Of a stretch of 64,000 bases of DNA, positions 1 to 64,000 are shown one piece after another. The stretch covers positions 434,001 through 498,000 of the forward strand of contig NZ_JAKJHW010000001.1 of NCBI RefSeq assembly GCF_021646685.1. Direction: 5' to 3'. The notes beneath the pieces are model-generated. The model ran no database searches. It was not told where the DNA came from and saw nothing but the letters and a program-made list of their open reading frames with translations. This stretch comes from Pseudalkalibacillus salsuginis. GTDB taxonomy: Bacteria > Bacillota > Bacilli > Bacillales > Fictibacillaceae. A program made the position numbers and the translations under genes. Within the stretch, counting starts at the first letter, position 1, and every line of letters starts with the position of its first letter.

Positions 1-517
1 TCCCTACATTCGTTGCACCGACTATGTATACATCTTTATTTTTCCGGTGTTCTTCTATGGTCGCTGCAACCTCTTTAACATTCATCCCCTTTTCTGCACT
101 CATCAACTCTACATCAATCACCTTCACACCTAATTGTTTTGCTTCATATTTCATCCAATGTTTTATTTTATTAGGCTGGATCGATTTAGGCAGAAGGTCA
201 AGCTTGTTGCCAACCAGCAGGATCTCGTTCTTACCGACGAACCGATGGATCCCAGTCAACCAGCTTCCACTAAAATCAAATATATCGACAATCTTGACAA
301 CCAAAGCTTCCTTAGAGCCTATGTCTGACAGAATCTTGCGATAGTCCTTGTCTGTTAGGGATACTTCTTGTATTTCATTATAATGTTTCAGACGAAAACA
401 ACGCTGGCAAATCACTTGCTCTCTTTTCAATGCTGATGGAGGGGTATATCCTAACAGTTCTTTCTTTTCAGTCTGAATAGGAACACCGCAGCCCTCACAT
501 AAAATCGGATTACTCAA
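1..517 (-). CDS. yqeH: YqeH, circularly permuted GTPase (30S ribosome biogenesis), 3' part cut by window edge
   Basis: This is the N-terminal part of the ribosome-assembly GTPase YqeH. The product opens with a zinc-ribbon (CEGC about residue 7, CQRC about residue 37). The permuted GTPase order follows, with the G4 motif VGNKLDLLP before the G1 motif VGATNVG, which is cut at the window edge. I chose a TTG start at 517 because it has GGAGG eight bases upstream and gives the family N-terminus SNPILCEGCG. Only three bases separate it from the stop of yqeG, so the two are co-transcribed. Family knowledge: YqeH is needed for 30S subunit maturation. Confidence 0.95.
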   Translation of the reverse strand, partial: MSNPILCEGCGVPIQTEKKELLGYTPPSALKREQVICQRCFRLKHYNEIQEVSLTDKDYRKILSDIGSKEALVVKIVDIFDFSGSWLTGIHRFVGKNEILLVGNKLDLLPKSIQPNKIKHWMKYEAKQLGVKVIDVELMSAEKGMNVKEVAATIEEHRKNKDVYIVGATNVG

Positions 518-520
518 CAA

Positions 521-1036
521 TCATTCCTCCCAATTAATTAAGCCTTTACGCTTCATCCATTGTAATACATGACGCTCCATATATCGATTCAACTTTGTAG
601 CCAGCCCATCACTTTTAGCGACAGGTACGACGAGGATGGTATATAATCCGAGTCGATTTCCTCCGAGGACATCCGTGAAGATTTGATCTCCTACGACAAC
701 AACTTCATTGTGTCGCAGTTTCATATTTTTCGCAGCTCGTTTGAACGCTTTTGTCATCGGTTTACGTGCCCTGAATATAAACGGTAGGTTTAAAGGATAA
801 GAAAAACTCCGTACCCGCTCCTCGTTATTATTAGAAACAATCGTAACTTGTAACCCTTTATCCTTCAGCATCGCAAACCACTTGATCAATTCAGGTGTAG
901 CCTCGGGGCGATCCCATTCGACCAGGGTATTATCAAGATCAGTAATAATTCCTTTTATGCCTCTTTCCAATAACTCATTCGCATCTATATCATAGATAGA
1001 AGGAACATGTTCATTCGGTAATAATTGTTTAAACAC
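521..1036 (-). CDS. yqeG: YqeG, HAD-superfamily (IIIA) phosphatase
   Basis: This 171-residue HAD phosphatase has the nucleophile motif DLDNTLVEWD at about residue 32, a Ser/Asn motif (TIVSNN) and the distal acidic motif GDQIFTDVLGGN. That order and length are typical of YqeG. The start is a GTG with GAGGTG eight bases upstream. It is the first gene of the yqeG-yqeH operon. The physiological substrate is not evident from sequence. The neighbourhood with yqeH downstream and sda divergent upstream matches Bacillus. Confidence 0.93.
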   Translation of the reverse strand: MFKQLLPNEHVPSIYDIDANELLERGIKGIITDLDNTLVEWDRPEATPELIKWFAMLKDKGLQVTIVSNNNEERVRSFSYPLNLPFIFRARKPMTKAFKRAAKNMKLRHNEVVVVGDQIFTDVLGGNRLGLYTILVVPVAKSDGLATKLNRYMERHVLQWMKRKGLINWEE

Positions 1037-1250
1037 TACCCAAACACCTCGTATCCAATTCTACTTCAATCCTACCTTATTGTATCAATATTTTATCCTT
1101 CGACAATGATTTTTTCCCGATTCTTAAACCTTTGAAGAATTTATCAAAAAAACAGTTTTTTTTAATGTAAAGTGAACTTACTATCGAAGTCATTCATTCA
1201 TGTATGAAAAAAACAAAAACTTTTCGACAAAATTTGATATTTTCAGAATA

Positions 1251-1349
1251 TGTGGATAACTTTACTCACAATATACACATTGAAATTTAACCAATTATTT
1301 ACTTTATAAACATCTTACCCACAAGTTATCCACTTCTTTTTGTGGATAA
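1251..1349. promoter_or_regulatory. DnaA-box cluster upstream of sda
   Basis: Two perfect boxes TGTGGATAA (complement TTATCCACA) lie at 1251-1259 and 1341-1349. Single-mismatch boxes lie at 1271-1279 (ATATACACA), 1315-1323 (TTACCCACA) and 1326-1334 (TTATCCACT). Five boxes in 100 bp of an intergenic region is far above chance. In B. subtilis DnaA activates sda through such boxes, so this is the likely link between replication status and sporulation. The rest of the 1037-1590 gap is A+T-rich, with nothing else I recognise. Confidence 0.85.
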
Positions 1350-1590
1350 GAGAACGATTGTTCCTCATACTATTTCGTGATAAGCTAGGTTTACATCATA
1401 ACATAAATGTTTATGCTAACTTCGATTCTAATATGTCTTACAATTTATCTTTTGGACAACCCCATGCTTCCTCTGAGTTAATCATATTCGAAATTATACT
1501 TTCATAAAAAACAAAAACTTTAACTATGGACCGATCCTTCTAATTTCTAAAATAAGTCTGGAGGTGCTAAGCCCATTTTCGGCGCTGCTT

Positions 1591-1734
1591 ATGGAAAATC
1601 TATCTGATGAACTTTTGATCGAATCCTATCACAAAGCAAAAGAGTTGAAACTGAGCCACGAATTCATTACATTGATCAAAAAAGAGATTGACCGAAGGCG
1701 TTTGTCTGCTAACTTAATTTCAACGCACTTATAA
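1591..1734 (+). CDS. sda: Sda, checkpoint inhibitor of sporulation histidine kinase KinA
   Basis: This 47-residue protein contains [10 protein letters not shown] near its N-terminus and a basic KKEIDRRRL segment, matching the helical hairpin of Sda. Family knowledge: Sda binds the dimerisation/phosphotransfer domain of KinA and blocks the phosphorelay when replication is perturbed. The ATG at 1591 gives the family length, but the good GGAGGTG sequence is about 25 bases upstream. An in-frame GTG at 1564 or an intermediate codon could therefore be the real start. DnaA boxes lie upstream and a strong hairpin terminator follows. Confidence 0.93.
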
Positions 1735-1736
1735 CC

Positions 1737-1768
1737 GAACCAACATTCATTGTTGGTTCTTTTTTTCT
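1737..1768 (+). terminator. Rho-independent terminator of sda
   Basis: A nine-base stem GAACCAACA/TGTTGGTTC with a five-base loop is followed by a run of T, directly after the sda stop codon. Confidence 0.9.
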
Positions 1769-1995
1769 TCTTTTCCATCCATTTGTGTTGTCCAATCGTT
1801 TTCAAACGTTAAAATCATAACTGTTAAAGTCTGGAACTTGGGTGATAATATAATCAGGAAATAAACTCGCTTTACCCTGGATTGTATCTTTGTTTGGCTG
1901 ATACTGAAGAAAATGTAATAGGCTTTCTTCATGTAAAAATCGTCAGCAGATTGTAACAACTGTCTTTTTTTTAAGGTCATTTGACGTTAAAATTG

Positions 1996-2024
1996 TTGAT
2001 AATACTGCGTTATGTGATTACAAT
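1996..2024 (+). promoter_or_regulatory. Candidate SigA promoter of the mrp operon
   Basis: TTGATA (1996-2001), a 17-base spacer and TACAAT (2019-2024) lie 55 bases before mrpA. An AGGAGG ribosome site precedes the ATG at 2079. The rest of 1769-1995 shows no supported gene. Confidence 0.55.
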
Positions 2025-2078
2025 GGGAATGGTACATAACATATTTGATACGGAAATCTTGATAGGAGGATCTTTTTT

Positions 2079-4415
2079 ATGTTGCAATATGCAGTCCTTG
2101 CTCCGTTCCTTACGGCATTGATAGTGCCGTTTTTGTTTAGATACATACGGGCAATTCATACAGGGTGGTTAATTCTGCCAATTCCTTTTGGGATCTTTGC
2201 GTATTTTTTATCACAGCTTACGAATATTTCAGAAGGCCATACTCAGCTTTCAGGAATCGAATGGGTGCCATCGCTCGGAATGAACTTCAGTTTTTATTTG
2301 GATGGACTTAGTTTACTATTTTCATTATTAATCAGCGGAATAGGGACTCTTGTAGTTTTATATTCCATTTTTTATTTGGATAAAAACGAAAAGTTGAATA
2401 ATTTCTATGTATTTTTGTATATTTTCATGGGTGCGATGCTCGGTGTCGTACTTTCAGATAATATCTATGCGTTGTATCTGTTCTGGGAGTTGACGAGTAT
2501 TTCCTCCTTCCTTTTGATCGGATATTGGTATGAGCGCCAGGCTTCCCGTTATGGCGCATTAAAATCTATGATCATAACGGTATTAGGCGGGTTATCCATG
2601 CTCGGGGGGCTTATCCTCCTTTCGATCATTACAGGAACGACCAGCATAAGGGAAATGATCGCAGCAAGTGATACAGTGCTGGAAAGTCCTTATTTCACTG
2701 GCATATTAGTGTTGATCCTATTAGGTGCTTTTACAAAATCAGCACAATTCCCATTTCATATCTGGCTGCCGGATGCAATGGAAGCACCGACCCCAGTCAG
2801 TGCATTCTTACACTCGGCAACAATGGTCAAAGCTGGAATCTACTTGACTGCACGCCTCTTCCTATTGTTCGGAGGCACCGATATCTTTTTCGTTCTAGTC
2901 ACTGGCTTCGGTCTATTGACCCTTTGTTGGGGATCCTATATGGCGGTCCGGCAAACTGATTTAAAAGCGATCCTTGCTTTCTCGACGATCAGTCAGCTGG
3001 GTATGATCATGACGATGCTCGGTTTTGGGACAAAAGAAGCTGCTTTCGCTGCAGTTTTCCATATTTTCAACCATGCAACTTTCAAAGGGAGTCTGTTCAT
3101 GGTTGCTGGAATTGTGGATCATGAAACAGGAACACGTGATATTCGCAGGCTTGGCGGTTTAATGACATTGATGCCGATCTCTGCGACCCTGGCATTTTTC
3201 GGGGCTTTTTCCATGGCAGGTGTGCCTTTGCCGATCTTCAACGGATTCCTGAGTAAGGAAATGTTCTTCCAGACATCTCTGGATTTAGAAACGACATCAA
3301 CGTTGGTGGCAAGTATTGCACCTTTCGTACCCGCACTTGCGGTGTTCGGAAGTATATTCACTTTCGTATATTCGATGTACTTTTTCTTCCATACATTTAC
3401 AGGAGAAACGCGTGGCCAGTTGAAGGTCAAACCGCATGAAGCACCAATCGGCATGTTGATTTCACCAATCGTACTTGTCCTTTTCGTTGTTATAGTCGGA
3501 CTGCTGCCCAACATGATCAATGAGCCGATCTTGACACCTGCTACTGCAGCGATCTATGGGGAACTTCCTAATAAACACATCGTGTTCTGGCACGGTTTCG
3601 AACCAGCCCTGTACATGTCAATGATTGTAGTGGCATTAGGTGTCATCCTGTTCTTGACAAGAACGAAATGGCAGTCTGTCTATAATTGGATACCTGGTGT
3701 GTTAAGTGCAAATAAAACATACGATTACCTATATAATATGCAGTTCCGTGTTTCTGAAAGGACAACTCGGACTTACATGACAGGATCGATCAGACATTAT
3801 ATGCTCTATATCCTTATTTTCATTATAGGTGCAACAGGCGTTACGCTGTTTGTAACAGATGGTTTCGTCATCGATACGAGTGACCTTGCACCGATTTCCT
3901 GGCCGGAAGTCGTAGTCGGATTAGTAATGGCGATCGCTGCAATTGCAACGATCCTGATGAAGAACCGTATTGCAGCTATCCTGGTTCTCGGGATTGTCGG
4001 ATATGGTCTATCATTATTATTCGTATTCTTCAGAGCACCCGACCTTGCCCTGACCCAATTGATCGTCGAGACAGTTACAGTTGCACTGTTTTTACTGTGC
4101 TTCTACCACTTGCCGAAACTCGATACGAAAAAGCAGCCTGTTGGAGCAAAGACACTCAATATTATCGTCTCCGTTTCCGTAGGTGTCTTAGTTACTTTGG
4201 TTGCGATCGCATCACACAGCTCGAAAAAATTCGAAACGATTGCCCATTATTTCATTAAAGAGTCCCACCATCTCGGTGGCGGCAATAATGTGGTGAATGT
4301 AATACTTGTTGACATGCGTGGATTGGATACCTTGTTTGAAATCACCGTACTCGGACTGGCTGCATTAGGGATCTACGCAATGATTCGACTCCGCGACAAG
4401 GGGGAGATGGATTAA
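2079..4415 (+). CDS. mrpA: MrpA, Na+/H+ antiporter subunit A
   Basis: This 778-residue polytopic membrane protein is related to the NuoL/complex I proton-channel subunit. It has the NuoL-type core, including the FLHSATMVKAG and FNHATFKGSLFM motifs. A C-terminal extension resembles the MbhD/MbhE regions and ends in the NVVNVILVDMRG segment. Length is close to the usual figure of about 800. It forms the large subunit of the Mrp complex that exports Na+ in exchange for H+ in alkaline or saline conditions. AGGAGG precedes the ATG. It is the first gene of the operon, and mrpC begins two bases after its stop, leaving no mrpB. Confidence 0.96.
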   Translation: MLQYAVLAPFLTALIVPFLFRYIRAIHTGWLILPIPFGIFAYFLSQLTNISEGHTQLSGIEWVPSLGMNFSFYLDGLSLLFSLLISGIGTLVVLYSIFYLDKNEKLNNFYVFLYIFMGAMLGVVLSDNIYALYLFWELTSISSFLLIGYWYERQASRYGALKSMIITVLGGLSMLGGLILLSIITGTTSIREMIAASDTVLESPYFTGILVLILLGAFTKSAQFPFHIWLPDAMEAPTPVSAFLHSATMVKAGIYLTARLFLLFGGTDIFFVLVTGFGLLTLCWGSYMAVRQTDLKAILAFSTISQLGMIMTMLGFGTKEAAFAAVFHIFNHATFKGSLFMVAGIVDHETGTRDIRRLGGLMTLMPISATLAFFGAFSMAGVPLPIFNGFLSKEMFFQTSLDLETTSTLVASIAPFVPALAVFGSIFTFVYSMYFFFHTFTGETRGQLKVKPHEAPIGMLISPIVLVLFVVIVGLLPNMINEPILTPATAAIYGELPNKHIVFWHGFEPALYMSMIVVALGVILFLTRTKWQSVYNWIPGVLSANKTYDYLYNMQFRVSERTTRTYMTGSIRHYMLYILIFIIGATGVTLFVTDGFVIDTSDLAPISWPEVVVGLVMAIAAIATILMKNRIAAILVLGIVGYGLSLLFVFFRAPDLALTQLIVETVTVALFLLCFYHLPKLDTKKQPVGAKTLNIIVSVSVGVLVTLVAIASHSSKKFETIAHYFIKESHHLGGGNNVVNVILVDMRGLDTLFEITVLGLAALGIYAMIRLRDKGEMD

Positions 4416-4417
4416 TC

Positions 4418-4756
4418 ATGGAAATCATCATGTCGATACTGGCTGGTATTCTTTTTTCTGCCGGTGTCTATCTATTATTGCAAAGACAACTGCTCAAAAT
4501 TGTATTCGGTACCGCCTTATTATCTCATGGGGCACATTTGCTCATTTTGACGATGGGCAAGTTGAACAGAGGTGACCCCCCAATTCTGGAAGAAGGGATC
4601 AAAGCCTATACGGATCCCCTTCCACAGGCTCTGATTTTGACCTCCATCGTCATCAGTTTTGGGGTCACATCATTTTTACTCGTGCTGGCTTACAGGGCCT
4701 ATAGAACGAATAAAACGGACAACATGGAGCAATTAAGGGGATCTGATCATGACTAA
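4418..4756 (+). CDS. mrpC: MrpC, Na+/H+ antiporter subunit C (NuoK-like)
   Basis: This 112-residue protein has three predicted membrane segments and the NuoK-like signature (FGTALLSHGAHLLILTMG). It belongs to the small-subunit family MrpC/MnhC. The stop overlaps the start of mrpD by eight bases, showing translational coupling. In classical operons mrpB separates mrpA and mrpC. Here the mrpA stop is followed after two bases by this ATG. Confidence 0.95.
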   Translation: MEIIMSILAGILFSAGVYLLLQRQLLKIVFGTALLSHGAHLLILTMGKLNRGDPPILEEGIKAYTDPLPQALILTSIVISFGVTSFLLVLAYRAYRTNKTDNMEQLRGSDHD

Positions 4757-6230
4757 TTTAATTTTTTTACCTATCTTGATACCACTCATCGCCGGCACCA
4801 TGTTCGTCTTTTTCAGAAAGAGACTTCCATTGGTCCGGGCTGGAACTCAAATTGTTACAATTCTCAACCTTGCTGTCACGGCTTTTGTCACTTATTATGT
4901 TTTAGAAAATGGAACACTTGTTTTACAAACAGGAGGGTGGGATGCTCCTTACGGGATCATACTCGTAGGTGACGGGCTGGCCATGTCTCTGATCCTTACG
5001 ACAAACATCATTGCAGTCGCCGCTGCATTCTATGCCCCCTATTCTTTAGATAAGGGACGAGAAGAATTTTACTTTTATACCTTCTTCCTGATTCTTATCG
5101 GTGGGGTCAGCGGAGCGTTTTTGACCGGGGACATATTCAACCTTTTTGTTTTCTTTGAAGTATTGTTGATGGCCTCATACGGGCTCATTACCCTCGGTGG
5201 CACGAGACAACAGCTTCGTGAATCGATCAAATATGTATTGTTGAACCTGTTCTCTTCAATTCTTTTCGTAACGACGGTAGCCTTCCTGTACTCCGTAACG
5301 GGTACCGTAAACATGGCTCAATTATCTGTGCGTGTAGGTTATGTCAATCAAACCGGCATCTTAACGACAATCGGCATCCTCTTTTTTATCGTTTTTGCAA
5401 CAAAAGGGGCTTTATTCCCGCTGTATTTCTGGATGCCAAACGCGTATACGAAACCACCAGCTGTTATTTCCGCATTGTTCGGTGCTTTATTGACTAAAGT
5501 CGGGATTTATTCGATCATACGGATTTTCACATTGATCTTTAACGGGAATATCGATTACACCCATACTTTCTTCATTGTATTGGCTGGTTTCACGTTGATT
5601 TTTGGTGTTGCAGGCGCACTATCGACGAACAACATCAAATTGATCATTGCCTACAACATCATTCCCGCCATCGGCTTTATGATCATGGGTGTAGGAGTCT
5701 TCAGCGAACTTTCGCTTTCCGGTTCCATTTACTATTTGATCCATGACATGGTGATCAAAGCCGCCTTGTTTTTGTTAGTAGGGGCAGTCGCCATTGTTGC
5801 AGGGACAACCGATCTTCGGAAAATCAGCGGTTTGATCAAAGAATTCCCTTTTCTCGGTTGGATGTTCTTCATTGCTAGCCTTGTTTTAGCAGGATTACCG
5901 CCGTTCAGTGGTTTCATCGGTAAATTACAGTTGTTGCAAGGTGCTTTTGAGAACGGTCATTATGTGGTTGCCATTGTCGCGTTGATTACTAGTTTATTGA
6001 TTTTAATATCAGTCATGAGGATTTTCATCCTTGGATTTTGGGGTGAAGGAATGGATTTACCACAAAATACGCGGTCAATCCGACCATTGTATTTCCCAAT
6101 TTCCTTCCTACTGATCTTTTCAATCGTTTTGGGAGTTGGAGCAGAATGGTTTCTACCCTATATCCAACAAATCGGTGTTGATTTGACGGATCCTTCTGTC
6201 TATATCGACGCGGTCTTAAAGAAGGAGTAG
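4749..6230 (+). CDS. mrpD: MrpD, Na+/H+ antiporter subunit D (NuoN/M-like)
   Basis: This is a 493-residue, roughly 14-helix membrane protein of the NuoM/N family. It has the conserved GxLLTKVGIYSIIR and ASLVLAGLPPFSGFIGK segments, and its length matches the usual 493. It forms the second proton-channel-like subunit of Mrp. It overlaps mrpC by eight bases and is followed six bases later by mrpE. Confidence 0.96.
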   Translation: MTNLIFLPILIPLIAGTMFVFFRKRLPLVRAGTQIVTILNLAVTAFVTYYVLENGTLVLQTGGWDAPYGIILVGDGLAMSLILTTNIIAVAAAFYAPYSLDKGREEFYFYTFFLILIGGVSGAFLTGDIFNLFVFFEVLLMASYGLITLGGTRQQLRESIKYVLLNLFSSILFVTTVAFLYSVTGTVNMAQLSVRVGYVNQTGILTTIGILFFIVFATKGALFPLYFWMPNAYTKPPAVISALFGALLTKVGIYSIIRIFTLIFNGNIDYTHTFFIVLAGFTLIFGVAGALSTNNIKLIIAYNIIPAIGFMIMGVGVFSELSLSGSIYYLIHDMVIKAALFLLVGAVAIVAGTTDLRKISGLIKEFPFLGWMFFIASLVLAGLPPFSGFIGKLQLLQGAFENGHYVVAIVALITSLLILISVMRIFILGFWGEGMDLPQNTRSIRPLYFPISFLLIFSIVLGVGAEWFLPYIQQIGVDLTDPSVYIDAVLKKE

Positions 6231-6236
6231 TTAGAT

Positions 6237-6713
6237 ATGGCATTTCAACTTTTAATCAACCTTGCAATCGGGCTGATATGGATGTTCTTGATGGAAACAT
6301 ACGATTTTGGCACGTTCCTGATCGGTTTCATCATAGGGATTTTCCTATTGCTCTTACTGAACCGGTTCATACCTGATACATTCTATTTAAGATATGTGTT
6401 TGCTATATGGAAGCTTATCCTTTTGTTCGCTAAAGAGCTTCTGATTGCCAACATCGAGGTCTTGAAGATGATCTATAAACCAAAGATGGATATGCAACCA
6501 GGGATCGTAGCGCTTCCGATCGATTTGAAGACCAACTGGGAAATAACCCTGCTGGCTAATCTTATTACTTTGACACCTGGTACATTATCCGTAGATGTTT
6601 CAGTTGATAATAAATTCTTATACATCCATGCCATGGACCTCCCTGATGTGGATGAAACGATCAATCAGATCAAGGGAACATTTGAGAAAGCGATAAAGGA
6701 TGTGACACGATGA
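6237..6713 (+). CDS. mrpE: MrpE, Na+/H+ antiporter subunit E
   Basis: This 158-residue protein has two or three N-terminal membrane helices and a soluble C-terminal domain with the family segment ITLTPGTLSVDV. It is required for full Mrp activity in characterised systems. Its TGA stop overlaps the ATG of mrpF (ATGA), typical of coupled translation. Confidence 0.95.
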   Translation: MAFQLLINLAIGLIWMFLMETYDFGTFLIGFIIGIFLLLLLNRFIPDTFYLRYVFAIWKLILLFAKELLIANIEVLKMIYKPKMDMQPGIVALPIDLKTNWEITLLANLITLTPGTLSVDVSVDNKFLYIHAMDLPDVDETINQIKGTFEKAIKDVTR

Positions 6714-7000
6714 GCTCCTTATTACACAACGTCATCTGGCTATGTATGGTGATCAATTCGATTTCAATCCTCATGCTGCTCTATCGTGCCATCAAAGGTC
6801 CCTCAAATCCTGATCGAGCGGTAGCAATTGACACAATCGGGATCAATCTGATATCCATGACAGGTCTTGTTGCTATACAATTGAGTACAATCAGATTGAA
6901 TGATGTAATCCTATTGATAGGTATTTTGACATTCATCGCAACGATTGCGATTGCGAAATTCTTGGAAAAGGGTGTTATCATTGATCGAAGTCGTGATTAG
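6710..7000 (+). CDS. mrpF: MrpF, Na+/H+ antiporter subunit F
   Basis: This 96-residue, three-helix subunit has the motif RAIKGPSNPDRAVAIDTIG typical of MrpF/MnhF. It overlaps mrpE by four bases, and its 3' end lies inside the start of mrpG. Confidence 0.95.
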   Translation: MSSLLHNVIWLCMVINSISILMLLYRAIKGPSNPDRAVAIDTIGINLISMTGLVAIQLSTIRLNDVILLIGILTFIATIAIAKFLEKGVIIDRSRD

Positions 7001-7328
7001 TGTCCTAGTATTGATTGGAACATTCTTTGTATTTTCGAGCTCACTGGGAATCCTGCGTTTTCCAGATGTGTATTCAAGGCTACATGCTGCTACAAAAAGT
7101 GCAACACTTGGCGTATCAGGTGTCTTGATCGCTGCCTTCATTTTCTTTATTGTCGAAGAAAACGTAATGAGCGGAAAATTGATTCTTGGAATCCTCTTCG
7201 TCTTGATGACTGCTCCAGTAGCGGGACATATGATTTCACGAGCGGCCTACCGGACAGGGGTGCCTCTTTCTGAGCGAACGATAAAGGATGAGCTGCAAAA
7301 GAAATATGATAATAAGGAAACTTCATAG
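6981..7328 (+). CDS. mrpG: MrpG, Na+/H+ antiporter subunit G
   Basis: This MrpG/MnhG family subunit has three membrane helices and the motif LGILRFPDVYSRLHAATK. I placed the start at the TTG at 6981, eight bases after AAAAGGG. An upstream in-frame ATG at 6945 would add 12 residues that look like read-through of mrpF in another frame. The gene overlaps the end of mrpF by 20 bases and closes the operon. Confidence 0.93.
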   Translation: MIEVVISVLVLIGTFFVFSSSLGILRFPDVYSRLHAATKSATLGVSGVLIAAFIFFIVEENVMSGKLILGILFVLMTAPVAGHMISRAAYRTGVPLSERTIKDELQKKYDNKETS

Positions 7329-7341
7329 TACAGAAAACAGT

Positions 7342-7380
7342 CAGCTGGCAGGTTTTAGTGCTCTGTCAGCTGTTTTATTT
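7342..7380 (+). terminator. Terminator of the mrp operon
   Basis: Ten-base stem CAGCTGGCAG/CTGTCAGCTG (one G-T pair), 11-base loop, then TTTTATTT. The following stretch to 7707 holds a TATAAT at 7635-7640 that may belong to the pssA promoter, and nothing else I can support. Confidence 0.8.
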
Positions 7381-7707
7381 GGACCTTCATTTACCTTGTG
7401 CTTCCATGAACTGATTCAAATGTTAAACCTTAAAGCGTGTGTATATTTCCGAATTGTAAAACAACAACCGGACGGGACACCGTAATGAAGAACGAGCAGG
7501 AGATTTGTAGATCGTCTGGAAAGGGAATGAATGAATTGCGAAAATCAACACTAAAAACGAATGGCTTTTATATAACGTAATTCGAATTGTAAAGGATTTG
7601 TAAAATAAGGCTTTCTTATTATGAAGTTGTGGCATATAATAGTTTTAATCAGCTCAATGGATTGGATTTTTCATTTAATGAGAAACCAATAAGGAGTGAC
7701 TTGTATA

Positions 7708-8247
7708 ATGTACTTTTTGGACCGGGTTGACCATACACTTAAGCGGATGAAGAGCCAGACCGCTAACGCAATGACACTATTGAACATGACATTTGGTGCT
7801 GTAGCCATTGTATGTGTTTTAAAAGGTCAATTGGAAATGAGCTTTTGGTTCATATTTTTATGTGCTTTGTTTGATCGTTTTGATGGGATGATAGCTAGGA
7901 AGCTGCAAATAGAATCAGAGTTTGGTAAGCAACTTGATTCCCTTTGTGATTTGATCTCTTTCGGAGTTGCGCCAGCATTCTTGATCTACCAAGCGATTTT
8001 ACACGATTTTGGAACACCGGGCATCGTCTTTATCATCATTTATATGCTTTGCGGTGCAATACGTTTAGCTAGATTCAATATTACTGAATTTGACGGGCAT
8101 TTCAGAGGTGTTCCGATTACTGCAGCAGGATGCATCGTTGCCCTTTCCTTTTTGACAGTGGATATGATGCCGAATTTTATATTCATGTTCCTCATCCTTA
8201 TCCTTTCATTCTTGATGATCAGTAATGTGAGTGTTAAAAAACGTTGA
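7708..8247 (+). CDS. pssA: PssA, CDP-diacylglycerol-serine O-phosphatidyltransferase
   Basis: This 179-residue membrane enzyme makes phosphatidylserine, the precursor of phosphatidylethanolamine. It carries the CDP-alcohol phosphotransferase signature: DGMIAR at about residue 57, then G, D and D at the required spacing, ending LDSLCD. The ATG at 7708 is preceded by AAGGAG at 7691-7696. A GTG at 7696 overlaps that ribosome site and was rejected. The gene is monocistronic here, between the mrp terminator and a strong bidirectional terminator. Confidence 0.94.
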   Translation: MYFLDRVDHTLKRMKSQTANAMTLLNMTFGAVAIVCVLKGQLEMSFWFIFLCALFDRFDGMIARKLQIESEFGKQLDSLCDLISFGVAPAFLIYQAILHDFGTPGIVFIIIYMLCGAIRLARFNITEFDGHFRGVPITAAGCIVALSFLTVDMMPNFIFMFLILILSFLMISNVSVKKR

Positions 8248-8255
8248 AATCGATA

Positions 8256-8288
8256 AAAGGGTGCTGTCCTTAGGACAGCACCTTTTTT
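8256..8288. terminator. Bidirectional terminator between pssA and pepF
   Basis: Stem GGTGCTGTCC/GGACAGCACC with a three-base loop is flanked by A-run and T-run, so it can serve both convergent genes. Confidence 0.9.
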
Positions 8289-8295
8289 AGTGGTT

Positions 8296-10077
8296 TCATT
8301 TCGTCAATTTCAAGAACTCATCTACATCGTCAACTGCAAGTTGGATTGCATTTTTCCAGAAGTTCGGTTTAGTAAGATCCTCACCTAGATGTTTCTCAGC
8401 TAAATCCTCGACTGACATTGTCCCTGTATCTTGAAGCAGGGCGATGTACTTCTCTTCAAATGCTGCTCCCTGTTCTCTTGCAATCGCATAAATTCCTGCA
8501 CTGAACATATATCCGAAGGTATACGGGAAATTGTAGAACGGTACATCTGTTATATAGAAATGCAGCTTGGAAGCCCAGAAATATGGGTGATATTCACCTA
8601 AAGCATCGCAATAAGCTTCTCTTTGTGCTTCTTCCATTAATTCTTTCAATCTAGTAACTGAGACGAGTCCCTTTTCTCTTTCGCTGTAAAAACGTGTCTC
8701 AAAAAGGTAACGAGCGTGTATGTTCATGAAGAATGCAACGGAACGCTGGATCTTATCCTCAAGGAGAACGATCCGCTCTTCTTCTGTCTTTGCTGCTTCG
8801 ACAGCCGCATCTGAAACGAGCATCTCTGCATACGTAGAAGCTGTTTCTGCCACATTCATCGCATAATTTTGGTTTAAGTATGGGAGCTCATCCATGATAT
8901 GTTGGTGATATGCATGGCCAAGCTCGTGAGCGAGTGTTGAAACATTGCTTGCATTACCGGAAAATGTCATGAAAATTCTTGTTTCTTTCGCATTCGGGAA
9001 ACTTGTACAGAATCCACCAGGACGTTTTCCAGCTCGATCTTCAGCCTCAATCCATGCTTTTTCAAAAGCTTGGCGGGAAAACTCACTCATTTTAGGATTG
9101 TAATGATTGAATTGCTCAATAATGAAATTAGCAGCTTCATCATAAGAGACTTTCGTAACTGCTTTTCCTATTGGTGCATCGACATCAGTCCAGCCAAGCT
9201 TTTCCAGGCCAAGCATTTCTGCTTTTCGATCTAAATATTTCACAAAAGTATTTTTATGCTGTTCGATGACCTTCCACATCGTATCCAGCGTCTCTTGACT
9301 CATGCGGTTGATGGTTAAAGGTTCTTTCAATACAGAGTCCCAATTACGATGTTGATACGTGTTCAACCTGAAACCTGCCAGATGATTCAATGCCTCTGAA
9401 CAAAAATCTTCTTGTTCTGCCCAGGCTTTTTCATACGCTTCAAACGCACGGTGGCGGGTTTCCGGGTTTTGACTCGATAGTTTGTTATCCAATTGACCGA
9501 CCGAAAGCTCTTCTTTCTTTCCATCTTCTTCAAAGGGTATGCTCATCTTTCCTACAACCAAGTCATAAAGGTTGGACCATGCGTGATAGCCGTCAACCGC
9601 TAAGTCGTTAATGAGTGATTCTTGTTCGAAACTGAGCTTTTCCACCGCATTTTTTCGACGTTCACTCAGGATGTAGCTATATGGATAAAGTTCATCGTAT
9701 TGGAGTAGCGTTTTCAACTCATTATCGGTTACTTCAGTCAGCTTGACATCAAATTGTGTCCATAGTGAATGATATTTTGCCCCGATTTGGTCGAGCTTAC
9801 CTCTTATTGCAACTGCCTCTTTATCCTTCACATCCTGTGCCACCAGACAACCGACATATGCACTGCTTTCGTGGAGGCGAGACGACAATAGACTCATCTC
9901 TTCTACCACTTTTGCAAGATCCTGATGATTTTGCGGATTACATTCATCGATTATGTTCTTTGCTTCTACGATCTGTACTTCGATCGATTGTATGTATGCC
10001 TTTAACTCCTGGGAAGCACTACCACCTGGAAAAATATTATCCAAATTCCACTTCTGAGGTAATTGTGTTAATTTCAT
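8296..10077 (-). CDS. pepF: Oligoendopeptidase F family metallopeptidase (M3B)
   Basis: This cytoplasmic zinc oligopeptidase of about 593 residues has the HELGHAYHQH active site (HExxH) near residue 385 and the usual M3 C-terminal segment (YCDALGEYHPYFWASKLH). Of two in-frame ATGs I prefer the one at 10077, six bases after AGGAGG. The ATG at 10083 directly abuts that ribosome site. Substrates are probably oligopeptides of about 7-17 residues, as known for PepF. It stands alone. Confidence 0.92.
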   Translation of the reverse strand: MKLTQLPQKWNLDNIFPGGSASQELKAYIQSIEVQIVEAKNIIDECNPQNHQDLAKVVEEMSLLSSRLHESSAYVGCLVAQDVKDKEAVAIRGKLDQIGAKYHSLWTQFDVKLTEVTDNELKTLLQYDELYPYSYILSERRKNAVEKLSFEQESLINDLAVDGYHAWSNLYDLVVGKMSIPFEEDGKKEELSVGQLDNKLSSQNPETRHRAFEAYEKAWAEQEDFCSEALNHLAGFRLNTYQHRNWDSVLKEPLTINRMSQETLDTMWKVIEQHKNTFVKYLDRKAEMLGLEKLGWTDVDAPIGKAVTKVSYDEAANFIIEQFNHYNPKMSEFSRQAFEKAWIEAEDRAGKRPGGFCTSFPNAKETRIFMTFSGNASNVSTLAHELGHAYHQHIMDELPYLNQNYAMNVAETASTYAEMLVSDAAVEAAKTEEERIVLLEDKIQRSVAFFMNIHARYLFETRFYSEREKGLVSVTRLKELMEEAQREAYCDALGEYHPYFWASKLHFYITDVPFYNFPYTFGYMFSAGIYAIAREQGAAFEEKYIALLQDTGTMSVEDLAEKHLGEDLTKPNFWKNAIQLAVDDVDEFLKLTK

Positions 10078-10194
10078 TGACATCCTCCTAAAAAAATATG
10101 TAGTACCTTTTTATTATAAAGAAAATTCATAAATTTAAAAAGAGAATACATTCGACATGAAGTTCCCTATTTATATCGATATCCAAAATATTAC

Positions 10195-10330
10195 AAGAAA
10201 AGCGCTGACGCCCTGATCAGCAACGAAGGTCACTGGAAGTCCGGCGAGAAGGCTATCGCCGCCACAGGAGGTCTGAAGTTAGCCAAGTGGTTGGGCGGTG
10301 GAGCTAGACATTTCTTCATCGCAACCAAAA
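10195..10330 (+). repeat. Interspersed hairpin repeat, copy 1
   Basis: This is a copy of an element also present at 27001-27190, twice at 46341-46590, and in diverged, inverted form at 51940-52100. The shared backbone runs from GCCCTGATCA through GAAGGTCACTGGAAGTCC and CAGGAGG to GTGGTTGGGC and GAGCTAGAC, then a tail TTCATCGCAACC. The 5' and 3' parts are partly complementary. No reading frame is conserved among copies. Confidence 0.85.
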
Positions 10331-10360
10331 TTTTTTATACCTTTTTATTCTTTTAAAAAA

Positions 10361-10386
10361 CAGACACTTGAGGTGTCTGCTTTTTA
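10361..10386. terminator. Terminator of the 23-residue peptide gene
   Basis: Stem CAGACAC/GTGTCTG with a five-base loop has T-runs on both strands. It lies just beyond the stop codon of the minus-strand small gene. Confidence 0.7.
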
Positions 10387-10455
10387 ATCATAGGCACAAG
10401 CGTACATGAAGTAGACGAGCATTAATATCATAGTTATATTGAATATGATTTCCAT
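10384..10455 (-). CDS. Very small hydrophobic peptide (23 aa), function unknown
   Basis: On the minus strand, an ATG with GAGGGG six bases upstream opens a 23-codon frame. The product starts MEIIFNIT, has a single hydrophobic stretch ILMLVYFMYACAY and ends in Asp. A hairpin terminator follows immediately and an A+T-rich promoter-like stretch precedes. A ribosome site, membrane segment and terminator in that order support a real gene. I do not recognise the family. Confidence 0.5.
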   Translation of the reverse strand: MEIIFNITMILMLVYFMYACAYD

Positions 10456-10586
10456 ATTGCACCCCTCTTCTATTATTATACTGTATATTTCCACAATTCA
10501 CCGCTGATTAACCTTCTTTTACCCTTTATAAATTAAATTTTTCATTATAATCTTCTGAGTATGGAAGCGAAAAAGATGGTACGAAG

Positions 10587-11165
10587 TTACATCCTAAGTT
10601 TTGCCTTTAAAATATCATACAGTTCTTGATATGTATGAACATAGTAATCCATACCCTCAATCAAGTCATTTTGGAAGCTGCAAGTCGCAATTCCTAGTTC
10701 CTTAGCTGGAATCAAATCCAATTCACGGTCACCTACAACCACATCGATAGAATACTCTTTCAAAATGTGTTTATAAGCTGATGGATCCGGCTTCCTCGGA
10801 AATTCATCTTCATAGCCGATTATTTTTGTGAACTGCCCTTTCAAGCCGTGATGATCCAATACATCCGTAACGACTTTTCTCGAGTTATGCGTCACAATGA
10901 AATTTTGGTCGGCAAGTTCGAGTACTTTCTCCAAATCTTCAAAGGGAATGAATTCTGAAGGTTCCAGTTCATCCTCCAGGTACCGAAACTTTTCTTTCAA
11001 CTCTTCTGAAAAACCGTAATATTCAAATGCATGTGTAAAGGAAATTTTCAAATGTCTGAAGATCTCTTCCTCAGTGGCATCATCCTGTAGCACTTCCTTA
11101 AACAATTTTACAAATAGTCGATAACTATCTACAAGGGTCCCGTCAAAATCCCAAAGAATATTCAT
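10587..11165 (-). CDS. HAD-superfamily hydrolase (phosphoglycolate phosphatase/beta-phosphoglucomutase-like)
   Basis: This 192-residue HAD-IA protein has the nucleophile DFDGTLVDS at residue 6, a helical cap, FIVTHNSRK as motif II, and GYEDEFPRKPDPSAY plus VVGDRELD as motifs III/IV. AGGAGG precedes the ATG. The substrate is not evident. Neighbours give no pathway context. Confidence 0.85.
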   Translation of the reverse strand: MNILWDFDGTLVDSYRLFVKLFKEVLQDDATEEEIFRHLKISFTHAFEYYGFSEELKEKFRYLEDELEPSEFIPFEDLEKVLELADQNFIVTHNSRKVVTDVLDHHGLKGQFTKIIGYEDEFPRKPDPSAYKHILKEYSIDVVVGDRELDLIPAKELGIATCSFQNDLIEGMDYYVHTYQELYDILKAKLRM

Positions 11166-11574
11166 GTATTCCTCCTTTTCCCTCTATTCTGTATATACTT
11201 ACGTCTGACCATTCAAGTAGTTCCATATATACGGGGATTAGTCCTATTTACACTGAACCAAATGTTACTTTCATCCTTAATATTCAATTTAGTGTGAATT
11301 ATCAAACTATTACATTGACCTTGCAACCTAATCTTTGATAGGTTATTAATATCTTCAAATACCAATACCGAAATAACTGTTCGTCTAACCGACTCTACTG
11401 GTGCAAAGTAGGGCACCCGTTAGATGTAAAAGCCAGTTATATGTACTGGGGGTAAGTATGTCAAATTTACCTGTGCTGTCCATATTCCTGGCTTTTTCAC
11501 ATATTGGCTGCATCAAAAAAATCAGGAGACACGTATGCTTTGAGCTTATACAACGGATAAAGCATACAGTTCAA

Positions 11575-11682
11575 TTTGGAGAACATGCCATAGGGATCAT
11601 CAAACCGCTGGCAAAAGCGGATCTCATGGTCATTTCGGATCACCCGTTAAAAGTGGATGTAGAAAAGTTTAACAGATATTAA
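11575..11682 (+). pseudogene. Possible C-terminal remnant of an amidohydrolase
   Basis: The frame encodes GEHAIGIIKPLAKADLMVIS followed by DHPLKVD. This recalls the GSIEPGKLADLVVL-DPLTVD ending of amidohydrolase-3 enzymes. Upstream the frame loses any family resemblance and has no ribosome site. I read it as a decayed fragment, but the match is short and made by eye. The rest of 11166-11760 shows nothing I can support. Confidence 0.3.
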
Positions 11683-11760
11683 AGTTAAAAGGACATACTT
11701 GGAAGGAAGATTGATTTATAGTGACTCTACCATTTTTGAAACCATGAAAGGATGAATGTG

Positions 11761-13206
11761 ATGTTTAGTGAACAGCAACAGTTGATTTTAATCTCAATCG
11801 TAGTGGTTTACTTCCTATTCCTATTCGGTTTATCCCTCTATGTTAATCGAAAAATCAAGACATATGATGATTACAATGTAGCGAGCCGATCAGTCTCCCT
11901 GCTCCCCCTTATCCTTACTTTTACTGGAACAGCGATCGGTGGATCGATTTTACTCGGGTATATGACGAATGGTTATCTGTTCGGAATGGGCCAGCAGTGG
12001 TTGGCAATCGGATTCACTTTGACATCCATCGTGTTGGCAATCTTTTTGTTGAAACGGATTCGTATACTTGGTGAAAAATACAACATGGTCACGCTTGGTG
12101 ACTTCACAGCCCTGCGTTATGGAGAAGGAGCAAGAGTACCGACTGTGATCTGCATTTTGGTTGCTTATTGTGCGATAACAGGGATGCAATTCGTAGCCAT
12201 CGCGACCATTCTTAATTTGACGCTTGGGATGAGCATGACAGTCGGAATCCTCATCAGCTGGGTCCTTTTAACTTTAAAAACATACTTCGGAGGACTTAAG
12301 TCGGTCATCTGGCAGGATGTAATCCATGGGACTATACAGACGATCGGAGTGTTCATCCTTTTTGCGGTCATTTTGTATACAGTCGGTGACTGGGGGGCTG
12401 TTGCTGACACCGCGAGGAATACAGAAAACGGAAACATGCTGAGCATCTTTAATATTTCCACATCAGACTTCTTGATCTATATGCTGACAATCGGAGCCTA
12501 TCAATTCGTCAGACAAGATCTTTGGCAACGTTTCTGGGCAGCCAAGGATATCAAGACAGCTAAATCCGGATATTGGGCAGCAATCATTCTAGGATTCTTG
12601 ACGGCTGCGATCGTCGTGGCAATTGGCGTTTTCACTAAATTCGGCTTGAATATGACAAACATAGATCCAGCTTTGATTTATTATGAAGTCATTGGGGCTG
12701 TATTGCCTTTTACAATGGTCATCGTCATGCTGATCGCCTTGTTGGCTACTGTCATATCCTGTGCAGACTCGTTTTTCATAGCAGCCTCCTCCTCAATCGT
12801 CAATGACATCGTCAAACCAAGAATGGGTGGAATCGATAATAAAAGAATGCTCCATTTCAGCCGTTTATCTGTTGCCGTCGTATCAGTCATAGCCCTTCTT
12901 TTAGCCCTCTATATCCCACAATTAGTCACTCTGTGGATAACAGGTTCGGCGATGCTTGTCTCAGGACTTCTCGCACCTGTGTTGTTTGGACTGTTTTGGA
13001 AACGGACAACCAAAAGTGCTGGGATCATAGCGATGTGGTCCGGGTTGGTCGTTGCTGTCATTTGGCAAATAGCAGGACATCCTTTCGGGCTTCATCCAGT
13101 CTTCATCGGGCTCCCCGTATCGATTGTGACCATCTTGTCAATAACACTGCTATCACCGCAAGAAAGTGAACATACCCTATATGAAGATTTGAAGGAAATC
13201 GTTTGA
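11761..13206 (+). CDS. Sodium:solute symporter (SSS family)
   Basis: This protein of about 481 residues has roughly 13 membrane helices. It has the SSS family hallmark near helix 2 (TGTAIGGSILLGY), GLKSVIWQDVIHG, a QDLWQRFWAAKD loop, and the Na+-site-like segment CADSFFIAASSSIVNDI. I prefer the ATG at 11761, eight bases after AAAGGA. An ATG at 11752 overlaps that site. The substrate cannot be read from sequence. It is monocistronic and convergent with the next gene. Confidence 0.9.
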   Translation: MFSEQQQLILISIVVVYFLFLFGLSLYVNRKIKTYDDYNVASRSVSLLPLILTFTGTAIGGSILLGYMTNGYLFGMGQQWLAIGFTLTSIVLAIFLLKRIRILGEKYNMVTLGDFTALRYGEGARVPTVICILVAYCAITGMQFVAIATILNLTLGMSMTVGILISWVLLTLKTYFGGLKSVIWQDVIHGTIQTIGVFILFAVILYTVGDWGAVADTARNTENGNMLSIFNISTSDFLIYMLTIGAYQFVRQDLWQRFWAAKDIKTAKSGYWAAIILGFLTAAIVVAIGVFTKFGLNMTNIDPALIYYEVIGAVLPFTMVIVMLIALLATVISCADSFFIAASSSIVNDIVKPRMGGIDNKRMLHFSRLSVAVVSVIALLLALYIPQLVTLWITGSAMLVSGLLAPVLFGLFWKRTTKSAGIIAMWSGLVVAVIWQIAGHPFGLHPVFIGLPVSIVTILSITLLSPQESEHTLYEDLKEIV

Positions 13207-13292
13207 AAACCGATAATCAAATCCAGGCAAGGATACCTATGGCAGAGCCTATCTTATCCGATTAGATAGTTTATTTGAAAGAACTGGATGTA

Positions 13293-13330
13293 AGAATGGG
13301 TGGACCAAACCGGTCAACCCATTCTCTTTT
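13293..13330. terminator. Terminator between the SSS symporter and AI-2E genes
   Basis: AGAATGGGT/ACCCATTCT stem with an inner GACC/GGTC pairing, followed by CTTTT on the plus strand. Confidence 0.75.
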
Positions 13331-14415
13331 CATGAAGCATTTCCATACAATTTGATGAGCCTTTTCGTATGGATGACGATCACTTTCCCAACAGCATAAG
13401 TAGGGATTGCCAGGATTAATCCCAGCACACCGCCTATTGCGCTGGCTACAAGTAACAGCAATATAACCGTCAATGGGTGAACATCCAAGCGCCTACCCAT
13501 CACTTGCGGAGAAACCAAATTGCTTTCGATTTGCTGGATGACAATGACTCCAAGAATGACGTACAAGGCGGTCATCGGTGAATGGATCAATCCGACGATG
13601 ACACCAGGTGCCGTCCCGATTATTGGGCCTACGAAAGGTACGACATTCAATACGAGAGCTATCAAGGCGAGGATCAACGCATAGTCCAGTCCGATGATGA
13701 GGTACCAAATATATACGAATGTTCCAATAAACAAACTGACGATCAACTGTCCTTGGATGAATCCGCTCAATGCTTCATCCATATCTCTTAATATCGTCAT
13801 TCCTTCATCGCGGTGTTTTACTGGTAAAAACCTAAGGATAGAATCTGGAAGCCTGTCTCCATCTTTAAGCATGTAGAAAAGAATGAACGGCAGCAGGATG
13901 AGAACGATGATGATGTTCGTCAGGATACTTAAGAATGAAATAATATAACTGCTTACAGTGGATGAGATATTACCGATTGATCCCGATAAGCGTTCAGGCA
14001 GATTCCCTTCTTTCATCATTTCACTGCTAAGAAGTCGTGAAACGGCAGGGTTTTCCTTCCACTCCTCCATAGTCTTTTTAAAATCTTCGGCTAACTCGGG
14101 CGCACCGTTCACCAAACCTTTCACCTGTTCCTGTAAAATTGGACCGACTGACAAGGAGATTCCTGTGACAATCCCTGCAAATAACAGATATACGATCAAA
14201 ATGGCCAACACTTTAGGTAACTTTAATTTTTGGATCCATTTGACCACCGGCCTGAACAAATAGAAAAACACACCCGACACGACGATTGGAAAGAATAAAG
14301 TGGTGATCAGGATTCCAATCGGCTTAAATAAAAAAGATATTTCCGTCCCGATCCAAACGATGATAAATAATAATAATACCCAAATGAGTGCACGAAATAA
14401 TTTTGACTGTAACAC
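13330..14415 (-). CDS. AI-2E family transporter (YtvI/PerM-like)
   Basis: This 361-residue protein has about seven to eight membrane helices. The family C-terminal segments NVVPFVGPIIGTAPG and QQIESNLVSPQVMGRRLDVHP are clear. The start is a GTG with GAGGAGG upstream. The family includes exporters of AI-2 and antiporters, and the substrate is unknown here. A second family member (YrrI) lies at 50697-51776. Confidence 0.88.
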   Translation of the reverse strand: MLQSKLFRALIWVLLLFIIVWIGTEISFLFKPIGILITTLFFPIVVSGVFFYLFRPVVKWIQKLKLPKVLAILIVYLLFAGIVTGISLSVGPILQEQVKGLVNGAPELAEDFKKTMEEWKENPAVSRLLSSEMMKEGNLPERLSGSIGNISSTVSSYIISFLSILTNIIIVLILLPFILFYMLKDGDRLPDSILRFLPVKHRDEGMTILRDMDEALSGFIQGQLIVSLFIGTFVYIWYLIIGLDYALILALIALVLNVVPFVGPIIGTAPGVIVGLIHSPMTALYVILGVIVIQQIESNLVSPQVMGRRLDVHPLTVILLLLVASAIGGVLGLILAIPTYAVGKVIVIHTKRLIKLYGNAS

Positions 14416-14580
14416 GTCTAACCTCCTCTCTGTTCTTCAGTCAATACCCTTTCAGAAACGTTATCTAACTTTTTAACGCAAAAAAACTTCTGATGTGATC
14501 CCTTTATAAGTCATTTACATTTAACAGACTACTGGATAAAATGAAAATTACTTTCCTTTTCAAGATATGGAGGGAACTCG

Positions 14581-15933
14581 ATGGTTAAAGAGATTATAGA
14601 AGGAAAAAGTGTAGAAGAATGGATTGAAGGCTATCCATTATTAAAACGAATCATGGATACAGAGGAAACATTATGGATCAATCAGAAGGTTACTACGGAA
14701 TACGAAGATACTTCATTAACAGGGCAGGATATTTCCGATGCATCAGAAAGGTTACAGCGATTTGCACCATATTTTGAGGTCGCCTTCAATGAAACTGTAA
14801 AGACAAATGGTATAATCGAATCTCCGCTGGTTGAAATCAAGAATATGAAAACCTGTATGGAAAAAGACTATGGGATCGATCTGAAAACCATGCTCCTATT
14901 GAAGTGTGATAGCCACTTGCCCATTTCAGGTTCGATAAAGGCAAGAGGCGGGATTTATGCAGTAGTAAAATATGCCGAAGAGCTGGCAGTCAAGCACAAT
15001 CTTCTGTCATATTCTGATTCTTATACGGTATTAGACGATCCAGCTTTCAAACAGTTTTTTTCCCAATTTTCGATAGCAGTTGGTTCAACCGGTAATTTAG
15101 GTTTGAGTGTAGGAATCATCAGTGCCCGTTTAGGTTTTAAAGTAACTGTCCATATGTCTGCAGATGCAAAACAATGGAAAAAGGAACTACTGCAGAGCAA
15201 GGGGGTCAGGGTGATCGAATATCAATCCGACTACAGTAAAGCGGTGGAAGAAGGACGGAAACAGGCATCCTCTGATCCAACTTGTTATTTTATCGATGAT
15301 GAGAATTCAAAAGATCTCTTTTTAGGATATTCCGTAGCCGCTTCCAGGTTGAAGCAGCAGCTTGAGGAAATGAGAATCGTTGTCGATACAGAACATCCGT
15401 TATTTGTTTATCTGCCATGTGGCGTTGGCGGTGGGCCTGGAGGGATAACTTTCGGCTTAAAAAAGGAATTCGGTGGACATGTTCATTGCTTTTTTGCGGA
15501 GCCGACACATTCCCCATGTTTCTTGATTGGTCAAATGACAGGATTACAGGATCAATTTTCGGTACAGGATTTCGGTATTGATAATCGAACTGATGCGGAT
15601 GGATTGGCAGTCGGCAGACCGTCAAGCTTTGTAGGGAAAGAGATGGGGCATTTGCTCAGCGGATGCTTTACTGTCCAGGATCAACGACTTTACACATTCC
15701 TCTCTGAACTTGCTGATCGAGAACAACTTTATCTGGAACCATCTGCTCTTGCTGGCTTTTTTGGACCAATCCAGCTTCTAAGCCATCATGAAGGTCAAAA
15801 CTATCTTATAAAGCACAACATGCAGGGAAAAATGAATAATGCAACACACCTTATTTGGGGGACGGGCGGTAACATGGTACCAGAAGAAGTGATGGAGGAA
15901 TACTATCAAAAAGGGAAAAAATCCATTCGCTGA
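14581..15933 (+). CDS. dsdA: D-serine ammonia-lyase (D-serine dehydratase)
   Basis: This 450-residue PLP enzyme converts D-serine to pyruvate and ammonia. The PLP-lysine motif is in [13 protein letters not shown] (about residue 121), the phosphate-binding loop is [12 protein letters not shown], and a glycine-rich CGVGGGPGG follows. Length agrees with E. coli DsdA (about 442). GGAGGGA precedes the ATG. It is monocistronic with a strong terminator, and convergent with the C-terminal half of sigK. Confidence 0.95.
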
Positions 15934-16015
15934 ATCCCGGGCTTCCTCAAATATAGACATCTGGAAACCGAGTAACTCCATTAATGCGACTGGAAATACC
16001 TGTATAAATTCAAGG

Positions 16016-16053
16016 AGAACAGCCCTGGCACCGTGCCCAGGGCTGTTCTTTTC
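16016..16053. terminator. Terminator between dsdA and the sigK 3' half
   Basis: Perfect 13-base stem AGAACAGCCCTGG/CCAGGGCTGTTCT with TTCTTTTC following. It can serve dsdA and sigK. Confidence 0.92.
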
Positions 16054-16433
16054 TAGCCTTTTTCTTTGTCATTTCTCTGTCTGTAGAATTCATGGAACAA
16101 TTTCATCAGGGCTCGTTTTTCGATCCGAGAGACATAGCTTCTTGAGATTCCCAGGTCTTTTGCAATCTCTCGTTGGGTCCGTTCTTTTTCCATATCGAGT
16201 CCAAAGCGCCCGACGATGACTTCTTTTTCACGCTCATCGAGAATATGGATATGTTCGTAGATCTGCTTCTTTTCCATCTTTAACTGAATCGTATCTACAA
16301 TGTCATCGAGATCGGCTTTCAGGACATCGATAAGGGTGATTTCATTCCCCTCTTTATCTGTTCCGATCGGGTCCTGTAAGGAAACATCCTTCTTCGTTTT
16401 TTTGATTGCCCGCAAATGCATGAGAATTTCCAT
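16053..16433 (-). CDS. spoIIIC: SigK C-terminal half (SpoIIIC-like), separated from its N-terminal half
   Basis: The frame matches residues after about 113 of sigma-[21 protein letters not shown], then region 4 with [15 protein letters not shown] and the helix-turn-helix [20 protein letters not shown]. There is no ribosome site before the nominal ATG at 16433. The sequence homologous to SigK begins at ATT (16427), exactly at the recombination site. The N-half is on the opposite strand at 27412. Joined to it, this part supplies 124 residues of a 237-residue sigma factor. In the present orientation it is silent. Confidence 0.93.
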
Positions 16434-16447
16434 TCTAATGTCATTAC
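16411..16447 (-). other. Left recombination site (sigK C-half side): B-arm plus P-arm
   Basis: Read on the minus strand, the site is the 16-base arm GTAATGACATTAGAAT (16447-16432), then GGAA, then ATTCTCATGCATTTGCGG, which is sigK coding sequence. The P-arm lies inside the segment and the sigK arm outside it. The GA of GGAA (16430-16429) matches the GA at 27748-27749 in the right site and is the likely crossover dinucleotide. Confidence 0.8.
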
Positions 16448-16475
16448 TATAGCGAAATCTTCATGAAATTAACCC

Positions 16476-17870
16476 TTATAAATTGAAATATCTTTTTGTA
16501 TTATTATATGAGATATCCTCAACATACCTTCCTAATAGTGATATGTCTGGGGGAATGGTGCCATTTTCCACCCACTTTCCAAATAAATTGCAGAGAACCC
16601 TTCGAAAATATTCATGTCTAGAAAAAGATAGAAAAGAGCGGGAATCAGTTAACATACCGATAAAATGTTTAATCAGTCCAACATTGGATAGGATGCTCAT
16701 TTGATTTTTCATTCCATCAATATGGTCGTTATACCACCATGCTGTCCCAAATTGCACTTTACCTGGAATACTAGAATCCTGAAAATTCCCAGCTATTGTC
16801 GCCAAGATATAATTATCACGCGGATTCAAACAATAAAGGATGGTTTTTGGCAGTCTATTCTTTATTTCTAAAGAATCTAGAAACTTAGAGAGAGGATCAG
16901 CTAATAATTGATCTCCAATAGAATCAAAACCACTATCCGGACCGATTTGCTTATACATTTTGGTGTTATTATTACGTAGAGGTCCAAGATGAAATTGCAT
17001 CGCCCAGTTCATTTCATAGTATTTTTCCGCGAGAAACTGTAAGGTATACGTTTTAAATTGATGTACCTCTTTTTCGGTAAGAACGCATCCTCTACGACTT
17101 TTTTCATAAATATCAGATACTTCTTTTTCTGAACCCTCTTCATAAAACATTACATTTATCCCATGATCGGAGGCTCGACATCCATGGTCATTAAAATATT
17201 CTATTCTCATAGAAAGAGCCCCTAAGAAACTATGGAATTTATCTACATTGATCCCTGTGACTTCCTCTAATTTAATTAACCAATCATTGAAAGCTTCTGA
17301 TTGTATATCCAAGGCATTATCTGGTCGAAAAGAGGGGGCGACCATAATCGGAAAATCAGATTTTTTAATAGAGGCATGAAATGAGAGATCATCAGTAGGA
17401 TCATCCGTTGTACCGACGAATTCAACCTTGCTTTTTATAAGCAGATTTTGTGCATGCATACTTTCATCTTTTAGTCTCTCATTAGCAGTGTCCCATATCC
17501 TTCTTGCACTTTCTTCATTTAATAGTTCATCTATTTCAAAGTAACGAAGTAATTCCATATGGGTCCAATGATATAACGGATTCCCGATAGTGTTGGGGAC
17601 AGTTTGTGCCCACTTCATAAACTTTTCTTTAGCCGGAGCTTCTCCAGTAATGTATTTTTCTTCAATGCCATTAGCTCGTAAAAGCCTCCATTTGTAATGG
17701 TCACCTTCCAACCAAATTTCTGAAATGTTTTTAAATCTTCTATTACTATTAATTTCACTAGGAGGAAGGTGGTTGTGATAATCTATAATTGGTAGGTCTT
17801 TTGCATATTGATGATATAATTCTCTGGCATAATCATTACTTAAAAGAAAGTCCTCGTTTATAAATGTCAT
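16476..17870 (-). CDS. uxaC: Glucuronate (uronate) isomerase UxaC
   Basis: This 464-residue enzyme interconverts D-glucuronate/D-fructuronate and galacturonate/tagaturonate. It shows the DYHNHLPPSEI metal-binding start (about residue 30), the VEFVGTTDDPTDDL core and the C-terminal LTDSRSFLSFSRHEYFRR segment of the family. It is the last gene of the minus-strand operon dctP-dctQ-dctM-GH31-uxaC, and its stop is about 45 bases from the recombination site. The later uronate pathway genes (uxuA, uxuB, kdgK) are not in the window. Confidence 0.93.
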   Translation of the reverse strand: MTFINEDFLLSNDYARELYHQYAKDLPIIDYHNHLPPSEINSNRRFKNISEIWLEGDHYKWRLLRANGIEEKYITGEAPAKEKFMKWAQTVPNTIGNPLYHWTHMELLRYFEIDELLNEESARRIWDTANERLKDESMHAQNLLIKSKVEFVGTTDDPTDDLSFHASIKKSDFPIMVAPSFRPDNALDIQSEAFNDWLIKLEEVTGINVDKFHSFLGALSMRIEYFNDHGCRASDHGINVMFYEEGSEKEVSDIYEKSRRGCVLTEKEVHQFKTYTLQFLAEKYYEMNWAMQFHLGPLRNNNTKMYKQIGPDSGFDSIGDQLLADPLSKFLDSLEIKNRLPKTILYCLNPRDNYILATIAGNFQDSSIPGKVQFGTAWWYNDHIDGMKNQMSILSNVGLIKHFIGMLTDSRSFLSFSRHEYFRRVLCNLFGKWVENGTIPPDISLLGRYVEDISYNNTKRYFNL

Positions 17871-17896
17871 TTGTTAGTCCCGCCTTTCTAATAAAA

Positions 17897-20284
17897 CTAA
17901 ATTTGCAATCGATAGTACTTGTTTTTTCCTATATCGTTATGGTTAATAATGATTGTTCGATTCTCAGTCTCTGGGAAATATAGATTTATAAATTTATATG
18001 GTAGTTGGTAATCACCGTTAATACTGATGTTTATTCCTACAACTTTCTTCATCGACTCAATTTCTACAATGATCCAGGAGTTGATGCCCTTTTTGTAATC
18101 TAAAGAAACTCCATCATCCTCATAAATTTTCTTAATGCTCTTACCTTCTTTTGGTGGTGGATAAATTAATAACCCTTGCTCTTCATCTTTTTTATTGTTA
18201 AAAGTGATTTTTCCATCACGAATAGGCAGCACTGCTCCAGCCTGAGCAAATTTTGGAATTACATTAAGAGGTGCATCTACCTGTATCGTATTCCCGCCTT
18301 CATACCATATACCTGTGTCTATGTCATACCATCCATGCAGATTTTCCGGCAGGTAAACATCTCTTTTTCTTTGCCCCCGCTCCATGACTGATGCAATCAA
18401 CAAATCCTCACCAACCATGAAATCATCATTTTCCTCAAAAGTATTTTTATCATCCTGAAAATGATAGAACGTTGGAGTCAAAATTGGTTGGTGATACGTA
18501 TGTGCTTTGTACAATAAGTGATATAAGTAAGGGATCCATTTAACCCTTTCTTTCATCAAACTCCCAATTGTATCCCTATACTCTGGATACATCCATGGAA
18601 CATTCACTGTTTTATCTTCATTCCAAGAATGAATGGTAAAACGAGGATGAAATATCCCGTTTTGAATCCACCTGATAAACAATTCAGGTTCAGGTGCTTT
18701 TCCTGCAAAACCACCTATATCATGCCCAAAATTATAAATGCCTGAAATACTTAGACTTAAACCCATTTTCAAATTGTATCTAATGGTTTTCCATTCTGTA
18801 TAATTATCACCAGACCAAGTTTGAACATATCGATGCATACCAGGTCCACCCGATCGGGATATAGAATAGGGACGCAATTTAGGTTGATGTTCTTGCTGCG
18901 CTTCGAAAGAAGCCTTCATCATTAACAAAGTTTGTATCGGTTTTAGGTATTGGACTGATAATTTATTACCAAAATTGTGAACCCAGGCTTGCTCATCCCA
19001 AATTTCATATTCGTTATTATCATTCCAAGTTGCGTCTATCCCATAGTGAAGCAATGTCTCTTTAATTTGCTTTTTCCACCATTTAATTGTTTCTATATTG
19101 GTGAAATCCAGATATGAACCTAATGCATCCCAGAATTGAGAAAGCTCAGGAGAATTTCCATACTTATTTTTTACAAACAATCCTTTTTTACTAAGCCAGT
19201 CATACTGGGGATGGTCATCTAATAAACAAGGCTTAATATTTGCACAGACATTGATTCCATTTATATGGAAATAATCATTCATTTGTTTCGGATCTGGAAT
19301 TTTAGAATGGTTCCAGTTGAATACATATCGTTTGTCACCAATCGAAGTATAACCTGATGAAAGCTGAAATGAATCACAGGGAATATCATTATTACGACAT
19401 TCATCAACAAATTTCTTTAATTGCTTCTGGGCATCGGGAGCATCAGTATAGGTCATTGTTGAACCTGAAAAACCTAAACTCCACTTCGGAGGGAAAGCTG
19501 TTTTTCCAGTCATCCAAGTATAACTTTGGACAACCTCTTTTATACGTGGTCCAAGAATGAAATAATAATCTAAATCTCCCTTTTTTACTTGGAAATAACG
19601 ATACAACCCATGGTAATTATCAAGCTCTGCCCCCATATCAAACACACTATCTGAATAGTTATCATAGAAGATCCCATAAGAAATTGATAAATCAGGCTTA
19701 TACACCAGGTAAAAAGGAATATGCTTATACAATGGATCTGTTGTTTCTGCATCATATCCCATTGCATCAATGGTTCTCATTTGATAGCGTTTGTGATGAC
19801 GATTCATTAACCCACTTTTTTCACCTAAACCGTAATATTTTTCATTACGCTCCCGTTCCATATAGTGATAGACATAATCACCTAAGCTATGTCCAAAATT
19901 ATAGCTTTGGGTCTTTCGATCTCCAGCTATTTTCACCCAGTTTTCTCCTACTTTTGTAAGCCAATCAAGATAAAAACCTTCTAGCCAGACAACCACCTTT
20001 AAATGCTTTGTATACACTTCCACCTTGTCTTCAAGTTCTACAACCTGATATGAAGGTAAGCTGAATGGAGTAAGATCAAATCGATTTCTACCTTCGTATG
20101 GTACATCTTCCATTCCAGGTGCAACTGACCAAGTTCGCTCTAGTCTTATATCTTCATCATTAGGTATAAAAACTCGAAAAATCCCTTCTTCCAAAATATA
20201 TAGATCTACTTTTTCATTATCAGAAATGAATGTAAGATGATTCTTTTGATCACTGACTAGTTTAAAATTAGGTTTGGTAATCAA
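17897..20284 (-). CDS. Glycoside hydrolase family 31 enzyme
   Basis: This 795-residue cytoplasmic GH31 protein has the GLGEKSG segment (about residue 150), the catalytic-nucleophile region DATWNDNNEYEIWD (family consensus WNDMNEP) and the SRSGGPGMHRYVQTWSGDN segment preceding the acid/base region. The start is TTG at 20284, eight bases after GGAGG. There is no signal peptide, so it acts on an imported oligosaccharide. With a TRAP transporter upstream and glucuronate isomerase downstream, the substrate is plausibly an alpha-linked disaccharide containing a uronic acid. That is inference. Confidence 0.88.
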   Translation of the reverse strand: MITKPNFKLVSDQKNHLTFISDNEKVDLYILEEGIFRVFIPNDEDIRLERTWSVAPGMEDVPYEGRNRFDLTPFSLPSYQVVELEDKVEVYTKHLKVVVWLEGFYLDWLTKVGENWVKIAGDRKTQSYNFGHSLGDYVYHYMERERNEKYYGLGEKSGLMNRHHKRYQMRTIDAMGYDAETTDPLYKHIPFYLVYKPDLSISYGIFYDNYSDSVFDMGAELDNYHGLYRYFQVKKGDLDYYFILGPRIKEVVQSYTWMTGKTAFPPKWSLGFSGSTMTYTDAPDAQKQLKKFVDECRNNDIPCDSFQLSSGYTSIGDKRYVFNWNHSKIPDPKQMNDYFHINGINVCANIKPCLLDDHPQYDWLSKKGLFVKNKYGNSPELSQFWDALGSYLDFTNIETIKWWKKQIKETLLHYGIDATWNDNNEYEIWDEQAWVHNFGNKLSVQYLKPIQTLLMMKASFEAQQEHQPKLRPYSISRSGGPGMHRYVQTWSGDNYTEWKTIRYNLKMGLSLSISGIYNFGHDIGGFAGKAPEPELFIRWIQNGIFHPRFTIHSWNEDKTVNVPWMYPEYRDTIGSLMKERVKWIPYLYHLLYKAHTYHQPILTPTFYHFQDDKNTFEENDDFMVGEDLLIASVMERGQRKRDVYLPENLHGWYDIDTGIWYEGGNTIQVDAPLNVIPKFAQAGAVLPIRDGKITFNNKKDEEQGLLIYPPPKEGKSIKKIYEDDGVSLDYKKGINSWIIVEIESMKKVVGINISINGDYQLPYKFINLYFPETENRTIIINHNDIGKNKYYRLQI

Positions 20285-20301
20285 TACAATAGCCTCCCTC
20301 G

Positions 20302-21606
20302 TTACAATAGACCCATCAATCGTGGAATAGCCAAACTAATGGATGGAATGAATGTGACCAGCAATAAAGCCACAATCAGGGCTGCGAAGATTTTCGTAAG
20401 TGGACGTAGCACTGATTCAATTGAAACATCAGCTACGCTACACCCTACAAATAAACAGCTGCCTACAGGTGGAGTCATAATACCTATACATAAGTTGAAT
20501 ACAAGCACGATTCCGAAATGAACAGGATCCATTCCTATTTCTGTAGCAATTGGCAAGAAAATTGGCGTGAAAATAAGAACCGCAGGTGTTAGATCCATAA
20601 ATGTTCCAATGATTAATAGTATTAGATTCATAATCAATAAAATAATAATCGGGTTATCTGATGAAGCCAACAATAACTCACTAATCGCACTTGGAATCCC
20701 AGTAAAAGCCATTACCCAAGACATAATGGAAGAAGCTCCTACTAAAAAGAGTACGATCCCGGTCATAACAACGGATTCCTTTAAAATCTGTGGAATATCT
20801 GTCAACTTGATTTCACGATAGATGGCTGAGAGTATGATGGAATATAAAACAGCCACAGCAGCACCTTCAGTAGCGGTAAAGATCCCACCCACAATTCCTC
20901 CAATAACGACAACAATCATTAAAAGACTTGGAATGGCATCTAATACAATTTTAATTCCTGTATTTAATGAAGGGCGTTCAGCTACTGGGTATTTTTGTTT
21001 TTTAGCCAGAATAAATGCGATACTCATGACCGCTAACCCCATAAGAATTCCTGGAAGATAACCTGCCATGAATAATGCAGAAATTGATGTACCTCCACTC
21101 ACAAGTGAATATAGAATCAAAGCACCACTGGGAGGAATCAATAACCCTGCAGGTGATGAAGCGATATTTACAGCAGCAGAATAGGATTTATCATAACCTT
21201 CTTTCGCTTGAAGAGGTGTCATGACTTTACCGATAGCGGCCGCTGCGGCTACTGCTGAACCAGAAATCGAACCGAATAACATATTACCAACAACATTTGT
21301 ATGGGCTAGAGAACCAGGTAAACGTCCCCCTACCAGCTTAGCAAGATTGATCAATCTTATGGCTATACCACCATTATTCATAATACTTCCAGAAAGGATA
21401 AAGAAAATAACTGCAAGCAAGGTAAAGCTATTAATACCCTGTACCATTTTCTGCGCTGCAGTAAATATGGCAATATCCATAGGAACAATGGTCAATGCTG
21501 TAACAAAAGAAGCAACTCCAATACCTACTGAAATCGGGACACCAAGTACTAATAATAAAAAGAAGACCCCAAATAGGATTAAAGCGGCTTGGAAAGAAAT
21601 ATCCAT
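20302..21606 (-). CDS. dctM: TRAP transporter large permease DctM
   Basis: This 434-residue, roughly 12-helix permease of the DctM/TRAP-L family has PSGALILYSLVSGGTSISALFMAGYLPG-type sequence and a C-terminal TPPVGSCLFVGCSVADV segment. It carries Na+-driven uptake together with DctQ and DctP. Its start lies one base after the dctQ stop, so the two are coupled. Confidence 0.93.
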   Translation of the reverse strand: MDISFQAALILFGVFFLLLVLGVPISVGIGVASFVTALTIVPMDIAIFTAAQKMVQGINSFTLLAVIFFILSGSIMNNGGIAIRLINLAKLVGGRLPGSLAHTNVVGNMLFGSISGSAVAAAAAIGKVMTPLQAKEGYDKSYSAAVNIASSPAGLLIPPSGALILYSLVSGGTSISALFMAGYLPGILMGLAVMSIAFILAKKQKYPVAERPSLNTGIKIVLDAIPSLLMIVVVIGGIVGGIFTATEGAAVAVLYSIILSAIYREIKLTDIPQILKESVVMTGIVLFLVGASSIMSWVMAFTGIPSAISELLLASSDNPIIILLIMNLILLIIGTFMDLTPAVLIFTPIFLPIATEIGMDPVHFGIVLVFNLCIGIMTPPVGSCLFVGCSVADVSIESVLRPLTKIFAALIVALLLVTFIPSISLAIPRLMGLL

Positions 21607-21607
21607 T

Positions 21608-22096
21608 TTAATTTTCCTCCCTAAACGGCATTTTTCCCCTATACTCTGAAAGTAGCAGTAGTTTATAAATAATGATTATAACCCCACTAATCGGAAGTAT
21701 GGAATATACAATACCCATCGGAATGCTTAAAATTGGAGTTTTTTGGAGCATAGTGGTTCCTACCAATTCCATTCCGCCTCGAATCATGATGAGATAAGCA
21801 AATACGAATATGACTAGGTCATTAATGATTCTGATTGCTAGTTTATTTTTTCCTTTTAACTTATCCTTAAGGAATGTAATCGCCAGGTGCTGATTGGAGC
21901 CAAACGCATAACTTGCTCCAAGGATGGATGTCCATATTAGCAAAAAACGGAGCAGCTCCTCAGTGAATGTACTAGGTGTATTTAATAAATACCGGCTAGC
22001 AACTTGCCAAATAGCTCCTAGAAATAACACTAAGGAAAAGAATCCAGTGATAAAAAGAATGAACCGATCCAAGATAAGTTTGATTTTTATGACCAC
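21608..22096 (-). CDS. dctQ: TRAP transporter small permease DctQ
   Basis: This 162-residue four-helix small permease has the family segments VASRYLLNTPSTFTEELLRF and WTSILGASYAFGSNQHLAI. A GTG start at 22096 has GGAG upstream. An ATG overlapping it runs out of frame within three codons. It lies between dctP and dctM. Confidence 0.9.
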   Translation of the reverse strand: MVIKIKLILDRFILFITGFFSLVLFLGAIWQVASRYLLNTPSTFTEELLRFLLIWTSILGASYAFGSNQHLAITFLKDKLKGKNKLAIRIINDLVIFVFAYLIMIRGGMELVGTTMLQKTPILSIPMGIVYSILPISGVIIIIYKLLLLSEYRGKMPFREEN

Positions 22097-22213
22097 ATTT
22101 TTTCTCCTTTCACTTCCTAAAAAAGATCCTTTAATACCTTTTATAGTTACCTTTCATTTGTATTAATTCTCTATCTCAACATACATAAAATCCCATTATT
22201 TCCAATAAACAGG

Positions 22214-22242
22214 AGAAGGTACTCCTATAATGAGCACCTTCT
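22214..22242. terminator. Intercistronic hairpin between dctP and dctQ
   Basis: Inverted repeat AGAAGGTACTC/GAGCACCTTCT without a good T-run. Such hairpins often stabilise the upstream message or partly terminate, giving more binding protein than permease. This role is inferred. Confidence 0.5.
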
Positions 22243-22249
22243 ATATTAA

Positions 22250-23242
22250 TCATTTCATCTCTTTAATTTTCTCCATAATCCCGGTTAAGTCCTTATTCTT
22301 CATAAATTCTTCATGTAGTGGTTTAACCGCTTCAATGAATGGCTCTTTATCAACCTTATGGAATTCCACTCCCATATTCTTTGCTTCACTTACAGCTTCA
22401 TTTGTTGCTTCTTCCCAAAGCTTTGTATGATATTTTGTTGCCTCATGTGCTGCATCTTCAAAGGCGGTTTTTTGATCATCAGATAAGTTATCCCAAGTAT
22501 TTTGATTTATAACTACAATATCTGGAATGATTGTGTGCTCATTAAAAGAGAAATCCTTAGCCACTTCCCCGTGTTTGCCGGTGGTAAGTGCAGTTGGATT
22601 ACTTTCAGCCCCGTCTATAACTCCTTGTTGTAGACCGGTATAAATTTCACCATATGGCATTGGGGTCGGTGTACCACCTAGCAATTTAACCATTTCGATA
22701 GCTGTAGGACTGTCCATTACACGAATTTTCATACCCTTTAGATCTTCCGGAGATTTTATCGGAGTATTCTTGGTATAAAAACTTCTAGCGCCTGAATCAA
22801 AGTAGGTCAACCCTATAAATCCCTTATCACTAGTGGATTGATAGATATCTTTTGTAATATTTGACTCCATCACTTTTCTGTAATGGGACTCACTTTCAAA
22901 AATATACGGTAATGAGAAGACTTTATATTCGTCAGAAAAGCTTTCTAAAGCTCCTGCACTAACCTTTGTCATGTCAACTGAACCATTTTGCAATTGCTCA
23001 AGTACTTCCTTTTCATCTCCCAAAACACCATTAGCGAAAATCTTAATGGTGATTTCACCATTTGTTTTTTCCTCTACATTTTTAGCGAACCTTTCCAATC
23101 CCTTATGTACAGGATGGTCTTCGCCAAGGTTGTGAGCTAAACGTAATTCTTTATCATCACCCGTCTGTGACCCCGAATTCCCGCAAGCCATCAAGAATAA
23201 TAAGCTTACTATTACCATTGTCATCGATAACCATTTTTTCAT
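22250..23242 (-). CDS. dctP: TRAP transporter solute-binding lipoprotein DctP
   Basis: This extracytoplasmic binding protein of about 330 residues has a lipoprotein signal peptide (lipobox LMAC near residue 20). The DctP signature is PYGEIYTGLQQGVIDGAE, and the carboxylate-binding arginine lies in GMKIRVM. I prefer the ATG at 23242. The ATG at 23251 directly abuts the GAGGGGA ribosome site. Family knowledge: members bind C4-dicarboxylates, sialic acid or uronic acids. With uxaC in the operon, a uronate or uronate-containing sugar is likely. Confidence 0.92.
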   Translation of the reverse strand: MKKWLSMTMVIVSLLFLMACGNSGSQTGDDKELRLAHNLGEDHPVHKGLERFAKNVEEKTNGEITIKIFANGVLGDEKEVLEQLQNGSVDMTKVSAGALESFSDEYKVFSLPYIFESESHYRKVMESNITKDIYQSTSDKGFIGLTYFDSGARSFYTKNTPIKSPEDLKGMKIRVMDSPTAIEMVKLLGGTPTPMPYGEIYTGLQQGVIDGAESNPTALTTGKHGEVAKDFSFNEHTIIPDIVVINQNTWDNLSDDQKTAFEDAAHEATKYHTKLWEEATNEAVSEAKNMGVEFHKVDKEPFIEAVKPLHEEFMKNKDLTGIMEKIKEMK

Positions 23243-23286
23243 TACTTCCATTCCCCTCTCATATGAATGTATGCGCTTCCAAGAAA

Positions 23287-23311
23287 CTTTGTTTGTCTAG
23301 ACAACAAACTA
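23287..23311. promoter_or_regulatory. XylR-like operator in the dctP/ROK divergent region
   Basis: A perfect 12-base palindrome TTGTCTAGACAA (23293-23304) sits in a longer GTTTGT...ACAACAAACTA context. This resembles the operator of the xylose repressor XylR, a ROK protein. It lies between the dctP start and the ROK gene, so it could control both. Confidence 0.65.
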
Positions 23312-23327
23312 TTGGTATTATAGTAAA

Positions 23328-23341
23328 TGAAACCGCTTTAA
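23328..23341. promoter_or_regulatory. Candidate catabolite-responsive element (cre)
   Basis: TGAAACCGCTTTAA fits the CcpA site consensus with a mismatch at the final CA. Position beside the operator fits carbon catabolite control of a sugar operon. Confidence 0.4.
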
Positions 23342-23372
23342 TTTTCAAGTGTTATTTGAAAGGAGATATTAG

Positions 23373-24557
23373 ATGACTACAGGTGATGCTACCTATATAA
23401 AGGCTTTAAACCGCAGAATTTTAATTGAAAAAATTATTAAACACCGTTCGATTTCTAGAAGTGACCTTGCCCGCATGACAGGATTAAACAAATCTACTGT
23501 ATCAGCCCAAGTTCAACAGATGATGAGAGAAAATTTAATTATTGAAAAACAGTCGGATGTTTCAAGTGGAGGCCGAAAGCCAATTCTTCTTGAAATTAGT
23601 GGAGAGAGTGGTTATGCCATAGGAGTTGATATAGATGAAAGTTTAATACAGATACAAGTCACTAATCTTTCAGGGAGCTCTATTTATACACAACGGGTAA
23701 ACCACAAAAGTGATAATCCTGAAGATATCATAAGGCTAGTTACATCTGCATTAACAAGTGTTATTACTATTTTTGATAACAGACACACGCCAATTGGACT
23801 TATTGGAATAGGGATAGGGATTCATGGAATTGTAGCTAACAATGATAAAATAATTTATACACCAAAAATGCACTTAGCTAAGCTTCCAATCAAGCTTGAA
23901 TTGGAAAATAAATTTAATGTTCCTGTTTTCATTGACAATAATTCTAATCTTTGTGCATATGCAGAGCAGGTGTATACATCATCAATATCCGATTTATTTT
24001 GTATTACAATGTACTCTGGAATAGGATTAGGAATTATTCATAATAGTAAAATATATCGTGGATTTCATGGATTTGCTGGGGAAATAGGTCATATGACCAT
24101 AGAGCGGAACGGAAGATCATGTACATGTGGCAATGAAGGCTGCTGGGAATTATATGCTTCCGAAAAAGCTTTATTGAAGGAACTTAAAGCACAGGGGTTG
24201 GATCTTTATGAAATTGAAGACGTAAAAATCGATGATATTTTTAACCGTTATCCAAAATTAATGGGAGATTTTCTTGATAATGTTGCCATTGGCTTGAATA
24301 ATATAATTAACATCTTTAACCCAGAAACGGTTATTCTAAATGGTTCTATACTTAATAATAATGAAAGTTTAATTGACCAGGTCAAAGCACGCTTAACCTC
24401 ACGAATTAACAACTATGACAAAATTCTTTCTTCAAAACTTGGTAAGAGCGCATGTTCCCTTGGTGGAGCTATGGTTGCTTTAAAAAATTATTATGGTGTT
24501 CAAAACCTTGACTTTACAGCATACAATTATTATTCTGAAAAACAACTGGCAAAATAA
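23373..24557 (+). CDS. ROK-family transcriptional repressor (XylR-like)
   Basis: This 394-residue protein has an N-terminal winged helix-turn-helix (ISRSDLARMTGLNKSTVSAQ, about residue 28). A ROK sugar-kinase-like domain follows, with the zinc motif GEIGHMT...CTCGNEGCWE. It is divergent from the TRAP/GH31/uxaC operon with a XylR-like operator between them, so it is probably the local sugar-responsive repressor. The inducer is unknown but likely the imported sugar or its product. Confidence 0.9.
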   Translation: MTTGDATYIKALNRRILIEKIIKHRSISRSDLARMTGLNKSTVSAQVQQMMRENLIIEKQSDVSSGGRKPILLEISGESGYAIGVDIDESLIQIQVTNLSGSSIYTQRVNHKSDNPEDIIRLVTSALTSVITIFDNRHTPIGLIGIGIGIHGIVANNDKIIYTPKMHLAKLPIKLELENKFNVPVFIDNNSNLCAYAEQVYTSSISDLFCITMYSGIGLGIIHNSKIYRGFHGFAGEIGHMTIERNGRSCTCGNEGCWELYASEKALLKELKAQGLDLYEIEDVKIDDIFNRYPKLMGDFLDNVAIGLNNIINIFNPETVILNGSILNNNESLIDQVKARLTSRINNYDKILSSKLGKSACSLGGAMVALKNYYGVQNLDFTAYNYYSEKQLAK

Positions 24558-24570
24558 TTCTCTTAACAAC

Positions 24571-24688
24571 GGAGCTGTCCCAAAACAATAGTGTCAGACA
24601 CCACCACACAACATTTTGTTTCAAAAACACACTTTTTCTCAAAATGTTGCTAGGGACGGTGAGAGTCAGACACTAATGGGACAGCCCC
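24571..24688. repeat. Long imperfect hairpin (GGGCTGTCCC family), copy 1
   Basis: GGAGCTGTCCC (24571-24581) and GGGACAGCCCC (24678-24688) pair. Inner blocks AGTGTCAGAC and GTCAGACACT pair imperfectly. It follows the ROK gene and may act as its terminator. A related hairpin is at 61277-61378. Confidence 0.7.
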
Positions 24689-24749
24689 GTCATTCTATTT
24701 GACATAGAAAAAAACAGGAATGTCAAGGATTTATCGTCAAACCTTTACA

Positions 24750-24835
24750 TGAACCATCTTCTCCATCTCTTTCAGTCAAGCTGCAATTCCTTCTGGGGCA
24801 TTCACCAAATTGCAACATGGAAATATCCAAGGTTG
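24750..24835 (-). pseudogene. Fragment of a second spoIVCA-like recombinase gene
   Basis: The sequence resembles recombinase coding sequence at about 25695-25765. Shared blocks read, on the plus strand, TCTCCATC, TTTCAGTC, GCTGCAAT, TTCTGGGG and ATTCA in the same order. On the minus strand it translates to NAPEGIAA, a stop, then LKEMEK. The intact gene has NTPEEIAAATERDGEK. The fragment is broken by the stop and has no start. Confidence 0.65.
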
Positions 24836-25004
24836 CCTGTTCGTTGTTTAAATTTCATTCAGGTCGATAATATATGTTATACTTACATTAATAAAAGCAG
24901 GAATATTTATGTATGTCACTTTAAATTATTTTGTTTTTCAGGGTATATTTGGTTATAATATAATTAGAAAATGCATAATCTAAAAACCAGCTATAGTATA
25001 ATTG

Positions 25005-25103
25005 GCTGGGCGGAACAACCGTATAGACCGTTAGAGGACGGTCAAGACTCAGTGAAAGTAATCCACACAGGCTTGCCGGCAGGGTGGATTACTTTTTTCG
25101 TTC
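25005..25103 (+). ncRNA. Candidate antitoxin antisense RNA (RatA/SR4-like)
   Basis: A TATAAT at 24997-25002 precedes a sequence with CCGTTAGAGGACGGTC. It ends in a strong terminator hairpin AGTAATCCAC/GTGGATTACT followed by T6. The 3' end overlaps the end of the minus-strand toxin frame, which is the arrangement of txpA/RatA-type modules. The RNA is predicted, not observed. The remaining 24836-24996 stretch shows no supported gene. Confidence 0.6.
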
Positions 25104-25178
25104 AATTAAAGTAATCACCAGTGTTATCAGCAGAATCATAAACGTAGCTGTAGCTAGGTCAAAATTACTGTGATTCAC
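25089..25178 (-). CDS. Candidate type I toxin, short hydrophobic peptide (29 aa)
   Basis: The product reads VNHSNFDLATATFMILLITL followed by VITLIERKK: one membrane helix and a charged, lysine-rich end, like holin-like/TxpA-BsrG family toxins. The GTG at 25178 lies eight bases after a GGAAAGGGGG ribosome site. Two GTGs closer to that site are poorer choices. The mRNA 3' end would overlap the convergent antisense RNA. The skin element of B. subtilis carries such modules, which fits a role in element maintenance. Confidence 0.6.
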   Translation of the reverse strand: MNHSNFDLATATFMILLITLVITLIERKK

Positions 25179-25323
25179 GGCCACCACCCCCTTTCCTAGG
25201 GGATAACTGACCGTCCACCCTGCCTATACGATTGCTCCTATAAACATTATACACAAAAAATAGGTAAATAAATACAAGTCTTATTTTGGATTGGAAAAGT
25301 GATGTTTTCTCGAAATATGTTAG

Positions 25324-26832
25324 TTAGTATGTGTAAATATTCATACGGTCTTCGTATACCCTAATCTCTTTTACAACATGCCGGATAAGTGATTTTTTAT
25401 CTTCAAATGTTAAGTCATTCTGTCCTTTTGAGAAATAGAATTCAACAGCTTCTTGCAGTAACTTTTTTCCGTATATGTGCTGTTCCTTATTTCCCCTTGC
25501 TTTCTCCAGTTCTTTTAAATCCTTCGAAAGACGTTCTTCTTTGTCCTTCAACTCCTTTAAAGTCTCTCTGATTTCTTCTTCAGAAACATCCAATCCATCT
25601 GAGAATAAATTCAATAATTTTTTTCTACCGACTTTTACTTTGTTGATTTCTGAATGAAGCCTTTCACTTTCGATTTCATCAAAGTCCAGTGTTTCCTTTT
25701 CTCCATCCCTTTCAGTCGCAGCTGCAATCTCTTCTGGGGTATTCAACCATTTTAGAATCGTTTCCCAAACTTCTCCATCCAGCTTTGAAACGTTGATTCT
25801 GCGGCCACATCCTGGATGTTTTGCCCCGGCATAGTTTTTATAATCTGTATAGATATAGACGGTTTCCCCCCAGTTCGTTGTTTTGACTCCTACCATTGTA
25901 TTATTGCAGTCTCCACAACGGATCAATCCACTTAACAAATAGTCATGTTTCGCTTTTTTTGCCCAACGTCTTCTTGACTGTTCAAGTATTGATTGCGCAT
26001 GTTCGAATGTTTCAGCATCAATGATTGCTGGACATTCAATTGGAATCCATTCCTCTTTCGGACGCTTTCTCATTGGAACCCGCTCTTCTTTGGACTTATA
26101 CTTATTGCCAAGCATCCCCTCTGTGTTCCATCGGTTCTGATAAAACTCTCCCATATATACCCGATTCATCAGTAACTGGCGTACAACTTGGCGATGCCAT
26201 ACTTTCGCACCTCGTTTAGTAGGTATCCCTTTATTAGTTAAGTACTTGGCTATTCCATTAATTCCTTCGACATGGTGATTCGGCCTAGTAAACAGGTCAA
26301 AAATCAGCTTAACCACATTAGCTTCCTCTTCGTTTATAATGATTTGGGAGGTTTCTTTATCATAGTCATAACCGTAAATCTGGAAGTTTCTTAGGACTTT
26401 GCCCTGCCTTGCTTTTTCACGTCGTCCTCTGCTCATCCTCTCATTAATCTTTGCTTTTTCAAACTCAGCGATCGCACCACGCATACTATAGAAAAGATTT
26501 CCTTCTGGAGTCTTGGTATACTCACTCGTCACAAAAACGAGTTCTACGCCGCGTTTTTCAATTTCATCTGTAATAATCAATTGATTCATCAGCTTCCGAG
26601 AAAGCCGGTCAGGGTCTAAACATATTACTTTAGTAATCAGATCTTCACGAACGTCATTCCTCAATTTAGTCAATGCATGACGATCTAAAAATTCACCGGA
26701 CATTCCCCTATCCACATATTCAATCACTTCATCAGAATTTGCTTTCTTCCGGCATTCCTTTAGCTGATCCTCCAGGCTGAATCCCTTCTTCGCTTGCTCC
26801 TCTGTGCTCACCCTTGCATATATCGCAATCAT
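25324..26832 (-). CDS. spoIVCA: SpoIVCA-like large serine recombinase (sigK rearrangement)
   Basis: This 502-residue serine recombinase has the N-terminal resolvase domain with the catalytic serine in YARVSTEEQ and the arginine region DPDRLSRKLMNQL. The recombinase domain (NGIAKYLTNKGIPTKRG) and a zinc ribbon (CGDC...CGRR) follow, then a coiled coil and C-terminal tail. It closely resembles SpoIVCA of B. subtilis from recall (RVSTEEQ, TPEGNLFYSMRGAI, EFYQNRWNTEGMLGNKY). The ATG at 26832 has GGAG seven bases upstream and gives the family start MIAIY. An in-frame ATG 30 codons upstream is less likely. It is divergent from the N-half of sigK. Confidence 0.93.
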   Translation of the reverse strand: MIAIYARVSTEEQAKKGFSLEDQLKECRKKANSDEVIEYVDRGMSGEFLDRHALTKLRNDVREDLITKVICLDPDRLSRKLMNQLIITDEIEKRGVELVFVTSEYTKTPEGNLFYSMRGAIAEFEKAKINERMSRGRREKARQGKVLRNFQIYGYDYDKETSQIIINEEEANVVKLIFDLFTRPNHHVEGINGIAKYLTNKGIPTKRGAKVWHRQVVRQLLMNRVYMGEFYQNRWNTEGMLGNKYKSKEERVPMRKRPKEEWIPIECPAIIDAETFEHAQSILEQSRRRWAKKAKHDYLLSGLIRCGDCNNTMVGVKTTNWGETVYIYTDYKNYAGAKHPGCGRRINVSKLDGEVWETILKWLNTPEEIAAATERDGEKETLDFDEIESERLHSEINKVKVGRKKLLNLFSDGLDVSEEEIRETLKELKDKEERLSKDLKELEKARGNKEQHIYGKKLLQEAVEFYFSKGQNDLTFEDKKSLIRHVVKEIRVYEDRMNIYTY

Positions 26833-27000
26833 TGAGTTTCTCCTTTCTATATTTTTCCTTGAGATAAGAGTAGCAAGAATACCGAATCCGGTCAGTAGAA
26901 CTTCCTTCAATAATTTCGACATGCACCTCGCATCACCTCTTTAAAAGGTATGCAGGTACAGCTTGCCTGCTTTCTTGAATGAATTTACTCAGAGCAATAA

Positions 27001-27190
27001 AAAAAAGTGTCAACGCCCTGATCAGCCACGAAGGTTACTGGAAGTCCGACGAGGAGGCTCGAACCAAACAAAGTTCGGTTCTGCGTGGGCAAACACTTCG
27101 AACTAAATCAATGTGTCGACCGCCGCAGGAGGACTGAAGTGATCCAAGTGGTTGGGGGTTGAGCTAGACATCACTTCATCGAAACAAAAT
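27001..27190 (+). repeat. Interspersed hairpin repeat, copy 2 (long form)
   Basis: This copy carries an extra central insert with the inverted pair GAACC/GGTTC around AAACAAA and a GGGCAAACAC...TGTGTC pair. The short copies lack this insert. The tail ATCACTTCATCG is conserved. It lies between the recombinase and the N-half of sigK. The rest of 26833-27411 holds their promoter regions, without a motif I can assign safely. Confidence 0.85.
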
Positions 27191-27411
27191 TTTATACTTT
27201 CTAACTATTTTTACTCGTTTTACCTTTCTAGGTGTGGATCCAAGGTAACCAGAATATTAGAACTTCCGTCAATCCTTATAATTCCCTATTCATTCATCCA
27301 TTATTTTCATGGATAAATGCTTGACGTTATTCTTTTAATTGTACAGACACACCCAAGCCCAACTATACATAGGATTAAATATGTGTGATAGCAGCCTATG
27401 GAGGTGAGGGT

Positions 27412-27816
27412 GTGTCAAGCATCATCGCAGCACTGGCTTATTTCTTCAAAGAAGTCATGTTTTTCGTTTCTTATGTGAAGAATAATGCGTTCCCACAGCC
27501 ATTGTCGCCGAAAGAAGAAACAAAATATCTAAAGGAGATGGCTGAAGGTAGTGAAGACGCCCGGAATCGCTTGATCGAACATAACTTGAGACTCGTCGCA
27601 CATATATGTAAAAAATTCGAGAATACAGGGGAGGATACAGAAGATCTGATCTCCATCGGTACGATCGGCCTGATCAAGGCGATCGAGAGTTACTCAAGAG
27701 GGAAAGGGACGAAGCTTGCAACCTATGCAGCGAGGTGTATAGAAAATGAGATTCTAATGTCATTACCAGCCCATGTAAAAAACGACACTAAGACTGTATT
27801 TCTTGGGATATTATAA
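27412..27816 (+). CDS. spoIVCB: Pro-SigK N-terminal half (SpoIVCB-like), separated from its C-terminal half
   Basis: Residues 1-113 match pro-sigma-K. A hydrophobic pro-sequence runs to about [16 protein letters not shown], the usual processing point. Region 2 follows ([53 protein letters not shown]). Homology stops at 27750. The frame then reads about 21 unrelated codons to a stop. The GTG at 27412 is seven bases after GGAGG. The C-half lies on the minus strand at 16053. Alone this part would give a truncated protein lacking the -35 recognition region. Confidence 0.93.
27738..27766 (+). other. Right recombination site (sigK N-half side): B-arm plus P-arm
   Basis: The site reads sigK sequence GTATAGAAAAT, GA (27748-27749), G, then the 16-base arm ATTCTAATGTCATTAC (27751-27766). 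Here the sigK arm lies inside the segment and the P-arm outside, the opposite of the left site. That makes the two sites inverted with respect to recombination. Confidence 0.8.
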
Positions 27817-28035
27817 AGAATTATTATATTACATTTTTGAGAGGGATCCAAGTTCCTTTCTTCTTTATTGAGTTATTTGGTTAAAAGGTGTGCTTCTGTT
27901 CGAGCCTCATCAACCTATCCTTCCCACATTGCAGGATAAATTTTGCCGATGGGACTATCTTATACAGTTCATTTATTTCTGAATAGAAAATGATAAATAA
28001 AAAATACTATAAAAAATGTGTTAGGTGGTGATATG

Positions 28036-28365
28036 ATGAAAAAACTGATCAATATCAAAATGGTAATTGTACTCTTACTATTGTCGTTTAGTCTATCCAA
28101 TGTCGGTTATGGTCAGCAACCAGACTATGCTCAATGGGGAAAAACGGCATTACAGGAAACAATGAAAAAGTATCCAAACTACAAGGTCATTAATTATGAG
28201 TATGATGGAAAAGTAATCATTTCTGAGGAGAGGACCCAATACAATTTCGAGTTCATTCTAAAACAGAATGCGAAAGAGAGAGAAGTAAATGTATATGTAT
28301 TGGTTAACCCGAAAAACAACCAATTAATAAATATCCACTTTGATGAAATTCAGGATTTGAGTTAA
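28036..28365 (+). CDS. Secreted DUF3889 (YqzG/YhdC-like) protein
   Basis: This 109-residue protein has a signal peptide (about residues 1-28). Its mature region (AQWGKTALQETMKKYPNYKV, then EVNVYVLVNPKNNQLINI) follows the pattern of the DUF3889 family. Of three possible starts I chose the ATG at 28036, seven bases after AGGTGG. Function is unknown in the family. It has its own terminator. Confidence 0.65.
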   Translation: MKKLINIKMVIVLLLLSFSLSNVGYGQQPDYAQWGKTALQETMKKYPNYKVINYEYDGKVIISEERTQYNFEFILKQNAKEREVNVYVLVNPKNNQLINIHFDEIQDLS

Positions 28366-28403
28366 CGCTATATTACAAAATGAATACGATAGTGAAACCA
28401 TTT

Positions 28404-28446
28404 AAGAACCTGCATGAAGATCGAAAAGTTCGTACAGGTTCTTTCT
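28404..28446 (+). terminator. Terminator of the DUF3889 gene
   Basis: Stem AAGAACCTG/CAGGTTCTT with a 22-base apex, followed by TCTC. Confidence 0.7.
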
Positions 28447-28514
28447 CATGTATCAGGATCTATTAAGATCCGAGTTTAATTCATTGAAACCAAACTTGGA
28501 TTTTATTACTTAAA

Positions 28515-28541
28515 AGCAAGCGGTGGCGACCCCCGCTTGCT
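28515..28541 (-). terminator. Terminator of the first YrzI-like gene
   Basis: Stem AGCAAGCGG/CCGCTTGCT with T-residues on the minus strand, immediately after the stop codon. Confidence 0.75.
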
Positions 28542-28547
28542 CCTTTG

Positions 28548-28697
28548 TTACATCATATTCATATATTGAGCTGATTTATCATGGGCTGCATCCATTAAAG
28601 ACTGAACGCGTGCATTGTGTTCAATTATATTTGAATCAGTTTCATTACTCCGCACTTTCTTGATGATCGTTAAAATGAATAATTGAAATGGCATCAT
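28548..28697 (-). CDS. YrzI-like small protein, copy 1
   Basis: This 49-residue protein starts MMPFQLFILTIIKK, is amphipathic in the middle and ends SAQYMNMM. This is the pattern of the Bac_small_YrzI family (short hydrophobic N-terminus ending in a TI-KK turn, helical acidic/basic middle, terminal Tyr/Met). GGAGGG lies seven bases before the ATG. A paralogue follows at 28810. Family function is unknown. Family members have been linked to sporulation by annotation only. Confidence 0.7.
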   Translation of the reverse strand: MMPFQLFILTIIKKVRSNETDSNIIEHNARVQSLMDAAHDKSAQYMNMM

Positions 28698-28809
28698 ACC
28701 GTATCCCTCCTGTCATCTTCGATTTCCTTTCAGGTCGTATCTTTCTCCGTAATTATCCAATCAAGAAAAACCTTTCCTCTTATCATTGTTTTCAACCTCC
28801 CATATATTT

Positions 28810-28959
28810 TTACATCATGGAAATGTAATAGAATGCTTTTTCCCTAGCTTGGTCATACAAGTCTTCTGCTTGCTTTTGTTTATTGTAATCTTCATATGTC
28901 ATTTTTGATTTCAATGTTTTCTTTAAAATCGTCAATAAAAATAAATGTACTGGCATCAT
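28810..28959 (-). CDS. YrzI-like small protein, copy 2
   Basis: This 49-residue paralogue has exactly the same length as copy 1. It starts MMPVHLFLLTILKK, contains TYEDYNKQKQAEDLYDQARE and ends YYISMM. GGAGGG precedes the ATG at the same spacing. The identical length, start and ending but diverged middle indicate an old tandem duplication. Confidence 0.7.
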   Translation of the reverse strand: MMPVHLFLLTILKKTLKSKMTYEDYNKQKQAEDLYDQAREKAFYYISMM

Positions 28960-29080
28960 AGCGGATCCCTCCTTTCTATGAGTGCTTTCAGTTTCGGGAA
29001 CTACCTCTCTTTAGCCAATATTTTTTCCCTGATGTCTCAACCCACATTCTGTCTGCCTCCTTTCATCTGATCCCATTAAA

Positions 29081-29114
29081 AAACGCCACAGGATTAACCC
29101 CCTGTGGCGTTTTT
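29081..29114. terminator. Bidirectional terminator upstream of the YrzI pair
   Basis: Stem AAACGCCACAGG/CCTGTGGCGTTT with A- and T-runs. A second, related hairpin with the same CCTGTGGCGTTTTT half follows at 29158-29190. Confidence 0.8.
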
Positions 29115-29157
29115 AGGCACATCCAGACATATTCATACGTCTAAAAGGCATAGGAAA

Positions 29158-29190
29158 GCCACAGGCAGTCGTCGACCTGTGGCGTTTTTA
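29158..29190 (+). terminator. Second CCTGTGGC hairpin
   Basis: Stem GCCACAGG/CCTGTGGC with a ten-base loop and GTTTTT on the plus strand. The shared half with the preceding hairpin suggests local duplication. Confidence 0.6.
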
Positions 29191-29213
29191 ACGTGTTTTA
29201 ATAACGGTTAAAA

Positions 29214-29294
29214 TTACGCTTGTTTCCCCGGTCGAACGTTTAAACTATTCAATTGAGCTGAATTGCCTTTTCCAATTGTGAATGCGATCATCAT
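29214..29294 (-). CDS. Small peptide (26 aa), unknown
   Basis: An ATG with AGGAGG nine bases upstream opens a frame starting MMIAFTIGKGNSAQLNS and ending RPGKQA. The ribosome site is very good and the frame starts with MM, like the YrzI pair. It has no recognisable domain and could be a chance frame. Confidence 0.35.
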   Translation of the reverse strand: MMIAFTIGKGNSAQLNSLNVRPGKQA

Positions 29295-29363
29295 GTCGCT
29301 CGACCTCCTTTGGTAAATTTAACCTTCGGATTAAATTATAATCAAATAAGTATGAAAAGTAAA

Positions 29364-30044
29364 CTAATTTTCAGAAAAAATGTTGCTTTTTCTTAGAAAT
29401 GGGTTTTTCCATTCCATCAATACCCCAAAATCAGCTGATTCCGGATCTTCAAGGTAATTGGGAAGAAGCTTTATCGGAGAACGCCCAGCCTTCATTAAAA
29501 AGGAAACAACCGGATCGTCATGTTCACCAGTAATGATTCCATCTATGTAGTTTTGCGGGCTCATTATATGTTTAACCTTTTTATAACCAGGCATTCGGCT
29601 CCCACCTAAAACTGCTTCAAGCTGCAAGTGTACAACAAGCTGATAAATGGATTGCATGAGCAATTTTCCGATACCCGACTTCCGGTATTTAGGGCGGACG
29701 CTAATATCCACCACATACAATACATTTCCATTAGGATCATGGGTGCCGATCGATCCGTTATCCGTAACTTCTTCCCACGTGTGATCTTCCCCATGATTGT
29801 TCACGATTAGGGTAGTAATTGACCCAGCCAGCTCACCGTCCACTTCTGCACAGATCGCTCCATCGGAAAAAATTTGCACGTGGTTAACTAATTGGCTTTT
29901 CTTCCACCATAGGTCAGATGGAAACGGAGGAGGAAAACATTCTTTTTGAATATCGATAAGCTGATCGAAGTCAGATTCATTATAGTTCCGGATCGTCGTT
30001 TTAAATGGTTTACCGTCCTGGAACAGATACTGCGAAAATAGCAT
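29364..30044 (-). CDS. GNAT-family N-acetyltransferase
   Basis: This 226-residue protein has the GNAT core: DQLIDIQKECFPP at the N-terminus, VVDISVRPKYRKSGIGKLLM as the acetyl-CoA-binding motif A (R/Q-x-x-G-x-G/A form RKSGIG) and a GGSRMPGY segment. AAAGGAG precedes the ATG. The substrate is unknown. It is monocistronic. Confidence 0.85.
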   Translation of the reverse strand: MLFSQYLFQDGKPFKTTIRNYNESDFDQLIDIQKECFPPPFPSDLWWKKSQLVNHVQIFSDGAICAEVDGELAGSITTLIVNNHGEDHTWEEVTDNGSIGTHDPNGNVLYVVDISVRPKYRKSGIGKLLMQSIYQLVVHLQLEAVLGGSRMPGYKKVKHIMSPQNYIDGIITGEHDDPVVSFLMKAGRSPIKLLPNYLEDPESADFGVLMEWKNPFLRKSNIFSEN

Positions 30045-30140
30045 ATCGTTTAGGATCTCCTTTATATGTATTCATTCACTTATTAGCTTTTCTCAGGGGA
30101 AATCCTGCTTGTTTTCGAAAAATACTTATAAAGTCGAGAA

Positions 30141-30296
30141 CGAGCGCTATAGGTCCCTTGAAGGAGGAAAAACTGGGCATAAGGTACCCATACGAGCGCT
30201 ATGGAACCCTTGAAGGAGGAAAAACTGGATATAAGGTACTCATACGAGCGCTATGGAACCCTTGAAGGAGGAAGAACCGGGCATAAGGTACCCATA
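30141..30296 (+). repeat. Three tandem copies of a 52-bp unit
   Basis: Units lie at 30141-30192, 30193-30244 and 30245-30296. Each starts CGAGCGCTAT, contains CCCTTGAAGGAGGAA and ends AAGGTACCCATA or close variants. All three have exactly the same length with a few substitutions. The repeat occupies the gap between the GNAT gene and the yrhC terminator. No frame is evident. Confidence 0.95.
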
Positions 30297-30364
30297 CTTT
30301 CAGCTGAGTTTTCTGTGTTATTGCATCGCTTTAGAGAGTAACTTTCACCATTTCAACCAAAAAA

Positions 30365-30389
30365 AGAAAGGACTCCAACCGTCCTTTCT
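30365..30389 (-). terminator. Terminator of the yrrT-yrhC operon
   Basis: Perfect stem AGAAAGGAC/GTCCTTTCT with a T-run on the minus strand. Confidence 0.9.
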
Positions 30390-30396
30390 AATAAGT

Positions 30397-30633
30397 CTAT
30401 GATCCTTCATTCAATTGTTTCTTCCATTTTGAGATTTTCCGATAAAATAGCAGTGCGATTCCGATTGATACATAACTTGTAATCAATAACGCGAGTCGGT
30501 CTATCGTCTCTTTACCTTCAAACGGGATCATACTCCCAATATATAAAAATACACTTAACGATAGGAGTACAAAACTGAAACGTTTGAAATCCGCAATTTT
30601 ATCTTTGGTATCCTTGATCATTTCCTTTGACAT
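30397..30633 (-). CDS. yrhC: YrhC-like small membrane protein
   Basis: This 78-residue protein has two membrane helices (FSFVLLSLSVFLYIGSMI and LALLITSYVSIGIALLFY). Position at the end of the yrrT-mtnN-mccA-mccB operon identifies it as YrhC. The ATG at 30633 follows a GGGGTGGGAG ribosome site. An upstream in-frame start is less likely. Its function is unknown. It is separated from mccB by about 150 bases. Confidence 0.8.
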   Translation of the reverse strand: MSKEMIKDTKDKIADFKRFSFVLLSLSVFLYIGSMIPFEGKETIDRLALLITSYVSIGIALLFYRKISKWKKQLNEGS

Positions 30634-30782
30634 ACTCCCACCCCTTACTCGTATCATCGTAACATGATTCGTTTGATAGGATAAGAGATTATCAGAAAAT
30701 TCCTTAAGTTACCAAGGTATAGATAAATGGAACTGCCTCCAGCATTCTTCACACTCAATGAGAAGGCAAATCCTTACGTTCC

Positions 30783-31919
30783 TCAGCCTTCCAATGCTTG
30801 TTTCAAATCGTCGATCAAGTCTTCAGCATCTTCAATCCCTACCGAAATCCGCAAAAGGCCGTCAGTAATCCCGAGTTCATCACGACGATCTTTCGGAATG
30901 GAAGCGTGTGTCATCCGTGCTGGTGCAGAAATCAAGCTTTCTACCGCCCCAAGGCTTTCTGCAAGTGTAAAGTAACGCGTCTTGCTTAACACTTGGTCGG
31001 CACGTTCCTGGCTCCCAACATCAAACGAAATCATACCTCCGAAGCCGCCTGCTTGACGCTTGGATAACTCATGACCTGAGTGGGATTGCAAGCCAGGATA
31101 GAAAATTTTCTCCACAGCAGGATGGGATTCAAGAAATTCAGCAATCTTTTTAGTATTACTTTCTGTCGCTTCCATACGGAGACCGAGTGTTTTGATTCCG
31201 CGGATCAACAGCCATGAATCTTGTGGCCCTAGAACTGCTCCAGCTGAGTTCTGGATAAAGTGCAGTTCTTCAGCTAATTCTTTCGAGTTCACGACAGCCA
31301 GACCTGCGACAACGTCACTATGTCCACCAATATATTTCGTCGCACTGTGCAAGACGATATCTGCGCCATGTTTGATCGGTGTCTGCCAGTAGGGGGTATT
31401 AAATGTGTTATCAACAATCAGTAACAGACCGTGGTTTTTTGCGATTTTGGAAGCTCCAGCAATATCCGTCACTTTCAATAACGGATTCGTTGGCGTTTCT
31501 ATATAGATCGCTCTCGTGTTGTCCTGGATTGCTGATTCAATATGATCAAGGTTGCTCGTATCGACGAACGTAGATTCCAATCCTAAACGGTTCAGTACCT
31601 TCGAAACGAGCCGGTATGTTCCGCCGTACACATCATCGGTAAATACGACATGGTCGCCTGTATTGAACATCATCATGATCGAGTTGATAGCGGCCATGCC
31701 TGAACCGAATGCAAAGCCTGCTTCACCTTCTTCAAGGTCCTTGATCAATTCTTCCAGGGCATAGCGGGTCGGGTTTCCTGTACGGGAATACTCATATCCT
31801 TTAAAGTTTCCGACGCTTTCTTGTTTATATGTGCTCACCTGGTAAATCGGCGTGGTTACTGCACCTGTATGCTCATCACCGAAGATACCAGCGTGGATCA
31901 TTTTCGTTTTCGGCTTCAT
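30783..31919 (-). CDS. mccB: Cystathionine gamma-lyase / homocysteine gamma-lyase MccB
   Basis: This 378-residue PLP enzyme of the Cys/Met metabolism family has YSRTGNPTRYALEE, SGMAAINS, and the PLP lysine in LHSATKYIGGHSD. It converts cystathionine to cysteine, the last step of reverse transsulfuration. Its ATG directly follows the TAG of mccA, and its GGAGG lies inside the mccA end. Confidence 0.95.
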   Translation of the reverse strand: MKPKTKMIHAGIFGDEHTGAVTTPIYQVSTYKQESVGNFKGYEYSRTGNPTRYALEELIKDLEEGEAGFAFGSGMAAINSIMMMFNTGDHVVFTDDVYGGTYRLVSKVLNRLGLESTFVDTSNLDHIESAIQDNTRAIYIETPTNPLLKVTDIAGASKIAKNHGLLLIVDNTFNTPYWQTPIKHGADIVLHSATKYIGGHSDVVAGLAVVNSKELAEELHFIQNSAGAVLGPQDSWLLIRGIKTLGLRMEATESNTKKIAEFLESHPAVEKIFYPGLQSHSGHELSKRQAGGFGGMISFDVGSQERADQVLSKTRYFTLAESLGAVESLISAPARMTHASIPKDRRDELGITDGLLRISVGIEDAEDLIDDLKQALEG

Positions 31920-32843
31920 CTAAATGCCTCCTTGGTAAATCTTTTTACTTAAGTAACGTTCACTGCTGTCTGGAAAGACCGTAACGATATGGCTTCCTGG
32001 CTTCGCCAGTTCCGCCTCGGCCAATGCCGCATGAAGCGCAGCTCCAGAGGAACTTCCAACAAGCAGTCCTTCTTTGGAGGCTAGCTCTTTGACCCGTTCA
32101 AAAGCATCCGCATCTTCAATCGTATGGATTGCATCAAAGTAGCTCGTATCCATGTAATCCGGCAGGAATTCCATACCGATCCCTTCAGCCTTGTGAGGGC
32201 CTGGTTCTCCACCATTCAGGATCGATCCCTCTGGTTCAACAATGACCGTTTTGATATCTTTATTCTGCTCTTTCAAATAACGGGCTGTGCCCATGAAAGT
32301 GCCGCCAGTTCCTGCTCCTGCAAGGAATACATCCACTTTTCCATCAAGTGCTCCCCAGATTTCAGGTCCTAATGTTTTGTAATACGTATTCGGGTTTGCA
32401 GGATTGGTAAATTGCGCCGGATAATAGGAATTCTCAATTTCCTTTTCAAGTTCCTTTGCCTTTTCAATTGCTCCAAGCATCCCTTTTTCATTTTCAGTAT
32501 TCACGATCTGGGCACCTAACGCACGCATTAATTCTTGCTTCTCAACGCTGAACTTTTCAGGCACGACGAAAATGACGTTGATCCCCTTGTTGACAGCGGC
32601 AAGTGCAATCCCGATACCAGTATTGCCCGCAGTCGGTTCGATAACCGTCCCGCCCGTCTTAAGTTTTCCGCTTACGAATGCTTCTTCAAGCAGTTCTTTT
32701 CCCAGCCGGTCCTTGATACTTCCACCGGGATTGTAAAACTCAAGTTTTGCGAAAAGCCGTACACCGTTAGGGAGGTTGAAGTTGGATATCTCCACTAACG
32801 GCGTATGACCAATCAGCTCTTGAACGTTTTTAAAATACCTCAT
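31920..32843 (-). CDS. mccA: O-acetylserine-dependent cystathionine beta-synthase MccA
   Basis: This PLP enzyme of about 307 residues is related to cysteine synthase. The PLP-lysine segment is NPGGSIKDRLGKEL and the substrate loop is EPTAGNTGIGIA. It makes cystathionine from homocysteine. The ATG at 32843 has a GGAGAGGAA site upstream and gives the family start MRYFKNVQELIGHTPL. It lies between luxS and mccB. Confidence 0.94.
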   Translation of the reverse strand: MRYFKNVQELIGHTPLVEISNFNLPNGVRLFAKLEFYNPGGSIKDRLGKELLEEAFVSGKLKTGGTVIEPTAGNTGIGIALAAVNKGINVIFVVPEKFSVEKQELMRALGAQIVNTENEKGMLGAIEKAKELEKEIENSYYPAQFTNPANPNTYYKTLGPEIWGALDGKVDVFLAGAGTGGTFMGTARYLKEQNKDIKTVIVEPEGSILNGGEPGPHKAEGIGMEFLPDYMDTSYFDAIHTIEDADAFERVKELASKEGLLVGSSSGAALHAALAEAELAKPGSHIVTVFPDSSERYLSKKIYQGGI

Positions 32844-32848
32844 GCAAC

Positions 32849-33319
32849 TTATTCCTCTCCAAATACATCTTTCCATTCGCTGCGTTTTTCGAGCATTTCA
32901 CTCGCAATCTCTTTGGCACCTTCAAGGCTGTGATTTGCTGCCCAGCCACATTGGACTTCGTTACAGGCAGGAACTTCATCTGCATTAAGGACATCATTCA
33001 ACGTCTTTTCCAACACGTCCATGATTTCTTCTTGGTCAGAGTGGTTCAGTACAGATAGATAGAAACCAGTCTGGCAACCCATTGGACCGATGTCGATGAC
33101 CCGGTCATGATGATTCCGGATATTTTCGGCCATTAAATGTTCAAGGGAATGAAGTCCTGGCATATCCATATACGCCTTGTTCGGTTGTTTGAAACGGATA
33201 TCGTACTTGGAAATTTCATCACCATGTTGCCCTTTCGTTACACCTACCAGACGTACATATGGTGCACGTACTTTAGTATGGTCCAGATTGAAACTTTCCA
33301 CATTCATTTTTTTAGCCAT
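32849..33319 (-). CDS. luxS: LuxS, S-ribosylhomocysteine lyase
   Basis: This 156-residue metalloenzyme has the metal-binding HSLEH motif (about residue 58), the catalytic cysteine in GCQTGFYLS and a third ligand in the [13 protein letters not shown] region. It converts S-ribosylhomocysteine to homocysteine and DPD, the AI-2 precursor. It overlaps mtnN by eight bases and precedes mccA by five, so MtnN, LuxS and MccA act in metabolic order. Confidence 0.97.
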
Positions 33320-34016
33320 GTTTCTTCAGCTCCTTTACCATTTTTAAAATCAATTCAGCGGAATTCTTTGCAGCTACCTTCAAAAACTGATCAAAGGACA
33401 TCGGTGCGTCTTTACCTGCAATATCAGATAAAGAACGGATCACGACAAAAGGCACTTTGAATTGATGGCATACCTGGGCGATCGCGGCAGCTTCCATTTC
33501 GGCAGCAAACAATTCCGGAAACTTGCCTCCGATATCTTTCACACGATCAGCATCGTTCATGAAGGAATCTCCAGACGCAATCAAACCTTTGACGATTTGC
33601 ATGTCTGTAACGTCCTTCGCGCTTTCTTCGGCAACCTGCACCAACAATGGGTCGGGCATATAAAAAGCTGGTAATTGCGGGACCTGGCCGTATTCATATC
33701 CAAATGCCGTCACATCGACATCGTGGTGACGTATTTCTGTTGAAATCACGACATCTCCGACATTCAAGTCAGGGTTGAAACCGCCTGCTGAACCTGTGTT
33801 GATCACATAATCCGGCTTATATAATTGATTTAATAGCGTTGTCGCAATCGCTGCATTCACTTTCCCGATTCCGGATTTCAATAAGATGATTTCCTGTCCG
33901 TACAGTTCTCCGGTATAGAACGTGCAACCTGCAATCGTTTCCGTTTGACAATCCTCAATCAACTCTTGCATCAAAATGACTTCTTCGTCCATTGCTCCGA
34001 TAATAGCGACTTTCAT
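33312..34016 (-). CDS. mtnN: 5'-methylthioadenosine/S-adenosylhomocysteine nucleosidase
   Basis: This 234-residue nucleosidase starts [13 protein letters not shown]. It has [16 protein letters not shown] and [14 protein letters not shown], with the catalytic Asp in RSLSDIAG. It cleaves adenine from MTA and SAH, feeding LuxS. It sits between yrrT and luxS with short spacing. Confidence 0.96.
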
Positions 34017-34028
34017 AACAACAATCCT

Positions 34029-34673
34029 TTACATATCTTTTTTTACAGCCTGTATCAGCCATACATACGTGTTTAGACGCTCAAAGCTTACATTAAAACC
34101 ATTATTTTCGAAGATCTTTGTTAGTACGCCCAGTGTAGTGTAGTACTCCGTCTTCAGATCATGAAGCAAATTTTTATAACCTTGGTTTCTTACTCGTTCA
34201 TGAATTCCTTTTTTTGCATCTTCATGTTCATATACGGTATCTGCAAACACAATTTTACCATTGTTGCCAAGGAGCTTTCCATAATTATGAATGGCCTGTT
34301 CTTTTTCTTTATCTGTCAAGTGGTGGAATGCATAAGTACTGACAATCGTGTCAATCGTCTCATCAAAGTCGGGAAAAGATAAGAAATCTCCATCGACTAC
34401 CTTCAAATCGGGAAAACGCTCTAGTGTCTTTTCTCTCATCACCGGTGATGGCTCTACCCCGATTACATTCAGCTTTTTATTGATCAAAACATTCGTCAAA
34501 TTCCCTGTTCCCACCCCGAACTCAAGAACGGTACCGGTTGATTCGATCGCGACACGATCAAGAATTTCTTCATATCGGTCAAACACCTCATGATATTCGT
34601 TATCTTTATTGGAAACAGTCTCATCATAAGATTCTGCCCATTTGTCAAAGAGATCGATAAACTCTCTCCCCAC
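34029..34673 (-). CDS. yrrT: YrrT, SAM-dependent methyltransferase
   Basis: This 214-residue class I methyltransferase has VLEFGVGTGNLTNVL as motif I and STYAFHHLTDKEK. The GTG at 34673, ten bases after AGGAG, gives the family start MGREFIDLFDKW. Longer frames upstream extend into the promoter. It is the first gene of the reverse transsulfuration operon, and its substrate is unassigned. Confidence 0.9.
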   Translation of the reverse strand: MGREFIDLFDKWAESYDETVSNKDNEYHEVFDRYEEILDRVAIESTGTVLEFGVGTGNLTNVLINKKLNVIGVEPSPVMREKTLERFPDLKVVDGDFLSFPDFDETIDTIVSTYAFHHLTDKEKEQAIHNYGKLLGNNGKIVFADTVYEHEDAKKGIHERVRNQGYKNLLHDLKTEYYTTLGVLTKIFENNGFNVSFERLNTYVWLIQAVKKDM

Positions 34674-34700
34674 GTCATTCACACTCCTATTGTTAATCTT

Positions 34701-34730
34701 TATTATTCCTATCTTTATAGTATGAATTAA
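34701..34730 (-). promoter_or_regulatory. Possible CymR operator upstream of yrrT
   Basis: The minus strand has an imperfect inverted arrangement TTAATTCATAC ... GATAGGAATAA, with the right half ATAGGAATAAT close to the known CymR half-site. CymR is encoded at 58396-58818. The assignment is from memory of the consensus. Confidence 0.4.
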
Positions 34731-34811
34731 GTTCAATATGGCTACAACATACCACATTCCTTGTTCTCTGGCAATATAGTTACCGATCGAACTTTTACAG
34801 ACATCTACCTC

Positions 34812-34870
34812 TTGACATAAAACAAGTCCGGAGAGTATAGTTAGATTCGTTAATTATTAGATTGTCTAAT
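34812..34870 (+). promoter_or_regulatory. Promoter and MarR-type operator of the MarR/MMPL operon
   Basis: TTGACA (34812-34817), an 18-base spacer and TATAGT (34836-34841) form a good SigA promoter. A 15-base palindrome ATTAGATTGTCTAAT (34856-34870) lies just downstream and is well placed for autorepression by the MarR protein. Confidence 0.7.
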
Positions 34871-34894
34871 CATTTAGGAACGGAGGTCTTTTTC

Positions 34895-35359
34895 ATGGAC
34901 GGTTGTTTATTGAATGAAATCATTCGACGTTATGAAAGTGTTTCCTTTTCGGTACAGAAAAAAGCGGAAACATTGATTAAAGAAGAAATAAGCGAAGACT
35001 TGACGAGCGATCAGCATTTCGTTTTGAGATACATCCACTCAAAAGAAGAATGTACATCTACAGAACTTGCTGATGTCTTCCATGTCAAAAAAAGCTCTGT
35101 TACGGCCATCATCAATCGACTCGTAAACCGGGGATTGATCGAGCGGAGGCGGGATACGGATGATCGTCGTATCGTATACCTATCCCTTTCTGAGAGTGGC
35201 GAGGAACTATTTGAACTATCACAAGAAAAAGTTCATCAGCTTGTAGCTTCCTTTATCCAAAAGTTTGACAAGGAAGAAATCATGCAGTTCATTAGTACTT
35301 ATGAAAAATTGGATGGTTACCTTGTTGACTTGATTAAAGGCGAGGAGGAAGAGAAGTGA
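34895..35359 (+). CDS. MarR-family transcriptional regulator
   Basis: This 154-residue winged helix-turn-helix regulator has TSTELADVFHVKKSSVTAII as the recognition helix region and DTDDRRIVYLSLSESG as the wing. The ATG at 34895 has GGAGG eight bases upstream. It overlaps the transporter by four bases (GTGA), so it probably represses that pump and responds to its substrate. B. subtilis ydgG-ydgH is organised the same way. Confidence 0.88.
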   Translation: MDGCLLNEIIRRYESVSFSVQKKAETLIKEEISEDLTSDQHFVLRYIHSKEECTSTELADVFHVKKSSVTAIINRLVNRGLIERRRDTDDRRIVYLSLSESGEELFELSQEKVHQLVASFIQKFDKEEIMQFISTYEKLDGYLVDLIKGEEEEK

Positions 35360-38300
35360 AATTTGTCGTTAAAGCGAGATGGTTCATCATCGGGTTATGG
35401 GTTCTAACAATTTTCGCTTTAGTCTCCACTTCTCCCAATATGGAAGACTTAGTCAGGGATAAGGGACAAATAAGCGTTCCTGACGGTTACACCTCTTCCA
35501 AAGCAGATGAAATATTGGATGATGCGGCTGGTGAAGATGAAACCGGATCTCGGGTAGCTCTCGTTTTCCATAATGAACAAGGACTTACAGATAAAGAATT
35601 AGCGGAGGCAGAACGTAGTATAAGAGAATTAAAAACCAATCAAGAAAAATTAGGAATTACAGAAATAACAACGCATTTCGATACACCTGATTTGAAAGAT
35701 CAACTCGTTGCAAAGGATGAGAAGACGATCCTAGTAGGTATCGATGTAAAATTCAATGATCGTACACCAGCGGAAACACGCGATGATCTATATGAAACGA
35801 TCGATTCAGCAAAGGTAGATCATTATTATACGAGCAGTTGGATGATCGATGAAGATTTGATTTCAAGTTCACAAGAAGGACTGAAGAAGACGGAAGGCAT
35901 CACAATCGTCTTTATATTATTGGTTCTTTTTCTGGTTTTCAGGTCAATCGCAGCGCCGATCATTCCTTTATTGACTGTAGGGGTGACTTATATCACATCC
36001 CAATCGATCGTCGGCTTTCTCGTTGATCGGTTCGACTTTCCACTATCGAATTTCACCCAGATCTTCTTGGTAGCCATCTTGTTTGGGATTGGGACAGACT
36101 ACTGCATTTTACTTTTGAGCCGATTTAAAGAAGAGATCCCGCATCATGAAACAGTTGATGGAGCAATCCTATCAACCTATAAGAACGCAGGGCGGACAGT
36201 TGTCTTCAGTGCTTTAGCTGTTATGATCGGTTTCTCATCGATCGGGCTCTCAACCTTTAAATTGTATCAATCTGCTGCTGCAGTGGCAGTCGGTGTCGGA
36301 GTATTGATCCTTGCCTTGCTCACGATCGTTCCATTCTTTTTGAAATTGTTCGGAGCAAAGTTATTCTGGCCTTCTAAGGGGAATCTTGAACATAAACAGA
36401 GTCGAATATGGGGCTGGGCTGGGCGTTTTACGTTTGCCCGTCCGATGATCTCTTTATTGATCGTCGGTTTGCTCACTTTGCCGTTCCTTCTTACGTATGA
36501 CGGGAAGCTTTCTTTCAATTCACTGAATGAGATTGGAAATGATTATGACTCTGTAAAAGCTTTCGATGTCATTTCAGATAGTTTTGGTCCTGGGGAATCA
36601 TTACCAACAAAAGTGGTTCTTAAACATGATGAAAAGCTTGATTCAAAAGAATATCTGTCAATCATTGAAGAAATCACACAGTCGATTGGAAGGGTCGACG
36701 GAATTGAAACGGTACGGAGTGCAACTCAACCAACAGGCACACAAATTGAAGACTTCTTCGTTTCCAACCAGGCTGAACAATTGAACAATGGAATCGGTGA
36801 AGGGAAAAATGGACTGAATCAGATCGGAGGAGGTTTATCCGAGGCTACTACTGAACTGAAAAAATCAGAACCGGAACTGACAGAAGCAACTTCTGGTATC
36901 GAGGGTCTCATAACAGGAACCCAAGACTTACAATCTGGCGTCAATCAACTAGGTGGCTCCCTGGAGAAAATTGAAGCAGGAATACGGAGCGGATCGGCTG
37001 GTGCAGATGAATTACAAAAAGCGATCAAAGAAGCTAAAGCTGGTACCCAATTGTTGATTGACAAACAAAAGGAATTACTTGAAGGGTATCAACAAATTTC
37101 AAATGGTGTTTCCCTTCTATATAATGAATATGAATTGATTCAAGGGAATTTAAACGATCTGTCCCAAGGTCTATCTTCCTTGCAAGGTGATTTGGAAAAG
37201 CTTGGTGAAGATCATCCGGAATTGAAAAATGACAAAACATATCTAACAGCTGTGGAAAAGAGTAAACAATCAACAGGAGCTGCAAAAAAACTTACAGTTG
37301 GCATGAACACGTTGAATCAAAACTTAGACAGCATAAATACGAAGTTCCTCAAAGCTAACAATGGCTTTGATAAGCTGATCCTCAAGCAAAAGGATTTGGT
37401 GAACGGCCTTAATCAAGTTTCACAACATCTCGGGAAATTGGAAAATGGCTTGAATCAAACGGCTGAAGGTCAAAGACAGGTCATTGATCAAGTTCCTGCC
37501 CTTTCCAACGGTTTACGTTCAGTGAACAGTGGCCAACAACAACTCCTTGACGGATTTGAGGGCTTGGATACGCAGATTAATCAATTGACGGATGGATTAG
37601 ACCAGAGTGTGGATGGCCTAGACGAAATATCGAATGGATTGACTTCAGCACAAGATTATTTATCTTCATTGAGTAGGTCAGGCAATCAAGCGACAGGTTG
37701 GTACATCCCTGATGAAGCTTTAAAAAGTAATGAATTCCAACAATCTCTGGATGCCTATATGACCAAAGAACGTACGATCACGACATTCGATGTCATTTTT
37801 TCGGAGAATCCTTATTCCACCGATTCGATGGATAAGGTGGGTGAAATTGAATCGGCCATCGAGCATTCGACTGAGGGTACAGCCCTGGAAGGAGCAGATT
37901 ATGGCATCGGTGGTGTAACAAGCATTAACCATGATTTGGAAGGAATATCGAACGCTGATTACAGTCGTACAGTACTGTTTATGTTGATTGGAATCTCAAT
38001 CATCCTGATCATTTTACTTAGGTCAATCATCATGCCAATCTATTTGGTGGCTTCACTAATTCTCACCTATTTCACTTCCATGGGGATGACAGAAGCGATT
38101 TTCGTCAACATTTTGGGCTATCCAGGCATCAACTGGACAGTACCGTTTTTCGGATTCGTCATTCTCGTTGCCTTAGGTGTGGACTATAGTATCTTTTTAA
38201 TGGACCGGTTCAATGAATACAACGAGCTGTCGGTAAAAGAGGCGATGATCCTATCGATGAAAAATATGGGTACAGTGATCTTATCTGCTGCTGTGATCCT

Positions 38301-38472
38301 TGGGGGTACCTTCGCTGCGATGTATCCTTCTGGTGTCCTTTCGCTCTTGCAAATCGCGACAGTCGTTTTAACCGGATTGTTCCTTTACGCACTTGTACTT
38401 CTTCCGTTGTTCGTCCCAGTCATGGTAAAATTATTCGGGAATGCCAACTGGCTGCCTTTCAAAAGGAACTAG
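35356..38472 (+). CDS. MMPL/RND-family transporter
   Basis: This 1038-residue transporter has two halves of membrane helices (about residues 10-350 and 870-1030) with RND motifs such as GIGTDYCILLLSRFKEE and ALGVDYSIFLMDRFNEY. A long extracytoplasmic region (about residues 450-780) is rich in NGLNQ/GLD-type heptads and probably forms a coiled coil. It is likely a proton-driven exporter of a drug, lipid or surface molecule. It is translationally coupled to marR. Confidence 0.9.
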   Translation: MKFVVKARWFIIGLWVLTIFALVSTSPNMEDLVRDKGQISVPDGYTSSKADEILDDAAGEDETGSRVALVFHNEQGLTDKELAEAERSIRELKTNQEKLGITEITTHFDTPDLKDQLVAKDEKTILVGIDVKFNDRTPAETRDDLYETIDSAKVDHYYTSSWMIDEDLISSSQEGLKKTEGITIVFILLVLFLVFRSIAAPIIPLLTVGVTYITSQSIVGFLVDRFDFPLSNFTQIFLVAILFGIGTDYCILLLSRFKEEIPHHETVDGAILSTYKNAGRTVVFSALAVMIGFSSIGLSTFKLYQSAAAVAVGVGVLILALLTIVPFFLKLFGAKLFWPSKGNLEHKQSRIWGWAGRFTFARPMISLLIVGLLTLPFLLTYDGKLSFNSLNEIGNDYDSVKAFDVISDSFGPGESLPTKVVLKHDEKLDSKEYLSIIEEITQSIGRVDGIETVRSATQPTGTQIEDFFVSNQAEQLNNGIGEGKNGLNQIGGGLSEATTELKKSEPELTEATSGIEGLITGTQDLQSGVNQLGGSLEKIEAGIRSGSAGADELQKAIKEAKAGTQLLIDKQKELLEGYQQISNGVSLLYNEYELIQGNLNDLSQGLSSLQGDLEKLGEDHPELKNDKTYLTAVEKSKQSTGAAKKLTVGMNTLNQNLDSINTKFLKANNGFDKLILKQKDLVNGLNQVSQHLGKLENGLNQTAEGQRQVIDQVPALSNGLRSVNSGQQQLLDGFEGLDTQINQLTDGLDQSVDGLDEISNGLTSAQDYLSSLSRSGNQATGWYIPDEALKSNEFQQSLDAYMTKERTITTFDVIFSENPYSTDSMDKVGEIESAIEHSTEGTALEGADYGIGGVTSINHDLEGISNADYSRTVLFMLIGISIILIILLRSIIMPIYLVASLILTYFTSMGMTEAIFVNILGYPGINWTVPFFGFVILVALGVDYSIFLMDRFNEYNELSVKEAMILSMKNMGTVILSAAVILGGTFAAMYPSGVLSLLQIATVVLTGLFLYALVLLPLFVPVMVKLFGNANWLPFKRN

Positions 38473-38509
38473 CCAAGTGTAGATTTGTGACTAGGAGTGT
38501 GAGCGAATA

Positions 38510-38719
38510 ATGGAACTTCACCTTGATTTCATCGAAGACAAAGTCGAGATCTTTGAAGCTAATGAACTTTCAAAATTGGAAACGATTATACAAGAAAAGA
38601 TCGAACAGAACAAAGCCCTTTTACTTCGAGTACATCATGTATCACACCAAGTGACCATCGATCCATCGAGTGGGAGGCATTTGTATTCAGCTGTCATTCA
38701 TTTCAGATATAAAGGCTGA
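38510..38719 (+). CDS. yrzA: YrzA, DUF2536 protein
   Basis: This 69-residue soluble protein starts MELHLDFIEDKVEIFEANEL and has LLLRVHHVSHQV and HLYSAVIHFRYKG, which match DUF2536 (YrzA). GGAGTGTGAG precedes the ATG. Function is unknown. It has its own terminator. Confidence 0.8.
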   Translation: MELHLDFIEDKVEIFEANELSKLETIIQEKIEQNKALLLRVHHVSHQVTIDPSSGRHLYSAVIHFRYKG

Positions 38720-38729
38720 AAAAAGATGT

Positions 38730-38762
38730 AGGAGTCGACAAAACCATGTCGGCTCCTTTTTT
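38730..38762 (+). terminator. Terminator of yrzA
   Basis: Stem AGGAGTCGACA/TGTCGGCTCCT (one G-T pair) and T6. Confidence 0.9.
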
Positions 38763-38877
38763 CTACGGCTCAGGTCTGATTTTTAAATAGTGCCGAGGTT
38801 CGTTGTTTCATTTCTGAAACTGTCTTAATCTAAAACAAGGAAGAAATTAACAAACATCATTGAAAGTAGGTTTTATT

Positions 38878-39723
38878 ATGAAAATGCTTTTGGCAATCTT
38901 AATCATTGTAATAGGAGTCTATCTCCTATTCACCGAAACGAGATTCAAATGGTTCGGTTTTGCTGATGACAAGACCTTTTCAGAAACAGTGGATGATACA
39001 AAGCTGATTGATATCGATGTGTCTGGTGTAAACACGGAAATCATACTCGAAAACCGTGATGACTTAAGGGTGCAATTGAAAGGGAAAGGAAGCGTAGATG
39101 TTGATAGACGCGGTGATGATATCAATGTGAAAGCAAGAAGAGGCTGGTTCCATTGGTTTGGATTTGATCGCTCCAAATTGACCATCCATGTACCTGAAAA
39201 GTATGATCAAAAAATGAATCTGGATAACGGCTCAGGGAACCTCTCATTTGCGGGATCCTCTGACCCCATTAAATTAAAAACCTTAGAAATCGATATGAAC
39301 TCCGGAAATCTTAATCTTAAAAATATCCATGCAGAAAAGTTTATACATGATGGATCCTCAGGAAATGTAGATATCAATAATTTGAAAACTGAATCAGCTT
39401 CCTTCGATATCAGCTCCGGAAATGTAAAGGTAAAGAAATTTTCTGGCGCATTGACGGCTGACATGTCCTCTGGGAATTTCAACATTCAGATGGAAGAATT
39501 GACCGGTGATGTCGATGTCGAGATCAGTTCAGGTTCTGCCAATCTGGATTTGCCAAAGGAGGCTGACTTCAAGTTGAAAGGAAAAACGAGCAGTGGTGCC
39601 ATTCATTGTAACTTTCCTTTAAAAAACCAGACATCGGATCGAAAAGTCATTGAAGGTACACATGGTTCAGGAGAACACCTTATTGTATTATCGGTATCAA
39701 GCGGAAATATTAAAGTGCATTAG
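38878..39723 (+). CDS. DUF4097 (LiaG-like) membrane-anchored repeat protein
   Basis: This 281-residue protein has one N-terminal membrane helix and an outside domain built of recurring SSGN/NSGN turns (about every 18-22 residues), predicted as a beta-solenoid. The pattern fits DUF4097, the domain of LiaG. The ATG at 38878 follows AGG at good spacing, with a weaker TTG upstream. No lia genes are nearby, so the role is open. Confidence 0.75.
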   Translation: MKMLLAILIIVIGVYLLFTETRFKWFGFADDKTFSETVDDTKLIDIDVSGVNTEIILENRDDLRVQLKGKGSVDVDRRGDDINVKARRGWFHWFGFDRSKLTIHVPEKYDQKMNLDNGSGNLSFAGSSDPIKLKTLEIDMNSGNLNLKNIHAEKFIHDGSSGNVDINNLKTESASFDISSGNVKVKKFSGALTADMSSGNFNIQMEELTGDVDVEISSGSANLDLPKEADFKLKGKTSSGAIHCNFPLKNQTSDRKVIEGTHGSGEHLIVLSVSSGNIKVH

Positions 39724-39774
39724 GATATTTAATATAAAACTCTATTAAAGTTCATTGTTGATATTTTTTCGGTC

Positions 39775-39890
39775 AATCCGCAAGCCCTCACCTCCACAGG
39801 ATGTGCTGGCTTCGACGTCCCACCCCAGGACATGGTTGTTTTTAGTCGGAGATCTTTAAATTGCAGGTCACGCCGGGCTTGCCTGGATAC
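39775..39890 (+). repeat. Possible fragment of another interspersed repeat
   Basis: The stretch contains two related blocks, CCACAGGATGTGCTGG and CCCCAGGACATGGTTG, and a G+C-rich non-coding sequence unlike its neighbours. I see no second copy in the window, so the call rests on composition and internal similarity. Confidence 0.3.
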
Positions 39891-39899
39891 TTATAAAAG

Positions 39900-39943
39900 G
39901 AAATGACCCTTAGGAACCAACTATCCTTTGGGTCATTTCTTTT
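39900..39943. terminator. Terminator between the DUF4097 gene and yrrS
   Basis: Stem GAAATGACCC/GGGTCATTTC with TTTTC following. Confidence 0.85.
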
Positions 39944-39952
39944 CATATTTCA

Positions 39953-40642
39953 CTAATTTGCTGCTCCAGGTTCTCGCGTGACAGAAGTCGGTTTCCAGCC
40001 TTCACCTTCCACCCATTCCAACATGACGACGTAAGGATTGTCTTTCTCTGCCGCCGTACTTACAATGCCTTTTGCTGTAGTCGGCGACCCGCCATTTCCA
40101 ATCCACCAGTATTCAATTTCATCAGGTGATAGACCAGTCGCATATTGAAGTGCTTTTTCTTTTTCTTTCCAATCTGTTGTCCCTTTTTCAAAACTGGATT
40201 GGTGTGCACCTTCCTGTTCAGTACCTACAGGCTCCCAATCACCATCTGGTCCAGCCGTTTCATCTTTATATGTCTTATAGCCTTCCTGATCTTCGCTGCT
40301 TGAATCAGATGAATCCTCTTCTTCTTTTACGGAAGGTTCATCTTTCTGGGATTCGCTGTCAGTTTTATCTTCATTTTCCTTACTCTCTTCATCCCCTGTT
40401 GCTTGTTTATCTGTGTTTTCATCATTGCTTGAGTCGTCAGGTTGTCCATTTGGATCTGATACCGAAGCGGAATTTTCTTGATTTGATTGTTCAGTTGCAG
40501 ATTCATCATCACCAATTAGCATAGACGCGCCGACGGCAAGGATCCCGATGAAGACGATACCGATCAATATATTCAATATAAGCGTTTGCTTTTTATTTTT
40601 TTTTGTCCGTGCATATCTTGAGCTGGAAAAATTATCTCTCAT
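39953..40642 (-). CDS. yrrS: YrrS, DUF1510 membrane-anchored protein
   Basis: This 229-residue protein has a short cytoplasmic N-terminus, one membrane helix (about residues 22-43), a long Ser/Asp/Glu-rich low-complexity linker (about residues 50-120) and a conserved C-terminal DUF1510 domain (WIGNGGSPTTAKGIVS). This is typical of YrrS, which is found with the class B penicillin-binding protein gene pbpI, as here. Confidence 0.88.
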   Translation of the reverse strand: MRDNFSSSRYARTKKNKKQTLILNILIGIVFIGILAVGASMLIGDDESATEQSNQENSASVSDPNGQPDDSSNDENTDKQATGDEESKENEDKTDSESQKDEPSVKEEEDSSDSSSEDQEGYKTYKDETAGPDGDWEPVGTEQEGAHQSSFEKGTTDWKEKEKALQYATGLSPDEIEYWWIGNGGSPTTAKGIVSTAAEKDNPYVVMLEWVEGEGWKPTSVTREPGAAN

Positions 40643-40832
40643 GGTCTCCCCTCCAATTCTAAATATTATTCTACCACTCTACATAGATTCGATGAAGGAT
40701 TAATTTTCATACCGTACAAAAAAATTTTGTTCGTTTAATAATGTGAATATTTGTAATTTTGAAACTAATTTTGTCGTTAAAGAGGATTTTCGCCATATCA
40801 TGACCAATATATGTAATAAGGAGGGGTGAAGT

Positions 40833-41069
40833 ATGCAGTTTACAACTTTTCATTCAGAAGATTGGAATCTTAAAACGTTTCATACGATCGGCTATCAAAA
40901 AGATACGCAAACGTTACATGTCTGTTTACATGATGGTTCCACACTTGAAGTACTTGATGTATCTGAACAAAGGCTCTTTGAATTTATCCTTGCGCCTTAC
41001 AAAGAACAGCATCTTCAGGACCATGTTCTCCCCAACCATGATGTTAAAGTTGTCCAAACCAAAACATAA
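40833..41069 (+). CDS. KTSC-like small protein (78 aa)
   Basis: This soluble 78-residue protein has IGYQKDTQTLHVCLHDGSTLEV and a C-terminal helix, resembling the KTSC domain. AAGGAGGGGTG precedes the ATG. It is an isolated plus-strand gene between yrrS and pbpI, convergent with pbpI. Function is unknown. Confidence 0.6.
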   Translation: MQFTTFHSEDWNLKTFHTIGYQKDTQTLHVCLHDGSTLEVLDVSEQRLFEFILAPYKEQHLQDHVLPNHDVKVVQTKT

Positions 41070-41080
41070 TATATAATTGC

Positions 41081-42847
41081 TCAGTCTGGTTGTTGTTGTC
41101 TTTCATACAGCTGTTGGACTATCTGTGCAAATGTCTTGTTCGTTGCAGTTTCTCCTTCAGCTGCATCCAAGTCAACAACGGCCAGCGCATATTTTGGAGC
41201 ATCAGCCGGAAAATAACCCGCAAACCACTTGTTGTAAACCTTAAGATCCTTGTTCCCTTTTTCAGCTGTCCCGGATTTCCCTGCTACAGTCCAGGGTAAT
41301 TCGTTAAAGGATACGTGTCCTGTGCCATTTGGATCTGTAACGACTCCTTCTAATAACATTTGAAGCTTTTTGATGGTATAGCGAGATAAAGTTTCACCAT
41401 CCATTTCTTTTTCCTCGAAATCGGCAAGTGTCGTCCCGTTCTTGTAGAGAACTGAATGGGCTGAGCGCACTTGTTTTTTTGTGCCTCCTCTTGCTATAGT
41501 CGCCATCATATTTGCAACAGAAAGAGGAGAAACCTTCACATTCAATTGTCCGATTGCGGTTTGGGCAATTCCCCGGGGAACATGCTTGTCCTGTTCGTTA
41601 TTCCATATTTTAGTTCGGTGCTCATCAGGAAAGTGCGTGAAGTCCTCTAGATGGAACACATCGCCTTTCCAACCAGCATAGTCTGCCATTCCTAATTTCC
41701 CTGAATATTCTTCTATAATATCCAGATCTTGTTCCATCATTTCATTAAGCAGCGTTGCAAATGTGTTGTTGCAACTCTGAAAAAAACTTTCTTCGAAAGA
41801 GAGATAGCCCAGATCACGTTGCCCTTCGCCGTCATTATACGTGTTTTGGCTGCAATTGAAGGTTCGTTCCGGATCGTTTGCAAGATGTTCCTCTTCAATC
41901 GCTGCTGCTGCCGTCACTATTTTAAAGACAGAGCCTGGGAAATGGGAGGAGAGCATCTGATTCTCCGTTCCATCAGCAAGCGGGTTATGTTTTGGAGGTA
42001 ATGGACGGCTGACCATGGCCAGAACGTCACTGGACGCCACATCCAACAAAACAGCTCCGCCTTTCTTTATCCTGAATTCATCAATTGCATCTTCAAGAAT
42101 TTGTTGCGCGACTGGATCCAATGTCGTTTTTAAAGAAACCGGATAAAAAGGATTGGATGGTGCGGTATATTTTACGTCAAACCCAAAAAGCGGTTTGCCT
42201 GATTGTTCAACATGGTAGATGAGCTTCGATTCCCCTTCTGATATCAAGAATGGATCGAAAGCTTCTTGTACCCCGTTGACACCGACCTTTGTGGATTGGC
42301 TTATCAGTCCTTTCTCGATACGTTCAGGGTACTTGTTCCGTATCGTTTCAGGACTTTCTCGAATAGAACCGATAAAATGCCTCGCAAACGTGCTTCCCTC
42401 ATTGGTTGAGAGCATTTGGCCGAAAGCTCCCTGAATCCTCAATTCATTCACTTCATCGACTGTTTCGCCATTTATATCTTTATTTTTTATAACAAGTGGA
42501 TCTTTACGGTTCTCTAACTGGCTTTTCAATTCAAAAGTGGACCGGCCGATAATCTGGCCGATCTCCTTAAGGGCTTTTTCATTCTCATTTAAAAAAGGAA
42601 AAAGGATAATGGAAGGCTCATGTACTTTAACTAAAAGATTCCCGTAACGGTCCTCCATTTTCCCTCTCCCATCGTCTAGAGCGATTGAGTGGATCCGTTG
42701 CTTCACACTTTCTTCAACAAGGTTTACCTGGTATTTTGAGAAAGAGTGTGTATCAATCAATTGGATAAAAGCAAGCCTGCCGATCAGCAAAGCAAACATC
42801 AGGCTGAGTACAATCAGGAAATGATAAATTCTTTTCGGAATGTTCAT
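41081..42847 (-). CDS. pbpI: Penicillin-binding protein PbpI (PBP4b, class B)
   Basis: This membrane-anchored transpeptidase of about 588 residues has an N-terminal helix, a dimerisation domain and a transpeptidase domain. The active motifs are PGSVFK (SxxK), SCNN (SxN) and KSGTAEKG (KTG-type). It cross-links peptidoglycan. The ATG at 42847 is seven bases after AGGTGG. It lies upstream of yrrS on the minus strand. Confidence 0.92.
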   Translation of the reverse strand: MNIPKRIYHFLIVLSLMFALLIGRLAFIQLIDTHSFSKYQVNLVEESVKQRIHSIALDDGRGKMEDRYGNLLVKVHEPSIILFPFLNENEKALKEIGQIIGRSTFELKSQLENRKDPLVIKNKDINGETVDEVNELRIQGAFGQMLSTNEGSTFARHFIGSIRESPETIRNKYPERIEKGLISQSTKVGVNGVQEAFDPFLISEGESKLIYHVEQSGKPLFGFDVKYTAPSNPFYPVSLKTTLDPVAQQILEDAIDEFRIKKGGAVLLDVASSDVLAMVSRPLPPKHNPLADGTENQMLSSHFPGSVFKIVTAAAAIEEEHLANDPERTFNCSQNTYNDGEGQRDLGYLSFEESFFQSCNNTFATLLNEMMEQDLDIIEEYSGKLGMADYAGWKGDVFHLEDFTHFPDEHRTKIWNNEQDKHVPRGIAQTAIGQLNVKVSPLSVANMMATIARGGTKKQVRSAHSVLYKNGTTLADFEEKEMDGETLSRYTIKKLQMLLEGVVTDPNGTGHVSFNELPWTVAGKSGTAEKGNKDLKVYNKWFAGYFPADAPKYALAVVDLDAAEGETATNKTFAQIVQQLYERQQQPD

Positions 42848-42980
42848 GGGAATCCACCTCATCAACATTCTCACCTGAAACTGCTTTTTTTAAAACAAAG
42901 TTTTTTATGAGTTGACACAGGGTTGGTAAACTTTTTTACAACGTCGGTTAGCTTCATCGCTGAAAAGTCCTTTTAAAAAA

Positions 42981-43007
42981 CCCGTTCATCTACTCGATAA
43001 ACGGGTC
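42981..43007 (-). terminator. Terminator of greA
   Basis: ACCCGTT/AACGGGT stem with a T-run on the minus strand, just after greA. Confidence 0.8.
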
Positions 43008-43017
43008 AATCCTTTAA

Positions 43018-43494
43018 TCAGCCTACTTCTACGATGCGTACGTTCATTTCCCCGCCTGGCGTTTGTACGGCTACTTCATCGCCGACTGTACGGCCTAACA
43101 GGCTCTTAGCCATCGGTGAATCATTAGAAATCTTACCTTCGAATGGATCTGCTTCTGCACTGCCGACAATAGTATACGATTCTTCATCCCCATCAGGTAA
43201 CTCGATGAATTTTACTGACTTGCCAATAGAGACGACGTTAGGATTTTGATTTTGCTCTTCAATGATTTCGGCATTCCGGACCATCTTTTCAAGCTGTTGG
43301 ATACGCGCTTCAACGAAAGCCTGCTCATCCTTAGCTGCATCGTACTCCGAGTTCTCTGATAAATCTCCAAAACCTCTCGCCACTTTGATACGTTCGACAA
43401 CCTCTTTACGCTTTTCCGTTTTTAAGTATTCTAATTCATTTTCGATTTTCTGCTTGCCCTCTTCTGTCATGTAATGTTTCTTTTCTTCTGCCAT
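43018..43494 (-). CDS. greA: Transcription elongation factor GreA
   Basis: This 158-residue protein has an N-terminal coiled coil with the tip [18 protein letters not shown], where the acidic residues enter the RNA polymerase channel, and a C-terminal FKBP-like domain ending MNVRIVEV. It rescues backtracked polymerase. The next gene upstream is udk, about 150 bases away. Confidence 0.97.
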
Positions 43495-43648
43495 TATGTG
43501 CTCACTCCTCTAAAACCTTCTCGTTACCGACTAGTATATGCATACAAACAAATGACGTATTATTAAAAAATGTAAACGTAAACATTGTGTATTACGAGTT
43601 GAAAATCTTCACCCCAAATATTGAAAACAGAGGTGAACTGATCCCCTG

Positions 43649-44290
43649 TCATGGTTTTAATATTTCTTTTGTTTCCAAAATGGTTTTGATTTTCGTTACC
43701 ATCAGATCGATCGCTACTCGGTTTTGACCACCTTCAGGAATTATGATATCAGCATAACGCTTTGTCGGTTCAATAAATTGATTATGCATCGGACGAACTA
43801 CCGTTGTATATTGCTCGATTACAGAGTCGATGGTACGTCTCCGTTCGTTGATATCACGAAGTAGACGTCTGATGATACGGACGTCTGCATCAGTATCAAC
43901 GTATAATTTAATATCCATCAAATCACGCAACCGTTCGTCCTCTAAAATAAGTATACCTTCTAATATAATAACATCTTTTGGATCAATTGGAATTATTTTA
44001 TCACTTCTTGTGTGCGCTGTATAGTCATAAACCGGTTTTTCAATGGACTGTTTGTTTTGGAGCAGTTCGATATGTTGGATCAGCAAATCATTATCGAATG
44101 CAAGTGGATGATCGTAATTCGTTTCGAGCCTCTCTTCCATTGATTTATCGGATTGATCTTTATAGTATGCATCCTGTTCAAGGATTAAAATCGATTGATC
44201 AGCAAACTGTCTGAAAATCTCTTTTGCTACAGTCGTCTTTCCAGAGCCTGAACCTCCAGCAACGCCTATTACAACTGGTTTCTTACCCAT
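43649..44290 (-). CDS. udk: Uridine kinase
   Basis: This 213-residue kinase has the P-loop [25 protein letters not shown] and NYDHPLAFD. It phosphorylates uridine and cytidine in salvage. It lies 18 bases after the trmR stop. In B. subtilis, yrrN and yrrO lie between udk and yrrM. They are absent here. Confidence 0.96.
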
Positions 44291-44308
44291 GCTTCTTCCC
44301 CTTCATTC

Positions 44309-44962
44309 TTATACTTTATCTTTTAAAATACTAATCGCCATTCCATCACCAACCGGTAGTATTGTCGTATGGAAGGTATCTTGATCCATCAAGAATTCAT
44401 TGTAATCTCGAATTTTATCAGCCAGCTTCCGAAACCTTCTCGTCTCGATTTCCTCATTTCCTTTCGAGACGAATCCTCTGAACAATACATTATCGCTTAC
44501 AATTACCCCGCCTGGAACGAGCATACTCTCAAACTCCTGGAAAAAACGTTTGTATTGTCCTTTTGCAGCATCTATAAAAATAAAATCATATGGTCCCGCC
44601 TCTTCTATTTGGGATACCTTTTCAAGTGCATCCCCCTCAATCACATGTATGGAACTCTGTAATTCCATTTCAATTATATTGTCGATGGCTTTGCTAAACC
44701 GCTCTGGGTCCCGTTCAACTGTAATGACATGGCTGTCCGGAACAGCTTGTACCATTCGGATCGCCGAATAACCGATCGCAGTACCGATTTCTAAAATGCG
44801 TTTTGGTTTATGAAGTCTCATGACTTGCAAAAGAGCTTCCATCCCGATCAAATCCATGATTGGAACGTTCCCTTCCTGTGCCTGTTGCTCCATATGTAGA
44901 ATTTCGTGTTGCCTTCCAGGGATCAGTCTCTCTAAATAGAGTTTCAATTCTTCAGAAATCAT
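44309..44962 (-). CDS. trmR: TrmR (YrrM), tRNA 5-hydroxyuridine methyltransferase
   Basis: This 217-residue O-methyltransferase has ILEIGTAIGYSAIRM as motif I, FIFIDAAKGQYKRFF, and GGVIVSDNVLFRG. In B. subtilis this enzyme methylates 5-hydroxyuridine at tRNA position 34 to 5-methoxyuridine. Its usual partners for the hydroxylation step (yrrN/yrrO, U32-type proteins) are not adjacent here. Confidence 0.92.
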   Translation of the reverse strand: MISEELKLYLERLIPGRQHEILHMEQQAQEGNVPIMDLIGMEALLQVMRLHKPKRILEIGTAIGYSAIRMVQAVPDSHVITVERDPERFSKAIDNIIEMELQSSIHVIEGDALEKVSQIEEAGPYDFIFIDAAKGQYKRFFQEFESMLVPGGVIVSDNVLFRGFVSKGNEEIETRRFRKLADKIRDYNEFLMDQDTFHTTILPVGDGMAISILKDKV

Positions 44963-45007
44963 GTGGAAGCCTCCTCTTAACCCGGTCTATTTTAACATAA
45001 GAAAAGA

Positions 45008-45034
45008 GGGAATGCGAGTCAATCCCATTCCCCC
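45008..45034 (-). terminator. Hairpin between mltG and trmR
   Basis: GGGAATG/CATTCCC stem with TCTTTTC on the minus strand. It may terminate mltG transcripts. Confidence 0.6.
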
Positions 45035-45045
45035 TGAATCGTGTA

Positions 45046-46185
45046 TCATTTTTTATCTTTATTTGCCAGGTCACGCCACTCCTGGATATACTTTTCTTTG
45101 ATCTTATTATGTTCGTCCAATGTTTTTGCATAAAGAACTTCGCCATTCGGGCGTGCAAAAAAATAATAGTTCGGATTCGGCTCTGGATTCACCGCTGCAT
45201 TGATCGCTGATTCCCCAGGTGCAGAAATCGGTCCAATCGGTAACCCTGATTCATGATACGTATTGTATGGTGACTCAACTTCTGTGTCCTTATACGTCAC
45301 CGTTATTTTAGACTGTTGTTGCGCATAGGTTACCGTCACATCCGACTGGAGGGGCATTCCCTCTGCCAGACGGTTATAGAAGACCCCGGACACTTTAAAG
45401 CGGTCTTCTTTTTCTTTGGCTTCTTCTTCAATGATGGAAGCCAGCGTCAGTATCTGATAGGTAGTATAACCTGAGTCTTGTATATCAGCCTGGTAGGACA
45501 TGACGATTTTACTCATTTTTTGGACCATGGATTCAATGATGGATTCTAATGAAGGATTCTTTTCATAGAAATCATATGTCGCAGGAAAAAGATAGCCCTC
45601 AAGCGGCCAAATTACCTTTTCATCTAATATCTTTTCATCCAAGATTGGATATTTGGCCATTAATGACTCTATGAACTTCTTGTCTTTCATTTTTTCTTGT
45701 ACTTCTTCCTCTGTGTAATCCGTTTGTGCGGCAATTCTTTCTGCCACTTCGTTTATTCGTAATCCTTCTGGAATTCGGACAACCATTTCAGCTTGCTTAT
45801 ATACTTTCCCGTCTTTCAAGGAATTGATGATATCTTTCATTTCCATAGCTTGGGTCAATTCATAATTCCCGGCTTGAAAATCATCTTCATTTTTATATTT
45901 AACATAATATTTGAATACAAGGGCACTTTTGATGACACCGCTCTCTTCTAATTTTTTTGCGATTCCCCCTGTTGAAGTCCCGATCGGTATTTCTACTTCT
46001 ACCGGCTTATCATTGGTAGCATTGACTGGTTCCAACGCACCTTTAATATATACATAGCCACCGATCCCAACGCCTACGATCGAAAAAACAAGAAGCGTGA
46101 GCACGATGAAGACAACACGTCTTACAATCTTTGCCTCCTGATTACGGCGCACGATCGTTTCTTGATCAAGATTTGGTTGAAGCAC
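45046..46185 (-). CDS. mltG: MltG (YrrL), endolytic peptidoglycan transglycosylase
   Basis: This 379-residue protein has one N-terminal membrane helix (about residues 22-48), a LysM-like domain and the YceG/MltG catalytic domain. The catalytic Glu lies in LASIIEEEAKEKEDR and the C-terminal core in SPYNTYHESGLPIGPISAPG. It cuts nascent glycan strands at the membrane. Confidence 0.95.
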   Translation of the reverse strand: MLQPNLDQETIVRRNQEAKIVRRVVFIVLTLLVFSIVGVGIGGYVYIKGALEPVNATNDKPVEVEIPIGTSTGGIAKKLEESGVIKSALVFKYYVKYKNEDDFQAGNYELTQAMEMKDIINSLKDGKVYKQAEMVVRIPEGLRINEVAERIAAQTDYTEEEVQEKMKDKKFIESLMAKYPILDEKILDEKVIWPLEGYLFPATYDFYEKNPSLESIIESMVQKMSKIVMSYQADIQDSGYTTYQILTLASIIEEEAKEKEDRFKVSGVFYNRLAEGMPLQSDVTVTYAQQQSKITVTYKDTEVESPYNTYHESGLPIGPISAPGESAINAAVNPEPNPNYYFFARPNGEVLYAKTLDEHNKIKEKYIQEWRDLANKDKK

Positions 46186-46340
46186 CTAAATATCCCCCCT
46201 CTAATACATCTTTTCTATTATACTATAAGTTAGTCCTTTTTCGGCTTAAATTCGTCAATTTTTTTAGATTTTGTCAAATTAAGGATTTCGTAAATGCTCC
46301 CTTATCCTGAAGGAATCCTTTTTGATTTCTTCAAGTGAAC

Positions 46341-46455
46341 AAGAAAAGCGCAAACGCCCTGATCAACCACGAAGGTCACTGGAAGTCCGACGAGGAGGCT
46401 GTCGCCGCCGCAGGAGGACTGTAGTGATCCAAGTGGTTGGGCGTTGGAGCTAGAC
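46341..46455 (+). repeat. Interspersed hairpin repeat, copy 3 (short form)
   Basis: AACGCC/GGCGTT and CAACCAC/GTGGTTG pair across the element, with AGTCC/GGACT inside, giving a rod-like hairpin. It ends GAGCTAGAC and is followed by a near-identical tandem copy. Confidence 0.9.
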
Positions 46456-46460
46456 AACTA

Positions 46461-46590
46461 GAAAAGCGCAAACGCCCTGATCAACCACGAAGGTCACTGG
46501 AAGTCCGACGAGGAGGCTGGCGCCGCCGCAGGAGGACTGTAGTGATCCAAGTGGTTGGGCGTTGGAGCTAGACATCACTTCACCGCAACC
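46461..46590 (+). repeat. Interspersed hairpin repeat, copy 4 (short form, with tail)
   Basis: Nearly identical to copy 3 (the visible difference in the body is GTCGCC against GGCGCC). It carries the tail ATCACTTCACCGCAACC found in the other complete copies. The tandem pair fills most of the gap between mltG and yrzB. Confidence 0.9.
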
Positions 46591-46662
46591 ACATTTTTAA
46601 ACTTTCTTATCCTTAAATAAAAAACTGACCACATTTTGTGGTCAGCCCAAACATCGTTCTGT

Positions 46663-46950
46663 TTATAATTCTTCGGATTCTTGGAAAGTGTTCAACATTT
46701 CTTCAACCATATCCCATTCTTGATCGGATTCGATCGGAAATAGCTCGATATCGTCATCTTTTTCGCCTTTATCCTCATACCGGAATGCGAAAACCTCAAC
46801 ATCCTCCTCATCCTCGCCAGTTTCCGCTGGAACAAGTACCATATAGGAATGTTCTTTTTCGTCGACATCAAATGTAAAGAGAACTTCAAATAAGTGCTCT
46901 TCTCCATTTTCATCCGGGATAATAATACGCTCTTTTTCTTCCTCTGGCAT
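46663..46950 (-). CDS. yrzB: YrzB, DUF1292 protein
   Basis: This very acidic 95-residue protein has EEHLFEVLFTFDVDEKEHSY and a C-terminal EEMLNTF, which fits DUF1292. It follows ruvX on the minus strand, the normal order alaS-yrzL-ruvX-yrzB. Function is unknown. Confidence 0.9.
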   Translation of the reverse strand: MPEEEKERIIIPDENGEEHLFEVLFTFDVDEKEHSYMVLVPAETGEDEEDVEVFAFRYEDKGEKDDDIELFPIESDQEWDMVEEMLNTFQESEEL

Positions 46951-46967
46951 TTTTAAGCACCTCTTTT

Positions 46968-47387
46968 TTAATTAGCTGCTGGGCTGTCTAGAAAGCTCTG
47001 TAAAATAAGCACAGCTGCCATTTTATCAATGACCCCTTTTCGCTTTTTACGGCTGACATCCGCTTCGATGAGCATCCGTTCCGCCGCAGCTGTGGTCAAT
47101 CGTTCATCCCACAGCACTGTGGATATTTTTAATGTGTCCTCAACATGCCTGGCGAATTCTTGACACATTTCTCCACTCGGTCCTATTGTACCATTCATAT
47201 TCTTCGGTAGACCTACCACGATTGTGTCGACTTCATGTTTCTCTGCAAGTTCCTTCACATACTGCAAATCCTGGTCGATGTCTCCCTTACGCCGGTATGT
47301 CTCGATTCCTTGTGCCGTCCATCCAAATGCATCACTTAATGCAATGCCGATCGTTTTTGTACCGACGTCTAATCCTAGTTTTCGCAT
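46968..47387 (-). CDS. ruvX: RuvX (YrrK/YqgF), putative Holliday junction resolvase
   Basis: This 139-residue RNase H-fold nuclease has [32 protein letters not shown] and a C-terminal [10 protein letters not shown] acidic site. Family members act on Holliday junctions or in rRNA processing. It lies ten bases after yrzL. Confidence 0.94.
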
Positions 47388-47396
47388 AAGCAGTGA

Positions 47397-47669
47397 TTAT
47401 CGCTCACTTTCCTGGTGTTGTGCCAAATAGGATTTTACGAGTTCCTCAATCAATTCATCCCGTTCAATTTTTCGGATTTTGCTTCTAGCATCATTATGGC
47501 GAGGAATATAAGCTGGATCGCCTGATAAAAGGTACCCTACGATCTGGTTGATCGGATTGTATCCTTTTTCTTGCAATGAGTCGTATACTGACAACAAAAC
47601 ATGCTTGACGTTGGCATCCATCGAGTCGTCTTGAAAATTGAACTTTACCGTCTTGTCAAATGAGCTCAT
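47397..47669 (-). CDS. yrzL: YrzL/IreB-family regulatory protein
   Basis: This 90-residue protein has [19 protein letters not shown] and [21 protein letters not shown], the hallmark of the DUF965/IreB family (a phosphorylation target of Ser/Thr kinases in enterococci). The ATG at 47669 has AGAGGTG five bases upstream. A longer in-frame start is not needed. Confidence 0.92.
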
Positions 47670-47743
47670 CTTGACACCTCTCTTTAGCGTTTGATTGGGA
47701 AACCCCTGATTTTCTACCTTCATTGTACATTATACATACAGGT

Positions 47744-50383
47744 TTAGGAAATGGATTTGACCAATTCGTAAACATAATTTAATGCGTCATCCAGCTTTTC
47801 AGGTTGTTTCCCACCAGCTTGAGCCATGTCTGGCCGTCCGCCTCCGCCACCTCCGCAACGGGTGGCTACTTCTTTTACAATTTTACCTGCATGATAGCCT
47901 TCTTTCGTTAAATTATCCGTAACTCCTGCAACAATATTCACTTTTTCATTATGAGCAGAGCCAAGGACAACCACACCACTTCCGATTTTGCTTTTCAAAT
48001 CATCGACAATCGAACGTAAATTGTTCATATCACTTGCAGAAACTTTTCTAGCCAATACTTTTACACCATTGATTTCTTCAGCATGATCCATCAGCGAACC
48101 AGCTTCAATATTCGCAAGTTTCCCTTTCAGTGATTCATTTTCTCTTTGCAAATCCTTAATTTGGGATTGCATTGCCCCGACTTTTGCTGGTACATCATTC
48201 AAATTAGCTTTTAAAGCTTCTGCTGCATCCTTCAAGATTTGTACATGTCCTGTCAGATGACGGTATGCCCCTTCACTTGTGACGGCTTCGATTCTGCGTG
48301 TTCCAGCACCGATACCTGATTCGGCTATAATTTTGAACAACCCGATTTCTGCCGTATTTGCAACGTGGCAGCCACCACAAAGTTCAAGACTGTAATCACC
48401 AACTTTTACGACACGTACTTCACTTCCGTATTTTTCACCGAAAAGTGCCATTGCCCCCATCGCCTTCGCTTCTTCAATCGGCTTGACCATTTTTTCTACA
48501 GGAATCGTACTCCAGATTTTTTCATTGACGATTGATTCGATCTTTTCCAATTCCTCTGGACTGATCTGATTGAAGTGTGAGAAGTCAAACCGCAAACGAC
48601 TCGGAGTCACTAGCGAACCAGCTTGATTGACATGTTTACCTAGGACATCTTTAAGAGCCTGATGCAGCAGATGAGTTGCAGTATGGTTTTTTATGATACC
48701 GGCACGGCTGATTTCATTGACAGTTGCTTCAACCGTATCCTCCACTTTCAATTCGCCTTTTTCTATATAGACCGTATGGAGGTTTTGCCCGTTTGGTGCT
48801 TTTTGGACATCTTTAACGACAGCTTGCACTTTGTCATTTTGCAGTGTTCCCTTATCAGCAATCTGCCCCCCGCTCTCTGCATAAAACGGTGTATGATCAA
48901 GAATAACGAGAACTTCTTCACCAGCTTCTGCTCTACTGACTTCATCGCTTCCTTTTACAATCACACTTACCTTGGAGGAACCATGAAGATGATCATAACC
49001 GATGAATTCACTCGCTGTTTTGATATCACTTAGAACCCCGCTCTGGACTTGCATGGATCCTGTGTCTTGCCGAGCCGAACGCGCCCGCTCCCGCTGGGCT
49101 TCCATTTCGGTCTCAAATTGTTCGCGACTGACTTTCAAGCCCTCCTCTTCCACATATTCTTCCGTTAATTCGAAAGGAAATCCATACGTATCATATAATT
49201 TGAAAGCGTCTGATCCTGAAAGTTCATTTTTTCCGATCTCTTTTGCATTTTTTATCATTTCGGATAAAATCGCCAAGCCTTCGTTGATGGTTTCATGGAA
49301 CCGTTCTTCCTCATTCTTGACCACTTTTTGGATGAAATCTGAATTTTCTAGGACGTTCGGATAGAAATCTTTCATGACCTCAGCTACGACTGGAACAAGT
49401 TCAAACATGAACGGTTTGCTGATGTTCAATTGTTTAGCGAATCGGATCGCTCTCCGGATGAGACGTCGTAATACATAGCCCCGTCCTTCGTTTGAAGGTA
49501 ATGCCCCGTCTGCTACTGCAAATGTGACTGTTCGGATATGGTCAGCAATCACTTTGAAGGCAGTATCATGCTCGGGATCTTTCCCGTATTCAATCCCTGA
49601 AATTCTTTCCGTTGCTTCAATCATTGGTATGAACAAGTCTGTTTCATAGTTCGTTGGCGCATCCTGCAGTGCACAAATGACCCGTTCAAGCCCCATTCCG
49701 GTATCGATGTTTTTCTTAGGCAACGGTGTATAGCTTCCATCAGGATTATGATTATATTGGGAAAATACAAGGTTCCAGATTTCTAGGTGACGTTCGTTTT
49801 CACCACCTGGGAAAAGTTCAGGATCATTCGGATCATTTCCGTATTTCTCACCACGGTCATAAAAGATCTCTGTATTCGGTCCACTCGGTCCTTCACCGAT
49901 ATCCCAGAAGTTTTCCTCTAAACGGATGATCTTTTCCTTCGGAAGGCCGATTTCGTTATGCCAGATGTCATGTGCTTCATCATCTTCTGGGTGGATCGTT
50001 ACTGCAAGTTTTTCAGGGTCGATTCCGAGCCATCTTTCGTCAGTCAAGAATTCCCAAGCCCAATGGATCGCTTCTTTTTTGAAGTAATCCCCGATGGAAA
50101 AGTTTCCAAGCATTTCGAAGAATGTATGGTGTCGGGCCGTTTTCCCTACATTCTCGATATCATTTGTACGTATGGATTTCTGTGCATTGACGATACGTGG
50201 GTTTTCTGGAACCACACGGCCATCAAAGTATTTCTTCAATGTTGCAACCCCGCTGTTGATCCATAGTAATGAAGGGTCTTCATGTGGGACAAGGGATGCA
50301 CTTGGTTCGACCCTATGACCTTTTTCTTTAAAGAAATCCAAATACATTTGTCTTACATCAGCTGAAGTCAGTGTTTTCATCAT
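47744..50383 (-). CDS. alaS: Alanyl-tRNA synthetase
   Basis: This 879-residue class II synthetase has the N-terminal catalytic core ([36 protein letters not shown]-type region), the editing domain with [11 protein letters not shown] and [13 protein letters not shown], and the C-Ala domain ending [16 protein letters not shown]. Full length. AGGAGGG precedes an ATG pair. It is preceded by an alanine T-box leader. Confidence 0.97.
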
Positions 50384-50432
50384 TGATTCCCTCCTATTTT
50401 CGTTTTGAAATCGAATCAGCTTTTTTAGGCAA

Positions 50433-50695
50433 ACAAAAAACTCTCATCCTCAAAACAGGGACGAGAGTTATCACGCGGTACCACCCTGGTTATGAATACA
50501 AATGTGCATTCATCACCTCGACACATTAACGGTGTGCGCCGGCAGGGTTTACCTGCATTCCGGATCAGCGTTCAGTCAATCTTCATTCCAGAACCTCTTT
50601 CAGCCTGGGAGGTTCTTCTCTACAAGGAAGGGCTTTGACTTACTCATTCCATCATCACTTTACATATACATGTTCTGCTGTCGTTAATTATAGAC
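50433..50695 (-). promoter_or_regulatory. T-box riboswitch of alaS
   Basis: On the minus strand the T-box AGGGTGGTACCGCG (50487-50474) is followed by a terminator hairpin ACTCTCGTCC/GGATGAGAGT with T6 just before alaS. Upstream, a stem I with an AGTA bulge contains GAACGCTGAT. The GCT (complement of 50567-50569) is a plausible alanine specifier codon. Uncharged tRNA-Ala would stabilise the antiterminator and raise alaS expression. Confidence 0.92.
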
Positions 50696-50696
50696 T

Positions 50697-51776
50697 TTAA
50701 TTTTCAGCATTGTCAACATTTCTAAAATGTTCTCTTGCATGGTGGAAGATGACTTTTCCAACTGCAAACAACGGAACAGCAAGCAATAACCCGACAATCC
50801 CTCCGATTTCCCCACCGATCAAGAGGGCAAAAATGATTCCGATCGGATGGATGTGCAATGTTTTACCGACGATCAACGGTCCAAGGATATTTCCTTCAAT
50901 GAATTGAAGGATGATGATGATTCCTATGACGATCAATAGTTTATTGACTGAAATCGTAGCAGCAATCAAGGTAACAGGCACGGCTCCTAAGATTGGCCCG
51001 AAATAAGGAATGAAATCCGTGACACCAATAATGATACCAAGAATGATCGGGTAAGGGATCCCCACTATCCAGAACGAGGCGATTGCGAGTACAGCCAATA
51101 TACAAGCTACTGTCAATTGGCCACGTATGTAGTTCCCCAACGACACATCAACATCATCAATGATCTTCTTTCCCGGTTCCTGCCACTTTTTCGGCGTTAT
51201 GTTCCACATTGCCCTGCTAATCCCTTTGAAATCTTTAAGCATATAAAAAACGAGGAACGGAATGACGACCCAGGCGAACAGATTACGCCAGAATCCCTTA
51301 ATCGTTCCGAGCACACCAGCAATCAATCCTTTCAAGTACTTCTCTACCGAGTTCAACGTCTTTTCAAACTCGATATGAACAGCTTCCGGGAGATTGTCGG
51401 TATGTTCGTAAAATTCCATGACCCAGGTGCGATAGGTTTCTGATAAATAAGGCAATTGGTCACTCAGATCCTTCAGTTGGGCAATCAGATAAGGGATACT
51501 TTTAAAAAGCAGAAATCCTATACCGCCAAAAAAGGTAAGATAAATGATCAAAATGGCAATTGATCGTGGAATCCCCCTTCTATGAATCCACTCAACAATA
51601 GGATGTAAGAGATACGTGATGAAGAGTGCAACGAAAAAAGGCAGGAATACTACAAGGAGTATATCTAGGATTGGATCCCAAAAAGGTTTCAGTTTCATAA
51701 GGACAAAGGCACATAATAAAGCCAATAAGACCATCCCAAGCCTTACCAGTGCTTCAATTGTAAAAAGTTTCTTCAT
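50697..51776 (-). CDS. yrrI: YrrI, AI-2E family transporter
   Basis: This protein of about 359 residues has eight membrane helices and the family segments VTDFIPYFGPILGAVP and EGNILGPLIVGKTLHIHP. The start is ambiguous: the ATG at 51776 follows a weak GGTGG, while a TTG at 51800 and a GTG at 51785 are also in frame. Position upstream of alaS matches yrrI of B. subtilis. The substrate is unknown. Confidence 0.88.
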   Translation of the reverse strand: MKKLFTIEALVRLGMVLLALLCAFVLMKLKPFWDPILDILLVVFLPFFVALFITYLLHPIVEWIHRRGIPRSIAILIIYLTFFGGIGFLLFKSIPYLIAQLKDLSDQLPYLSETYRTWVMEFYEHTDNLPEAVHIEFEKTLNSVEKYLKGLIAGVLGTIKGFWRNLFAWVVIPFLVFYMLKDFKGISRAMWNITPKKWQEPGKKIIDDVDVSLGNYIRGQLTVACILAVLAIASFWIVGIPYPIILGIIIGVTDFIPYFGPILGAVPVTLIAATISVNKLLIVIGIIIILQFIEGNILGPLIVGKTLHIHPIGIIFALLIGGEIGGIVGLLLAVPLFAVGKVIFHHAREHFRNVDNAEN

Positions 51777-51939
51777 AAGCGCCACCGGATCTCTTCTCAA
51801 TATTCTCGTACCTTTAACGTACGCTTAAATGAACACCCTATTCACCTCCATGAAGAAAACATGGCAAAAGCTAAAGTTCACGACGCTCCTTTGGGTAAGT
51901 GGCCAGAGAGATTACGCAGTTTTGGATGCAGAGAAGGAT

Positions 51940-52100
51940 GTACCGCTCAGCAACTTATTCACTTGGGTCACTTCAAGCTTTTTGCGGCAGTGACACATTT
52001 TTTGCATCTTATGTGTGAGCCCACGCAGAACCGAACTTTGTTTGGTTCGAGCCTCTGCGTCAGTCTTCCAGTGACCTACGTGACAGACGGGTTGCTTCCG
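51940..52100 (-). repeat. Interspersed hairpin repeat, copy 5 (diverged, long form, inverted)
   Basis: On the minus strand it contains AGGTCACTGGAAGACTGAC, GAGGCTCGAACCAAACAAAG, TTCGGTTCTGCGTGGGC and GAAGTGACCCAAGTG. These align with copy 2 at 27001-27190. It is clearly older than the other copies. The rest of 51801-52190 holds nothing else I recognise except a terminator-like hairpin at 52160-52186. Confidence 0.75.
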
Positions 52101-52190
52101 TTTTTCAGGGTGAATTGGGAAGAAATCAACATTGAAGAATAACAAAGTTAAAGTAAAAAGACCTGACATTCAATTGAACGCAAGTCCTTA

Positions 52191-52343
52191 TCAAGAAATC
52201 ACTTTAGCAATTCTTTTGCGAAACCGTTTCATTTTCCTACCTGAAAATAAACGATTTCTTCTCATGTCTTTTCCGTATAATGATTTGATAAGATAGGCGC
52301 CGGCACAAGTCGTTGCTATAGTCATGATTGTACGATTCACCAT
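52191..52343 (-). CDS. yrzQ: YrzQ-like small protein (DUF3918)
   Basis: This 50-residue protein starts MVNRTIMTIATTCAGAYLI and has a basic C-terminal half (MKRFRKRIAKVIS). It resembles DUF3918/YrzQ and lies where yrzQ is expected, just after the zinc-ribbon gene. A GGATGGTG site precedes the ATG, and an imperfect hairpin with a T-run follows. Function is unknown. Confidence 0.65.
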   Translation of the reverse strand: MVNRTIMTIATTCAGAYLIKSLYGKDMRRNRLFSGRKMKRFRKRIAKVIS

Positions 52344-52365
52344 TTAACACCATCCCAGTTTGAAG

Positions 52366-52554
52366 TTACATCGAAATACTTAGGTCGTCATCATCGAACA
52401 GATCATCTAAAGAAGTCAAACTGCCGTCTTCCTCGACTTGATTGAGAGCCAGCTTGCCATCAACAGCCGTCAGTTCGATGAAACATCCCCAACAATAATA
52501 TTGATCAACCCCGATTTTGCCTAAGTCTTTGCACTGGCAGTTGGGACATCTCAT
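52366..52554 (-). CDS. yrzR: YrzR-like small zinc-ribbon protein
   Basis: This 62-residue protein has two CxxC knuckles (MRCPNCQC and YYCWGC) and an acidic tail (DDLFDDDDLSI). The ATG at 52554 follows GGAGG. Position between recD2 and yrzQ suggests YrzR. I recall the gene order better than the sequence, so the symbol is tentative. Confidence 0.6.
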   Translation of the reverse strand: MRCPNCQCKDLGKIGVDQYYCWGCFIELTAVDGKLALNQVEEDGSLTSLDDLFDDDDLSISM

Positions 52555-52618
52555 GTTCGTTCCTCCTCTTGAATAAATCAAAAAGTGCTATGAATAGGAT
52601 GTCCCGCTTTCTTTTATT

Positions 52619-54922
52619 TTATACGCTACTGCTTTTAGACCCGTTGATGAGAGAGGTTTCAACTGTTTCTCTTATTTTTTTGCTGAGATGTGAGTTTCGA
52701 TTCCCTGAGTCATTTTGTTGTACTGCTCTTTCCAACGCATCCATTTCACCACAAAGGATCAAATATTCTTTGCTTCTCGTCACTGCAGTGTAAATCAAAT
52801 TTCGCCGCAGCATCCGATAATACGCTTTTACAATCGGCAATACGACGATCGGGAATTCGCTCCCTTGCGATTTATGGATAGAACAGCAATAGGCATGGGT
52901 GATCTGGATGAGGTCCGTCTTTTTGAACGTCACTTCAATACCTTCAAAAGAGATGACGATCTGATCTTCTTTATCAGCCGTTTCTTTTGAATAGATGATC
53001 GAGACGATTTCTCCGATATCCCCATTGAAAATCTGCTCTTCTGGTACATTGACAAGCTGGAGAACTTTATCGCCTACACGGTAAACCGATTGAAAATACT
53101 CGATTTCTTTTTTTTGTTCATGGGGAGGATTGAACATGGCCTGTAATTCTTTGTTAAGTTCATCTATTCCAGCACGCCCTCTGTACATCGGCGCTAAAAC
53201 TTGGACATCCTTTGCTGTGTATCCTTTTGTCATAGCGCTTTTACAAACTTGGAGGACCGCTTTTGTAACTTGATCATGAGAACACGGGAAAAAACGGCGG
53301 TCGTATTGGGGGTCTCTGAGATCCTCTGGCAGAGTACCTTTTTTCATTTCGTGAGCCAACTGTACAATGGTAGATCCTTTTGCTTGCCGATAAATTTCAT
53401 CAAGCCTGACGGTCGGTATGACTTTTGAATTGATGAAATCCTTCAAGACCTGTCCTGGACTCACCGAGGGAAGCTGGTCTTCATCGCCTACTATGATCAC
53501 CTGGATCTCATCAGGTAAAGCATCAAACAAACGATACGCTAGACGGACATCAACCATGGACATTTCATCGATTATCAAAAGCCGCCCGGCAATCGGATTT
53601 TCTTCATGATGTTCAAATCCACTTCCACCTTTCCAACCAAGTAAGCGATGGATCGTTACTGCCGGAAGTCCGGTTGATTCACTCATCCGTTTGGCTGCAC
53701 GCCCGGTCGGCGCGACAAGCAGGAAGGGAAATTCGTCATCTTTGTACTGCTGTATATCCAATGAAAGGCCATGAATTTCGGCGTATGTTTCAATGATGCC
53801 TTTAATGACTGTCGTTTTTCCAGTACCCGGTCCCCCTGTCAAAATCATCATTGGGGAAATGAGCGCCTTATAAATCGCATCCTTCTGAGCTTCTGCATAC
53901 TCGATTCCCTGGTTTTCTTCAAGCACACCAAGTGCATTGTAAAAGTCCGACAGTTCTATACGGTCATATTCGTCTTGTTTCAATAACCGTTCAAGCTTTT
54001 GGATCAAGCCATACTCTGCAAAATAAAGAGGAGGGAGATAAGCGTTTTCATCCTTGATGATCACTTTCCCGTCACTGTGTAAAGAAACAATCTCACTGTA
54101 AAAATCCATTTCAATGTCCCGCGGATTATTAAAGAGCAACTTTTTTGTTTCTTCTATCAGTTCTTCAACCTCTATGTATGTATGTCCGTGCTGGTTACAA
54201 AGTTCTTTTAGGTTATAGAGAAGACCGGCTTGAACACGCTCTGATGATGTTTTCTCGATCCCTAAAGCATTCCCTAGTTCATCTGCCCTTCGGAAACCGA
54301 TTCCGTCTATATCATAAATCAGTTGATATGGATTCGACTGGATGACTGAAATGGCTTCTTCTTTATACGACTGGTAGATTTTCATTGCAATGGCTGGACC
54401 GATTCCGTATCGATGCAATGTACTTAACAGCTGTTCAAGACCTTGGTGTTCCATCAACGTTTCATGAATAGTCCTTGCTCGCTCTTCCGATAAATCCTTG
54501 ACTTTATTCAATACTTCAGGATCCTCGATGATTTTTGAAAAAGCATCTTCACCAAGGGTACGGATAACCTTTTCCGCCGTCTTTTTCCCAATTCCATGGA
54601 ACAGATCACTGGAAAGGTATTGAACCATGCCATCCTCAGTCCGAGGCAGATTTTTCCTATAAAATTCCACGACAAACTGTCTCCCGTATTTTGGATGGTC
54701 TTTCACATCCCCCCAGAAGATATACGTCTCTTCTTCCATCAATACAGGAAATGTGCCTACCATGATCATTTCTTTTTCTATCCTGTCTAAATTGGATTCC
54801 TTTGTTGATACTTTTAATACCGAATAAAAAGTATCATTATTTTGATAGATGATATGAAGAATAGAACCTTTCACATATCGTTTTTCATCTGTTTTTAAAT
54901 CAAAATGGCCTTGTAACTCCAT
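52619..54922 (-). CDS. recD2: RecD2 (YrrC), ATP-dependent DNA helicase
   Basis: This 767-residue SF1B 5'-3' helicase has an N-terminal OB-like and HhH region (LFHGIGKKTAEKVIR, YDIDGIGFRRADEL), Walker A LTGGPGTGKTTVIKG, Walker B LLIIDEMSMVD, and motif VI near IHKSQGSEF and YTAVTRSKEYL. It acts in replication-fork repair and mismatch-repair accuracy. It overlaps no neighbour and lies 12 bases after yrrB. Confidence 0.95.
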   Translation of the reverse strand: MELQGHFDLKTDEKRYVKGSILHIIYQNNDTFYSVLKVSTKESNLDRIEKEMIMVGTFPVLMEEETYIFWGDVKDHPKYGRQFVVEFYRKNLPRTEDGMVQYLSSDLFHGIGKKTAEKVIRTLGEDAFSKIIEDPEVLNKVKDLSEERARTIHETLMEHQGLEQLLSTLHRYGIGPAIAMKIYQSYKEEAISVIQSNPYQLIYDIDGIGFRRADELGNALGIEKTSSERVQAGLLYNLKELCNQHGHTYIEVEELIEETKKLLFNNPRDIEMDFYSEIVSLHSDGKVIIKDENAYLPPLYFAEYGLIQKLERLLKQDEYDRIELSDFYNALGVLEENQGIEYAEAQKDAIYKALISPMMILTGGPGTGKTTVIKGIIETYAEIHGLSLDIQQYKDDEFPFLLVAPTGRAAKRMSESTGLPAVTIHRLLGWKGGSGFEHHEENPIAGRLLIIDEMSMVDVRLAYRLFDALPDEIQVIIVGDEDQLPSVSPGQVLKDFINSKVIPTVRLDEIYRQAKGSTIVQLAHEMKKGTLPEDLRDPQYDRRFFPCSHDQVTKAVLQVCKSAMTKGYTAKDVQVLAPMYRGRAGIDELNKELQAMFNPPHEQKKEIEYFQSVYRVGDKVLQLVNVPEEQIFNGDIGEIVSIIYSKETADKEDQIVISFEGIEVTFKKTDLIQITHAYCCSIHKSQGSEFPIVVLPIVKAYYRMLRRNLIYTAVTRSKEYLILCGEMDALERAVQQNDSGNRNSHLSKKIRETVETSLINGSKSSSV

Positions 54923-54934
54923 TATTTCGCCCCG

Positions 54935-55612
54935 CTACTTTTTGGTTTCAGTGGACTCTTGTATCTCATTGATTTTCTTGATCCCATTATGTGCAAGCAA
55001 ATGATCGTTTTGGCATTCAATCGCTTTGTTGAACATCCCTTTTGCTTTATGGAGATTTTCTTTGTACAAATAGGCTACACCAAGATTATAGTAAGCGTCT
55101 GAATGGGTTGTATCGAGCTTGATGACATTCTCTAATGCTGTAATGGCTTGCTCGAACAGATTCAGCTTTCCTAGCGTCATTCCATATTGAAACCATGCTT
55201 CAGCGTCCTGGTCGTTTTTTTCTGCCGCTAATTGGAAATGCGGAAGTGCACGCTTGATGTCCCCTAATTGTGAGAAACTCATCCCTAGCATAAAGTGTGA
55301 ATCTCCATCGGATAGGCCTTTCTTGACCGCCTCCTGAAAAAGGTCAAGTGCATCATCATACTGCTCAAGCTTATAAAAAACGACACCTGCCCCATAATAG
55401 GCAGCAGCCATTGATTCATCCAGAGAGATGGCCTTATCGAAAAAGCCAATCGCTTTTTCATACTCGCCTACCAGCTCCAGCAAGTTTCCGAAGTTCACAT
55501 AAATGACCGGATCGTCCGGCTGTTCTTCAAGAGCACTATGGAAAGCCTTCGCTGCTTCTTCGTATTTTCCTTCTTTCATCAATTGAATTCCGAGTTTATT
55601 GTTTTCAGCCAT
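54935..55612 (-). CDS. yrrB: YrrB, tetratricopeptide-repeat protein
   Basis: This 225-residue protein has about six TPR units, each with the G-Y-A-F pattern (for example KYEEAAKAFHSALEEQPDD, DDALDLFQEAVKKG, LFEQAITALENVIKLDTTH). Such domains bind protein partners. It lies in the same operon as recD2. The partner is not known. Confidence 0.9.
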   Translation of the reverse strand: MAENNKLGIQLMKEGKYEEAAKAFHSALEEQPDDPVIYVNFGNLLELVGEYEKAIGFFDKAISLDESMAAAYYGAGVVFYKLEQYDDALDLFQEAVKKGLSDGDSHFMLGMSFSQLGDIKRALPHFQLAAEKNDQDAEAWFQYGMTLGKLNLFEQAITALENVIKLDTTHSDAYYNLGVAYLYKENLHKAKGMFNKAIECQNDHLLAHNGIKKINEIQESTETKK

Positions 55613-55756
55613 CGTAAGCCTCCTTTTAATCTACTGTGAAAGGTTTGAATCAAATCAGCTCATTCCAGGTTCATAACCGATTTTTTATGCTCAAAAGCGG
55701 AAATATGCGCTTTTTTCTTTATTGAAGCCTATCTTTTCAGGTGTCTGAACGGCAAT

Positions 55757-55926
55757 TTGCACGATTTTGAAATGCATTTGCACGGAAATAAAAATAATTG
55801 CACGATTTCAAAGAATGATTGCACGAATATAAAAATAATTGTGCGGCTTGAAGATTGGATTACGCCAAGTCAAAACGAATTGAATCAATGATCCTGTAAT
55901 TGCACGAATCGGTCGGGAATTGCAAC
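55757..55926. repeat. Helically phased TTGCACG box array
   Basis: TTGCACG occurs at 55757, 55778, 55798, 55819 and 55900, with variants TTGTGCG at 55839 and TTGCAAC at 55920. All fall on a 20.4-base period, two turns of B-DNA. The array fills the yrrB-mnmA gap. Confidence 0.85.
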
Positions 55927-55959
55927 CAATGAATCAATATGTCGAAATCCAAATGGAAA

Positions 55960-55991
55960 GGACCTTGTCAAACTTCCATTTGAAAAGGTCC
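55960..55991. terminator. Terminator of the cymR-yrvO-mnmA operon
   Basis: Stem GGACCTTGTCAAA/TTTGAAAAGGTCC (one mismatch) with T-residues after it on the minus strand. Confidence 0.8.
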
Positions 55992-56010
55992 ACTCCTGTC
56001 CATGCTCATT

Positions 56011-57123
<1,113 letters not shown>

Positions 57124-57144
57124 TTATCTCACCTCCAAATCAAA

Positions 57145-58287
57145 TCACATTGATGTCAATCGATTGACAATCCGGACCGTCTCTTTGGCTGCTTGTTCGA
57201 TTTCTTCCATCGTATTGCCATGACCAAAGCTGAATCGGATTGCTGAAGTCATGCGCTCATGATCATCAAACATCGCTGCCAGTACATGGGAAGGTTCGAT
57301 CGAACCCGCAGTGCAAGCAGAGCCGCTTGATGCTGCAATTCCAGCCAAGTCCAGGTTCACAAGCATAGCTTCCACATTCGTACCTGGAAAACTCACATTC
57401 AGTACATGCGGAAGCGAAAGATTGATTGATCCGTTCAATATATACTCAATACCTTCTCCGTCAAAAATTTCAAGCATCCTTTTTTTCATATTCAGAAGCT
57501 GTTCATGACGGCCGATCTTCTCTTCCTGAATTAACTCGACCGCTTTTTTCATGCCCATGATGCCCGGGACATTTTCTGTGCCCGCTCTTCTTTTACGTTC
57601 CTGCTCGCCCCCGAATGCTCTCGGTTCTAGCCATAGACCTTCACGTACATATAAGAACCCATTCCCTTTAGGGCCATTGATTTTATGAGCAGATACCGAT
57701 AATAGATCAATCCCTAAATGCTTCACATCAATGCTGACACTTCCATATGCTTGTACCGCATCCGTATGGAAAAGTACTTTTTTTTCACTCGTAATCTTTC
57801 CAATCTCTTCAATTGGTTGAAGGGTACCCACTTCGTTATTTCCATACATGATGGTTACCAGGATCGTATCGTCACGGATCGCATCTTCAACTTGTTGAGG
57901 ATCAATTCTCCCCTCCTCATCGGCAGAAAGGTACGACACTTCGAACCCGTTCTCTTCTAAATATTGAACAGCATGTAAAACAGCATGATGTTCAACCTTC
58001 GACGTGATAATATGTTTCCCTTTCTCCTGTAGCGCAAGCGCTGTTCCAATAATCGCCATATTATCGGATTCAGTTCCACCGCTCGTAAAAATGATTTCCT
58101 TGAAATTGGCATTGATGCTCGAAGCGATCACCCTTCTTGCTTCATCCAATGCTTGTCTTGTATTACGGCCGAATTGATGGATGCTCGAAGGGTTTCCGTA
58201 TTGTGTTGTAAAGTATGGAACCATCGCCTCAACAACTTCCTCACGCGTAGGAGAGGTTGCAGCATGATCCAAATAAATCGCACTCAT
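57145..58287 (-). CDS. yrvO: YrvO, cysteine desulfurase for MnmA
   Basis: This 380-residue NifS/IscS-type PLP enzyme has IYLDHAATSPT, the PLP lysine in SVSAHKINGPKG, and the active cysteine in SSGSACTAG. The ATG at 58287 follows AGGTG and gives the family start. It lies 21 bases before mnmA and is dedicated to tRNA thiolation. Confidence 0.95.
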   Translation of the reverse strand: MSAIYLDHAATSPTREEVVEAMVPYFTTQYGNPSSIHQFGRNTRQALDEARRVIASSINANFKEIIFTSGGTESDNMAIIGTALALQEKGKHIITSKVEHHAVLHAVQYLEENGFEVSYLSADEEGRIDPQQVEDAIRDDTILVTIMYGNNEVGTLQPIEEIGKITSEKKVLFHTDAVQAYGSVSIDVKHLGIDLLSVSAHKINGPKGNGFLYVREGLWLEPRAFGGEQERKRRAGTENVPGIMGMKKAVELIQEEKIGRHEQLLNMKKRMLEIFDGEGIEYILNGSINLSLPHVLNVSFPGTNVEAMLVNLDLAGIAASSGSACTAGSIEPSHVLAAMFDDHERMTSAIRFSFGHGNTMEEIEQAAKETVRIVNRLTSM

Positions 58288-58395
58288 AAAAATCACCTGT
58301 ATTGTAATGTTCACATTCTCCGGAACATTTACGATTATTTTAAACCACGGTCGTCAATTGACGACGTTTATCAATTGTTCGCTTTTGAACTCACA

Positions 58396-58818
58396 TTAAA
58401 TGTAGAACATGTAAGACTCCTGATCATCCTCCCCGCCACTATAAGAAGCCAACTCCTCAAGAGTGGTGCTGTCAAGGACTCCTTTCACCGCATCGCGGAT
58501 TTTGATCCAAAGGTCCCTTTTTGCTGGTTCTTCGTCATCCAGGATTTCAACAGGTGTGATCGGGCCTTCGAGTACACGGATGATATCTCCTGCTGTTATA
58601 TTTTCCGGATCCCGGGCTAAAGTATACCCGCCGTATGCCCCTCGTACACTTTTCACTAACCCTGCATTACGGAGCGGACCTACCAACTGTTCAAGATAGT
58701 GCTCGGATAATCCGTGGTCTTTTGCAATTGATTTGAGGGAGATTGGCCCTTCACCATGTTTTTTTGCCAATGCCATCATGATGGTCAATCCGTAACGTCC
58801 CTTAGTTGAAATTTTCAT
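58396..58818 (-). CDS. cymR: CymR, Rrf2-family master regulator of cysteine metabolism
   Basis: This 140-residue Rrf2 regulator starts MKISTKGRYGLTIMMALAKK and has HYLEQLVGPLRNAGLVKSVR and GAYGGYTLARDP. It lacks the Fe-S cysteines of IscR. GGAGGAAATT precedes the ATG at 58818. In B. subtilis CymR with CysK represses the yrrT-mtnN-mccAB operon, which is present at 30397-34673. Confidence 0.95.
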   Translation of the reverse strand: MKISTKGRYGLTIMMALAKKHGEGPISLKSIAKDHGLSEHYLEQLVGPLRNAGLVKSVRGAYGGYTLARDPENITAGDIIRVLEGPITPVEILDDEEPAKRDLWIKIRDAVKGVLDSTTLEELASYSGGEDDQESYMFYI

Positions 58819-59052
58819 AATTTCCTCCTCGATTGACAACTCTACTACACCCAAAAGGTCAGTTATACCTCTATCGTATCCTATAATTCCATGATTTGGT
58901 GTTTGTTTCTCCGATTATCGTATCTGAATTTTTTACCTATGACATTATAGCACGAATAAGGTTCTTCTTGCATTGAATCGAGTCGTATAGTATCGTTCAG
59001 TTGAATTGATACAACGGATTCGAAGAGATAGTCCCTGAAAGGACGTGGAAAT

Positions 59053-60381
59053 ATGGATCTATTCGATGTGTCTATGGAAGATGGACCAAATGGGAAACCT
59101 CTTGCTGATCGGATGAGGCCAAGAAATCTGGATGAGTTCATCGGACAGGAACACATTGTCGGAAAAGGCAAACTGCTCCGGCGGGCAATTGAAGCTGATC
59201 AGTTATCAGCAATGATCTTTTTCGGGCCCCCTGGTACTGGGAAAACAACTCTTTCAAAGATCATAGCGAATACGACAGCAGCCCACTTTGAACAAATCAA
59301 CGCGGTCACCTCTGGTGTAGGAGATATCCGTACCATTACGACCCAGGCAAGGGAACGGTTGAAGATGGAAGACCAAAAAACCTTATTGTTCATAGATGAA
59401 ATCCATCGTTTTAATAAAAGCCAACAGGATGCCCTTCTACCATATGTAGAGGATGGAACGATCATCCTGATTGGTGCCACGACAGAAAGTCCGATGTTCG
59501 AAATCAATAGGGCCCTATTATCGCGATCAAGATTGTTCCGTTTCGAGCCGCTGACAGAAGAGCATACGAAAAAAGTAGTGGAAACAGCGATCAAGGTTCC
59601 TGACAGAGGGTTCGGCAACCATTCGATCAACGCCGAGGAAAAAGCGCTTGACCATCTGGTTGATGTAGCCGGCGGAGATGCACGTACAGCATTGAATGCA
59701 CTGGAACTAGCTGTTCTGACGACTCCTCCTGATTCAGAAGGAAATATCCACATTACTTTGGAGATTGCAGAAGAATCGATTCAACAGCGTGTCCTGCAAT
59801 ACGATAAACAAGGGGACAACCATTATGATACGGTTTCAGCCTTCATCAAAAGCATCCGGGGGTCGGATCCTGACGCCACACTCTACTGGCTCGCAAAAAT
59901 GATCTATGCCGGTGAAGATCCGAAGTTCATCGCTCGAAGACTTTATGTACATGCGGCCGAAGATGTTGGTCTAGCAGATCCGAATGCTTTGCTCATCGCT
60001 CAAGCTGCAGCCCAGGCAGTCGATTTCATCGGTATGCCAGAAGCCCGTATCCCACTTGCAGAAGCAGCTCTCTATATCGCAACTGCGCCTAAAAGCAATG
60101 CAGTGATTACAGGAATAGACCGAGCATTGAATACGGTGAAAAATGAAAAAGCCGGGCAAGTTCCGACACACTTGAGAGATGCCCACTACAGTGGGGCGAA
60201 GGAATTAGGTTCGGGAGTGGGGTATAAATATCCTCATGACTATAAAGATGGTTATGTGCCGCAACAATATCTTCCCGACCATCTCAAACATAAATCGTTC
60301 TATCATCCGAGTGAACGCGGGTATGAAAAGACAGTCACCAGAAGGCTTGATTATTATAAAAGCCGGGATGAATACAGCTGA
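59053..60381 (+). CDS. rarA: RarA (YrvN/MgsA), replication-associated recombination AAA+ protein
   Basis: This 442-residue AAA+ ATPase has FFGPPGTGKTTLSKI (Walker A), LLFIDEIHRFNKSQQDALLP (Walker B) and C-terminal tetramerisation segments (YKYPHDYKDGYVPQQYLPD). It acts at stalled forks. Divergent from cymR. Confidence 0.96.
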   Translation: MDLFDVSMEDGPNGKPLADRMRPRNLDEFIGQEHIVGKGKLLRRAIEADQLSAMIFFGPPGTGKTTLSKIIANTTAAHFEQINAVTSGVGDIRTITTQARERLKMEDQKTLLFIDEIHRFNKSQQDALLPYVEDGTIILIGATTESPMFEINRALLSRSRLFRFEPLTEEHTKKVVETAIKVPDRGFGNHSINAEEKALDHLVDVAGGDARTALNALELAVLTTPPDSEGNIHITLEIAEESIQQRVLQYDKQGDNHYDTVSAFIKSIRGSDPDATLYWLAKMIYAGEDPKFIARRLYVHAAEDVGLADPNALLIAQAAAQAVDFIGMPEARIPLAEAALYIATAPKSNAVITGIDRALNTVKNEKAGQVPTHLRDAHYSGAKELGSGVGYKYPHDYKDGYVPQQYLPDHLKHKSFYHPSERGYEKTVTRRLDYYKSRDEYS

Positions 60382-60496
60382 ATAACCTATCAATCAATCT
60401 TTTACAAAAAATAATATAGTAATCTTGTATAGTTTCTCTCTTTTTTGTCCAACATAAGGCTAAAAACCTTCTGGGATAAAAAGGAGAGAATTTTTC

Positions 60497-61258
60497 ATGT
60501 CGAATCAAAGACAAGATGCATGGTCAGAAGAAGACGATCTATTATTAGCTGAGACGGTGTTAAGGCATGTTCGTGAAGGAAGCACACAGCTTCAAGCTTT
60601 TGAAGAAGTTGGTGACAAATTGGATCGGACATCTGCCGCAGTCGGTTTCAGATGGAATGCGATCGTTCGAAAAAAGTATGAACAAGCACTGAAAATCGCT
60701 CGTCGTCAACGCAAGGAACGTAAACGGGCCGCAGCTACGAGCAATTCACAAAAACCGAAACAGACGGACAATACCACGACTTATCAAACTCGCTTTGATG
60801 AGCCTATGGATTTTGAAAACTATCATCCTCTTTCTGAACGTAAGCATAAAAATTATACAGCCGAAGAAAAACCTGAAACTTCACCGACACCGGTACCGGC
60901 TTCAAGACCGCAAGAACCTGTAATCAAGCAGCAGGCTGAACCACAATCAATCGATCTTGATACCGTTATTCACTTCTTGAATCAATTGAAGAGTGACAAT
61001 ACTGGTTCTCAATCGGTAAAGGAAAGAAATGAACGCCTAGAACAAGAATGTGAAATGCTGAAAAATCAAAATAAAGAGTATGAAGCAGAATTGAAGGAAT
61101 TGAAAGATAGCTTCGCATCATTGAAAGAAGACTATCAAGCACTCCTCCAAATCATGGATCGTGCAAGGCGTATGGTCCTGCTTCAAGATCAGGAAGAAAT
61201 TTCTGCATCCAAGTTCAAAATGGATAAAAACGGTAATTTGGAAAAAGTAGCAAAGTAA
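60497..61258 (+). CDS. RsfA-family prespore regulator
   Basis: This 253-residue protein has an N-terminal Myb/SANT-like domain (WSEEDDLLLAETVLRHVREG, TSAAVGFRWNAIVRKKYE), a low-complexity linker and a C-terminal coiled coil (about residues 170-230). This is typical of RsfA/YlbO proteins that adjust sigma-F/sigma-G expression. AAGGAGAG precedes the ATG. Confidence 0.88.
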   Translation: MSNQRQDAWSEEDDLLLAETVLRHVREGSTQLQAFEEVGDKLDRTSAAVGFRWNAIVRKKYEQALKIARRQRKERKRAAATSNSQKPKQTDNTTTYQTRFDEPMDFENYHPLSERKHKNYTAEEKPETSPTPVPASRPQEPVIKQQAEPQSIDLDTVIHFLNQLKSDNTGSQSVKERNERLEQECEMLKNQNKEYEAELKELKDSFASLKEDYQALLQIMDRARRMVLLQDQEEISASKFKMDKNGNLEKVAK

Positions 61259-61276
61259 GAACCGATAGACACAGCA

Positions 61277-61378
61277 AAAGGGGCTGCCCATAACAATAGT
61301 GCCAGACACCAGACCACGGTTTTCCATCATGTTATTCGATACCGTAAATGTCTGATACTTATGGGGCAGTCCCTTTTT
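61277..61378. repeat. Long imperfect hairpin (GGGCTGTCCC family), copy 2
   Basis: GGGGCTGCCCATAA at the left and TTATGGGGCAGTCCC with T5 at the right pair. Inner blocks contain AGTGCCAGACACC and GTCTGATACT. It follows rsfA as a terminator and resembles 24571-24688. The rest of 61379-61569 shows nothing I can support. Confidence 0.75.
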
Positions 61379-61569
61379 CCATTTCATATTTAGTGGACAA
61401 CAGAGACCTTACTCGCTTGTGTGGTCTCATTTAGCCTGCTTTCCCGAAGGTGGCATATTTCCAGTTTCCATCTCCTTGGCATCATTCAATTAGCAACAAA
61501 CCTTTAGAAAACACCCAGAAAAAAAGTGCGCTCCTTTTTCGGTTCACACTTTCTACATTTCAAATATTT

Positions 61570-62337
61570 TCATCTGATCCGTTCTACTTCAATGTGGTTC
61601 TTGACCAGAATCCTATTGATCGCATGTCCCGCCATCATCAATCCAGAAATCGATGGGACGAAAGCGTTTGACGACGGCGGCATTTTCGCTTTACGGATTT
61701 TTGCATTTTCATCAGGAACGATGCTTTTACGTATTTCTTCGCGGATTTGGACGGGTTTTTCATCAGAAAAAACAACGTCGATCCCTTTATGGACGCCTTC
61801 CTTCCGTAACCTTGTACGAATGACTTTAGCGATCGGATCGTAGCTTGTTTTCGATATATCTTCGATTCGCAGGCGTGTCGGATCCATCTTGTTCGCAACA
61901 CCCATACTTGAGATGATCGGAATCTCCCTTCTTAAGCACTCCTTCATCAAATGGATTTTATAAGAGATTGTATCTGAAGCATCGATTACGAAATCAAGCG
62001 GATAACTGAAAAACTGCTCGTAAGTTTCTTCTGTATAGAACATTTTGAGAGCTTCTACGTTACAGTCAGGATTGATGTCTGCGATTCTATCCTTCATCAG
62101 ATCAACCTTAGGATGGCCGACGGTTGATAATAAAGCATGAAGCTGTCTGTTGACGTTTGTGATATCGACGTCATCCTTATCGACCAGAATCAGCCGCCCG
62201 ACACCTGACCGAGCCAGCGCTTCTGCTGAAAAGGACCCTACGCCTCCAACGCCCAATACTGCAACAGTTGAACCTCTAAGTACATCCAACCCTTCTTTAC
62301 CTATTGCTAATTCATTACGTGAAAACTGATGTAACAT
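61570..62337 (-). CDS. tcdA: TcdA (CsdL/YrvM), tRNA threonylcarbamoyladenosine dehydratase
   Basis: This 255-residue E1-like enzyme has the ATP-binding motif VLGVGGVGSFSAEALARSG and LVDKDDVDITNVNRQLHA, and cyclises t6A to ct6A in tRNA. The ATG at 62337 follows GGAGG. A longer frame upstream is not supported. Position beside aspS matches yrvM. Confidence 0.94.
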   Translation of the reverse strand: MLHQFSRNELAIGKEGLDVLRGSTVAVLGVGGVGSFSAEALARSGVGRLILVDKDDVDITNVNRQLHALLSTVGHPKVDLMKDRIADINPDCNVEALKMFYTEETYEQFFSYPLDFVIDASDTISYKIHLMKECLRREIPIISSMGVANKMDPTRLRIEDISKTSYDPIAKVIRTRLRKEGVHKGIDVVFSDEKPVQIREEIRKSIVPDENAKIRKAKMPPSSNAFVPSISGLMMAGHAINRILVKNHIEVERIR

Positions 62338-62422
62338 GTTGTATATTCCTCCAGTACTCCAAACAAATGTCCATAATAGCATATACGAAAGCCGAACTTG
62401 ATTGCAATACCCCAAGGCAAAT

Positions 62423-62450
62423 TAAAAAGCAACCAGTTATACCTGATTGC
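62423..62450 (-). terminator. Terminator after the 6S RNA candidate
   Basis: Stem GCAATCAG/CTGGTTGC with T5 on the minus strand. Confidence 0.75.
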
Positions 62451-62469
62451 TTCAGTGATTGAACTTACA

Positions 62470-62655
62470 AGAGTCCCATATGTGCCGTCGAAATCCTTCT
62501 GTGTTGAACCTGCCTGAAAAGGTGGGTGTCCTGTTACAATCCTTATGCGTCCTTTCACCGAAGGCTTGCACGCAAAATCATAAACTCAGACTCCCATTTA
62601 TAAAGTGTTGGCTCAAACGTTCGGCAGAAACGTACACCCCAGGACTCTTTGATAT
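62470..62655 (-). ncRNA. Candidate 6S RNA (bsrA/6S-1 type)
   Basis: On the minus strand the stretch starts AAAGAGTCCTGGGGTGT and ends ACACAGAAGGATTTC. These ends pair (GTCCT with AGGAT, GTGT with ACAC) to close a long irregular rod of about 180 nt. No reading frame fills it, and B. subtilis bsrA lies, to my recollection, between yrvM and aspS. A TACAAT lies just upstream of the proposed 5' end. The 62656-62820 remainder shows no gene. Confidence 0.6.
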
Positions 62656-62823
62656 TGTAGTTATAGGATAGCATAGAAATTTACCGCTTTCAATCCATTT
62701 ATCAATGTTTTCTAAAAAATCAAACTTCTTTACTAAGTAGTCCACTAAAGTGTCCAATGCCTTCAAATCCTATGTTTCCCAGGACCATGATCATATAACC
62801 GTTTAAAGGTAATCCATAAAAAA

Positions 62824-62847
62824 GCCACCCTCCAAAAGGAAGGTGAC
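62824..62847 (-). terminator. Terminator of aspS
   Basis: CACCTTCC/GGAGGGTG pairing with a TTTT loop and T6 on the minus strand. Confidence 0.8.
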
Positions 62848-62854
62848 CATGGAC

Positions 62855-64000
62855 TCATGATTTGTCACTTGCTGTCTTTTCTTTTACTTTAAGATGAAGG
62901 TCAGAGAGTTGTTGGTCACTGACTTTGCTTGGCGCATTGGTTAACAAATCGCTTGCGCTTGCTGTCTTCGGAAAAGCGATCGTATCCCGGAGATTGCTAC
63001 GGCCAGCAATCAACATGACGAGGCGGTCAAGCCCAAGCGCGATTCCACCATGTGGAGGGGTCCCATATTCGAATGCTTCTAACAGGAATCCAAACTCTTT
63101 ATAAGCTTGCTCTAACGAAAACCCTAGCGCTTTGAACATGCGTTCTTGAACTTCTTTTTGGTAGATACGCTGTGAGCCGCCGCCTAATTCATAACCGTTC
63201 AAAACAAGGTCATATGCTTGTGCCCGAACCCTCACTGGATCTTCTTCAAGTAAATGGACGTCTTCCACTTTCGGCATGGTAAATGGATGGTGTGCTGCCA
63301 CATAACGATTTGCATCTTCATCGAATTCCAAGAGTGGGAAGTCTACAACCCACAAGAAATTGAATTTTTCTTTATCGATCAAATCCAATTCTTTTCCTAG
63401 CTTCAAGCGTAAAGCCCCCAGGCTTTCTGCAACCACCTTTGGCTGATCGGCAACAAACAGCAGCAAGTCTCCAGGTTTTGCATTGAATGCCCTGATCAAT
63501 TCTTTTTGCAATCCTTCATCAAAGAATTTGGCGATCGGACCTTTTAGGCCTTCCTCTTCGACCTTCAACCATGCAAGTCCTTTTGCACCATATACTTTTA
63601 CGAAGTCGGTCAATTGATCGATATCTTTTCTTGAGAATTGGTCTGCATGGCCACTTACATTGATTCCTTTTACAAATCCACCGTTTTCAACAGTAGAGAC
63701 AAATACTTTGAAGTCTGATCCTTCCACCAGGGATGAAACGTTCACCAGTTCCATTCCAAAACGTGTGTCCGGTTTATCAGAACCATATCGACCTATCGCT
63801 TCTTCATATGTCATGCGTGGTATCGGAGTTTCAAGGGTAATTCCTTTCGTCTCCTGCATGATTTTGCGTATCATTTCTTCGGTCATCTTGAAAAGGTCTT
63901 CTTTATCCATGAAAGAAGTTTCGATATCGACCTGGGTAAATTCCGGTTGGCGATCTGCACGAAGATCTTCATCCCGGAAACAACGGACAATTTGGTAATA
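62855..64000 (-). CDS. aspS: Aspartyl-tRNA synthetase, 5' part cut by window edge
   Basis: The C-terminal 381 residues are present. Motif 2 ([17 protein letters not shown]) is near the window edge, the bacterial GAD insertion domain is in the middle and motif 3 ([16 protein letters not shown]) is near the end. The frame is open to base 64000, so the start is outside. The hisS partner expected upstream is not in the window. Confidence 0.97.

Follow-up and report, generated by a model that had tools for sequence, protein, structure and literature searches.

A sigK gene split into opposed halves in Pseudalkalibacillus salsuginis suggests that a skin-type element restores a sporulation sigma factor by inversion

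Introduction

The sigK gene of Bacillus subtilis is divided into directly oriented halves by skin, a 48-kb prophage-like element with a large serine recombinase (SpoIVCA) and Skr, which is reported to leave as a circle in the mother cell, sigK being cut at an AATGA repeat (PMC6957869, PMC10745906). Skr has 64 amino acids (aa) and its frame overlaps the recombinase start by 101 nt (PMC6957869). Clostridioides difficile has a comparable split sigK, interrupted by skinCd with its serine integrase and RDF (CD1231, CD1234); there, attL x attR recombination is reported to require the RDF, and CD1231 alone inverts plasmid DNA between opposed attP and attB sites, an inversion that belongs to the assay design, the natural element being excised (PMC5025042). 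A non-phage element with an integrase and an RDF (GirC, GirX), gin, interrupts the sporulation regulator gene gerE in B. cereus ATCC 10987 and is likewise described as excised (PMC5595907). A natural inversion that rebuilds sigK is not among the described cases that we found, which in their available text describe natural excision only. Inversion is familiar from switches of the Hin/Gin type, in which small invertases act on near-identical opposed sites to alternate promoters or tails.

Here we describe a 64-kb window (the whole stretch of DNA analysed) from Pseudalkalibacillus salsuginis, in which sigK is split into two halves that oppose each other across approximately 11 kb (Table 1). We put the probability at roughly 80% that this locus is a skin-type sigK recombination unit with inverted att half-sites, which flips in the mother cell.

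Opposed sigK halves and their att sites

A preliminary description of the window had placed the two sigK halves on opposite strands, facing each other, and this is borne out by the ORF coordinates and by matches to TIGR02846 (SigK; the N part with E = 7e-57, the C part with 3e-51, in each case better than SigE). The N-half starts with a GTG and is open through the junction, its frame continuing to a stop that ends at 27816, and the C-half ORF as a whole occupies 16053-16433 on the minus strand. Inverting the segment in silico produces a single 237-aa pro-sigma-K ORF at 16053-16766 of the minus strand; the same product had been anticipated from a flip of 16430-27749, which was right within one base. 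For comparison, pro-SigK of B. subtilis has 241 residues. The crossover codon of the predicted joined gene is GAA, identical to that of five congeners with intact sigK. A second intact sigK, a possibility raised in the preliminary description, was not found in the 19 contigs of the draft assembly, where only the split state is present; the next best match to SigK in this genome is 50% identical and is presumably SigE.

The 16-nt repeat ATTCTAATGTCATTAC stands exactly at both ends of the segment, where it forms the P and P' arms. With up to two mismatches allowed, these are its only matches in the window, and two matches were obtained in none of 100 shuffles. Around the GA dinucleotides, 17 of 20 adjoining bases match in register, compared with 0 of 200,000 random position pairs. 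Both attL and attR are serine-integrase half-sites, each ending one sigK half, and they have the centre and one arm type in common and nothing more. The cuts are modelled within GA, at 16430/16429 for the minus-strand site and at 27748/27749 for the plus-strand site, and the predicted attP is palindromic, with 15 of 16 positions matching its dyad. The GA centre itself, common to attL and attR both here and in Caenibacillus, is non-palindromic, and for this reason these sites should only invert.

Two other ways of placing the exchange were rejected. A crossover within the common ATTCT was dropped in favor of GA because the dyad of attP is centred on GA, because attL and attR of Caenibacillus have GA and not ATTCT in common, and because GA yields the GAA codon of the intact congeners; the predicted protein is unchanged in either case. 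Excision by way of the 16-nt repeats, which are direct, would pair a P arm with a P' arm across mismatched centres (TC versus GA) and would also lose the N-half. Elsewhere in the genome, a third copy of a P-arm 15-mer lies inside an apparent aroA-like frame without a GA centre and is therefore probably due to chance.

Table 1. Coordinates of features at the split sigK locus, numbered from the first position of the window
Feature	Position	Strand	Basis or detail
sigK C-terminal half (regions 3-4), as far as the crossover dinucleotide	16053-16430	-	Profile search
attR	16405-16460	-	P arm 16432-16447, GA 16430-16429, then sigK B' side
Invertible segment, 11.3 kb	16430-27748	.	In silico inversion
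Glucuronate isomerase UxaC, cargo	16476-17870	-	PF02614, E 2e-212
GH31 glycosidase, cargo	17897-20284	-	PF01055
TRAP transporter DctM, DctQ, DctP, cargo	20302-23251	-	PF06808, PF04290, PF03480
ROK-family regulator, cargo	23373-24557	+	PF00480
Large serine integrase (Resolvase, Recombinase, Zn-ribbon), 502 aa from MIAIYARVS	25324-26832	-	Domain search
Skr-like RDF candidate, 64 aa	26732-26926	-	Position, size, conservation
Conserved skr-integrase promoter block, CAAGC-N8-CATACC	26945-26980	-	
Dispersed 206-bp hairpin repeat between two divergent promoters	26997-27202	.	
Conserved sigK promoter block, GTACAGACAC..CAAGC-N9-CATAGG	27341-27375	+	
sigK N-terminal half (pro-sequence, region 2), from GTG 27412	27412-27749	+	ORF reading, profile search
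attL	27725-27780	+	sigK B side, GA 27748-27749, P' arm 27751-27766
DUF3889 protein, just beyond the segment, right flank (right flank in G004 too)	28018-28365	+	

Recombination genes and cargo

The SpoIVCA-like recombinase noted earlier beside the N-half is a large serine integrase encoded inside the segment, with integrase family phrog_95 as its best PHROGs match. It is 89% identical to the recombinase of a direct skin element in a congener (G003), which also has the same att arms and the same Skr-like ORF; that element differs in being 41 kb long, in having its integrase adjoin attR, and in having N- and C-halves on one strand. The Skr-like ORF overlaps the integrase start by 101 nt, stop included, which matches B. 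subtilis Skr in overlap as well as in length. It is conserved across relatives. In the 30 codons outside the overlap, no nonsynonymous divergence separates it from G003 and G004 (dN 0), but dN/dS is 0.11 to 0.35 against G033, G021, and G015. Searches of NCBIfam, PHROGs, and PDB returned nothing significant for this ORF, and its position, size, and conservation make it a candidate RDF of the integrase. The promoter blocks of sigK and skr-integrase resemble each other, and the latter is also conserved in direct skin elements.

The cargo is not prophage-like, as all six larger proteins scanned (UxaC, GH31, DctM, DctQ, DctP, and ROK) are metabolic or regulatory. None of them has a match in the inserts found upstream of sigK in G001, G002, G006, and G007.

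The locus therefore combines features of different systems. As in skin-type elements, sigK is interrupted with no second copy found, a cognate large serine recombinase is present, and attL and attR yield an in-frame product; the cut within AAT.GA corresponds to the AATGA of B. subtilis, and reconstitution is again expected in the mother cell. As in skinCd, a serine integrase accompanies an RDF, here a candidate. Unlike in skin, the halves and att sites are not in the direct orientation that gives circular excision, so that inversion of the segment would be expected, and its cargo includes sugar-catabolism genes. Inverted sites and a serine recombinase are shared with Hin/Gin-type switches, but the enzyme is a 502-aa protein with Recombinase and Zn-ribbon domains rather than a small invertase, attL differs from attR, an RDF candidate is present, and it is a coding sequence that is rebuilt.

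Proposed mechanism and alternative explanations

The inversion put forward in the preliminary description is supported by the opposed halves, the polar and matched att sites, the integrase and Skr-like ORF, the restored codon, the conservation of the promoter blocks, purifying selection, and the Caenibacillus case described below. From these features we infer that the flip occurs, that it is timed to the mother cell, and which regulators take part. During growth, sigK would be off because its two halves are apart. Transcription of the N-half and the skr-integrase operon in the mother cell would be driven by sigma-E, probably together with SpoIIID, and the integrase with Skr would recombine attL and attR. 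Since the att sites are opposed, the 11.3-kb segment would flip instead of leaving. The minus strand would then carry the joined N- and C-halves, encoding pro-sigma-K, and the other end of the segment a palindromic attP. In the forespore, the chromosome would stay in the split form, and the switch would thus be inherited.

Reversible, stochastic phase variation in the germline, which would leave some cells with an intact sigK and make the mother cell irrelevant, is unlikely. Nothing is lost in either direction, and Int alone inverts attP x attB in the C. difficile system, as reported there, so that a flip back without an RDF would be expected (PMC5025042). The same report has attL x attR depend on an RDF, however, and the Skr-like ORF lies behind a promoter block that is conserved with direct skins and resembles that of sigK; moreover, an intact copy is missing from all 19 contigs.

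Alternatively, a chance rearrangement could have flipped one half and left sigK dead in a lineage that no longer completes sporulation. A dispersed repeat does lie between the integrase and the N-half, host genes have come to lie between the integrase and attR, and gerPA (PF10676) was not found in this genome, with a positive B. subtilis control. We regard this explanation as quite improbable, because neither sigK half nor the integrase contains stops or frameshifts, the att arms agree across 16 nt, a GerE homologue is kept (84% identical to the query), and Caenibacillus, with its comparable arrangement, is reported to form spores (PMC5374238). With dN/dS of at most 0.03 for the sigK halves wherever dS was unsaturated (many dS values were saturated) and 0.044 for the integrase against G003, all three are, as judged by these ratios, under strong purifying selection.

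That the halves are truly direct and were misassembled is very unlikely. The assembly is a draft, joins within 27770-28511 are unmirrored in all six congeners compared, which lack a counterpart of this stretch, and the 206-bp repeat at the integrase-to-N junction, which has dozens of further copies in the genome and no Rfam family at the gathering threshold, is the likeliest spot for a misjoin. Yet those copies are 86 to 96% identical to that of the window and none is exact, and a misjoin at this repeat would not reverse the N-half, which on its 3' side is continuous with the conserved right flank by way of a stretch (27214-30045) that occurs nowhere else in the genome. An independent assembly from another family also has opposed halves. 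Finally, although the P arm gives the C-half an in-frame ATG (its ORF begins ATGGAAATTCTC), a split sigma factor acting in trans is scarcely credible, as by eye no ribosome-binding site is evident there, the same ATG, being part of the P arm, is found again in direct elements such as that of G003 (L067), and such a reading would leave the polarity and matching of the att sites unexplained.

If the programmed inversion is correct, it would set this locus apart from the described sporulation gene rearrangements, which according to the available reports remove DNA from the terminal cell, in that no DNA is lost. With the integrase, Skr, attP, and host metabolic genes staying in the chromosome, one recombination event cannot cure the switch, unlike in skin, and even after a germline flip the integrase and attP would remain to reset sigK. 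Inversion also predicts a stronger dependence on the RDF, as the reverse reaction is intramolecular. The contribution of an intervening element to sigma-K timing would become testable in a two-state, 11-kb system.

Distribution and evolution

The comparison with related genomes that had been suggested earlier showed five congeners with intact sigK and one with a direct skin element (G003). Of 39 genomes or loci scored, 2 had opposed halves and 37 direct ones, and a scan of viral contigs (8 loci) gave no further locus with both sigK halves. The second case is Caenibacillus caldisaponilyticus B157 (L042), a member of another family of bacteria, in which the att sites belong to the same family and host genes again lie within the segment (10 kb there), but the C-half rather than the N-half is inside it. 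Its integrase is frameshifted in the Ion PGM draft and is 77% and then 54% identical to that of the window over its two parts.

It thus seems fairly likely that a programmed, cell-type-restricted inversion rebuilds this sigma-factor gene, and that a phage-type excision unit became a non-leaving, host-gene-loaded one at least twice, in the window and in Caenibacillus and perhaps also in the sister species (G004). Such cases would illustrate a route from a mobile element to a fixed developmental switch. Opposed halves could possibly have arisen through repeat-mediated inversion, or through attP x attB inversion after insertion outside an att site. In the G004 assembly, which is flagged as 5% contaminated, the two sigK halves are found on different contigs, each in the company of host genes. 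The sequences that correspond to 27767-27807 and to 27977 onward are likewise on different contigs, and an attP of the window type adjoins right-flank-like sequence, the junction expected of the flipped state.

The sigK halves and their predicted reconstruction

The preliminary description held that sigK is halved on opposite strands and that flipping the intervening DNA would give a 237-residue product. Both points are borne out by a profile comparison, in which each half fits SigK models more closely than those for SigE or for further sigma factors, and by in silico inversion of 16430-27748, which yields one open reading frame of that length. The N-half frame follows sigK up to the GA at 27748-27749, beyond which it continues in foreign sequence until a stop codon whose last base is 27816. 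The crossover codon is GAA in the five congeners with intact sigK, as it is in the predicted product of the window. The proposal also turned on whether an intact copy exists elsewhere; no second sigK was found in this genome (4.29 Mb, 19 contigs), where the next-best match after the two halves is a gene 50% identical, which we take to be sigE.

Features of the split sigK region and other elements of the window
Feature	Start	End	Strand	Remark
sigK N-half	27412	27749	+	GTG start; pro-sequence retained
sigK C-half	16053	16430	-	gene end at 16053
Predicted invertible segment	16430	27748		11.3 kb
Predicted SigK after flip	16053	16766	-	237 aa
Serine integrase	25324	26832	-	
Skr-like ORF	26732	26926	-	candidate recombination directionality factor (RDF)
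attR	16405	16460		C end
attL	27725	27780		N end
Repeat, C end	16432	16447	+	ATTCTAATGTCATTAC
Repeat, N end	27751	27766	+	ATTCTAATGTCATTAC
Dispersed repeat	26997	27202		206 bp
6S RNA	62469	62648	-	

In favor of retained function, both halves show dN/dS of at most 0.03 in comparisons with unsaturated dS, and the integrase shows 0.044 against that of G003, a congener with a single-contig genome. GerE is a sigma-K-dependent regulator, and it was matched at 84 to 85% in all eight genus genomes. Pointing the other way, gerPA was not found in the genome; the B. subtilis control was positive.

Attachment sites and predicted inversion

Each broken sigK end carries a serine-integrase half-site. The two copies of ATTCTAATGTCATTAC are its sole matches in the window at up to two mismatches (shuffle control: mean 0.07 matches, two never reached). 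In sigK orientation the N end reads GAAAAT.GA.GATTCTAATGTCATTAC and the C end GTAATGACATTAGAATG.GA.AATTCTCATGCA, a layout around GA by which the repeats are the two arms of one attP. The flip is predicted to create attB (...GAAAATGAAATTCTCATGCA...) and attP (...GTAATGACATTAGAATGGAGATTCTAATGTCATTAC...), the latter with dyad symmetry about GA at 15 of 16 positions. Because GA is not self-complementary, attL and attR have polarity, and the polarities of the two window sites are opposed. A 15-mer of the repeat has one further exact copy in the genome, in an aroA-like frame (named by eye) and without the GA center.

According to PMC5025042, CD1231 of Clostridioides difficile, expressed in Escherichia coli, inverted the plasmid segment flanked by opposed attP and attB sites and required CD1234 for attL × attR recombination. 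By analogy, an opposed attL/attR pair with an integrase and an RDF should therefore invert. With all parts remaining on one molecule, the reverse reaction would always be possible and the RDF would have to hold the ON state. A germline flip could not cure a lineage of an inversion element, whereas excision can. A literature search that did not extend to bioRxiv preprints or to the majority of subscription papers turned up neither a natural case of sigK halves in opposed orientation nor a developmental inversion that restores a gene; the cases described in the sources consulted are excision or phage integration in sigK (PMC5025042, PMC10745906, PMC6957869, PMC5595907, PMC13141910).

The integrase, its putative RDF, and their promoter

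The integrase has Resolvase, Recombinase, and zinc-ribbon domains, and the solved structure it matches best is SPbeta YokA. Its start is likely MIAIYARVS at 26832, as the upstream open frame holds a stop in G003 and in the sister genome G004, in both of which the frame from MIAIYARVS is open. Among the phage matches listed, the best (49% identical) is PV686781.1 50917-52392 of Alicyclobacillus phage MMB025, reported as sigK integrated. In size and overlap the candidate RDF resembles Skr of the B. subtilis skin element, described in PMC6957869 as an ORF of 64 aa whose last part shares 101 nt with the beginning of spoIVCA, read in a different frame. The window ORF is also 64 aa, with a 101-nt overlap (stop included). 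Across its 30 nonoverlapping codons, comparison with G003 and G004 gives a dN of 0 (dS 0.33 and 0.41), and dN/dS is 0.11, 0.17, and 0.35 against three other genomes (G033, G021, and G015). The ORF was seen by eye upstream of most integrases compared but was not recognized in a distant group (loci L051-L056); an alignment took in 12 copies.

A promoter block of the skr-integrase pair, GAAAG..CAAGC..TA..GCATACC, is kept in the window and five relatives, and a block upstream of sigK, GTACAGACAC..CAAGCCC..CATAGG, in all eight genus genomes. Their common CAAGC-N8/9-CATA layout suggests the same mother-cell regulators, by inference sigma-E with SpoIIID; in B. subtilis, according to PMC10745906, both genes are activated by SpoIIID.

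Congeners and the assembly question

As the preliminary description advised, related genomes were compared: sigK is intact in five of eight genus genomes, in which no integrase relative was found at E <= 1e-60, and opposed halves recur in Caenibacillus caldisaponilyticus B157. G003 has an ordinary direct element (C-half at 2435618, integrase, N-half at 2477452, all minus strand), and in G004 the halves lie on separate contigs. In the six genomes compared the flanks are collinear, running from the left flank through sigK (minus strand) to the homologue of window 28512 onward; relative to this order the window integrase retains its orientation, with the N-half reversed.

It is improbable that the opposed arrangement is an artefact; the likeliest place for a misjoin is the 206-bp repeat, the sole multicopy sequence seen within 26960-30045 (49 own-genome matches, all except the self match inside 26991-27213). 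A misjoin there would still leave the N-half directed into the right flank via sequence with no other copy. In favor of an artefact, window 27770-28511 lacks a counterpart in the six congeners and G004 counterparts of parts of it sit on two contigs, so for those joins this assembly is the sole evidence. The repeat, lying between integrase and N-half, occurs dozens of times in this genome, and likewise in G004, at 82 to 96% identity. It has the potential to form a long hairpin (z -1.9 versus shuffles) and matches no Rfam family at the gathering threshold; as a guess, the original rearrangement may have run through it.

Identity of the window integrase is 89% with the G003 enzyme but 77% with that of G004, despite a near-identical N-half in G004 (dS 0.15), so the unit probably moved between lineages. 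At L132 8810-8940 (contig C85) G004, flagged as 5% contaminated, has an attL of another type and, some 44 bp further on, a complete window-type attP, after which comes sequence resembling window 27767-27807; this attP resembles the junction predicted for the flipped window, though its left side differs. Two integrase systems thus meet at one sigK break in L132. G004 also has a full C-half on contig C110 and a second, 5'-truncated one at the ancestral flank, next to a dsdA gene that has lost part of its sequence (L134 1-648, contig C1), possibly from a strain mixture. Between sigK and the window-28512 counterpart, four congeners (G001, G002, G006, and G007) hold differing genes, mostly metabolic by eye, so that the region looks like an insertion hot spot.

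Frequency of opposed halves

An integrase scan of named genomes gave 51 loci. SigK was sought via 60 handles, 40 of them from these loci, in 58 genomes, 7 of which duplicate another handle by coordinates. Scoring took in only genomes with both halves among the matches listed, 33 including the window and G003: 27 had both on one contig (2 opposed, 25 direct) and 6 on separate contigs. With loci showing both halves added, 39 were scored among the matches listed, 2 opposed and 37 direct; for 10 of the direct calls the underlying matches are weak (L018, plus nine loci with C-halves 50 to 55% identical). One genome (G150) has an integrase relative (55%) alongside intact sigK, so members of the integrase family can occur without a split gene.

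In B157 (locus L042) the N-half (minus) ends GAAAACGAGAATCTAAAGTCATTAG and the C-half (plus) begins TTGACATTAGAATGGAAATCCTCATG; no other sigK was found among the matches listed for that genome. A peptidase, an ArsR-type regulator, a transporter, and an acetyltransferase (named by eye) lie between. Its integrase is 77% identical to the window's at residues 17-345 and 54% at 347-532; its single frameshift adjoins an A-run and may or may not be a sequencing error. The species is described as spore forming, its genome sequenced on Ion PGM (PMC5374238). A family relative of Caenibacillus (G453, with the same places as G335) is direct.

At several loci sigK is seemingly cut more than once (L027 561-20237, L032 3644-18960, L028 13152-21384, L017, and L018). 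In Shimazuella soli (L027), where two serine recombinases are present, pieces 1-69, 64-118, and 110-145 follow one another on the same strand, placing breaks near codons 65, 113, and 145; the first agrees with position 195 given for island IV of B. cereus biovar anthracis in PMC10745906.
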